Part shown: in pieces, positions 1 to 36,936 of the stretch
How the letters are laid out: each line of letters opens with the position of its first letter
Numbering within the stretch: the stretch's first letter is position 1
NCBI GenBank assembly: GCA_018335795.1
Contig: JAGXRP010000062.1
Span: 1 to 36,936 of the forward strand
Direction of reading: 5' to 3'
Length of the DNA stretch: 36,936 nucleotides
Source of the DNA: Desulfobulbaceae bacterium
GTDB taxonomy: Bacteria > Bacteroidota > Ignavibacteria > Kapaibacteriales > UBA2268
The notes under the pieces: generated by a model
Told to the model about the DNA's origin: nothing
Databases searched by the model: none
The model's input: the letters and a program-made list of their open reading frames with translations, nothing else
Translations under genes and position numbers: made by a program

Positions 1-150
1 GATGTAATTATTTTCGATATCGCTTATATCAATTTCATCAATAATTTTATTTATTGTCCTAACAGGATGAGTTTCTTTAATCATTTCATCAAGAGATGGG
101 GGAAGTAGAAACGCTTGTGATTGATTATAGTATTTAAACTTTGGTCTCAT
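1..150 (-). CDS. IS1182-type transposase, N-terminal 50 residues (partial)
   Basis: Reading the minus strand from an ATG at 150-148 gives 50 uninterrupted codons to the window edge. The peptide begins MRPKFKYYNQSQ, followed by LLPPSLDEMI and THPVRTINKIIDEID. This is the usual N-terminus of IS1182-type transposases (DUF772 N-terminal domain, then a DDE catalytic domain), where an LPPSL-x(n)-HPVR block precedes a leucine/isoleucine-rich helix. The DDE residues would lie left of the window, so activity cannot be judged. The gene points away from the T9SS remnant to its right, and the likely IS end lies 90-115 bases upstream of its start. The family call is by recalled pattern, not by alignment. 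Confidence 0.8.
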   Translation of the reverse strand, partial: MRPKFKYYNQSQAFLLPPSLDEMIKETHPVRTINKIIDEIDISDIENNYI

Positions 151-264
151 TGCATCGCTAACTTATTGTTGATTACAGCTGTTATGACGCCGATTTACAC
201 CTAGTATTTTCTCTTTTTTTTCCACAAAAATAACAAAAGTGGCTGCCCTTATGAGACAGCCTCT
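1..264 (-). mobile_element. Right end of an IS1182-type insertion sequence, with probable terminal repeat
   Basis: The transposase start is followed outward by about 90 bases of non-coding DNA, then by GGCTGCCCTTATGAGACAGC and CTC at 241-263. Read inward from the right, that sequence begins GAGGCTGTCTCATAAGGG, which resembles terminal inverted repeats of IS1182-like elements. Just beyond it the sequence becomes an open reading frame for a T9SS sorting domain, so the element boundary is placed near 264. The other end and any target duplication lie outside the window, so the exact boundary is inferred. Confidence 0.65.
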
Positions 265-437
265 CAGGGGGTGTTAAAATTTACAACACGCTTGGTGAAT
301 GTGTGATTGAATTGCCAGATGTCCAACATCTTGAAGATGTTGGACATCTACAACGCATTGATGTGTCCAATCTGCCCACAGGCTTGTATTTTGTTAGGTT
401 CGGGGATATATTTGAGAAGTTTATGGTGATTAGGTAG
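265..437 (+). pseudogene. 3' remnant of a T9SS-sorted secreted protein, severed by the IS element
   Basis: From 273 the plus strand reads VKIYNTLGE, then LQRIDVSNLPTGLYFVRFGD and EKFMVIR before TAG at 435-437. This is the second half of a T9SS type A sorting domain: a beta-strand of the VxIYNxLGE type, the IDVSNLPTGLYFVR block, and a basic end. No start codon, signal peptide or cargo domain precedes it; the frame runs into the IS end. The simplest reading is that the element inserted into, or recombined with, a secreted-protein gene and left only this tail. A 31-base palindrome at 318-348 is translated inside it. Confidence 0.75.
318..348. repeat. Perfect palindrome inside T9SS sorting-domain coding sequence
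   Basis: GATGTCCAACATCTT (318-332) is the exact reverse complement of AAGATGTTGGACATC (334-348), with one base between them. It lies in frame and encodes roughly DVQHLEDVGHL between two conserved strands of the sorting domain, where other members have a short variable loop. A dispersed palindromic repeat captured by the coding sequence is the likely explanation. Confidence 0.8.
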
Positions 438-445
438 CTAATATT

Positions 446-2134
446 ATGAAAAAGACAATATTTATCTTTTTGTTAGCAAGCTCTCATTTATTTTGTTTTA
501 ATCAATGGGAAGAACTATTCACTTTGGAAGGAGTACCAAAGGGTTTGGAAATTGTTGACAGTAACAATTTTTTTGTTGTTACAACTCAGGGACTACCCAA
601 CAGATTATACAAATCAAATGATGCCGGTAATTCATGGGAAATGATATTTGATAAATTTACGGGTGCAGATGGTTGCAAAGATTTTAGTGTTCCCGATATA
701 TCAAATATCTTTGTTTCATTTAATAAAGGCTTATTATTTAAATCCAATAATGGAGGTAATACATTTGAAAAAATAGACTTGGAAACAGAATTATCTATAT
801 TAAACATTGTAATGCGAAATAAGAATGTAGGATTAGCTTTTACAACTCTTGCTTTTTATCTTACATTCGATGGTTGGAAAACAAATAGAAAAGTTGATTT
901 TTCCCCTTATGGTATCGTTACTAATCCAACTTTTATAAATGATTCTATTGTTTATTTAGTTTATAAGAATGATGCCGGGGTGTACATGCCTGATTTGAAC
1001 ATAAAAATAATTTATTCAGATTTTTATTATATTGCTGATGTAAGTGTCGGTATTTATGACTTAAGTATTGTAAACGAAAATTTAATGTTTGCCTGTGGTA
1101 AAAGTCATGAAATCAGCGGTGGCTCCGGACATGATGCAATTTATAAAAGTACAGACGGCGGAAAAACTTGGAGAAGTGTTTTGGATTTGAATGCTGATAG
1201 AACTAAATTAAATAATCACTATTTTCCTCCTTTTGGCATTCAAAGCATAGCATTCAAAGATAGCTTGACAGGTATAGCAGTCGGTCAGTTTGGGAAGATT
1301 GTCTATACTTATGATGGAGGTGAATCATGGATTTATGAGAATGATTTACCTCCTAAATTGGGAGGTGGACAAAGTAATCCGGCTACAATGATTATAAGAT
1401 ATTCCGGCAATGTACCGATAATAGCAGCTTTTAACGGTACTATCCATAGACTTGTAAAAGATAACTTATTACCAGACTCCGACAATAAGTTCAGCATCGG
1501 TGGCAAAGTTTGGGATGGGAACGAAGGGCAGCCTGGAATACCAATTGCTAACGGCTATCAGGTAACCATGACGGATAAAGATGGCTATTACAGATTTGAC
1601 AAGCTCAAAGAAAGCAGCTATGATATAAAAGCAATTAACAAATATTTTGACCTACCAAATATAAAATATTATTACAGACCTTATCTTTATAGTCCCAAAA
1701 TGTATGAGATTGAACTCACAAGTGACACGACCGGATTTGATTTTAACGCCGAAGATATTAGGTCTAATTATACTTTAATGGGTATCATCAAAGATAATAA
1801 AGGTGCTATTCTTGCAAACTTGGTTGTTCAGATTGGCGAATACAAAGTGAAAACCGATTCTACAGGCAACTATGCTTACTACAAAGCCGAACCCAAAGAA
1901 TATTTTATCAAACCCATTGACGAAGCCTATACTTTTGCACCAACATATTATGATACACTAATAACATCACACAGCTTCACTTTAGATTTCACAGCCACCC
2001 CCGCCACCAGCGTATGGGAAAGTGCAAATAGCTCAAGTATGATTCTGTATCCCAACCCGGCAAGCGAATATATTGAAATTAGTTCCCCCTCTTTTAAGAG
2101 GGGGGACAGCACAAAAAAGCTGTCTCGGATATGA
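446..2134 (+). CDS. Secreted Ycf48/BNR-repeat protein with truncated T9SS sorting domain
   Basis: A 562-residue protein with an N-terminal signal peptide (MKKTIFIFLLASSHLFCF). Residues about 20-340 carry Ycf48/BNR-type propeller repeats: YKSNDAGNSWE, FKSNNGGNTFE, YKSTDGGKTWR, YDGGESWIY. Two carboxypeptidase-regulatory/Cna-B-like beta domains follow (about 350-425 and 448-520, each with a DxxGxY motif). The last 40 residues start a T9SS domain (ILYPNPASEYIEIS) but then read through a 20-base palindrome and stop in the loop of a terminator hairpin, so the VxIYNxLG and LPxGxYFVR blocks are missing. It was presumably exported through Sec and once anchored or released by T9SS; whether it is still recognised is doubtful. 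Function beyond a surface or adhesin-like protein is unknown. Confidence 0.8.
   Translation: MKKTIFIFLLASSHLFCFNQWEELFTLEGVPKGLEIVDSNNFFVVTTQGLPNRLYKSNDAGNSWEMIFDKFTGADGCKDFSVPDISNIFVSFNKGLLFKSNNGGNTFEKIDLETELSILNIVMRNKNVGLAFTTLAFYLTFDGWKTNRKVDFSPYGIVTNPTFINDSIVYLVYKNDAGVYMPDLNIKIIYSDFYYIADVSVGIYDLSIVNENLMFACGKSHEISGGSGHDAIYKSTDGGKTWRSVLDLNADRTKLNNHYFPPFGIQSIAFKDSLTGIAVGQFGKIVYTYDGGESWIYENDLPPKLGGGQSNPATMIIRYSGNVPIIAAFNGTIHRLVKDNLLPDSDNKFSIGGKVWDGNEGQPGIPIANGYQVTMTDKDGYYRFDKLKESSYDIKAINKYFDLPNIKYYYRPYLYSPKMYEIELTSDTTGFDFNAEDIRSNYTLMGIIKDNKGAILANLVVQIGEYKVKTDSTGNYAYYKAEPKEYFIKPIDEAYTFAPTYYDTLITSHSFTLDFTATPATSVWESANSSSMILYPNPASEYIEISSPSFKRGDSTKKLSRI
2085..2104. repeat. Palindrome at the break point of a T9SS domain
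   Basis: CCCCCTCTT (2085-2093), TT, then AAGAGGGGG (2096-2104) form a 9-bp inverted repeat. It is translated as SPSFKRG directly after the YIEIS strand of the sorting domain. Similar C-rich/G-rich palindromes are common dispersed repeats in bacterial genomes. Here homology to the T9SS domain ends at the repeat. Confidence 0.75.
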
Positions 2135-2145
2135 GACAGCTTTTT
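2114..2145. terminator. Bidirectional Rho-independent terminator between T9SS gene and rplS
   Basis: AAAAAGCTGTCTC (2114-2126) and GAGACAGCTTTTT (2133-2145) form a 13-bp perfect stem with a six-base loop, and A and T tracts at the two ends let it work in both directions. It serves rplS on the minus strand. The plus-strand gene's stop codon (2132-2134) is embedded in it. Confidence 0.9.
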
Positions 2146-2167
2146 GAAAATAATAGCTGAGAGTGTC

Positions 2168-2548
2168 TTAGCTGAGTTTTTGGCGAATCTTCTTTTCGGA
2201 CATGCCGCGAAGATAGTACAATTTTGCTCTGCGGACACGACCTTTCTTTTCCAATGAAATTGATTGAATCATTGGTGAGTAGAATGGGAAAACTCTTTCG
2301 ACTCCGACACCATTCGAAATCTTTCTGATTGTGAAAGATTTGTTGATGCCGCCACTATGCATTGCGATGACGATTCCCTTGAAGTTCTGGATACGTTCTT
2401 TTTCGCCTTCGACAACTCTAACCGCAACGGTTATCATGTCGCCTTCGCGAAACTCCGGAAACGCCGCATAGTTGTCGCCGTCTTTAGCTTTTCTGACTGA
2501 TGTTGCCCTTTCTTTGGCAACTTCGTTTACATATTCTAATGCATTCAC
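2168..2548 (-). CDS. rplS: 50S ribosomal protein L19
   Basis: A 126-residue basic protein of the size and sequence of bacterial L19, which sits at the 30S-50S interface. Typical blocks are FREGDMITVAVRVVEGEKER, the KGIVIAMHSGG turn, SFTIRKISNGVGVERVFPFY, and a C-terminal KKGRVRRAKLYYLR stretch. The start is GTG at 2548-2546, with AGGAGAAG about eight bases upstream on the minus strand. It stands alone here: the usual trmD/rimM partners are not downstream, and the gene ends in the strong shared terminator. Upstream lies a divergent spacer shared with the flagellar operon. Confidence 0.96.
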   Translation of the reverse strand: MNALEYVNEVAKERATSVRKAKDGDNYAAFPEFREGDMITVAVRVVEGEKERIQNFKGIVIAMHSGGINKSFTIRKISNGVGVERVFPFYSPMIQSISLEKKGRVRRAKLYYLRGMSEKKIRQKLS

Positions 2549-2827
2549 TTTATTTCTTCTCCTGCAAAAATTTAGAGCAACAAATATACGAAAAATTTCT
2601 ATATAAGCATAAAATAATTCAAAATTTTAGAAAGAAAAATCGAATTGAAGTATTTTCACCAATTGAATAATATTGTTCAAATTCTATTTGTGGGGTCAAT
2701 GACGTTTATGTTGCAAAATAATGTTGAACTTTGATTTGGACTGCTTTTGTACTCTCTATCCAGCCCGAGCATATTAATGGCACTATGCTTGTAATCTATA
2801 GTCCGATAAATATTACGAGCATAAATT
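2549..2827. promoter_or_regulatory. Divergent spacer between rplS and the flagellar operon
   Basis: An AT-rich spacer of 279 bases carrying the upstream regions of two divergent genes. The rplS ribosome-binding site (AGGAGAAG read on the minus strand) is clear. I see no convincing flagellar sigma-28 or sigma-54 promoter, and no FliO-like reading frame ahead of fliP: the only open frame there overlaps fliP out of phase. Confidence 0.4.
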
Positions 2828-3586
2828 TTGAAAAAAATAATTATTATATACGTTCTGATTGTATTGCTTTTTCCGTTTATAGCCGAATCCCAGCAATCTC
2901 AGCAGCTTCAACTGCCGAATCTTTCGGTTAATGTGGGGATGGATGACGGCGGAAATGATTTGGTGTTGACGCTCCAAATTCTTGCCGTGCTTACAGTTTT
3001 GACTTTGGCGCCTTCGATTTTGGTGATGATGACTTGTTTCACTCGGATTATCGTAGTGTTCCACTTTCTGAAGCAGGCGATGGGAGCACATACACAGCCT
3101 CCAAATCAACTACTTACGGGATTGGCACTGTTCCTTACATTTTTCGTTATGCAACCGGTACTCGACCAATCTAACGAGCGCGGGATTCAGCCTTACATGA
3201 GAGATGAAATCACGCAAGAAGTGGCTGTCGAGAATATTATTCAACCCTTCCGCGATTTTATGCTCAAGCATACTCGGGAAGAAGATTTGGCTCTTTTTGT
3301 CAAACTTAGCGGCTCCGAAAAACCTATGGATGAGACTGAACTTACGATTTGGGCGATTATTCCGGCATATACGATTAGCGAGCTTAGGGTGGCATTCCAA
3401 ATCGGGTTTATGCTTTTTGTGCCCTTTTTGGTGCTGGATATGATTATAGCGAGCACGTTGATGTCCCTTGGAATGTTCCTTCTGCCACCACAACTTATCT
3501 CATTGCCGATTAAGCTCTTGCTGTTCATTTTGGTGGACGGTTGGAACTTAGTCATTGATTCATTAATGAAAAGTATTTTGAATTAG
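2828..3586 (+). CDS. fliP: Flagellar export-gate protein FliP
   Basis: FliP is a core subunit of the FliPQR export gate in the flagellar type III apparatus of the inner membrane. The 252-residue protein has the typical cleavable signal peptide (MKKIIIIYVLIVLLFPFIAE), then TM segments with APSILVMMTCFTRIIVVF, the LLTGLALFLTFFVM helix, a periplasmic loop, FQIGFMLFVPFLVLDMIIAS and a final amphipathic VDGWNLVIDSL helix. I place the start at TTG 2828-2830: an in-frame TAA lies two codons upstream, and the next internal Met (residue 38) would remove the signal peptide. The ribosome-binding site is weak. It heads a tight operon, with fliQ starting eight bases after its stop. Confidence 0.96.
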   Translation: MKKIIIIYVLIVLLFPFIAESQQSQQLQLPNLSVNVGMDDGGNDLVLTLQILAVLTVLTLAPSILVMMTCFTRIIVVFHFLKQAMGAHTQPPNQLLTGLALFLTFFVMQPVLDQSNERGIQPYMRDEITQEVAVENIIQPFRDFMLKHTREEDLALFVKLSGSEKPMDETELTIWAIIPAYTISELRVAFQIGFMLFVPFLVLDMIIASTLMSLGMFLLPPQLISLPIKLLLFILVDGWNLVIDSLMKSILN

Positions 3587-3594
3587 GAGAAATT

Positions 3595-3858
3595 ATGACT
3601 GAGCAAATGGTAATTCAAATAGTGCGAGACGCTTTTTATCATGTCTTGCTGATTGTAGGTCCCTTGCTTTTGGTATCTTTGACTGTGGGTTTATTTATTG
3701 CGATTTTGCAAGCGGCTACGACTGTTTCCGAGCAAACTTTGACATTTGTACCAAAATTGATAGCGGTTTTCGTTGTAATAGTCTTGCTTTTGCCATTTAT
3801 GATACAGACGCTCAAAGCCTATATGATTGAAATTATGAATATTATCGCCGGTATGTAA
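3595..3858 (+). CDS. fliQ: Flagellar export-gate protein FliQ
   Basis: An 87-residue, two-helix membrane protein of the usual FliQ length, starting MTEQMVIQIVRDAFYHVL. The ATLQAATTVSEQTLTFVPK-like block appears here as AILQAATTVSEQTLTFVPK, the family hallmark between the two TM helices. FliQ packs around the FliP-FliR helical assembly and helps close the export channel. A strong ribosome-binding site (AGGAG, five bases before ATG) fixes the start. Its stop is two bases before the fliR GTG, so translation is probably coupled. Confidence 0.96.
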   Translation: MTEQMVIQIVRDAFYHVLLIVGPLLLVSLTVGLFIAILQAATTVSEQTLTFVPKLIAVFVVIVLLLPFMIQTLKAYMIEIMNIIAGM

Positions 3859-3860
3859 GA

Positions 3861-4661
3861 GTGATTGATGCTGCCACCTTACAACTACTCACAAGTAAAT
3901 TTTTGATTGGGACATTAATCTTCATCAGGATTTTGGGCGTATTTTCGGCAGCACCATTTTTCAAAGCAACCGCAATTATTCCCCAAGTAAAAATATTTCT
4001 TGCAGCATTGATTGCGATTTCGGTCACATCGGCTTTTTGGGAAGACCAACCTGTGATTGAATTTCACTTGTGGTATGTTACGCTTTTGGTGATGAAGGAA
4101 TTCCTTCTCGGTCTAATTATTGGATTTGCGGCTCATGCAGTATTTTTTGCCGCACGATTTGCAGGTGGTGTGATTGATATTGAAATGGGTTATCAAACTG
4201 CCGTTTTATTTGACCCATCGAATACTACTCCAACATTAGTCGGCGAATTCAAGGATATGATAGCCTTGATGCTGTTTTTAGTGCTTAATGGGCATCATCA
4301 CATTATCGAAGCGGCATATGTAAGTGTCCGAGCGGTTCCTTTGACCACATTTGCTATGACCGAAGCTACAGCCGCTTTGCTTGCAAAGTATGCAGTCACG
4401 GTATTTATTTTAGCAATAAAAATTTCCGCACCTATTCTCGTCGCATTATTTTGTACAAATCTTGCATTGGCTCTATTGGCAAGAATTGCTCCACAGACTA
4501 ATATTTTCATTCTGAGTTTTCAAGTTAAAGTAGCAGTCGGATTAATAATGTTGTTCATCTCGGTACCGATGGTAATCTATATTTTGAAATGGGCTTTGGG
4601 TTCGGTTCAACAAATTACATTCGAAATACTAATGAGTATGTATCCCGATAGGGTGTTGTGA
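3861..4661 (+). CDS. fliR: Flagellar export-gate protein FliR
   Basis: A 266-residue polytopic membrane protein of normal FliR length. Recognisable blocks are RILGVFSAAPFF near residue 30, LLGLIIGFAAHAVFFAARFAG, the DIEMGYQTAVLFDPSN loop, the LALLARIAPQTNIFILSFQ segment and a C-terminal hydrophobic helix. FliR supplies the single subunit that completes the FliP5-FliQ4-FliR1 gate. The start is GTG at 3861; the ATG at 3868 is in another frame. Only one base separates its stop from flhB, as in many fliR-flhB pairs, which in some species are fused. Confidence 0.96.
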   Translation: MIDAATLQLLTSKFLIGTLIFIRILGVFSAAPFFKATAIIPQVKIFLAALIAISVTSAFWEDQPVIEFHLWYVTLLVMKEFLLGLIIGFAAHAVFFAARFAGGVIDIEMGYQTAVLFDPSNTTPTLVGEFKDMIALMLFLVLNGHHHIIEAAYVSVRAVPLTTFAMTEATAALLAKYAVTVFILAIKISAPILVALFCTNLALALLARIAPQTNIFILSFQVKVAVGLIMLFISVPMVIYILKWALGSVQQITFEILMSMYPDRVL

Positions 4662-4662
4662 C

Positions 4663-5745
4663 ATGGCTGAAAACAAAGACGGACAAGAGAAGACCGAACT
4701 TGCCACCCCGAAGCGGCTAACTGAAGGGAGAGAGAAAGGGCAAGTTGCAAAGAGCATGGACGTAACCACTTCCGCCGTGTTGATGATAGGTGTGATGGGG
4801 ATTTTCTTAATGGGAGGCGAATTAATTTCGAGCTATCAGCATTTCATGAAAGGGATTTTCCAAAATCTTGGGTCATTGCGAGTCACCGAAGAAGGTTTTC
4901 CCGCTTTTGCCGGTGAAATCATCGGTTTTATGTCCACACTTTTGCTCCCTATTATGTTTTTGGTCTTTTTCGTGGCATTAGCGGCAGAAATATCCCAAGT
5001 TGGGTTAAAAATAGCCACAAAGAAATTTACCGAGGGGTTGAGATTCAAACAAATTTTCAATCCATTTAGCGGTATGAAACGAATTTTCTTTTCAAAACAT
5101 TCTTTGTTTGAATTAGCAAAGGGATTAACCAAGATTTTTGTTCTTGGGTCTGTTGTTGTGACTGTGTTGTGGAACAAGGACGAAGAAATTATCGGGCTTT
5201 TGGAACGCCCATTTGCCGACGTAGGCATGTTGATGGCAGGTTTAGCATTCGAAATTATGTGGAAAGTCGGGGCTGTTTACATTATCATTGCTTTTGCAGA
5301 TTTCACTTACCAAAAGTGGAAATTCAAGGAAGATATGAAAATGACCAAGAAGGAAACTAAGGACGAATCTCGACAAGCGGAAGGCGACCCGATGATAAAA
5401 TCTCGTATAAGGCAATTGATGAGAGGACGAATTAGGAAGTTGATGCTCAAAAATGTAAAAACGGCAGATGTCGTTATCACCAATCCTACTCACTTTGCTG
5501 TTGCATTGGCATATTCGCCCGGAGAATCGGGTGCTCCGAGAGTCGTGGCTAAGGGAGTGGACTTCATGGCACTTAGCATCAGAACTTTAGCCGAAGATTT
5601 TGATGTTCCGATAGTTGAAAATCCTCCTTTGGCTCGAACTTTATATTTTTCTACAGAAGTTGATATGGAAATTCCTGAGAATTTGTTCAAAGCTGTAGCT
5701 CAAATTCTCGCATATGTTTATACTCTAAAGAACAAAAAGCTCTAA
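4663..5745 (+). CDS. flhB: Flagellar export specificity switch FlhB
   Basis: A 360-residue FlhB. The N-terminal TEKATPKR-like motif is present as KTELATPKRLTEGREKGQ, four TM segments follow, then a cytoplasmic linker with the KMTKKETKDESRQAEGDP block. The autocleavage motif NPTH is intact at residues 274-277 (ITNPTHFAVALAY). FlhB switches the apparatus from rod/hook to filament substrates by self-cleavage between Asn and Pro. The intact motif and normal length indicate a working gene. It overlaps no neighbour and begins one base after fliR. Confidence 0.97.
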   Translation: MAENKDGQEKTELATPKRLTEGREKGQVAKSMDVTTSAVLMIGVMGIFLMGGELISSYQHFMKGIFQNLGSLRVTEEGFPAFAGEIIGFMSTLLLPIMFLVFFVALAAEISQVGLKIATKKFTEGLRFKQIFNPFSGMKRIFFSKHSLFELAKGLTKIFVLGSVVVTVLWNKDEEIIGLLERPFADVGMLMAGLAFEIMWKVGAVYIIIAFADFTYQKWKFKEDMKMTKKETKDESRQAEGDPMIKSRIRQLMRGRIRKLMLKNVKTADVVITNPTHFAVALAYSPGESGAPRVVAKGVDFMALSIRTLAEDFDVPIVENPPLARTLYFSTEVDMEIPENLFKAVAQILAYVYTLKNKKL

Positions 5746-5795
5746 ATGGCAAGGCTTTTGTTATTCTTATATTTTAAGAGATTTAACACTGAAAT

Positions 5796-7928
5796 ATGGC
5801 TAAAAGCAAACAATTAGGACCTATGAAAAGCTCCGGAATGGATAATTTCTCTCGGGGTTTTGGTTCGATGATGACCAAAAACAATGACGTATTCTTAGCA
5901 GGCGGAATCATGTTGATTATTGCATTGTTAATTGTACCCTTGCCTACATTCATGCTTGATTTGCTTTTGTCTATCAATATTGCAGTAGCTATTTTGATTT
6001 TGCTCGTATCCCTTTACCTTAAGACACCTCTTGATTTGGCTTCATTCCCAACGATTTTGCTAATTACTACTTTATTCCGGCTTGGGTTGAACGTTGCCTC
6101 AACAAGGCTGATACTTGGTCAGGCTGAAGCGGGGCAAATAATCGAAGCATTCGGGGAATTCGTGATTGGGGGCAATTATGTTGTAGGTATCATCATATTT
6201 CTAATCTTGGTATTAATCAATTTTATAGTCATCATCAAAGGTTCGAGCAGAATTGCAGAAGTTTCTGCAAGGTTTACTTTGGATGCTTTGCCGGGCAAGC
6301 AGATGTCAATAGATGCGGATATGAATGCAGGATATATTGACGAGCAAACGGCACGCAAACGTCGTGAAACCTTGACAAAAGAGGCGGACTTCTTCGGTGC
6401 AATGGATGGCGCAGCAAAGTTTATTCGAGGTGATGCGATAGCCGGATTGGTAATTACTGCTATTAATATCATGGGTGGATTCGCTATCGGAGTACTCCAA
6501 CTCGGGATGCCAATCGCCGAAGCAGCGGCAATCTATTCTATTTTAACGATTGGTGATGGCTTAGTTTCCCAAATACCGTCCTTGCTCATTTCTGTGTCGG
6601 GCGGTTTGGTCGTGACTCGTTCGGCATCCTCAGACAATTTGGATATCGAAATTGGCAAGCAATTCGTTGGCAAACCCAAACCTATGTATATCGCTTCGGT
6701 AGCTCTTCTGGGGATTGGTTTATTGCCTGGTTTTCCACTAATACCATTTTTGTTTTTGTCCGGAATTTCTGGTGTTGGTGCTTATTTACGTTCAAAGTCC
6801 ATTGCGAGGGAAGAGCAAAATAAATTAAATGAGGAATTGCAAGAAACCGAGCAAATACGAAAACCCGAAGACCAACCCGTTGAAGAATTGTTGAAGGTTG
6901 ACCCCGTGGAAATTGAACTTGGCTATAGTTTAATAATGTTAGTGGACGAATCCCAAGGCGGAGATTTGTTCAAGCGAATAACCAATGTTCGCAGGCAACT
7001 TGCTATCGAGCTTGGTATAATATTGCCACCAGTTAGAGTGAGAGACAATTTGCAGTTAGAGCCGGAAGAATATGTAGTCAAAATCCGAGGCAATGAAAAT
7101 ACCCGCAATATGCTATATCCACAAATGTTATTGGCTATGAATCCGGGTACTGCCGAAGGCAATTTGAAAGGAATTCAAGTTACTGAACCTGTATTTGGAT
7201 TGCCGGCAACATGGATAAGCTATAATGACCGCGAAAATGCGGAATTAATGGGATTCACAGTCGTAGAAGCCGCAACGGTTCTGACAACTCATCTAACTGA
7301 ATTACTACGTCGAAATGCAGATAAATTAATAACCCGCCAAGACATTAAGCATCTATTAGAAAATTTGAAAGAAGATTATCCGGCATTAATTGAGGAAATT
7401 TCTCCCGATACATTGCCTGTTTCTACACTTCAAAAAATTGTTCAAAAATTGCTTTCAGAAGGCATTCCGATTAGAGATTTGGCAATAATAAGCGAATCTT
7501 TGCTCGAATATTATAAAGTAACTAAAAATACTGACGTTTTGACCGAATATGTTCGCCATAGTTTGTCTGAAACGATTAAGAAGTTATATCAAGACCAAAA
7601 TGGCGTCATTCACGCTATTGCATTAGACCACGAGGTCGAAGAGATTTTGACAAATGCATTGCAAACCAATAATCAAAATGCTTTGGTGCCATCACTCGGA
7701 TTATCTCCTGAAATACTGAATGTAATCAACCAAAGTATTTCGGAATCTATTGACGAAGTCACGATAGCAGGCTATATGCCCGTTGTTATTTGCTCTGCTC
7801 AAGTGCGTCCCTATTTTTATCGAATGATTCATTCTACTTACCCGATGGTTAGTGTGATTAGTTATACCGAATTACCCGCAGAAACCGACATTGAAATCTT
7901 AAGTCGCGTTCAAATGCAATTTACGTAA
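5796..7928 (+). CDS. flhA: Flagellar export channel protein FlhA
   Basis: A 710-residue FlhA/FHIPEP protein: about eight TM segments in the N-terminal half (residues ~33-330), a linker, and a large cytoplasmic domain forming the nonameric substrate-docking ring. The FHIPEP signature RFTLDALPGKQMSIDADMNA lies at residues 159-178, followed by the GYIDEQTARKRR and DFFGAMDGAAKF blocks. The C-terminus carries the VTIAGYMPVVICSAQVRPYF block. It is separated from flhB by 50 bases without a terminator, so it probably belongs to the same transcript. The ribosome-binding site is weak. The usual downstream genes flhF and fliA are replaced here by a J-domain gene. Confidence 0.97.
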   Translation: MAKSKQLGPMKSSGMDNFSRGFGSMMTKNNDVFLAGGIMLIIALLIVPLPTFMLDLLLSINIAVAILILLVSLYLKTPLDLASFPTILLITTLFRLGLNVASTRLILGQAEAGQIIEAFGEFVIGGNYVVGIIIFLILVLINFIVIIKGSSRIAEVSARFTLDALPGKQMSIDADMNAGYIDEQTARKRRETLTKEADFFGAMDGAAKFIRGDAIAGLVITAINIMGGFAIGVLQLGMPIAEAAAIYSILTIGDGLVSQIPSLLISVSGGLVVTRSASSDNLDIEIGKQFVGKPKPMYIASVALLGIGLLPGFPLIPFLFLSGISGVGAYLRSKSIAREEQNKLNEELQETEQIRKPEDQPVEELLKVDPVEIELGYSLIMLVDESQGGDLFKRITNVRRQLAIELGIILPPVRVRDNLQLEPEEYVVKIRGNENTRNMLYPQMLLAMNPGTAEGNLKGIQVTEPVFGLPATWISYNDRENAELMGFTVVEAATVLTTHLTELLRRNADKLITRQDIKHLLENLKEDYPALIEEISPDTLPVSTLQKIVQKLLSEGIPIRDLAIISESLLEYYKVTKNTDVLTEYVRHSLSETIKKLYQDQNGVIHAIALDHEVEEILTNALQTNNQNALVPSLGLSPEILNVINQSISESIDEVTIAGYMPVVICSAQVRPYFYRMIHSTYPMVSVISYTELPAETDIEILSRVQMQFT

Positions 7929-7999
7929 TTATACGTATTTTATATATGACAGATTAGTCTTAAATTTGCATACAATGATTAATAGCGATAACAGAGTTA

Positions 8000-8287
8000 A
8001 TGAGGTATATAGATTATTATAAAGTCCTTGGTGTCGAGCGAACTGCTTCAGGTGATGCTATTCGCAAGGCATATATTTCATTGGCATGGAAATATCACCC
8101 TGACCTAAACTATAATAATGAAAAAGCACTCGTCAAATTCACATTAATCAACGAAGCATATCGCATTTTGGGGGACCTTGACAATAGGCTCAATTTTAAG
8201 ATTAAACTTGAGCAGTATGATAAAATTAGAGAAATTGCTAAAAATCAACATAAACGCACTTCCGAAATCAAAACAAACCCACAATGA
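8000..8287 (+). CDS. Small J-domain protein
   Basis: A 95-residue protein consisting almost only of a J domain: DYYKVLGVERTASGDAIRKA, the HPD tripeptide at residues 33-35 in the loop after helix II, then INEAYRILGDLDNRL, followed by a short basic tail. J domains stimulate the ATPase of DnaK-type chaperones. It lacks the G/F region and zinc fingers of the true DnaJ at 20610-21770, so it is a co-chaperone with a specialised, unknown client. It follows flhA by 71 bases and its stop overlaps the PAP2 start in an ATGA, so the pair is co-translated. A flagellar link is possible but only by position. Confidence 0.85.
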   Translation: MRYIDYYKVLGVERTASGDAIRKAYISLAWKYHPDLNYNNEKALVKFTLINEAYRILGDLDNRLNFKIKLEQYDKIREIAKNQHKRTSEIKTNPQ

Positions 8288-8964
8288 AAAAAATCTATTT
8301 ATCTATCACCGAGATTATAAATGAAAATGCTCCATTTTTCATTTTATACACTTTATTTCTTGCCATTGGAGCTTCTTGGTTACTTATTTACGACAAAGGC
8401 CAATGCGTCCTGATGATAAACGGAATACACAATGTCGTTTACGACCAAATATTCATCTTTTTTACAGAAGCAGGTGACGGAAAATACTTCGCAATTGTAA
8501 TTGTAATTGCCGGTGTACTCAGCTTAAGGTATTTATTCTTTGGATTGACAGCATTTTTAACCTCAGGAATTATAGTTCAATTGCTCAAAGCATTAATTGA
8601 TACACCACGTCCGAAAAACTTTTTTGATGGAGCTGTAGAATTGTCATTAGTGCCGGGAATTGATGTACATTCTTGGAATAGCATGCCTTCGGGGCATGCT
8701 GCATCAGGGTTTGTAATCTTTTTATTTTTTGCTTTATTAATCAAAGACAAGCGTTGGTCGGCATTAATGTTTGTTTTCGCACTACTTGTGGGAATTTCTC
8801 GAATTTATTTAGTCCAACATTTTTTTGTTGATGTTTACTTTGGTTCAGTAATTGGCGTGATTTCTGCATTATTTATGTATAGCCTCTTTTTTAAACACCC
8901 ACGTTTAAAAGATTCAAAATTTTTGAATTACTCAGTTTTCGATAAGTACTTCTTAAAAGAGTAA
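8284..8964 (+). CDS. PAP2-family membrane phosphatase
   Basis: A 226-residue integral membrane protein with all three PAP2 phosphatase motifs: KALIDTPRP (Lys102 to Arg109-Pro110), PSGH (135-138), and SR-x5-H-x3-D (Ser172, Arg173, His179, Asp183). Such enzymes remove phosphate from undecaprenyl pyrophosphate, phosphatidic acid or lipid A on the outer face of the inner membrane. The substrate cannot be told from sequence. The start overlaps the J-domain gene's stop (ATGA). Its own stop directly abuts the stop of the convergent glycosyltransferase gene (TAA-TTA) with no space for a terminator. Confidence 0.88.
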   Translation: MKKIYLSITEIINENAPFFILYTLFLAIGASWLLIYDKGQCVLMINGIHNVVYDQIFIFFTEAGDGKYFAIVIVIAGVLSLRYLFFGLTAFLTSGIIVQLLKALIDTPRPKNFFDGAVELSLVPGIDVHSWNSMPSGHAASGFVIFLFFALLIKDKRWSALMFVFALLVGISRIYLVQHFFVDVYFGSVIGVISALFMYSLFFKHPRLKDSKFLNYSVFDKYFLKE

Positions 8965-11505
8965 TTACTGAATTTGGCTCAATTCCTCTAATTTAATTCT
9001 CGCTGATTCGAATTCCGGATTTAGCCGATATGCCCACTCGTACATTGTCAATGCTTCTTCTGTTGCACCTACACTCTCGAAGCACATTGCCGTTCCGAAG
9101 CATGCAAATGAATTCTGCGAATTTAACGATAGAGCAACTGTATATAGATTGTGGGCTGATTCGTAATCTTCCATTGCGAGCAGTAAATCTGCCGTCAAAA
9201 CCAACAAATCGTCTAATGAATAGCCCATACTCGAATCAAATCGTCGTGTTTTCCAGCTATCCATTACCACCGTAATCGATTCGAGAGCTTCCACAATCAT
9301 ATCTTTGGAAGCCAAGTAAATCGCCTTAACATAATATAAATCAGTATGTCCGGGCGATATTCGTTCTAATTCGGAGATGAAATTGTCAGCAGTGTCATAA
9401 TCTCCCTTATTAATCGAAATTATAATCATTCTGCATAAAGAGAGAATATAATACTCATGGCTGACGGAATCTTTGTTGGAAATTACTGAAATATAAGCAC
9501 TTGTAGCATTATCGTAATCTTCGGCAATGTAGCTGTTTTCGGCAGCACCCATCATCAATGAAGCATCACTAAAGTCCTCCAATGCATCATTCGCTTTGAG
9601 GGCAGTATTTGTACTGTATAGAGAATCTAATCTTGTAAGCGCTTTAATAGTTGCTCCCCGCCAAGTCCAATCTGTTCGTGCAGAAAACTGTGCCAGAGCA
9701 CCCATACTACGTAAATGTCCGGGATTATCGTAAACGGATTTCAAAATTGATTTCAATTCGTCGAAATCGGGTTCGAGCAGAAAAGCCTCTTTGACGAAGG
9801 GCTTGTCGTCAAGCTTGTTGCCAATGCTACGCTTTGTGGATTTAATTTTTAATGCAAAAGAGCCGTGAGCGAAATCGTCAGTCGCACCATTTTCGGTGAC
9901 AATTACAGGAAGTCCGCAAGCCATAGCTTCTAATACTGGCAAAGAGAATCCTTCGCCGCGATAGGGACTGACCAAAACGTTACACGCCCGATATAGCGAT
10001 GCCATTTCTTGCTCGCTCATATCATTTTGGAGATAAATTATTTCCGGCGAATTGCTTTTAGAGCGAATTTGTTCGATATGATTTTTGGCAGTTTGCCCTT
10101 TGTAAAAGCTGCTTCCGCCCATATCTTTAATTACCAAGCAAATGTCATCTTCTGCGGTGAAATTTTCAGCATAAGCTCGGAGAAGCAAATCAATTCCTTT
10201 CCTGAAAATCGTTCCGCCAACAAATAGCATTTTGAACTGCTTTTTGGTTGGCAACTCGAATTTTTCTCCGTCGGGCTTGAATAGGGTAGGGTCTATACCG
10301 TTTGGGATAACTTGCACTTTGCCAGCATCAATACCCGATTCAATAAAAGCCTTTCTCGAAAAGTTAGACGGAGTCCATAGCTCGTCCGCTTGTTTGAATA
10401 AATCGACAAAATCCTCTCTAAGAACGGAAAATTCCCAGGGTTGCATGATAATCCATTTAGCTCCGTTCGGGGCTTCGGTTTTAGGGGGCCATTGGTGGCG
10501 AATCCAGACATAAGGCAAAGCGGAAATTTTGTCGCTTACTTCAGATTTGTATCTTATATCATTTTCAATCAGTGATTTGAATTTTTCATTACTTTTCGGG
10601 TCGAATGTGTCGGGTTCGTATGGAATTATCGTCAGATTTACGGCACCCGATTTTGTCAAATTTATGCAATGTTCTCGGTTGATTAAAGCTAAGGAATGAT
10701 AGACAAATTGCGAACCTTCCCAAACAACATTTAATTGTTGGTCCTTGTTGGGTGCTAAAGCTACGTCTTTAGTTGGTTCACCTCTATTTTCAATATCACC
10801 TACAAGTTCCTTCAACATATCAATTTCAAATGGCTCATCTTCAGGAAGAACATTAAAATTCTCGGAATCTATTTTGAAGTCGAGCCAATCAAATCTGCTC
10901 TCGGGCTTACTAATTGTGTGAGTTCCTCGTTTTGATGCGACCACAGTCATATTTAAGTTAATCAAACCTTTGCTTTGGGGGTAATCCTGCAAAGTAATGC
11001 TTTCAACCTTTAACTCAGCTTTTTCTAAATGCTTGGAAATAGATTTTTCGTCGAAGGCAACGCAATGATAATCTCCCGGGTTAGTTTGACCGCCGAAAAC
11101 CATGTACGAAGCAACATCTGCATCCCAATCGCCTCGCTGGTAGGCATTCATTTGCAATCTTAAATTCGGACAACGAATCTCGATTTTTCCTCCGGGTTTC
11201 AGCACTCGCGCCCATTCTTTAAGCACTGCGTCCGTTTCCCTGTGTGAAAAGTGCTCCAGTACATCGCTTGCCAGAATAAATTCTGCACAAGAATCCGGCA
11301 ATTCAAGATTCCGAATATCCATAGAAACAACATTTTCATTTTCGGAGTATAAATCTATGTTCAAGAATCCCTCTCTGACATCTCTGCCACAACCCAAATT
11401 CAGCATGAGCTTATCAGGCAAAACTTCGGGTAAACGCCCTTTTGCCGACTTATTTGAAAAGCCATGCGGAATATCCTGAACAAATTGTATTCTATTCATT
11501 GCCAT
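8965..11505 (-). CDS. Three-part fusion: methyltransferase, GT4 glycosyltransferase, TPR repeats
   Basis: An 846-residue fusion. Residues ~30-195 are a class I SAM methyltransferase (MLNLGCGRDVREG at 34-46, ASDVLEHF at 79-86, VLKPGGKIEIRCPN at 101-114). Residues ~255-625 are a GT-B, GT4-type glycosyltransferase with VIPNGIDP (399-406) and the donor-site EX7E pair Glu518/Glu526 in GEGFSLPVLEAMACGLP. Residues ~650-846 are tetratricopeptide-like helices. There is no signal peptide or TM segment, so it is probably cytoplasmic. The start is the ATG at 11505, with a second in-frame ATG two codons later. TPR-bearing glycosyltransferases often modify proteins or build surface glycans. Lying next to the flagellar export genes, flagellin or surface glycosylation is a reasonable guess, not shown. 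Confidence 0.85.
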   Translation of the reverse strand: MAMNRIQFVQDIPHGFSNKSAKGRLPEVLPDKLMLNLGCGRDVREGFLNIDLYSENENVVSMDIRNLELPDSCAEFILASDVLEHFSHRETDAVLKEWARVLKPGGKIEIRCPNLRLQMNAYQRGDWDADVASYMVFGGQTNPGDYHCVAFDEKSISKHLEKAELKVESITLQDYPQSKGLINLNMTVVASKRGTHTISKPESRFDWLDFKIDSENFNVLPEDEPFEIDMLKELVGDIENRGEPTKDVALAPNKDQQLNVVWEGSQFVYHSLALINREHCINLTKSGAVNLTIIPYEPDTFDPKSNEKFKSLIENDIRYKSEVSDKISALPYVWIRHQWPPKTEAPNGAKWIIMQPWEFSVLREDFVDLFKQADELWTPSNFSRKAFIESGIDAGKVQVIPNGIDPTLFKPDGEKFELPTKKQFKMLFVGGTIFRKGIDLLLRAYAENFTAEDDICLVIKDMGGSSFYKGQTAKNHIEQIRSKSNSPEIIYLQNDMSEQEMASLYRACNVLVSPYRGEGFSLPVLEAMACGLPVIVTENGATDDFAHGSFALKIKSTKRSIGNKLDDKPFVKEAFLLEPDFDELKSILKSVYDNPGHLRSMGALAQFSARTDWTWRGATIKALTRLDSLYSTNTALKANDALEDFSDASLMMGAAENSYIAEDYDNATSAYISVISNKDSVSHEYYILSLCRMIIISINKGDYDTADNFISELERISPGHTDLYYVKAIYLASKDMIVEALESITVVMDSWKTRRFDSSMGYSLDDLLVLTADLLLAMEDYESAHNLYTVALSLNSQNSFACFGTAMCFESVGATEEALTMYEWAYRLNPEFESARIKLEELSQIQ

Positions 11506-11642
11506 AAAGTATCAGCCAATATTCAAAATTATACATAATACTATCAAAACAAGTGCCATAAGCCATGAAATCTTAATCATATACGTTTTAGCATTTTCAA
11601 AAAGTATTTACTTGTATATTAATTAATTTTACAGAATATGAA
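11506..11642. promoter_or_regulatory. Divergent promoter region for the MT-GT-TPR gene and mnmE
   Basis: This 137-base AT-rich stretch separates two divergent genes and must carry both promoters. TATATTAATTAATTTTA at about 11613-11630 is a candidate melting region for mnmE. I see no clear operator, hairpin or DnaA box. Confidence 0.35.
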
Positions 11643-12980
11643 ATGAGAACAATAGCCGCAATCGCAACTCCTCCCGGAATTTCCGGACTTACCGTCGTGA
11701 GAATTTCGGGCGACGATGCTATTGATATTATCAGAAATTGTTTTAGTGGCAAATCTAAACTCGAAAATTTGCAAAGCCACACAATTATATATGGTAAAAT
11801 ATATGACGATGACCGAATGGTTGATACCGTAACTCTGTCCTTTTTCAAAGCTCCAAATTCATACACAGGTGAAAATGTTATAGAAATTGCTTGTCATGGC
11901 GGCTTGATTATTGTAAACGAAATTCTTGATTTGCTATACAAGTTAGGTGCTGTTCCGGCACAACCAGGTGAATTTACTAAGCGCGCTTTTCTGAACGGAA
12001 AACTTGATTTGGCGCAAGTAGAAGCTGTTGCAGATATTATACATGCAGTTTCGGTACCCGGAACAAGAACAGCTGCACGACAATTAAAAGGGGATTTTAC
12101 GTCCAGACTCCAGAAGCTTAGGCTGCAGTTATTGGATATTTCTGGATTGCTGGAATTGGAATTAGACTTTGCGGAAGAAGGTGTAGCTTTTGTTGAGCGA
12201 AACAAGATAATCGAGTTGATAGATTCGACAATCGATTTTTGCAGAAATTTGTATAATTCGTATCGTGCAAGCGAAGTACTTCGTTCGGGATTCAAAGTAG
12301 CGATTGCAGGATTCCCAAATTCTGGGAAATCCACTCTTTTCAACTCCATTTTAGGTCGTCGCCGCGCAATAGTTAGCGAAATTGCGGGAACAACTCGCGA
12401 TTATATAGAAGAAGCTTTATTCATAGACGGTTTGAAAATCATTTTCACTGATACTGCCGGTTTACGTGAAACGGAAGATATAATCGAAATTGAAGGAATT
12501 CGATTGGTAAATGAAATATTAGAAAATGCCGATATGATTCTTGTAATAAATGATTTAACACAGGGAGAAAATAATTCCGAGAATTTGCTCAAAGAGATTG
12601 CCGAGAAATATCCGAGTAATGAAATATTGCTCTTGCAAAATAAAGTAGATTTGTCAAATATTCACCCAAGTACAGGATTAGCTATTTCAGCCGAATTAGG
12701 CACAGGAATAGATTTGCTAAAAAGAGAAATCACCGAAAAAGCCTCAAAGAGTATTGAACGCATATCGGACATATTGATAAACAAACGCCATTACGATTTG
12801 CTAATCGAAGCCGAACACAGCCTTATTGATGCCAAAATAGGCTTAGAAGCAGGAATGGAAAATGAACTTATTGCTATTGATTTGCGTAAAGCAACAAAAA
12901 TATTAGGCGAATTAACCGGTGAATCTTGGAATGAGGAAGTCTTAGATAGAATTTTTTCTTCATTTTGTATCGGCAAATAA
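11643..12980 (+). CDS. mnmE: tRNA modification GTPase MnmE
   Basis: A 445-residue MnmE (TrmE). With MnmG it installs carboxymethylaminomethyl on wobble U34 of certain tRNAs, using GTP and a formyl-folate. The N-terminal tetrahydrofolate-binding domain covers ~1-115 (IAAIATPPGISGLTVVRISG; GEFTKRAFLNGKLDL). The helical domain is split around a G domain with G1 GFPNSGKS (223-230), G2 TTRDY (250-254), G3 DTAG (270-273) and G4 NKVD (333-336). The C-terminal FCIGK contains the conserved catalytic Cys (442). All key residues are present. mnmG follows after a 53-base gap that holds a parS-like site. Confidence 0.97.
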   Translation: MRTIAAIATPPGISGLTVVRISGDDAIDIIRNCFSGKSKLENLQSHTIIYGKIYDDDRMVDTVTLSFFKAPNSYTGENVIEIACHGGLIIVNEILDLLYKLGAVPAQPGEFTKRAFLNGKLDLAQVEAVADIIHAVSVPGTRTAARQLKGDFTSRLQKLRLQLLDISGLLELELDFAEEGVAFVERNKIIELIDSTIDFCRNLYNSYRASEVLRSGFKVAIAGFPNSGKSTLFNSILGRRRAIVSEIAGTTRDYIEEALFIDGLKIIFTDTAGLRETEDIIEIEGIRLVNEILENADMILVINDLTQGENNSENLLKEIAEKYPSNEILLLQNKVDLSNIHPSTGLAISAELGTGIDLLKREITEKASKSIERISDILINKRHYDLLIEAEHSLIDAKIGLEAGMENELIAIDLRKATKILGELTGESWNEEVLDRIFSSFCIGK

Positions 12981-12996
12981 TGTTTCACGTGAAACT
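12981..12996. promoter_or_regulatory. parS: parS site, 15 of 16 bases
   Basis: TGTTTCACGTGAAACT matches the canonical ParB-binding site TGTTTCACGTGAAACA except for the last base. It starts immediately after the mnmE stop codon and lies 38 bases before mnmG. Chromosomal parS sites usually cluster near the origin, and ParB loads there and recruits SMC. A second, perfect copy lies on the far side of mnmG. Confidence 0.85.
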
Positions 12997-13033
12997 TTTC
13001 AATTCACTTAGAAAAATAACGTCTATATAAATT

Positions 13034-14899
13034 ATGCTTAATAATAGATTTGATATAATAGTCATCGGTGCAGGACACGCAGGTATTGAAGCCTCTGTTG
13101 TCGCTGCGCGTATGGGCATGAACGTTGCCTTGCTGACAATGGATTTGGATACAATGGGTCGCCCGTCTTGCAATCCAAGTATTGGAGGTTCCGCGAAGGG
13201 ACATCTTGTAAAAGAGATTGATGCTCTTGGAGGTGTAATGGGTAGTCTGGCTGATAAAGGCGGCATTCATTTCAAAATGTTGAATCGCTCAAAAGGTCCG
13301 GCAGTGTGGTCTCCTCGATGCCAAATTGACAAAGATTTGTACCCGAAATATGCACGTTCACTATTATCAAGCGTTATAAATCTGCATCTTATCAAAGGAA
13401 CAGCAAACGAAGTTTTGATTGAACATGACAAAGTAAGCGGAATTATCACAGATAACAATGAAACTATTTATGCCAAAGCTGTAATTTTATGTGCCGGTAC
13501 TTTCTTGAACGGATTGCTTTATACAGGCAAGGAAATCACAGCCGGTGGTAGAGTAGGCGAAAAACCTTCGCACAAGATTTCGGACTTGCTATCTTCATAC
13601 GGTTTGGTTCGTGGCAGACTTAAAACAGGAACTCCGCCAAGAATCACAAAAGAATCAATAGATTTTTCAAAAGTTGAAATAGAAAGCGGCGACGATGAAC
13701 CCAAAGCATTTTCATTTCGTAGCTCAAGCGTTAAAAATAGATTAGTATGTTACGGCACGGAAACAAATCTCGCAACTCATGAAATTTTGCGAACAGGATT
13801 TGAAGACTCGCCGATGTTTACGGGACGAATCAAAGGAGCAGGCCCAAGGTATTGCCCTTCGATTGAAGATAAAATTAATCGCTTTTCCGAGCGCGATTCG
13901 CATAAAATATTACTCGAACCCGAAGGGCTAACCACAAATTCCATTTATGTGAATGGATATTCGACATCTTTACCTCAAGATATTCAACTTAAGGGATTGC
14001 ATACAATTCCTGGATTAGAAAAGGCTGTTATGACAAAAGCCGGATATGCAGTCGAGTACGATTTCTTTTTTCCGTATCAGTTGCGTTTCACAATGGAAAC
14101 AAAAGCTATTTCGGGATTATATTTTGCAGGACAAATCAACGGCACTTCCGGATATGAAGAAGCTGCTGCACAAGGACTAATCGCCGGAATAAACGCTGCA
14201 TTGAAAATTAGAGAAGAAGAGCCCTTTACTTTGCGCCGCTCGGAAGCATATATTGGCGTTTTAATTGACGATTTGGTCAATAAAAGCACTGAAGAACCTT
14301 ACCGAATTTTCACTTCATTAGCCGAATATAGACTTTTGCTCCGTCAAGATAATGCAGATTTGCGATTGTCACATCACGGGCATCGTCTCGGATTAATAAG
14401 CGATTTGGAATATGAACAAATTACTCAAAAGACACGATTAATTAATGATGGCTTTGAAAGGACAAAATCAATTAAACTTAAGCCGAATATTATCAATGAA
14501 TATTTGAAAACAATTGGCGAAACCGAAGTAGATATTACAACAGATTTGTACAATCTAACTAAACGAAGCAACGTTCGATTGCATGATTTGCTCAAATTAA
14601 GCATAAATGGCGACCCTTTTGTCAGGGCTCTTGTCCATAATGAAGATATTACCGAGCAAATCCAGATAAACATAAAATACGAAGGATATATCGCACGGCA
14701 GTTGAAGGATATCGCATACTTCATGGATAATGAATCTAAAGTTATTCCTGATTGGTTTGATTACAGCAGCATATCATCTTTATCAAATGAAGCTCGTGAA
14801 AAGCTAATCCGAATTCGCCCGGCATCATTAGGTCAAGCCTCTCGAATCTCAGGTGTATCAGCTTCTGATGTATCAATTTTATCACTATTTTTAAAGTAA
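13034..14899 (+). CDS. mnmG: tRNA modification enzyme MnmG, FAD-binding subunit
   Basis: A 621-residue MnmG (GidA) of full family length. The N-terminal FAD-binding motif is [12 protein letters not shown] (residues ~10-21), followed by the [20 protein letters not shown] block, LKTGTPPRI, and the [20 protein letters not shown] block near the second nucleotide site. The C-terminal helical part ends with [15 protein letters not shown], the region that contacts MnmE and tRNA. It catalyses U34 modification as a heterotetramer with MnmE. The usual rsmG partner is not next to it here. It is bracketed by two parS sites. Confidence 0.97.
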
Positions 14900-14901
14900 A
14901 T

Positions 14902-14917
14902 TGTTTCACGTGAAACA
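14902..14917. promoter_or_regulatory. parS: parS site, perfect match
   Basis: TGTTTCACGTGAAACA is identical to the canonical 16-base ParB-binding palindrome. It sits between the mnmG stop (14897-14899) and the next start at 14927. Together with the copy at 12981-12996 it brackets mnmG, giving two sites about 1.9 kb apart. Confidence 0.93.
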
Positions 14918-14926
14918 TTTTTTGAC

Positions 14927-15814
14927 ATGACTAAAATTGCAATTGTAAACGGTAACAATCTTCTTGGTCACTTCTTGCGACGTTTTTTGACCCATCATAC
15001 TACATATTCTTTTGTAGATATCTATGATTCGGAGCAAATTGCAAACGAAGAAAATGAGACACATAGGTATAATGTTAATGATTTGAAAACTATCCGAAAA
15101 TTGATTAGCAAAGTCAAACCATCGCATATTATCGCTCTAAATGATTTCAATTCTTCAGATGATGATAAGCATAAACAAGAGATTTGGAACAAGAATGTAC
15201 TTGTAGTCGAAAACCTTTCCAAAGCGGCAGCGATTAACGAAAGCCATCTTATGCTTATATCCAATGAATCATTATACGATGGAACGACCGGACCATATAA
15301 AGAAGAGGATAAACCAAATCCCTTGAATTATTATGGCAAAGCCAGACATGCCGCTGAAAACTTAGTAATTACAACAATCGAAAATTCATCTATTGTTCGT
15401 GCTCCAATGATTTACGGTTATTTACCCGGAGTACCGAGTTTGGTTGAAAAGGTCCTCGAAAATGACCATTTATCCCTTCGAGATGATTATTTAACCAATC
15501 CGGTTTATGCAGAAGATGCCGCTTTAGCGATTTACAAAATTATCAGCAAGCAACGAAAAGGCTTGTATTGCTTGGGTGGACCTGATTATTTGACTCCCTT
15601 CGAATGGGGTTTGAAACTAAATCAGTATCTTTGTAACTTGAGCGGGAACATTTCGCCCTCTTATGTGTCTATAAGTAAGGACAAAGAACAAAAATTAAAA
15701 TTCGGCTTCGTAAGTTTGAAAGCCGAAACAGATTTGAACATGAAATTTATGGCTTTAAGCTCAGCTCATTCAGCCATAAGGTTTCTGATAGATAAACGTA
15801 AATATGACATTTAA
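14927..15814 (+). CDS. RmlD-like SDR protein with degraded cofactor and active-site motifs
   Basis: A 295-residue protein with the fold pattern of RmlD-type extended short-chain dehydrogenases: an N-terminal Rossmann beta-alpha-beta, SNESLYDGTTGPYKEEDKPN, LNYYGKARHAAENL, and a C-terminal substrate region. The key motifs are altered. The glycine-rich loop reads NGNNLLG (8-14) where GxxGxxG is expected. The Ser-Thr-Asp block is SNE (112-114). The YxxxK pair is Tyr136 with Arg140. It may bind a nucleotide sugar without reducing it, or play a non-catalytic role as MAT2-beta does. Its gene follows mnmG and a parS site and lies nine bases before the DUF2461 gene, in the same direction as the heptose genes. 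Confidence 0.75.
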   Translation: MTKIAIVNGNNLLGHFLRRFLTHHTTYSFVDIYDSEQIANEENETHRYNVNDLKTIRKLISKVKPSHIIALNDFNSSDDDKHKQEIWNKNVLVVENLSKAAAINESHLMLISNESLYDGTTGPYKEEDKPNPLNYYGKARHAAENLVITTIENSSIVRAPMIYGYLPGVPSLVEKVLENDHLSLRDDYLTNPVYAEDAALAIYKIISKQRKGLYCLGGPDYLTPFEWGLKLNQYLCNLSGNISPSYVSISKDKEQKLKFGFVSLKAETDLNMKFMALSSAHSAIRFLIDKRKYDI

Positions 15815-15823
15815 GGAGTTACA

Positions 15824-16522
15824 ATGAAAGCTACACCTGAATTCGACAGGTTCAATCCTGAAATAGCAGTTTTTTTTGCTGAACTAAGTAAGAACAATTC
15901 AAAAGAATGGTTCGACGCTAATCGCAAATTTTACGAAAAGGAAATAAAAGACAAATCGAAATTATTCATTGGTGAAATGGGGAAACGTTTCTCCGGCAAT
16001 AACCTTCGATATATTTCCGACCCGAAAATATCAATGTTTCGTATCAATCGCGACATAAGATTCAGCAAGAATAAAGAACCGTATAAAACAAATCTCGGAT
16101 TTTGGTTCCCATACGGAAATGACGTATTGAGCTTTGCAAAGAAACCGCTACCCGGCATATATTTCCATTTTTCAAATGAGGAATCATTCATAGCTTGCGG
16201 AATCCATACGCCTGAAAGTGCAGATTTGAAAAAAATCCGTGCAGCATTGGCAAATGATTTCGAGAGATTTGAATCTATCATAGGGAACAAGAAATTCAAA
16301 GCAGCTTTCCCAAAGGAAATGACAGAAGAATCTGTAACACGAGTTCAGGGTTATACAAAAGACCACCCTGCATTCAATTATATCGCCAAAAAAGAACATG
16401 CATTTTTCATTGATACTCCAATTGATTCCCTTTTTTCACCGGATTTACCTGAAATTTTGGTAGAAAAAGCTAAAGCAAGCGATGAATTACATAACTTTTT
16501 ATATACTGCAATTACGGACTAA
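15824..16522 (+). CDS. DUF2461 family protein
   Basis: A 232-residue protein matching the DUF2461 (TIGR02453-like) family: FFAELSKNNSKEWFDANRKF near the N-terminus, then ISMFRINRDIRFSKNKEPYK, the most conserved stretch, and GFWFPYG. The function is unknown in the literature I can recall. There is no signal peptide or TM segment. AAGGAG stands five bases before the start ATG. It lies between the RmlD-like gene and the heptose kinase with gaps of nine and six bases, so it is probably one transcript. No catalytic role can be assigned. Confidence 0.85.
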   Translation: MKATPEFDRFNPEIAVFFAELSKNNSKEWFDANRKFYEKEIKDKSKLFIGEMGKRFSGNNLRYISDPKISMFRINRDIRFSKNKEPYKTNLGFWFPYGNDVLSFAKKPLPGIYFHFSNEESFIACGIHTPESADLKKIRAALANDFERFESIIGNKKFKAAFPKEMTEESVTRVQGYTKDHPAFNYIAKKEHAFFIDTPIDSLFSPDLPEILVEKAKASDELHNFLYTAITD

Positions 16523-16528
16523 TTTATA

Positions 16529-17515
16529 ATGAAGCACATTGATAAAAACAGAACTGCTAGAATTTTAGACCAAGCACAAGGAAAAACAATCGCTGTAATC
16601 GGCGATGTAATGCTCGACCGATACTTTTGGGGGAGTGTGAGCAGAATTTCACCAGAAGCGCCTGTACCGGTGATTGACGTCGAATCTGAAACTTTCCATC
16701 TTGGAGGAGCTGCAAATGTAGCAAAAAATCTCCGTTCTCTCGGGCTTGAACCCTTGCTATGCGGCATCATTGGTGATGATAACTCGGGAGCAATGTTCAG
16801 ACAAATTGCCGAATCATCAGGGATTAATACTATGGGATTATATGTAGATTCCGGACGTCCCACTACAGTGAAGACTCGTATAATTGGCAATAACCAGCAA
16901 ATTGCGCGAATTGACCGCGAAGTAAAAACTCAATTACCAAAACAAGGTCTTGAACTTATCAAGAATTGCTTAATCAATCAAAAAGAACTTGCAGGTGTGA
17001 TTCTTGAAGATTATAACAAGGGAACATTGACTTCAACTTTGATTTCCGATATTATACATTTTTGTAATGAGAAGAATATTCCTGTGTTTGTTGACCCGAA
17101 AAGCGATAATTTCTTTGTATTTAAAAATGTGACTTGCTTCAAACCAAATCGAAAAGAAGCTCAACAAGCATTAGGTATTGAATTCGACACCATAGAAAAT
17201 TTACATGTTGCAGGCATTAAATTACTCGATACACTGCATTGCGATAGCGTTCTGATCACGCTCGGCTCAGCGGGAATGATGCTCTTCGAATCCGACGGGA
17301 CAATATCTTCTGTGCCAACAAAGGCGAGACACATCTCCGATGTTTCAGGCGCCGGCGATACTGCAATTGCTGTGATTGCAGCCACTTACGCAGGTGGAGC
17401 TGACATAAAAGAAGCTGCAACACTCTCAAATAACGCCGCAGGATTAGTTTGCGAAAAACCCGGAATAGTAACTATTACAATAGAAGAACTCATAGAATCC
17501 ATCGGGAGCTTATAA
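16529..17515 (+). CDS. hldE: D-glycero-beta-D-manno-heptose-7-phosphate kinase
   Basis: A 328-residue PfkB/ribokinase-family sugar kinase matching the N-terminal half of E. coli HldE (RfaE domain I). [20 protein letters not shown] at residues 25-44 is typical, as is the [16 protein letters not shown] substrate loop. The DVSGAGDT anion-hole motif (271-278) contains the catalytic Asp277. It phosphorylates heptose 7-phosphate at C1 on the way to ADP-heptose for LPS core. The adenylyltransferase is a separate gene two bases downstream, rather than fused as in E. coli, so 'hldA/rfaE1' would also be apt. Confidence 0.93.
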
Positions 17516-17517
17516 AT

Positions 17518-17988
17518 ATGTTGTGTGAAAGTGCAGAATTAGCAAAAATATTGCAGGAAAAGTCGGAGCAAGGAAAGAAAATAGTCTTCACAAACGGTTG
17601 CTTCGATATTCTTCATGCGGGACACGTCAAGTATCTTGAGCAATCTAAGCAAATGGGCGACGTGCTTGTAATCGGGTTGAATAGTGATGATTCGGTCAGA
17701 AGATTAAAAGGCGATTCGCGTCCCGTGAATAATCAAATAGATAGAGCGATTGTACTATCGGCACTCAGAGCAGTTGATTACGTTTGCTACTTTGAAGAAG
17801 ATACTCCTTTGGAATTGATTATGAAATTGAAGCCAAATATTATTACAAAAGGCGGCGATTACACCATAAAAGATGTAGTCGGTGGCGAGTTTGTAATCAA
17901 CAATGGGGGCGAGGTTGTAATAATTGAACTTGTCCCGGGCAAATCAACAACAAGCACGATTCAAAGACTTAATTCGCTCAAACAATGA
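17518..17988 (+). CDS. rfaE2: D-glycero-beta-D-manno-heptose 1-phosphate adenylyltransferase
   Basis: A 156-residue nucleotidyltransferase corresponding to RfaE domain II (HldC). The HxGH motif is HAGH at residues 33-36 within [20 protein letters not shown]. The [18 protein letters not shown] and [14 protein letters not shown] blocks are also present. It transfers AMP from ATP to heptose 1-phosphate. I chose the ATG at 17518, two bases after the kinase stop and preceded by GGGAG, over an upstream in-frame ATG at 17449 that would overlap the kinase by 67 bases and add no domain. Its stop overlaps the next start in an ATGA. Confidence 0.94.
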
Positions 17989-18821
17989 AATACATACTAT
18001 TCATAATGCTTTTTCTAATGCTATCATGCTCAAAGAGCAACGAAGCGTATGTGGTAGAGGACAAAAACATAAAAATGGATACAAATGAAAATCAGTCAGA
18101 TCGCTTATTTGTCACTAAGAATGTACCTTTACCGTATGATTATGAACTTGTACGCGTAATCCCAAAAGAGCCAAAGGCTTACACTCAGGGCTTACTATTT
18201 CATAATGGACAACTTTACGAAAGCACAGGTCAATACGGAAGGTCATCTGTTCGAATTGTGGACCACAAAACCGGAAAAGTGCTAAAAACAAAGAAAATCA
18301 GCCCGCAATACTTTGGTGAAGGAATCGCTATCATAAACGATAAATTGTATATGCTCACTTGGACTTCGCGAACTTGCTTTGTTTTTGACCCGAATTCATT
18401 TAAAGAAATAGAGTCTTTCACATATCCGTCGGAAGGTTGGGGATTAGCAGATTACGGTGATAAATTAATCAAAAGTGACGGCAGCTATTTTCTCAGAATC
18501 ATTGACCCCGAAACTTTCAGAGAAGAAAAAGCGATTACGGTAGTACTAAATGGCAGACCCTTGACAAACTTAAACGAATTAGAATATGTAAACGGATTGC
18601 TATATGCCAACATATATATGTCTGACAAAATCGCTGTCATAGAGCCTGAAACTGGGGAAGTGTTGAGCATTATTGACTTTGGAACATTGCGTTCGTACGA
18701 AGAAAACAACAAAGATGCCGAAGCGTTCAACGGCATTGCATACAATCCGGCAACAGACACTTTTTATGTTACCGGGAAAGATTGGTTGAACTACTTTGAA
18801 GTAAAATTACTGTTTAATTAA
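17985..18821 (+). CDS. Glutaminyl-peptide cyclotransferase-like lipoprotein
   Basis: A 278-residue protein. The N-terminus ([19 protein letters not shown]) looks like a lipoprotein signal with Cys15 as the lipidation site. The mature part is a five-bladed beta-propeller of the plant/bacterial glutamine cyclotransferase family: [92 protein letters not shown]. Such enzymes turn N-terminal glutamine into pyroglutamate, probably here in the periplasm. In T9SS organisms many exported proteins acquire N-terminal pyroglutamate, which suits such an enzyme. Its ATGA overlap with rfaE2 indicates coupling. Confidence 0.88.
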
Positions 18822-18949
18822 TTTTAATTAATTTGGTTATCATATAAGAATATATTAATTTTACATACTGTAATTTATCATTTTTCTGGAGCGAATTCGT
18901 AAAATTGTTTCTATTTGTTTATTAACGCGAGGTTTTATCGGGTGGAGAC

Positions 18950-18973
18950 TTCTACAAACTGATTTTTGTAGAA
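18950..18973. promoter_or_regulatory. Inverted repeat in the leader of the sugar transferase gene
   Basis: TTCTACAAA (18950-18958) and TTTGTAGAA (18965-18973) form a nine-bp stem with a six-base loop. It lies 20 bases before the sugar transferase ATG, just upstream of the AGGGG ribosome-binding site, with no T-run. It could be an operator or an mRNA hairpin; its role is unknown. Confidence 0.5.
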
Positions 18974-18993
18974 CATGCAAATAGGGGCTAAAT

Positions 18994-19662
18994 ATGCGAG
19001 TTTACTCAGAACCGAGAAACACTCTTGTCGTTGACTTACATGCCATTCAATCCGAAAGGCAATCTTACATTCGTATGAAACGTGCTTTAGACATTGTCTT
19101 AGCACTGATTATGATTGTGCTTACTTCGCCACTCTTTTTGATTACTGCACTATTAATCAAACTTTCAACAAGAGGACCCGTTATATATACCCAAATACGT
19201 CTTGGGCAATTCGGTCATAAGTTCCTTATTTACAAATTCCGGACAATGTACACATCGGCAGACTTCGACCACGAACAGTTCGAAATCGAAAAAGCGAAAG
19301 GCACATTCATCAAATCCCCTAAAGACCCGAGGATTACTCCTATTGGGCGATACTTACGGAATACAAGTATAGATGAACTGCCTCAGTTATTCAATGTTCT
19401 TTTAGGCGATATGAGCATCGTCGGTCCGCGACCTTCCGAAGAATTCTTTTTTTTGAATAATCAACGATTCAAAGATATTCGTTTGATGGTCAAACCGGGG
19501 ATGACCGGATTGTGGCAAGTGAAAAATCGTAGCAATCATTGCACAATTTTTGATATGATTGATTATGATATCGAATATATTCAAAATATGAATTTATGGA
19601 ATGATATAAAAATAATTTTGATGACAATTCCGGCTGTTTTGCAAGGGGAAGGTGCCGTTTAG
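18994..19662 (+). CDS. Undecaprenyl-phosphate sugar phosphotransferase (bacterial sugar transferase)
   Basis: A 222-residue monotopic membrane phosphoglycosyl transferase of the WbaP/WcaJ/PglC class. After a short cytoplasmic stretch comes the reentrant helix (KRALDIVLALIMIVLTSPLF), then GPVIYTQIRLGQFGHKFLIY, the KFRTM block, the RNTSIDELPQLFNVLLGDMS block containing the catalytic Asp-Glu pair, and the VGPRPSEE and KPGMTGLWQV motifs. It moves a sugar phosphate from a UDP-sugar to undecaprenyl phosphate, starting a surface glycan. No other glycan genes sit directly next to it, and it has its own leader with an inverted repeat, so it seems monocistronic. Confidence 0.93.
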   Translation: MRVYSEPRNTLVVDLHAIQSERQSYIRMKRALDIVLALIMIVLTSPLFLITALLIKLSTRGPVIYTQIRLGQFGHKFLIYKFRTMYTSADFDHEQFEIEKAKGTFIKSPKDPRITPIGRYLRNTSIDELPQLFNVLLGDMSIVGPRPSEEFFFLNNQRFKDIRLMVKPGMTGLWQVKNRSNHCTIFDMIDYDIEYIQNMNLWNDIKIILMTIPAVLQGEGAV

Positions 19663-19705
19663 TATCCGACTTCGTTTTTGGGGCTTTATTTGCTTTTTAA
19701 TCATA

Positions 19706-19747
19706 TTTAGGGTGCAAGGCATATTATCACATGTTTTGCACCCTAAA
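19706..19747. terminator. Hairpin after the sugar transferase gene, probable terminator
   Basis: TTTAGGGTGCAA (19706-19717) pairs with TTGCACCCTAAA (19736-19747) across an 18-base loop. The 12-bp perfect stem is followed by CTTTT, a short U-tract. It lies 44 bases after the sugar transferase stop. The core GGGTGCA stem recurs in the terminator at 29847-29872. Confidence 0.65.
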
Positions 19748-19780
19748 CTTTTAACATAGCGAAAATATGAAAGCCACTTT

Positions 19781-19886
19781 TGTGTAGTTCCTACACACGT
19801 TTTCGCACTATTTTTTTTTCTATGTCATAAATTTTTCCATTATACGTTATCATATAATTAATTATAATATTAGTGGAGATTTTAAA
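19781..19886 (+). promoter_or_regulatory. Upstream region of grpE-dnaJ with candidate -10 and small inverted repeat
   Basis: A seven-bp inverted repeat, TGTGTAG (19781-19787) and CTACACA (19791-19797), precedes an AT-rich stretch ending in TATAAT (19863-19868), a candidate -10. GTGGAG at 19873-19878 is a ribosome-binding site for the ATG at 19887. I found no CIRCE element (TTAGCACTC-N9-GAGTGCTAA), so HrcA control is not supported by the sequence. Confidence 0.45.
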
Positions 19887-20591
19887 ATGGATGAGCAAAC
19901 AGGAAATCAAAAAAAACCATTGCGTCCTGCTCCAAATAAAAAACAGGACATTTACAATACATATTTGAAAAATGAAAAAAGTCGTAATATACCGATACAA
20001 GATTTGGAGGAAGAATTAAAAATGAGTGAAAATAATAACACGAACGATGAATTTGAAAATGAAAATGTCGTTCCGGAATCAAACAACAATGAAACTGATA
20101 TTTCAGAATTCGTGGATGTGATTAGCGAATTAAACAAACAAAACGAAACACTTATGTCTGAACGTGACGATTTGAAAGAGCAACTTATTCGAAAAGCCGC
20201 CGAACTCGAAAATGTTCGTCGCCGCAGTATTCGCGAAAAGCAAGAAATGATTGATTTTGCGAACGAAAGATTGCTTTTCAAAATGCTTGAATTGCTTGAT
20301 GACATTACTTCAGCATCGAATGCATCTCACAATACGACTGATTTTGATAGCTTGGTTAAAGGCTTGGATATGATTCAAGCTAAAGCTATGAAGCTATTTG
20401 ACGAAGCCGGTGTAAAGAAAATGGAAGAAAACGTGGGCTCACAATTTGATGTAAATTTCCACGAGGCACTGATGATGGCTCCTTCGGAATTACCTGAAGG
20501 TGCAATTGTACAAGTGATTCAACCCGGCTACATGATAAAAGAAAAAGTATTACGACACGCAAAAGTCATCACATCAGCCGGAAATCAATAA
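19887..20591 (+). CDS. grpE: Nucleotide exchange factor GrpE
   Basis: A 234-residue GrpE, the ADP/ATP exchange factor for DnaK. An acidic Asn/Glu-rich N-terminal segment leads to the long coiled-coil helix (residues ~75-130: LKEQLIRKAAELENVRRRS), then the VKGLDMIQAKAMKLFDEAGV and HEALMMAPS blocks and the terminal beta-domain (IVQVIQPGYMIKEKVLRHAK). The first 44 residues are an unusual basic/proline-containing extension. An internal ATG at 20022 has a strong GGAGGAAG upstream and would give a 190-residue protein, the more typical length. Both starts may be used. dnaJ follows 18 bases later; dnaK is not adjacent. Confidence 0.93.
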   Translation: MDEQTGNQKKPLRPAPNKKQDIYNTYLKNEKSRNIPIQDLEEELKMSENNNTNDEFENENVVPESNNNETDISEFVDVISELNKQNETLMSERDDLKEQLIRKAAELENVRRRSIREKQEMIDFANERLLFKMLELLDDITSASNASHNTTDFDSLVKGLDMIQAKAMKLFDEAGVKKMEENVGSQFDVNFHEALMMAPSELPEGAIVQVIQPGYMIKEKVLRHAKVITSAGNQ

Positions 20592-20609
20592 AAATAGGAT
20601 AGGAAAAGA

Positions 20610-21770
20610 ATGGAAAAGCGCGATTATTATGAGATATTGGGTCTGGACAAAAACGCAACGCCTGATTTGGTAAAGGTAAATTACCGTAAAATGGCTATAA
20701 AATATCATCCGGATAAGAATCCTGGTGACCCAGATGCGGAGAATATGTTTAAGGAAGCTGCTGAAGCCTACGAAGTGCTCAGCGACCCGAACAAAAAGGC
20801 TCGGTACGACCGCTATGGTCATCAAGGTTTGCGTGGTGGGCAAGATTACCACACATACCAAAACATGGAGGACATTTTCTCTTCTTTTGGTGATATTTTT
20901 GGCGGTGGTGGAAGCATATTCGATAGTTTTTTTGGTGGCTCAAACGCAGGACGTGGCAAACGATACTCCGGCGAACCCGGTGCGGATATAAAGATTAAAT
21001 TACCTTTAACTTTAGAAGAGATTTCCGAAGGCGTCGCAAAAACTTTGAAAGTACGCAGACTTGTGACTTGCTCCACTTGCTCGGGTACAGGTGCGAAGTC
21101 CGGTGGCAAACGAACTTGCAGCACTTGCAATGGTCATGGTGAAGTTCGCCAAGTGTCACGTTCAGTATTCGGTCAATTCATCAATGTTTCCGTATGTCAA
21201 GCATGCAGCGGTACAGGTGAGGAAATCACCGACAGATGTACTGATTGTCGTGGTGAAGGTAGAATATTTGGCGAAGATAAAATAAAAATTGATATTCCTG
21301 CAGGTGTCGAAGAAGGCAACTACATACCGCTTCGTGGCAAGGGGCATGTTGGCAAAAATGGTGGCGCATCGGGAGATTTGATGGTAATAATCGAAGAGAA
21401 AAAACATGCGCATTTTGTTCGTGACCACAATAACATTATATACAATCTAAACATCACTTTCCCGCAAGCCGCTCTGGGCGATAGTGTAGAAGTACCCACT
21501 CTTGCCGGAACAGATAACGTTAAAATTGAACCCGGTACTCAAAACGGTACAAAATTGAGAATCAGAGATAAAGGAATTCCATATCTTAATTCTTCAGGCA
21601 GGGGAGACCAATATGTTATTTTGCATATTTCGATACCAACGAGATTGACATCTAAAGAAAAAGAATTAATTGAATCTCTCGCAGAGTTGGATAATTTTTC
21701 GCCCTCGCAATTAAATAATAAAGAAAAAGACAAAAATATTTTCGAGAAAATCAAAGATGCTTTTGTATAA
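20610..21770 (+). CDS. dnaJ: Chaperone DnaJ
   Basis: A full 386-residue type I DnaJ: J domain with HPD (residues 33-35), a Gly/Phe-rich linker (~73-112), four CxxCxGxG zinc-binding motifs (Cys pairs 154/157, 170/173, 196/199, 210/213), and the C-terminal substrate-binding domains. It delivers unfolded clients to DnaK and stimulates its ATPase. It starts at ATG 20610, with AGGAAAAG just upstream, and follows grpE in one operon. A dedicated terminator follows. Confidence 0.97.
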   Translation: MEKRDYYEILGLDKNATPDLVKVNYRKMAIKYHPDKNPGDPDAENMFKEAAEAYEVLSDPNKKARYDRYGHQGLRGGQDYHTYQNMEDIFSSFGDIFGGGGSIFDSFFGGSNAGRGKRYSGEPGADIKIKLPLTLEEISEGVAKTLKVRRLVTCSTCSGTGAKSGGKRTCSTCNGHGEVRQVSRSVFGQFINVSVCQACSGTGEEITDRCTDCRGEGRIFGEDKIKIDIPAGVEEGNYIPLRGKGHVGKNGGASGDLMVIIEEKKHAHFVRDHNNIIYNLNITFPQAALGDSVEVPTLAGTDNVKIEPGTQNGTKLRIRDKGIPYLNSSGRGDQYVILHISIPTRLTSKEKELIESLAELDNFSPSQLNNKEKDKNIFEKIKDAFV

Positions 21771-21797
21771 TTAATTATTTATTTTCATTTTTTCTAT

Positions 21798-21836
21798 AAT
21801 TCCAAGTTCTTTATATTTAATTCCTTGGAATTTTTT
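21798..21836 (+). terminator. Rho-independent terminator of grpE-dnaJ
   Basis: AATTCCAAG (21798-21806) pairs with CTTGGAATT (21824-21832) across a 17-base loop, followed directly by a T-run. It lies 28 bases after the dnaJ stop. Confidence 0.75.
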
Positions 21837-21955
21837 ATTTGTACTATTTTAATATAATTATTTTCGTATTAATTATATTATTTTTCAGATTTGGAAATTG
21901 CAAATATCATACTTAGTTTTGCAAGAGAAATTGTTAACTAATAGTGGAAATTGTT

Positions 21956-23434
21956 ATGTCGAATGCTCCTCAAGTAGAACTTGCAAGGCTCAGATTACTA
22001 AATGAAAAACGATTTATCAATGCTTCGTTGACGTACATTCGTGAAATGCTGGCTAACTATGGTTTCGATGATAGAGAGCTTATGCAAATAGAACTCGTCG
22101 CAGAGGAAACTTCCGTCAGCATTATCGAAAACTCTTTCGATGCAGACGAAAGTGGATATTACGACATTGCCTTAATCCGTCAACCAAACAAAATTGTACT
22201 CGCATTTGAAGACAAGGGCTTGCCATTCGACATAAAACAACTCGAAAGCAACGACGAGGGAGCTCTCCGAGTGCTTCTGATGAAAAAGATAGCCGACGAG
22301 TTGCATTTTATAAATCTCGGCAAAAATGGCAAAAGAATTGAAATTCATAAAAATTTACCTGCAAAAACTATCGCGGAATACACTGAGCAAGACCTTTCGC
22401 CAATAGACCCCGAAACCACGCGCGCTTCCGATGATGTAGAATTTATGCTGATGAGTTCCGAGCAATCAGTCGCATTGGCTCGCTGTGTCTATCGCTCTTA
22501 TGGGCTGACCTATGCAGGGGATTTTATCTATTATCCCGAGAAAATTAGCGAGTTGCTCGATTCTAAGCTGCTGCGCTCGGTGGTGGCACTCAATTCGGAA
22601 GGCGAGCTCGTTGCACATTTGGGGCTGAATTTCTTGACCAAAGACGCTAAGGTAGGCGAGACCGGGCAAGCGGTGGTTGACCCGCGTTATCGTGGACGCG
22701 GACTTTTCGAAAGCTTGAAAAAATGGCTTGCAAAACATTCAGAATCAATCGGCGATTTCGGATTTTACAGCGAAGCAGTCTCAATTCACCCTTACACACA
22801 AAAGGGCAACATAGCACTTGGTGGACACGAAACAGGAATCGTACTCGGTTACGTTCCGCCGAATTTGACTTTCAAGAAAATAGGTAATTTAGGCGAAGGC
22901 AAACGCCAAACGGCAGTGTTATTCTATCTTCGTGTAAACGAAGAACCTTTTAGGGATGTATATTTACCCGAGAATCATAAGGAAATGCTCACGAAAATAA
23001 TAAATGAAAATCAATTGAATCGCGAAATAAAAGTAATTAGCGACGATTTTGTAGTTGAAAATGAAAAATCCGAAATTGAAGTTCGAGTCAAACCTGATTG
23101 GGGGCAAGCACATTTAATCGTACATCGCTTTGGGGCAGATTTCCCCGATATCATTGAATATAATTTGCGTGATATTATCCGCCGCAAAATCGAATATACT
23201 TATATTGACATGCCATTCAGCTATCCTGCAACCGCACATTTTTGTCCGATGCTCGAATCATTGGGATTTTTCTTCTCGGGTATAATTCCCGAATTATTCG
23301 ATGGTGATGCATTTAGATTGCAATTCCTCAATCACGTAGAAATTGATGCAGACAAAATCTGTACAGCATCGAAATTTGGCAAAGAATTGCTCGATTATTG
23401 CCTTGCAGAACGTGAAAGAGTAGGCGGGGTTTAG
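21956..23434 (+). CDS. RsbW-like ATPase domain fused to GNAT acetyltransferase
   Basis: A 492-residue fusion. Residues ~10-135 resemble the HATPase_c_2 fold of anti-sigma kinases such as RsbW/SpoIIAB: IELVAEETSVSII occupies the N-box position and LAFEDKGLPFD (82-92) is the D-x-G-x-x-F G1 box. The N-box asparagine that binds Mg-ATP is Ser55. Residues ~160-310 are a GNAT acetyltransferase with the CoA loop in VVDPRYRGRGLFESLKKW (240-257). The last ~170 residues may be a second, degenerate acyltransferase-like domain. A GTG at 21944 would add four residues; I prefer the ATG at 21956. Substrate and partner are unknown; the gene is monocistronic after the dnaJ terminator. Confidence 0.8.
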   Translation: MSNAPQVELARLRLLNEKRFINASLTYIREMLANYGFDDRELMQIELVAEETSVSIIENSFDADESGYYDIALIRQPNKIVLAFEDKGLPFDIKQLESNDEGALRVLLMKKIADELHFINLGKNGKRIEIHKNLPAKTIAEYTEQDLSPIDPETTRASDDVEFMLMSSEQSVALARCVYRSYGLTYAGDFIYYPEKISELLDSKLLRSVVALNSEGELVAHLGLNFLTKDAKVGETGQAVVDPRYRGRGLFESLKKWLAKHSESIGDFGFYSEAVSIHPYTQKGNIALGGHETGIVLGYVPPNLTFKKIGNLGEGKRQTAVLFYLRVNEEPFRDVYLPENHKEMLTKIINENQLNREIKVISDDFVVENEKSEIEVRVKPDWGQAHLIVHRFGADFPDIIEYNLRDIIRRKIEYTYIDMPFSYPATAHFCPMLESLGFFFSGIIPELFDGDAFRLQFLNHVEIDADKICTASKFGKELLDYCLAERERVGGV

Positions 23435-23510
23435 GGGATGGGGGGTTTGAGTATGGGGGTTGGGGGATAGTGGTTTGGGGAGCGCAATCCTGATGGGATT
23501 GAATGTAAAT
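23435..23510. repeat. G-rich and palindromic repeat element after the GNAT-fusion gene
   Basis: Directly after the stop come repeated GGGG/TTGGGGG runs (23435-23480), then the small hairpin CAATCC-TGATG-GGATTG (23485-23501) followed by AATGT. The same parts recur after the next gene (24057-24184) and after the TonB receptor gene (27495-27615), so this is one copy of a dispersed element. The G-runs could form quadruplexes. Confidence 0.7.
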
Positions 23511-23541
23511 ATTAAACTAATTTTTTAAAGGAATTTTTTCA

Positions 23542-24066
23542 ATGCAAAAGCCTGATTCAAAAGAACATAGACCGTATTTCGCGAACTATTTAAATTTAGT
23601 CCCCGACGGTGATTTCTTCCAGCTTTACGACCAGAACACCGATGAAGTGGCGAGATTTTTCTCGTCAATTGACAAATCAAAGCATGAATATCGTTATGCG
23701 GAAAACAAATGGACACCCAAAGAAGTCCTGCTGCACGTTTGCGACACAGACAGGATATTTTCCTACCGCGCCTTCGTTTGCATACGTGGAGATAGCATCA
23801 CTATTCTCATGCCCTTCGACGAGAACGTTTATGCTGCTAACGCTGACGTCAGCAACAGGTCTATGGATAGTATAGTTGACGAGTTCAGAATTATCCGGCA
23901 GGGATTGAGAATCCTATTGGAAAATGCAAGCGAAGAGCAAAGAAAATTCTTGGGCAACAACGACGGATTCAAGATTTCAGCTCGCGCCCTTGGCTATATC
24001 ACAATCGGTCACGCAATTCACCACATGAACATAATCAAAGAGCGCTATTTGGGGTTTGGGGGATAG
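23542..24066 (+). CDS. DinB-family metal-binding protein
   Basis: A 174-residue four-helix-bundle protein of the DinB/YfiT group. The metal-binding histidines are visible: His65 in WTPKEVLLHVCDTDRIFSYR and the H-x3-H pair His157/His161 in GHAIHHMNIIKERY. Family members include thiol-dependent transferases (bacillithiol or mycothiol S-transferases) and damage-induced proteins of unknown activity; the exact reaction cannot be inferred. AAAGGAATT lies ahead of the ATG. The last codons (GFGG) are encoded by the G-rich repeat that begins here, so that repeat has probably extended or replaced the original C-terminus. Confidence 0.85.
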   Translation: MQKPDSKEHRPYFANYLNLVPDGDFFQLYDQNTDEVARFFSSIDKSKHEYRYAENKWTPKEVLLHVCDTDRIFSYRAFVCIRGDSITILMPFDENVYAANADVSNRSMDSIVDEFRIIRQGLRILLENASEEQRKFLGNNDGFKISARALGYITIGHAIHHMNIIKERYLGFGG

Positions 24067-24195
24067 GGTTTGGGGGATAGGGGTTGGGGGATTGGGTTTG
24101 GGGTTTGGGTATTTTTACCACGAAGTGGTTAAATATCTATAAAAATACGAATACTACAGCCCCAAAACAATCCTGGAGGGATTGAATATCTGTAG
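24050..24195. repeat. G-rich/palindromic element overlapping the dinB-like gene end
   Basis: TTGGGG-type runs (24050-24108) are followed by a 30-base block at 24107-24136 containing TTTTTACCACGAAGTGGTTA, which has a CCAC-GAA-GTGG hairpin and is identical to 27519-27548. Then comes a CAATCC-TGGAG-GGATTG hairpin (24168-24184). The G-rich part codes for the end of the DinB protein and its stop. Confidence 0.8.
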
Positions 24196-24247
24196 GTTAG
24201 AAATGTAGCTTTTGTAACACAAACTAATGAAACATATCTCACGTTAA

Positions 24248-24277
24248 GATAAAATTTATATATAATTCAATTTTATC
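24248..24277. promoter_or_regulatory. Inverted repeat upstream of the PAS-LuxR gene
   Basis: GATAAAATT (24248-24256) and AATTTTATC (24269-24277) flank a 12-base TATA-rich centre that includes TATATAAT. It lies 20 bases before the regulator's ATG. Position and symmetry suit an operator overlapping a promoter, possibly for autoregulation. Confidence 0.45.
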
Positions 24278-24297
24278 ATTTTTAAAATAAAATAAAT

Positions 24298-25086
24298 ATG
24301 GCAAATGCCAACCAAAATAATATTGCATTAACATATTTTGAACTTCTACAACAGCAAAATTTTCAGCTTGATAAATTAGACTATTCCTTGCTCGAAAAAC
24401 ACAAATCAAAGCTCCAAATAATTGCGGATATTTCTAATTGTGGAGTAAGCGTTTTTGATTTATTCAAAAAAGAACATGTCTTTTTCTCACCAAATTTTGG
24501 GGCCCTACTCGGTTATGATTTGAATAATATTATGCAACAAGAGCACGATTATTGGGATTCACTTATTCATCCTGACGATTATATTATGCTCATGGAAGTA
24601 GGGATAACTTTACTTAAGCTCTTTTTCAAATTAAACAAAGAAGATAAAATCAACCATAAATTAGTCAATGATTACCGAATTTTAAATGCGAATGGCGAAT
24701 ATGTTAGAGTTATTGAGCAACACCAAGCTCTTGAATTGGACGAATTTGGTAATTTGTGGTTATCATTGAGCATAATAGATATTTCACCTAACCAAGACAT
24801 TAGCCATGGACTGAAAAGTCAGCTTCTGAATTTTAAATCAGGGAAAATTATACCATTTAATGATGATAAAAGAGAAAATGAAAACATTAGTATAGTTTTA
24901 TCAAAAAGAGAATTGCAAATATTACAAATGGTTAGAGATGGGCTTTTGAGTAAAGAAATTTCCAATGAATTGGATATAAGTTTGCATACAGTAAATACTC
25001 ATCGCCAAAGAGTCTTAGAAAAATTAGGTGCAAATAATTCTATGGAGGCAGTAGTATTTGCCTCTCGGCTTGGGCTATTACAATAA
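24298..25086 (+). CDS. PAS-domain LuxR-family transcriptional regulator
   Basis: A 262-residue cytoplasmic regulator. Residues ~38-165 form a PAS domain (FFSPNFGALLGYDLNNI, WDSLIHPDDY, then a strand with DISPNQD). Residues ~200-262 form a LuxR/GerE DNA-binding domain with LSKRELQILQMVRDGLLSKE, ISLHTVNTHRQRVLEKLG and a final helix. There is no receiver domain, so activity is probably set by a ligand or partner sensed by PAS rather than by phosphorylation. Several Bacteroidota proteins of this type are solitary. The next gene downstream, 79 bases away, is a TonB-dependent receptor, a plausible target. Confidence 0.9.
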   Translation: MANANQNNIALTYFELLQQQNFQLDKLDYSLLEKHKSKLQIIADISNCGVSVFDLFKKEHVFFSPNFGALLGYDLNNIMQQEHDYWDSLIHPDDYIMLMEVGITLLKLFFKLNKEDKINHKLVNDYRILNANGEYVRVIEQHQALELDEFGNLWLSLSIIDISPNQDISHGLKSQLLNFKSGKIIPFNDDKRENENISIVLSKRELQILQMVRDGLLSKEISNELDISLHTVNTHRQRVLEKLGANNSMEAVVFASRLGLLQ

Positions 25087-25091
25087 ATCCT

Positions 25092-25155
25092 ACTGATAAA
25101 TCAGTATTGTACACATATCATATAAAGAATATTTTTGTTCTTTTGAACAAATATT
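25092..25155. promoter_or_regulatory. Two inverted repeats before the TonB receptor gene
   Basis: ACTGAT-AA-ATCAGT (25092-25105) is a perfect small palindrome. AATATTTTTGTTC (25128-25140) and GAACAAATATT (25145-25155) form a nearly perfect inverted repeat around TTTT. They fill the 79-base gap between the LuxR and receptor genes. The first may act as a weak terminator stem or operator, the second as an operator. No Shine-Dalgarno sequence precedes the receptor ATG. Confidence 0.45.
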
Positions 25156-25165
25156 AAAATTAAAT

Positions 25166-27493
25166 ATGATAAAGTACATTTTATATATATTAATGCTGTT
25201 TATGACAGTCATTAACGGGATTGCTCAACAAGCTACTCAGAATATTCGAGGCAAGGTTGTTGACATAGCATCTAATGCACCTCTTGCATTTGTAAACGTT
25301 GCTTTGATTAATACAAAGTTTGGCTCACGAACTGATTCTTTGGGTAATTTCACGATTGAGAATGTCCCCGTTGGGCGATATACAATTCGATTGACAATGC
25401 TTGGATATGAAACATATGTAATGAAAGAAGTTCAGGTTACATCCGGGAAGGAGCTTTTCTTGAATTTTTCGATGAAAGAAAATGTTTACTCCACATCCGA
25501 AATTGTAGTCAAGCCAAAGATAAGCAAAGAAACGGCTATAAATAGCTCTGCTACTGTAAGCGCAAAAATGCTTAGCGTTGAGGAAGCTCAACGTTACGCA
25601 GGCGGATTCGACGACCCCGCTCGATTAGTCTCATCGTTTGCAGGTGTTTCGAGTAATGTCAGTAACAATGCATTAGTTGTTCGCGGTAACAATTCGCAAT
25701 CATTACAATGGAAATTGGAAGGAGTGGAAATTCCGAATCCCAATCACTTCGCCGATTTAGGCTCATTCGGTGGTGGCGGTCTGACTGCATTGAGTAGCCA
25801 GCTGTTAGCAAATTCTGATTTCTTTTCGGGAGCTATGCCTGCCGAATATAATAACGCGCTTTCGGGCGTTTTCGATATTTTCATGAGAACCGGGAATAAT
25901 GAAAAAGTTGAACATACTTTCCAAGTCGGTCTTCTGGGTATTGATTTTGCTTCCGAAGGACCATTTTCCAAAAGTAATTCATCATCATATTTATTTAATT
26001 ATCGTTATTCGACCTTGTCTTTACTCGAACCAATATTGCCAGAAAATGCAGGTGGCACAAGCTATCAAGACCTTTCATTTAAGCTAAATTTCATCACAAA
26101 AAACAACGGTACTTTCACATTATGGGGAATAGGTCTAATTGACGGCTCGGGTGCCGAAGCCAAAAAGGACTCAGCAGAATGGATATACGAAGTTGATAGG
26201 GAAAATCAAGATGCCAAGCAATATATGGGTGCTTTCGGGATTAGCCACACTTACTTTTTGAATAACAGTCAGTATTTGAAATCTACTTTGGCAGCGACGG
26301 TTCAGGGTCTAAATTTCAAAACAGACAAATTGGAAGATAATTCCATTTTATTCCCCAAAAATAGAATTGATAATCAAAATTATAATTTCGTATTTACAAC
26401 TACTTTGAATACCAAATTTGATGCAAAACATTCAAACAAAAGTGGATTTGTAGCGACGGCGATGATGTACAATTTATCTCTCCAATCTGCAACACCGAGC
26501 AACAGTCTATCCACCATCGTGGACGAAGACGGTTTTAGTACTTTAATCTCGGCTTATAGTGCTTCGACAATATCACTATCAAACTATTTAACTATGAATA
26601 TTGGAATCAATGGACAATTATTTACCTTGAATAATAATTATACAATCGAACCAAGATTTGGGCTGAAATATCAAGCATCTCCGCTACACTCATTCAGCAT
26701 AGCTTACGGGCTACATAGTCGCTTGGAAAAATTGAACTTCTATTTTATAAAAAATGAAAATAATGAGGCTATTAATAAGAATCTTGATTTCACTAAGGCT
26801 CATCACATAGTATTGGGCTATGATTTGAGTTTGTCCGAAACACTGCATCTGAAAATTGAACCATATTATCAGCATTTGTTTAGTGTGCCTGTGATTGCCG
26901 ATAGTTCCTTTTCGATGATTAATATGCAAAATGATTGGTTCTTTGACGGCAATTTGGAAAATAGCGGTGAAGGCAGAAATTTCGGGATAGACATCACTTT
27001 CGAGAAATATCTATCGGACAACTATTACTACATGCTGACTGCATCGCTATTCAAATCGCAGTACAAGGGTGGGGACGGTGTGCTTAGGGACACGCGATAC
27101 GATAGAAATTATGTGCTGAACTTTTTAATCGGCAAAGAATGGATGCTCGGAAGTGAAAATCAAAATATTTTGGGATTGAATATTCAACTTAGCTACCAAG
27201 GTGGCGACCGCTATTCTCCTATCAATTTCAGCGAATCGCTCGATGTACGTGAAGCAGTTTTTGACGAGCACAAAGCATTTTCAAGACAATTTGCTCCGGT
27301 TTTCACATGCCACTTCGCAGCGAGTTACAAGATAAACATGCTCGGCAAAACCCACGAAATAGCAATAAAAATGATTAATGCGACAATGTACGAAGAATTC
27401 ACGGGATTCCATTATAACCGCCACACCAATACAGTAGATGAGCGTCGCGAACCACTATTTTTCCCCTATTTAAGCTACAAAATCGAATTTTAA
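25166..27493 (+). CDS. TonB-dependent receptor with CarboxypepD_reg N-terminal domain
   Basis: A 775-residue outer-membrane protein. A signal peptide (MIKYILYILMLFMTVINGIA) is followed by a carboxypeptidase-regulatory-like beta domain (~25-110: GKVVDIASNAPLAFVNVALI; FTIENVPVGRYTIRLTMLGY), typical of Bacteroidota receptors. The plug domain includes ARLVSSFAGVSSNVSNNALV and VRGNNSQSLQWKLEGVEIPN, and the rest shows alternating beta-barrel strands ending in an aromatic-rich terminal strand (FFPYLSYKIEF). The substrate is unknown: no SusD partner or metal-chelating gene lies nearby. The LuxR gene upstream may control it. Confidence 0.9.
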   Translation: MIKYILYILMLFMTVINGIAQQATQNIRGKVVDIASNAPLAFVNVALINTKFGSRTDSLGNFTIENVPVGRYTIRLTMLGYETYVMKEVQVTSGKELFLNFSMKENVYSTSEIVVKPKISKETAINSSATVSAKMLSVEEAQRYAGGFDDPARLVSSFAGVSSNVSNNALVVRGNNSQSLQWKLEGVEIPNPNHFADLGSFGGGGLTALSSQLLANSDFFSGAMPAEYNNALSGVFDIFMRTGNNEKVEHTFQVGLLGIDFASEGPFSKSNSSSYLFNYRYSTLSLLEPILPENAGGTSYQDLSFKLNFITKNNGTFTLWGIGLIDGSGAEAKKDSAEWIYEVDRENQDAKQYMGAFGISHTYFLNNSQYLKSTLAATVQGLNFKTDKLEDNSILFPKNRIDNQNYNFVFTTTLNTKFDAKHSNKSGFVATAMMYNLSLQSATPSNSLSTIVDEDGFSTLISAYSASTISLSNYLTMNIGINGQLFTLNNNYTIEPRFGLKYQASPLHSFSIAYGLHSRLEKLNFYFIKNENNEAINKNLDFTKAHHIVLGYDLSLSETLHLKIEPYYQHLFSVPVIADSSFSMINMQNDWFFDGNLENSGEGRNFGIDITFEKYLSDNYYYMLTASLFKSQYKGGDGVLRDTRYDRNYVLNFLIGKEWMLGSENQNILGLNIQLSYQGGDRYSPINFSESLDVREAVFDEHKAFSRQFAPVFTCHFAASYKINMLGKTHEIAIKMINATMYEEFTGFHYNRHTNTVDERREPLFFPYLSYKIEF

Positions 27494-27625
27494 TTTGGGG
27501 GTTGGGGGGTTAGGGGATGGGTATTTTTACCACGAAGTGGTTAAATATGAATAACCCCGTATGAAATGCGGGGAAAGAAAACGCGACAGATTCAACAATC
27601 CCAAGGATTGAATGTAGGGGTTTTG
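27494..27625. repeat. Multi-hairpin repeat element after the TonB receptor gene
   Basis: After the stop come TTGGGG runs, then the 30-base block at 27519-27548 identical to 24107-24136 (hairpin CCAC-GAA-GTGG), then a CCCCG...CGGGG hairpin (27555-27573), then CAATCC-CAA-GGATTG (27596-27610) with AATGTAGGGG. It is the most complete of three copies in the window and lies between convergent genes, where it may also work as a terminator. Confidence 0.8.
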
Positions 27626-27639
27626 GGGTATAGTGTAAA

Positions 27640-28071
27640 TTATTCATTTCCTAATTCAAGCTTTTGAATACGGGCTTTAATTGAGCCTTTGGATCTGCCG
27701 AATAATTTAGATAACTCACTCTTTTTCATTCCATTAGAAACACTTTCTTGAAGTTTGATATCGTCTTCTTTAGTCCATGGTTTGTATGCACTCTTATGTG
27801 TTTTTCTAATTTTTTGATAAGCTGTTAAATTTTCGTCATTATTATGAGAATCATTTTCAGCAATAACTTCTAACGCTTCATTAAATATTTCAACAAAACC
27901 TGAAATGTCTTCTTCAAAGATAAGAATACTTATTTTCTTTAAAGTGTCATCTTCATCTTTTTTTACTTGTGACATTTTCAAATAAACCTTATCATAAATA
28001 GTTTTATTTACGGAAATATGAAATGTTCTGCTACCAGCTTTTAGTGCTTTCTTAAATATTATTTTTCTCAT
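27640..28071 (-). CDS. PUR-domain (DUF3276-like) nucleic-acid-binding protein with C-terminal HTH
   Basis: A 143-residue basic protein. Residues ~12-72 (SRTFHISVNKTIYDKVYLKM, then ISILIFEEDISGFVEIFNEA) match the PUR-alpha-like fold of DUF3276 proteins, which bind single-stranded DNA or RNA. Residues ~97-138 (KPWTKEDDIKLQE, SELSKLFGRSKGSIKARIQK) form a SANT/Myb-like helix-turn-helix. There is no signal peptide. The PUR part is divergent, so that call is moderate; the HTH is clear. Upstream on the same strand is a possible 40-codon reading frame. No Shine-Dalgarno sequence is seen, common in this phylum. Confidence 0.7.
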   Translation of the reverse strand: MRKIIFKKALKAGSRTFHISVNKTIYDKVYLKMSQVKKDEDDTLKKISILIFEEDISGFVEIFNEALEVIAENDSHNNDENLTAYQKIRKTHKSAYKPWTKEDDIKLQESVSNGMKKSELSKLFGRSKGSIKARIQKLELGNE

Positions 28072-28094
28072 ATTATTAACTTAATTATTGATGA

Positions 28095-28217
28095 TCAAAT
28101 TGCCCCCATCTCCCTAACAATCTTGACTGTTTCGACGCTGACGGTGGTGACGCGCATCAGCAGGTCAATGACTTTGTCTAGTTCACTGTGGTACCGTTGT
28201 ATAGCGACTAACGACAT
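28095..28217 (-). CDS. Possible 40-residue small protein or gene fragment
   Basis: An ATG at 28217-28215, preceded on the minus strand by AGAAGG at a good distance, opens a 40-codon frame ending at TGA 28097-28095, 23 bases before the PUR+HTH gene. The peptide runs MSLVAIQRYHSELDKVIDLL and continues MRVTTVSVETVKIVREMGAI; it is helical and amphipathic-looking. The QRYHSELDKVI part vaguely recalls the N-terminus of some helicase or methylase proteins, so it may be a fragment. No function is assigned. GC content is higher than in the surrounding spacer, which favours coding origin. Confidence 0.35.
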   Translation of the reverse strand: MSLVAIQRYHSELDKVIDLLMRVTTVSVETVKIVREMGAI

Positions 28218-28342
28218 TTATTTGCCTTCTTTTTTATTATTTATTTTCCAAAACGCAAAATTGCAATCTACAAACATAACAATTTTATAAATTCTTTTTT
28301 TGTCCCGTCAGTTATTGCTCCTGAAGGCAGGATAAACTATAA
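28218..28342. other. Short spacer with TCCTG-AAGG-CAGGA hairpin
   Basis: An AT-rich spacer downstream of the minus-strand T9SS gene. The inverted repeat TCCTGAAGGCAGGA (about 28319-28332) is of the kind seen in dispersed repeats. I see no U-tract on the minus strand, so terminator function is uncertain. Confidence 0.4.
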
Positions 28343-29809
28343 CTACAACTTTATAAATTTCTGTACTTTGTTTCCGATTCTGATGAAATACATTCCGGGT
28401 GCTAAAGAAGAAACATCAATTCTTAAATTCTCGCTCCTTGAGCCTGTCGAAGGGTGAGAGGGTGGATGCGCAGCAGACGGGGTAGATAGCACTTTTACTC
28501 CCAGTATATCATAAATCTGCACATTATACACATCGGAAGGTTGTGTAATCTCAATATAATCAGATGCCGGATTGGGGAAGAGTTTAAATTGCGATTCATC
28601 GGCTCTTTCAATAACGCTTGTAGCAATATCGAATGTAAATTTGTATAATAAATTTCCTACATATGTGTTTAGTAGGAATATTGTGTTTTTATTCAAATAA
28701 AAACCGAAATTTGGAGTAGTCTTAATAATATCCGAGTCGAATTTTGGAAATTCAATCCAATCTTTGCCACCATTATTTGTTAAATATTGAGTGTTATTCT
28801 GCATATTTGAAAAGCGAAGCCAAATATTATTATCGTCATATGCGATAAAATTTCCCATTAGAATTGGATTCGCTACTCTTGAAAGTGTTATATTTGTGTC
28901 TATTTGGTTTACCCATTCTTTACCCCTATCTGTTGATTTTTTTAAACTCACATGGTATTTGATTGAATCAGTATGAATTCTAAAAGTATCAATTTTTGTT
29001 ACCCAAAAAATGTTTTCACTTGTGAAATATGCAGAAACATCTATAAAAGGAATTTCAAGTGCATCCCAATTTTTACCGGCATCAAATGTACGATAAATAT
29101 ATTTTTTTGAAAATATTTTATCGTTATTATCAATTTTATATTCTGTAAGCATAAATTGATATTTGTGTTCGGAAAATATAATTAATGATGACAATATGGA
29201 GGAGTCCGGTAGAATCGGCAATGGTATTTCTTCCCAAGTTTCATTTGCAAATTTTGATTTAAAAATACCTTTTCTTGTAGCTGTCTTTTTTCTAAAATCC
29301 CAGTTTGAACCAATTATATAAAGATTTCCTGATTCATCGAATTGAGGTAAAGCTAGTAAAAGTTTTTCAGGGAAATTTAAAACTTTCCATGTTTGTCCAT
29401 AATTATATGAAATAAAATATACTCCTGTGTCAGTAGGCGGTTGTGGCCCAAACAAAGCTATATGTGGTTGGGTTGTAATACAAATAATATTATCATAATA
29501 AACCATTCCGGTTTCAGTTGGTGGTGCTATACCTTGCAAAACCCAACGATTATATATGTCAATTGAACTAATTGAATCCCAAGAATCACCTGAATCACTT
29601 GTAGTAAAGAGTTGGAAGTCGTAATCTTGGTTTTTAACTAAGGTAATGCCTTTTAATGAGTCTTTGAATACAATTTTTTGAATATTTACACTCGCGTCTG
29701 ATAAATTGAAGTCAGCTACTTGCTTTATTTCATAATTTAAAATTGGATTGCTTAAAACGATTTTAACACTAACCATAAATATTAAGAATGTAATAATTAA
29801 TTTATTCAT
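28343..29809 (-). CDS. Secreted BNR/Ycf48-repeat protein with complete T9SS sorting domain
   Basis: A 488-residue protein with a signal peptide (MNKLIITFLIFMVSVKIVLS). Five propeller-type repeats follow: TSDSGDSWDS, SYNYGQTWKV, RTFDAGKNWDA, KSTDRGKEWVN, TNNGGKDWIEF. It ends in a full T9SS type A domain: KLFPNPASDYIEIT, YNVQIYDILGVKV, LRIDVSSLAPGMYFIRIGNK, KFIKL. The protein should cross the inner membrane by Sec and the outer membrane by T9SS. A repeat-derived insert (PPSHPSTGSRSEN) sits between two strands of the sorting domain. GGAGC five bases before the ATG is a good ribosome-binding site. It resembles the protein at 446-2134; both are probably paralogous cargo of unknown role. Confidence 0.88.
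   Translation of the reverse strand: MNKLIITFLIFMVSVKIVLSNPILNYEIKQVADFNLSDASVNIQKIVFKDSLKGITLVKNQDYDFQLFTTSDSGDSWDSISSIDIYNRWVLQGIAPPTETGMVYYDNIICITTQPHIALFGPQPPTDTGVYFISYNYGQTWKVLNFPEKLLLALPQFDESGNLYIIGSNWDFRKKTATRKGIFKSKFANETWEEIPLPILPDSSILSSLIIFSEHKYQFMLTEYKIDNNDKIFSKKYIYRTFDAGKNWDALEIPFIDVSAYFTSENIFWVTKIDTFRIHTDSIKYHVSLKKSTDRGKEWVNQIDTNITLSRVANPILMGNFIAYDDNNIWLRFSNMQNNTQYLTNNGGKDWIEFPKFDSDIIKTTPNFGFYLNKNTIFLLNTYVGNLLYKFTFDIATSVIERADESQFKLFPNPASDYIEITQPSDVYNVQIYDILGVKVLSTPSAAHPPSHPSTGSRSENLRIDVSSLAPGMYFIRIGNKVQKFIKL
28429..28461. repeat. Dispersed repeat translated inside a T9SS domain
   Basis: On the minus strand this reads CACCCTTCGACAGGCTCAAG followed by GAGCGAG, matching the widespread CCCTTCGACAGGCTCAGGG type of bacterial repeat. 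It encodes PSHPSTGSRS between the VKVLS and LRIDVS strands, the same loop that holds the palindrome at 318-348 in the severed gene. Confidence 0.65.
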
Positions 29810-29846
29810 ACTGTAGCTCCAAAAAATAAAATAAAATTAAAATATC

Positions 29847-29872
29847 GGGGTGCAGAATAACATCTGCACCCC
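29847..29872 (-). terminator. Terminator of the 287-residue T9SS protein gene
   Basis: GGGGTGCAG (29847-29855) and CTGCACCCC (29864-29872) form a nine-bp GC-rich stem with an eight-base loop. Read on the minus strand it is followed by ATATTTTAATTTTATTTT, a loose U-rich tail. It lies nine bases after the minus-strand gene's stop. Confidence 0.75.
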
Positions 29873-29880
29873 TATTATTA

Positions 29881-30744
29881 TTATTCAATCAAAAATCTAC
29901 CGGCGGATTTTATTTTACCGTTTTGTATTACGTTATACAAATATGCACCTGTTGGGTACTTGCTCAAATCAATTTCTATGCTTTGATTAGGTTGCTTTGA
30001 TAAATATTTACTAACTTCCATTCCTATAGAATTATAAACAATCAAATCGTAAGTGAAATCGTCACTCGAGTTGAATATAAAGTTGAATATACCTTTATTT
30101 GGATTTGGGAATAATTCAGAGGTAAATAAACCCAAGAAATCTGTATTCAAGTCTTCTGCCATTTTATATAAGTATCCATTAGGATTACAAATTGTAAAAC
30201 AATTAATACCCATATATGGTTCACAATTCGGTAATGGCAATACTTGATCCTCTACAATACTAGTGATAAGCTCACCTTCCTTTGTAACTGTATAACGATA
30301 TCTACAACAATCTGTATTATTTGGGCATGGGTTCATTACCGGATGAGGTCCCATTAATTGTGTTGACCAGCAGGATTGTAAAAACATTTGTGATACAGTT
30401 GTTGCATCTTCCTCTGATTCCTCAATTAAAAACTGCACTAATGAATTAATACCAAATTGTAGCAATTCTTCATAACTTAATCCACAATTTTCACAATCAA
30501 TGATGTGTACTTCGTATAAATACCACTGATGTTCTGTCAAGCCAAGACAATTTGCTTCACGATAATAATAAAATAGCCGTACCTTACAAGGTGGGCAAGT
30601 ATAAAGTGGGAAGTCTTTAGTTACTTGAATCCAATCGCCGGTACAATTGTTATCACATGGCATTTGCCACTGAGCTTCAGTTTCAAATTTGGATAATAGC
30701 ATGTTTGCTATCAGCAAAATCGAAAATATTAATATGTTTTTCAT
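29881..30744 (-). CDS. Cysteine-rich secreted protein with T9SS sorting domain
   Basis: A 287-residue protein. A signal peptide (MKNILIFSILLIANMLLS...) leads to a ~190-residue cysteine-rich region (CDNNCTGDW, YTCPPCKVR, CENCGLSY, CPNNTDCCRYRY) that suggests disulfides and an extracellular life, but matches no domain I know. The last ~75 residues are a T9SS type A domain (ELFPNPNKGIFNFIF, LIVYNSIGMEV, IDLSKYPTGAYLYNVI, SAGRFLIE). AGGAATT precedes the ATG at 30744. It is followed by a terminator and then a second T9SS cargo gene on the same strand, so the two are separate transcripts. Confidence 0.85.
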   Translation of the reverse strand: MKNILIFSILLIANMLLSKFETEAQWQMPCDNNCTGDWIQVTKDFPLYTCPPCKVRLFYYYREANCLGLTEHQWYLYEVHIIDCENCGLSYEELLQFGINSLVQFLIEESEEDATTVSQMFLQSCWSTQLMGPHPVMNPCPNNTDCCRYRYTVTKEGELITSIVEDQVLPLPNCEPYMGINCFTICNPNGYLYKMAEDLNTDFLGLFTSELFPNPNKGIFNFIFNSSDDFTYDLIVYNSIGMEVSKYLSKQPNQSIEIDLSKYPTGAYLYNVIQNGKIKSAGRFLIE

Positions 30745-31042
30745 GATTAAATTCCTAATATTTTATACAATTTAATTTATTAAAACACAAAAACAAATAC
30801 ACTTAGAAATGCTCGCGGTGGGTATAAGACATCCCCAAAGCTCCCCGTGCTTTAGGTGCTTTGCTGACAATCATAAACGACCTCGCTTGTTTTTGAGCGA
30901 ATACGATTTATAGTATGTCAATGAACGTTGCGAGAGTTTGGTTGATAAAATTAGACTATGATTCTTGTGTGTTGCAAGTGTAATGGATTGTAGAAAAGTT
31001 CCGTGCAATAGGGTACAATAAGATTTTAACATCTCGTCGCTC

Positions 31043-31074
31043 CTCTGTAGCTCTGTAGCTCTGTAGCTCTGTAG
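31043..31074. repeat. Four tandem copies of CTCTGTAG
   Basis: Exact head-to-tail copies at 31043, 31051, 31059 and 31067. A simple sequence repeat of this length can change copy number by slippage; as it lies outside any gene, only a transcriptional effect could follow. Confidence 0.95.
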
Positions 31075-31218
31075 AAATCCCTGTTTTACAAATTTTCAAC
31101 ATCAATTGTCTTTATTGTATGTTTATACAATGCTAACTTAATATAGCTTTTTGACATTTGCAAATAAAATATCAAAATTTTATAAAATTTTCATTCTTCA
31201 TGTTGCAAAGTAGTAAGA

Positions 31219-31302
31219 AGCTGCGTCATTCTGAGCGAAGCGAAGAATCCATGCCTTTTATGAAAACTTGATTCTTCGACTACGTCTTCAGAATGACCAG
31301 CT
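31219..31302. repeat. Palindromic dispersed repeat of the GTCATTCTGAGCG type
   Basis: The left arm (31225-31249) starts GTCATTCTGAGCGAAGCGAA and ends GAATC; the right arm (31270-31297) is GATTCTTCG...CAGAATGAC, its imperfect reverse complement. Outer AGCTG/CAGCT bases extend the pairing to 31219-31302. This repeat type is common in Bacteroidota/Chlorobi-related genomes. Confidence 0.8.
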
Positions 31303-31354
31303 GTTTCGTTCAGAACGCTGTTACAGTCCCTACATTTCAGATGTGCCTCAGCTT

Positions 31355-31403
31355 AGATGGACTCCATCTCATAAGTGCCACATGTAACAGGTGGAGTCCA
31401 TCT
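31355..31403. repeat. Inverted repeat AGATGGACTCCA
   Basis: AGATGGACTCCA (31355-31366) is the exact reverse complement of TGGAGTCCATCT (31392-31403), with 25 bases between. The left arm also extends into its own palindrome (AGATGGA-C-TCCATCT, 31355-31369). It is probably another dispersed repeat. Confidence 0.8.
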
Positions 31404-31489
31404 GTCAACACCCACGAATTCCATGCAATAAAATCCCTGAATAGCAGTTTATATCCTATATTTTGTTAATTTCGCATTGGGTTGAATAG

Positions 31490-32077
31490 ATGAAATTTTT
31501 AGCTCTGAATTGTAGTAGTGCCGGGGATGTGCGTTTAGACAAGGCTTTCGATTTGATGATAGAAAAGTTGGGACCAACAGCTGAAATTAACAAATTTACT
31601 ATTCGCGATTTGGACATCAAACCCTGCTACAGTTGCACTGCACAGTATTCCTACAAATATGACGATAAATGCAGATGCGATGACGATATGAACAAAATGT
31701 ATCCCTTTTTCAAGGAAAGTGACACTTGGTTCTTTGCGCTCAAAGTGGAAGATATTGAATCCTTGACTTATCTCCGAAATCTTTTGGATAGAATGGAGCC
31801 TTTGTTCCAGCCAATCTATTTCTTAGATAATGGAATGGATTTCAGCTCTGCGCCGGATATCAAGCTTAACGGTAAGATTGCCGGTTTAGTTTTTTGTGAA
31901 ACTGAATATAAAGAGACAGCTGAAAAAATTGCCGAACATCTTGAATCAGTGAGTATTTTGTTCGACAAGAAATTTTCGAGCGTTGAATTGATTGATTCCA
32001 AAGCCGATGATACTTATATCTCGGAACGAATTGACGACATGCTGAACAAACTTAGCGAAGAAATTACAGCCCTGTAA
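31490..32077 (+). CDS. Flavodoxin-like/NADPH-dependent FMN reductase-family protein
   Basis: A 195-residue protein with the layout of the iron-sulfur flavoprotein/FMN reductase group: an N-terminal MKFLALNCSSAGDVRLDKAF nucleotide loop, TIRDLDIKPCYSCTAQ, then a cysteine pair (Cys61, Cys63) before DDDMNKMYPFFKESDTWFFA. Cys46 and Cys49 complete a possible cluster-binding set. The usual S-P-x-Y segment after the 'D-x-x-F-A' strand is absent (ALKVEDIESLTYL), so flavin binding may be altered. The role is probably redox, the substrate unknown. The 3' end overlaps rpiB on the other strand by 14 bases. Confidence 0.65.
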   Translation: MKFLALNCSSAGDVRLDKAFDLMIEKLGPTAEINKFTIRDLDIKPCYSCTAQYSYKYDDKCRCDDDMNKMYPFFKESDTWFFALKVEDIESLTYLRNLLDRMEPLFQPIYFLDNGMDFSSAPDIKLNGKIAGLVFCETEYKETAEKIAEHLESVSILFDKKFSSVELIDSKADDTYISERIDDMLNKLSEEITAL

Positions 32078-32504
32078 GGGAATGAATCTTTAAAACTCTT
32101 AGCTCATGTCTGCCCGCTTCAAAATTAGTCGCGATAAACTTCTCCGTAATCGCCTTTGCGTTTTCCGAATCGATTAATCTCGCACCCATACACAAAACAT
32201 TCGCATTATTGTGGCTTCGGGCGAGTTCTGCCATTTCGGATGTCAAACAATTTGCAGCTCTTATTCCACGAACTTTGTTGGCAGTTATAGCCATTCCTGT
32301 GCCGGTGCCGCAAATCAAAATCCCAAGCTCGTATTTCTTGGTTGCTACAGAATCAGCCACAGTTAATGCAAAATCAGGATAATCAACGCTCTCGGGAGAT
32401 TTCACTCCATAATCTATTACATCGTGACCTTTTGATTGCAAAAATGATATGATTTCCTTTTTTAAATCATATCCTGCGTGGTCGGAACCGATTGATAATT
32501 TCAT
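32064..32504 (-). CDS. rpiB: Ribose 5-phosphate isomerase B
   Basis: A 146-residue RpiB/LacAB-family isomerase, interconverting ribose 5-phosphate and ribulose 5-phosphate in the non-oxidative pentose phosphate pathway. Family features are intact: SDHAGYDLKK (Asp8, His9), the catalytic Cys65 in ICGTGTGMAITANKVRGIRA, and His98 in the ARSHNNANVLCMGAR block. The C-terminus ends GRHELRVLKIHSLTGL. The length is normal. The gene is convergent and overlapping with the flavodoxin-like gene. Upstream of its start lies the AT-rich spacer with DnaA boxes. Confidence 0.96.
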   Translation of the reverse strand: MKLSIGSDHAGYDLKKEIISFLQSKGHDVIDYGVKSPESVDYPDFALTVADSVATKKYELGILICGTGTGMAITANKVRGIRAANCLTSEMAELARSHNNANVLCMGARLIDSENAKAITEKFIATNFEAGRHELRVLKIHSLTGL

Positions 32505-32852
32505 CTTCTTATCAGTTTATTTTTACAAAATTTTTCAACATCTCTATACTATAAATCAACAAACTGTCTAAATTCGGCTTTATTTTATCCCAAATTTTTC
32601 AAAATTACAATGTGGAAAATACGGGTACACCTGTGGATAATTATACTTTCTAACAAATGTGTTAATAATTCTAAACTTTCCACAAAATTTTCAACATCAA
32701 ATCTGAATAAAATCTCTTCTGTAAATATTCAAAAATAAACGAACTTATAAATTTCCAAATTCTATTTATCAACTTTTCAACGGTTCTTATTATTATTACA
32801 ACAAGTAGGTAAATAAAATATTATGTTGATAATGATAATAAGAAAAGAGGCT
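32505..32852. other. AT-rich spacer with DnaA boxes and flanking direct repeats (origin candidate)
   Basis: A 348-base AT-rich gap without a gene. TGTGGATAA (32632-32640) is the exact complement of the consensus DnaA box TTATCCACA. TGTGGAAAA (32611-32619) is a one-mismatch box in the same orientation, and CTTTCCACA (32676-32684) is weaker and opposite. Near-identical 17-18 base sequences, ACAAAATTTTTCAACATC (32525-32542) and ACAAAATTTTCAACATC (32682-32698), flank them. It must also contain the rpiB promoter. Origin function is a hypothesis: the box count is low and no GC-skew data are available. Confidence 0.4.
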
Positions 32853-34127
32853 CTAATCGTTTTTGCTGATTGTTTCAAAACCCGTATATTTGCGGAGTGC
32901 TTCCGGTACGTGGAAACAATTGTCCGAATCTGTGTATTGCTCAAGCATAGCAACCATAATCCGAGAGGTAGCCAAGCCACTGCCATTCAAAGTATGGATG
33001 AATTCGGGCTTAGCATTGGGTTCGGGTCTGAAACGAATATTTGCTCTGCGTCCTTGGAAATCAGTAAAGTTTGAGCAGCTGGATACTTCGAGCCAGTTCT
33101 TTTCACCTGGCGACCATACTTCGATGTCGTATGTCATTGATGATGCAAAACTGGTATCACCGCTACAAAGGCGTAAAACTCTGTAGTGTAATTTTAGAGC
33201 TTTGACGATGTCTTCAGCTTCTGAGAGCAATATTTCGAGTTGTTCCCAAGATTTATCGGGACGTGAGAAATTCACCATTTCGACTTTGTTGAATTGGTGT
33301 ACACGTAAAAAACCGCGAACTTCTTTGCCGTAACTTCCGGCTTCGCGTCTCCAACATGGTGAAAAGCCGCAGTATTTGATTGGCAATTTTTCATTCGGTA
33401 GCATTTCGTCGTAGTGGTAGTTTGTTATGGGTACTTCTGCAGTAGGTATCAAGTAAACATTATCTTCTTGAGCATGGTACATATCTTCAGCCATTTTAGG
33501 TAATTGTCCTGTGCCGTACATTGATTTTTCGTTGACAAGGTAAGGCGACATCAATTCCGTATAGCCGTGATTGTCGAGATGATAATCGAGCATAAAATTG
33601 ATTAGTGCACGTTCTAATTTTGCACCCTTACCGCGATAGAAGGCAAAACCCGAACCCGAGACCTTTGCACCGCGTTCGAAATCAATAATAGCTAAATCAG
33701 TCGCTATGTCTATATGATTGCGTTCTACTTCTTTTTTGTACTCATCGCCCCATGAGCGGATAATTTGGTTGTCAGCGGCAGATTTGCCAGCAACAACATC
33801 AGGTCCTGTCATATTGGGGATATAAAGTTGAACTTGGTAGATTTGCTCTTCGGTAATTCTTAACTCATCATCCAATCTTTTTATATTATCTGACACATCT
33901 TTCATTGATGCAATTTTGTCATCTGCATTTTGCCCATCTTTTTTGAGTTGAGCAATCTCTTTAGATACCACATTTCGCAAATTCTTCAGTTTTTCAACTT
34001 CTTGGATAATAGAGCGTCTTTTTTCGTCGAGCTGGGGAATTTGGTCCACATCAGCAGATTCATTCTTATTTTTAATGTTGAGCCTAACGGCATCAATGTT
34101 GTCCCTGATAAATTTCAAATCAAGCAT
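32853..34127 (-). CDS. serS: Seryl-tRNA synthetase
   Basis: A 424-residue class II aminoacyl-tRNA synthetase. The N-terminal coiled-coil arm (~residues 28-100, rich in Lys/Glu/Asp, e.g. EEQIYQVQLYIPN at its end) binds the tRNA-Ser long arm. The catalytic core has MSPYLVNEKSMYGTGQLPKM, motif 2 FSPCWRREAGSYGKEVRGFL and motif 3 GSGLATSRIMVAMLEQY. The family TAEVPI block is present as PTAEVPITNYH. All are intact. It starts at ATG 34127 with GGTGG just upstream. Confidence 0.97.
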   Translation of the reverse strand: MLDLKFIRDNIDAVRLNIKNKNESADVDQIPQLDEKRRSIIQEVEKLKNLRNVVSKEIAQLKKDGQNADDKIASMKDVSDNIKRLDDELRITEEQIYQVQLYIPNMTGPDVVAGKSAADNQIIRSWGDEYKKEVERNHIDIATDLAIIDFERGAKVSGSGFAFYRGKGAKLERALINFMLDYHLDNHGYTELMSPYLVNEKSMYGTGQLPKMAEDMYHAQEDNVYLIPTAEVPITNYHYDEMLPNEKLPIKYCGFSPCWRREAGSYGKEVRGFLRVHQFNKVEMVNFSRPDKSWEQLEILLSEAEDIVKALKLHYRVLRLCSGDTSFASSMTYDIEVWSPGEKNWLEVSSCSNFTDFQGRRANIRFRPEPNAKPEFIHTLNGSGLATSRIMVAMLEQYTDSDNCFHVPEALRKYTGFETISKND

Positions 34128-34215
34128 AATCCACCATAATTCATATTGTTACATAATTGAATACAAAAGTAGCGAATTTAAAGGATATATTTATACAGTG
34201 GTGTTCTGAATTGAG

Positions 34216-35817
34216 CTAATTCTTGCGGATAATTCGTTCTGCCATTGGCATAAGCTCTACGGCTTTCTTGATATGCTTGGAGTTTGTCATCATAACTTCG
34301 TTACGTTTATTATCGTCCCAAATTATTCCTGCTAAAGCTGCTTTGATATTGAGTATAATAAAACTTTTATCTCTGTTGAATTCATCTTGATTCCAAACTA
34401 TTCCTGAAGCAATAGAGACATCAATGAAATCATAAATCATCAAACTGTCAACGTCGAAAGATTCGTAGAAATAGCGGAAATTTTCACTATAGAGAGTTTC
34501 AATATTTTTTCGGTTTTTGATGTAATACGATAGACAATATTTGTTGAAAATATTCTCTGTGGTCATGCTCTTAGTCAAATTCGTAATGGAATCGTCATTA
34601 ATTACATAATCAGGTACGATTCCTCCGCTCGATAAGACAGGGCGACCAGATTTAGTCCTAAATATTGGAGTTGTTTCGGTGAAACCATACTCGGAAGAAA
34701 GTTCGGTAGTGTGTCCCAAATTCATACCGTCTTTGAGCACAATGCGGTCTTTGAGAGTGCCGTAAGTTTCCTTATTTGAATAATCCTTTTGGATGCTACG
34801 ACCGGATGGAGTATAATATTTGGCAATTGTAAGCCAAAATTCAGAACCGTCAGCCAGCCTGTATGGTTTTTGGACTAATCCTTTTCCAAAAGATGTTTGA
34901 CCAAGTATAAGCCCTCTATCTAAATCTTGGAAAGCCCCTGCCAAAATCTCAGGTGCTGAAGCAGTTTCTCCATCTATCAAAATAATAAGAGGAATGTCTT
35001 TATATTCACCGTTATCTGTGGATTTATAAGTTTCATTGTATTCCGGGTCGCGACCTTTGGTTATCAGTATGTTTTCATTTTCTCCGATAAATTCATCAGC
35101 AACGAGATAGACTTGTTCGACGATTCCGCCGGGATTACCACGCAAATCTATTATCAATCCTGTCATCCCCATTTGCTGGAGAATACTTAATGAATCGGTC
35201 AATTCGATATGTGTTGTGGCATTGAAGCGACTGATTTTTATATACCCAATTTGAGTATCATCAATCAAATAAGAAGAATTGATACTATAAACCGGAATTC
35301 TCGAACGAACAATGTTGATTTCTTTTTGTAATTTGCCGTTTGATTTGAGCAAATCAAAAGTTACATACGTGTTGCGTTCTCCGCGTAACTTCTCGTCAAC
35401 TTTCTCCATCGAAATTCCGATTGCACTTTCGCCGTCAATCTTGAGAATCTTATCGCCCACCTCAATACCAGCAGAAAAAGCGGGTCCTTGTTTCATTACG
35501 TTGAGTATGTTGATTGTATCTTTGATTATTGTGAAAGTGATTCCAACGCCAAAAAAATTACCCGAACGACGAGCTTCGACGTCTTTCATTTCATCTTTAG
35601 TGAAGTAGTAAGAGTGTGGGTCTAATTCTTTGAGTATCCCGCGAATTGCGGCATCAACCAGAATACTTGTTTCATTTTGGTTTAAATGATTGTCCTGGGC
35701 TGTTTTGATTACCTTGTTCAACTTCTCCAATTGTTGCTGAACCTTATCATTGGAATGGCTAACAGTGCCGATAAACATCAGCACTAAAATTGTTGCCATA
35801 AATGATTTTGAATACAT
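34216..35817 (-). CDS. C-terminal processing peptidase (S41 family)
   Basis: A 533-residue CtpA/Prc-type periplasmic protease starting MYSKSFMATILVLMFIGTVS, a signal peptide or anchor. A PDZ domain lies at ~85-175 (GVGITFTIIKD, AFSAGIEVGDKILKIDG, VDEKLRGERNTYVTF). The S41 core contains IIDLRGNPGG, the catalytic Ser in DGETASAPEILAGA (Ser287) and Lys in TSFGKGLVQKP (Lys312). The substrate is unknown; such enzymes trim C-termini of exported proteins. The open frame extends upstream to 35895, but I choose the ATG at 35817 because it opens directly with a signal-like sequence and has AGGGG nearby; the earlier start adds 26 residues that are not family-like. Confidence 0.9.
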   Translation of the reverse strand: MYSKSFMATILVLMFIGTVSHSNDKVQQQLEKLNKVIKTAQDNHLNQNETSILVDAAIRGILKELDPHSYYFTKDEMKDVEARRSGNFFGVGITFTIIKDTINILNVMKQGPAFSAGIEVGDKILKIDGESAIGISMEKVDEKLRGERNTYVTFDLLKSNGKLQKEINIVRSRIPVYSINSSYLIDDTQIGYIKISRFNATTHIELTDSLSILQQMGMTGLIIDLRGNPGGIVEQVYLVADEFIGENENILITKGRDPEYNETYKSTDNGEYKDIPLIILIDGETASAPEILAGAFQDLDRGLILGQTSFGKGLVQKPYRLADGSEFWLTIAKYYTPSGRSIQKDYSNKETYGTLKDRIVLKDGMNLGHTTELSSEYGFTETTPIFRTKSGRPVLSSGGIVPDYVINDDSITNLTKSMTTENIFNKYCLSYYIKNRKNIETLYSENFRYFYESFDVDSLMIYDFIDVSIASGIVWNQDEFNRDKSFIILNIKAALAGIIWDDNKRNEVMMTNSKHIKKAVELMPMAERIIRKN

Positions 35818-36150
35818 AATCTTAATCGCCCCTAATATAAGGCTATAAACGAAATAGTCACAGATTAATTTAATAATATAGTGCATCTGCACCAAATTCT
35901 TTTACAAAAGTACGGTATAATCGGTTAATTTGAGGAAGAAAAAAAGATTTTTTGCGAATGATTGTAAATTTTTTCTGCTTGCGTTATGCAAACATTTTTA
36001 GGGCGAAGACATGTTTTAATTTATGGTTGTTTTATGAGACAAACCCAAAACAGCAAAAATAAAATCTCAAGATTTTCTACTATTCGATTTTTTCATATGT
36101 TTGTGGAAAGAAACTGAATTCTGTTTTCAAACTAAATTCATAATATCGCG
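35818..36150. other. 333-base gap before the RHS tip
   Basis: An AT-rich spacer that holds the upstream region of the protease gene on the left. I see no gene. The plus-strand frame of the RHS tip is open only from 36136, after a TAA at 36133-36135. No ribosome-binding site, signal-peptide coding stretch or repeat module of a longer RHS protein is present. Confidence 0.5.
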
Positions 36151-36936
36151 ATGTGGAACAACTCGCATAGAGTGGCAGAAGCACAAAAGCACTTCCCCAA
36201 TTATCAAGAGGGGATGATGTTGATTTGGGATAATGTCGGTTTGAAGGACATCAAAAGCTTTGACTACAAGCCCTTCGGAGAGTTGGACGGTGGCGACGAA
36301 CCGACGAAACACGGATTTGCGACGGCAGAATACGACGGCGAATCGAGTTGCTTTGCGATGGGAATGCGAATGTATTCGGCAGAGCTCGGACGATTCCTGA
36401 GTGTTGACCCGCTATTTGAGGCAATGCCACGCCACACACCCTATCATTATTCCTTCAATTCCCCACTTGTGTGGAAAGACCCGTCGGGGCTGGCACCGGA
36501 GAAAGAGAAAGATAGGGATAGGTTGATGGAATTTGCAGTACCAGATTTAAGCTTATCTGAAGGAAATTATTTACAATGTGTCACTGAAGTCGATTTTTCT
36601 GGTGTCGAAGTCAGAGCTTTTAATAAAAAAATGGATGAAAGAAAAAGTGAAACGGAAAACGCTCGTGAACGAGGACGTTTAGGAGCTGAGGGAAATGGGG
36701 ATAATGGTACTGTGACTTATTACTATCTTGGGACTGATAAAAATGGTGACCATTATGGCGTTTTAATTATTGATCTCCCTGATGCTAATATATTAATGGA
36801 TGTAATGATCAAGGAAAATGCAGTTATAGAAGGTAATACAGCTGACGATATGTTACAAAAATTAGCAGATGCATACCAAAAAGTACTCGACCTTGATGGA
36901 CATTTCTTTGACCCACTTATTGGGGGTGATTTTCTA
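36151..36936 (+). CDS. C-terminal tip of an RHS-family polymorphic toxin (partial, runs off window)
   Basis: An open frame of 262 codons reaches the window edge. Residues ~30-115 contain the RHS-associated core: SFDYKPFGE, then MGMRMYSAELGRFLSVDPLF, YHYSFNSPLVWKDPSGLAP. The DPSG-type motif marks the junction where variable toxin domains begin. The remaining ~145 residues (EFAVPDLSLSEGN, then TYYYLGTDKNGDHYGVLIID) match no toxin I recognise. The long YD-repeat body and signal peptide of a full RHS protein are missing upstream, and there is no clear ribosome-binding site, so it may be an orphan cassette. The core is GC-richer than the AT-rich tip, in line with tip exchange. Any immunity gene would lie beyond the window. 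Confidence 0.75.
   Translation, partial: MWNNSHRVAEAQKHFPNYQEGMMLIWDNVGLKDIKSFDYKPFGELDGGDEPTKHGFATAEYDGESSCFAMGMRMYSAELGRFLSVDPLFEAMPRHTPYHYSFNSPLVWKDPSGLAPEKEKDRDRLMEFAVPDLSLSEGNYLQCVTEVDFSGVEVRAFNKKMDERKSETENARERGRLGAEGNGDNGTVTYYYLGTDKNGDHYGVLIIDLPDANILMDVMIKENAVIEGNTADDMLQKLADAYQKVLDLDGHFFDPLIGGDFL

Follow-up and report, generated by a model that had tools for sequence, protein, structure and literature searches.

Can an RsbW/SpoIIAB-like domain that lacks the asparagine of its N-box, and that is joined to an acetyltransferase, still serve as a kinase and, if not, what is it kept for? The question is raised by one gene in a stretch of 36,936 nucleotides (contig JAGXRP010000062.1 of assembly GCA_018335795.1), referred to here as a whole as the window. 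The first-pass annotation of this gene, made from the letters themselves, had proposed a partner-switching module that has lost its kinase activity and now steers an acetyltransferase, linking protein acetylation to sigma/anti-sigma signaling. The features relevant to the answer are collected in Table 1.

Table 1. Features of the HATPase-GNAT fusion gene and its product, in window coordinates
Feature	Position	Strand	Basis or remark
HATPase-GNAT fusion gene	21956..23434	+	492 aa; 4 residues longer if begun at the in-frame GTG at 21944
RsbW/SpoIIAB-like HATPase domain, residues 5-137	21968..22366	+	Pfam HATPase_c_2; Z 17.6 vs RsbW 6m37_C; profile E 1.5e-14
N-box region E51-F61, where Ser55 (22118-22120) aligns with the N-box Asn	22106..22138	+	profile alignment
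G1 box D86-K-G88-L-P-F91, kept	22211..22228	+	alignment with RsbW
Short ATP-lid segment, residues 89-102 (14 residues)	22220..22261	+	family alignment; 14 in own clade
Degraded G2 motif A103-L-R105	22262..22270	+	both Gly kept in 28/29 Asn-type rows
GNAT domain, residues 159-333	22430..22954	+	Z 17.2 vs RimI 5isv_A; Pfam Acetyltransf_1
Predicted acetyl-CoA loop R246-G-R-G249-L-F251	22691..22708	+	Phe where the motif ends in Gly/Ala
C-terminal weakly GNAT-like domain, residues 338-490	22967..23425	+	pLDDT 93.1; GNATs at Z about 6-7

Architecture of the fusion protein

The proposed fusion of an RsbW-like domain to a GNAT domain is borne out by both profile searches and structure comparison. Pfam matches above the respective cut-offs were obtained for HATPase_c_2 at residues 25 to 130 (E 1e-6) and for Acetyltransf_1 at residues 207 to 264 (E 8e-5), and a profile of the family, aligned over the HATPase domain, matched RsbW with an E value of 1.5e-14. 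In an AlphaFold2 model of the 492-residue protein, built from 17 sequences and with a mean pLDDT of 83.6, residues 5 to 137 superposed on RsbW (6m37_C; Z 17.6, rmsd 1.9, 115 residues) and on SpoIIAB (1th8_A; Z 16.8, rmsd 3.0 over 129 residues), and residues from about 160 to 333 superposed on RimI (5isv_A; Z 17.2, rmsd 4.4, 156 residues). The remaining, C-terminal domain was modeled with a pLDDT of 93.1 when folded alone; its structure matches were weak (pre-Nudix chains at Z about 8, GNATs at Z about 6 to 7), and the model indicates a domain that may be called, at most, weakly GNAT-like. Each of the two other genomes searched from the genus has an orthologue that is 92% identical, with Ser55 common to all three, which rules out a fusion created by chance or misassembly.

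The acetyl-CoA loop of GNAT enzymes follows the motif Q/R-x-x-G-x-G/A, and an intact R-x-x-G-x-G had been reported for this protein. The letters in question do exist (R244-Y-R-G247-R-G249), but they are not in the register of the loop: when the GNAT profile was aligned with the GNATs of PDB entries 3t90 and 3fb3, the loop came to lie at R246-G-R-G249-L-F251, with F251 falling on the last glycine of the motif. Hence, R246 and G249 match the Q/R-x-x-G part, and the place of the final Gly/Ala is occupied by F251. Since 54 of 59 family members carry Phe, Met or Leu here, the change is a trait of the family; R246 is kept in 58 of the 59.

Distribution of the family

Homologues that keep both domains, on which the first-pass annotation had made its reading depend, amount to 59 distinct full-length proteins from several phyla. 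These were retained from 98 open reading frames that matched the family profile in 111 loci, the other 39 being dropped as duplicates or partial sequences (among them L022, L005, L102, L098, L025, L026 and L093, the last with one stop, in G483). GTDB genomes contributed 19 loci with relatives, mostly of full length, in records labeled as Cloacimonadota, Omnitrophota, Geobacteraceae, Desulfarculaceae, Comamonas, Pelotomaculum, Ignavibacteria and others. At E up to 1e-30, relatives are present in 22 of the 395 genomes from the window's phylum. At E up to 1e-60, they are present in 16 of 277 from the class of a Geobacteraceae metagenome-assembled genome (MAG), in 11 of 245 from the class of an Ignavibacteriaceae MAG and in 2 of 349 from the order of Comamonas denitrificans, one of these two being GNAT-only. 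Among the nearest relatives sampled, 7 of 60 gave a match at 1e-5; long matches, covering much of the protein or its GNAT part, came from G001, G002, G008 and G043, and short RsbW-like proteins from G007 and G052. A tblastn search of PLSDB returned no plasmid relatives.

Two relatives, L005/L142 and L102/L143, one of them encoded in a genome from the window's own taxonomic family, consist of the GNAT part without the HATPase domain, which is thus not always needed. A search for remains of a HATPase domain next to L142 and L143 gave no convincing match, the best among the matches listed having an E value of 0.06.

The ATP site of the HATPase domain

The ATP site of RsbW-like kinases is described by boxes named N, G1 and G2, and the N-box asparagine binds Mg. 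The register of the N-box was set by aligning sequences of RsbW and SpoIIAB to a profile built from 13 members of the family; in this alignment, position 55 coincides with the Asn of RsbW (6m36) and of SpoIIAB (1til, 1l0o and 1th8), confirming that Ser55 stands in its place. Glu51 aligns with the N-box Glu of both kinases and is invariant in 59 of 59 family members. The D-x-G-x-x-F box was also rightly recognized, since D86-K-G88-L-P-F91 lies where RsbW has D-E-G-D-S-F. The defect is wider than the first-pass annotation had it, however: the Gly-x-Gly of G2 has become A103-L-R105, and the ATP lid is short, its segment counting 14 residues in the window protein at a place where RsbW and SpoIIAB carry insertions. 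What is kept, then, is the N-box Glu51 and D86-x-G88 of G1.

An asparagine from elsewhere might have filled the N-box, and N59, one helical turn past Ser55, was checked as such a substitute; it was rejected because just 6 of the 12 Ser-type rows with a short lid have Asn at that position. Three further HATPase_c_2 proteins of the same genome exceed the cut-off, and all three have Asn in the expected motif. With the N-box Asn, the G2 glycines and the ATP lid all altered, the proposed loss of kinase activity is well supported at the level of sequence, and the fused HATPase domain has probably lost ATP binding.

Repeated loss of the N-box asparagine

Position 55 is Asn in 29 of the 59 proteins, Asp in 14, Ser in 13, Tyr in 2 and Phe in 1. 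A tree was built from the GNAT part, so that the domain carrying the trait did not contribute to it. On this tree, the distribution of Asn and not-Asn needs 7 changes, all 7 of them forced by well-supported branches and contradicting a single loss; shuffled Asn labels need about 20 on the same tree. Seven changes are likewise required when all domains are used with the ATP-site columns removed (5 forced) and on the poorly resolved tree of the HATPase domain itself (only 2 forced). The window's genus groups with the Asn-bearing L010, L036 (= L119) and L020, apart from the other Ser clade. The AU test of one Ser clade gave a P value of 0.092 and thus does not reject that the two main Ser groups owe their Ser to one origin.

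Both glycines of G2 are present in 28 of 29 Asn-type rows versus 11 of the 30 others, and nine of these 11 belong to the Asp clade, in which 9 of 14 rows have both. In independent pairs, Asn and G2 were lost together in 5 cases and in opposite directions in 0, with 2 pairs showing no difference (P = 0.0625). Every one of the 27 rows in the clade to which the window protein belongs (here called the core clade) has a lid segment of 14 residues, versus 22 to 25 residues in all 32 other rows. Since rows with the short lid include 15 with Asn and 12 with Ser, lid shortening in the core clade seems, from the alignment, to have preceded the loss of Asn.

That the altered domain is nevertheless maintained follows from the strong purifying selection acting on it. 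Among the three genomes of the genus, dN/dS was 0.018 to 0.030 for the HATPase domain, similar to the 0.012 to 0.031 of the GNAT domain, and 0.043 to 0.076 for the C-terminal domain, with dS being high (0.89 to 1.70) in both comparisons that involve the window's genome and 0.26 to 0.42 in the third. The value for the HATPase domain excludes that it is decaying.

Neighborhoods of the window gene and its relatives

The window gene is preceded by grpE and dnaJ and followed by a DinB-family gene, with no STAS, kinase or phosphatase gene adjoining it. The genome does contain 10 STAS and 10 SpoIIE domains, located elsewhere than at the fusion locus. Elsewhere in the window, positions 24298 to 25086 encode a regulator that combines a PAS fold with a DNA-binding domain of the LuxR type (GerE), and positions 2828 to 7928 hold what we take to be flagellar-export-like genes (FliP, FliR, FlhB and FlhA-like).

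The link to partner switching, not visible at the window gene itself, is supported for the family, several members of which lie beside genes for STAS, Asn-bearing RsbW-like and SpoIIE proteins. The gene order is SpoIIE, HATPase, STAS, fusion in L016; HATPase, STAS, fusion in L119 (= L036) and L020; and STAS, fusion in L010. On the tree, L010, L036 and L020 are the Asn-bearing proteins closest to the window protein, and all have a STAS gene directly upstream of the fusion gene. In L124, in which position 55 is Tyr, a SpoIIE-HATPase fusion and a STAS gene precede the HATPase-GNAT fusion, and the Ser-type locus of Comamonas (L023) has LuxE, LuxC and the fusion gene, followed on the other strand by a HATPase and a divergent STAS gene, and SpoIIE. 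STAS, kinase and phosphatase accompany the fusion gene together in L016, L023 and L124, and the separate HATPases of these STAS-bearing loci have Asn in the expected motif. Another fusion gene, L150 of G483, lies beside a STAS gene and a SpoIIE-HATPase fusion and is broken by one stop; an intact copy is present in G482.

For a count of neighbors, we took 133 proteins encoded within two genes of the fusion in 37 chosen loci, some near-copies being left out and one marine Bacteroidota locus (L131) being included; only proteins of 80 to 900 residues were considered, by which the 901-residue LuxC of L023 was dropped. Among the Pfam families found were AMP-binding (10), MFS_1 (6), STAS (6), HATPase_c_2 (5), LuxC (4) and LuxE (4). 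Six STAS proteins compare with about 0.44 expected (Poisson P = 7e-6, for loci that are not independent) if the 10 STAS domains of G000, per an assumed count of roughly 3,000 genes, are taken as typical. In the core clade, STAS genes occur within two genes of the fusion in 5 of 27 rows, some of whose contigs end early. The link to sigma factors that the first-pass annotation had drawn was not recovered: the 133 neighbors match 164 Pfam families, and the 25 most frequent of these include none of sigma factors, rarer matches being possible.

Two STAS proteins of the window's genome lie beside RsbW-like genes and can be named, from sequence comparison, as candidate partners of the window protein. 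The one on contig 58 (21365-21709), divergent from its RsbW-like neighbor, gave the best BLAST score against the STAS proteins of L010 (35% identity), L016 (37%), L023 (32%) and L124 (35%), and the one on contig 77 (97967-98329) gave the best against those of L119 (38%) and L020 (34%), although general similarity among STAS domains may explain these scores.

The most regular arrangement was found in a marine Bacteroidota clade (L128 to L139 and L153 to L155), in which a STAS-like gene directly follows the fusion gene in 15 of 15 loci. Thirteen of these genes overlap the fusion gene if their earliest start is used, and two were read by eye. Asn has been lost from the N-box in 14 of the 15 fusion proteins, which have Asp instead, and is present in one. 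With E values of 0.01 or better, 10 of the 15 STAS-like proteins matched STAS_2 and 5 matched STAS (the one match shown singly was below the Pfam cut-off), and their profile matched RsbV with an E value of 0.005. The serine aligned with that of D-S-T in RsbV is kept in 14 of the 15, with Thr in the remaining one. In L128, the STAS-like gene is followed by a gene with a flavin-reductase domain and an M20-family peptidase gene; judged by eye, most of the clade's other loci continue with genes that resemble these in size and start.

Relation to known systems

Over residues 5 to 137, the fusion shares its fold (Z 16 to 18), its G1 box and its N-box Glu with RsbW and SpoIIAB. It differs from them in lacking the N-box Asn, the Gly-x-Gly of G2 and a full-length lid, in being joined to an enzyme and in having no sigma factor in evidence for its family. 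On the enzyme side, the closest parallel is formed by type III GNATs, in which an N-terminal extra domain, binding cAMP, NADP+ or amino acids (ACT domain; PMC8556138), is followed by the GNAT domain. As far as architecture goes, all 59 distinct full-length proteins likewise have their extra domain N-terminal to the GNAT domain; unlike in type III GNATs, that domain has an RsbW-like fold, the likely ligand of which would be a protein. The terms "ATPase" and "anti-sigma" have 0 occurrences in the text of that review examined (PMC8556138). Type V tandem GNATs (Eis) resemble the fusion, by architecture only, in having a GNAT domain followed by a second domain, which in the fusion is but weakly GNAT-like (Z about 6 to 7) and is accompanied by the additional HATPase domain.

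On the signaling side, the joint presence of STAS, RsbW-type HATPase and SpoIIE genes in L016, L023 and L124 is reminiscent of the SypA, RbaV and HmpV partner-switching systems. Where SypA and RbaV are STAS outputs whose target is called unknown (PMC8256260), these loci themselves encode a candidate target, the acetyltransferase with its RsbW-like domain. Type III GNATs (PMC8556138) and STAS outputs without a known target (PMC8256260) are the nearest known kinds. A full-text literature search, with most subscription papers outside its scope, found no RsbW- or HATPase_c_2-GNAT fusion; the parts are known, and the combination of a STAS-linked, kinase-dead HATPase domain with a GNAT domain was not found in the literature searched.

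A proposed STAS-operated acetyltransferase and its alternatives

The position of some relatives beside the rest of the stress switch suggests that a protein partner, and not a small molecule, controls the acetyltransferase. Specifically, we propose, as a reading that stands an even chance of being correct, that the fused RsbW-like domain is non-catalytic, docks a STAS protein and controls the acetyltransferase. A separate RsbW-type kinase, an arrangement kept by some relatives, would phosphorylate the STAS protein and a SpoIIE-type phosphatase would dephosphorylate it, upon which the dephosphorylated form would dock on the GNAT-fused HATPase domain and switch the acetyltransferase on or off. 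With kinase activity supplied by another protein, lid, N-box Asn and G2 glycines could become dispensable to the fused domain. The gene of the window's genus lies apart from such a module, and its STAS partner would have to come from elsewhere in the genome. The invariance of Glu51 fits STAS docking if this residue is taken as equivalent to the kinase Glu that contacts the STAS phospho-Ser in the SypE-SypA model (PMC10120452). Just 1 of 27 core rows has Arg at the place of the putative STAS-docking Arg of RsbW, in a helix where the alignment is uncertain, and the mode of docking may therefore differ. Moreover, since the Asn-type fusions of L016, L119 and L020 also lie beside a separate kinase, a spare kinase alone does not predict the loss of Asn.

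If the STAS neighbors do dock on the RsbW-like domain, partner switching would gain a concrete enzymatic target, and a protein-operated control domain would be added to the small-ligand ones known on GNATs. The broader claim, that widespread acetyltransferases are switched by STAS docking on a fused, repeatedly kinase-dead RsbW domain, we hold tentatively, as somewhat more likely to fail than to stand; if true, an enzyme instead of a sigma factor would be the direct output of partner switching, and the marine Bacteroidota pair of STAS-like and HATPase-GNAT proteins would be its minimal form. Having lost its ATP site repeatedly while staying under purifying selection, the family makes a usable series of bacterial pseudokinases.

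Other roles for the domain have to be weighed against STAS docking. It might bind adenine nucleotide without Mg-dependent chemistry and act as an energy sensor for the GNAT domain, a reading that gains some appeal from the conservation of G1 in Ser-type rows (D86 in 13 of 13, G88 in 12 of 13) and from the fused small-ligand domains known to control such GNATs (PMC8556138). We nonetheless consider it unlikely, given that the lid of the window protein is short and both of its G2 glycines are replaced, that the Asp clade has Glu at the place of D86 in 14 of 14 rows and that the STAS neighbors of the relatives would be left without explanation. Little credence is also due to a mere structural relic, holding the GNAT domain folded or oligomeric and conveying no signal: the window gene has no adjoining partner genes and the domain is dispensable, to judge from the GNAT-only relatives, but the HATPase domain is as constrained as the GNAT domain, and STAS or STAS-like genes recur beside relatives, including all 15 loci of the clade with Asn lost in 14. 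That Ser55 is tolerated and the domain is still an active Ser/Thr kinase, perhaps with the nearby N59 coordinating Mg, appears highly improbable; the retained Glu51 and G1 Asp would agree with it, whereas the variability of position 59 noted above and the alteration of both lid and G2 speak against it.

A further alternative concerns the substrate and is compatible with STAS docking: the fusion may be an enzyme of small-molecule acyl metabolism, working alongside LuxC acyl-CoA reductase, LuxE acyl ligases and an exporter, and not one of protein acetylation, a role that would in itself be a guess. LuxC adjoins the fusion gene in L114 to L117 and L023, and LuxE is found in the neighborhoods of L115 to L117, L123, L125 and L023, while MFS transporter genes lie beside L118, L125 and L120 and within the L023 cluster. 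The seven neighborhoods with LuxC or LuxE genes suggest small-molecule acyl chemistry at those loci. On the other hand, no LuxC, LuxE or exporter gene lies beside the window gene, whose genome has one weak LuxC-family match (22.6 bits versus a cut-off of 21), and inspection by eye of the stretches around the Cloacimonadota, Ignavibacteria and marine Bacteroidota relatives revealed none of these genes. We regard such a role as possible but rather doubtful.

The clusters of L114 to L117 and L023 combine LuxE with a LuxC of 890 to 901 residues that has an AMP-binding domain in its C-terminal half. As the Lux cluster is common to genomes from the class of the Geobacteraceae MAG and one Comamonas, horizontal transfer is suggested. 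Acetyl-CoA synthetases are targets of some GNATs. In four Ser-type loci of Ignavibacteria (L018, L021, L112 and L113), an acetyl-CoA-synthetase-like gene of 635 residues lies upstream of the fusion gene on the opposite strand, the L112 copy of which matches the Pfam families ACAS_N and AMP-binding.
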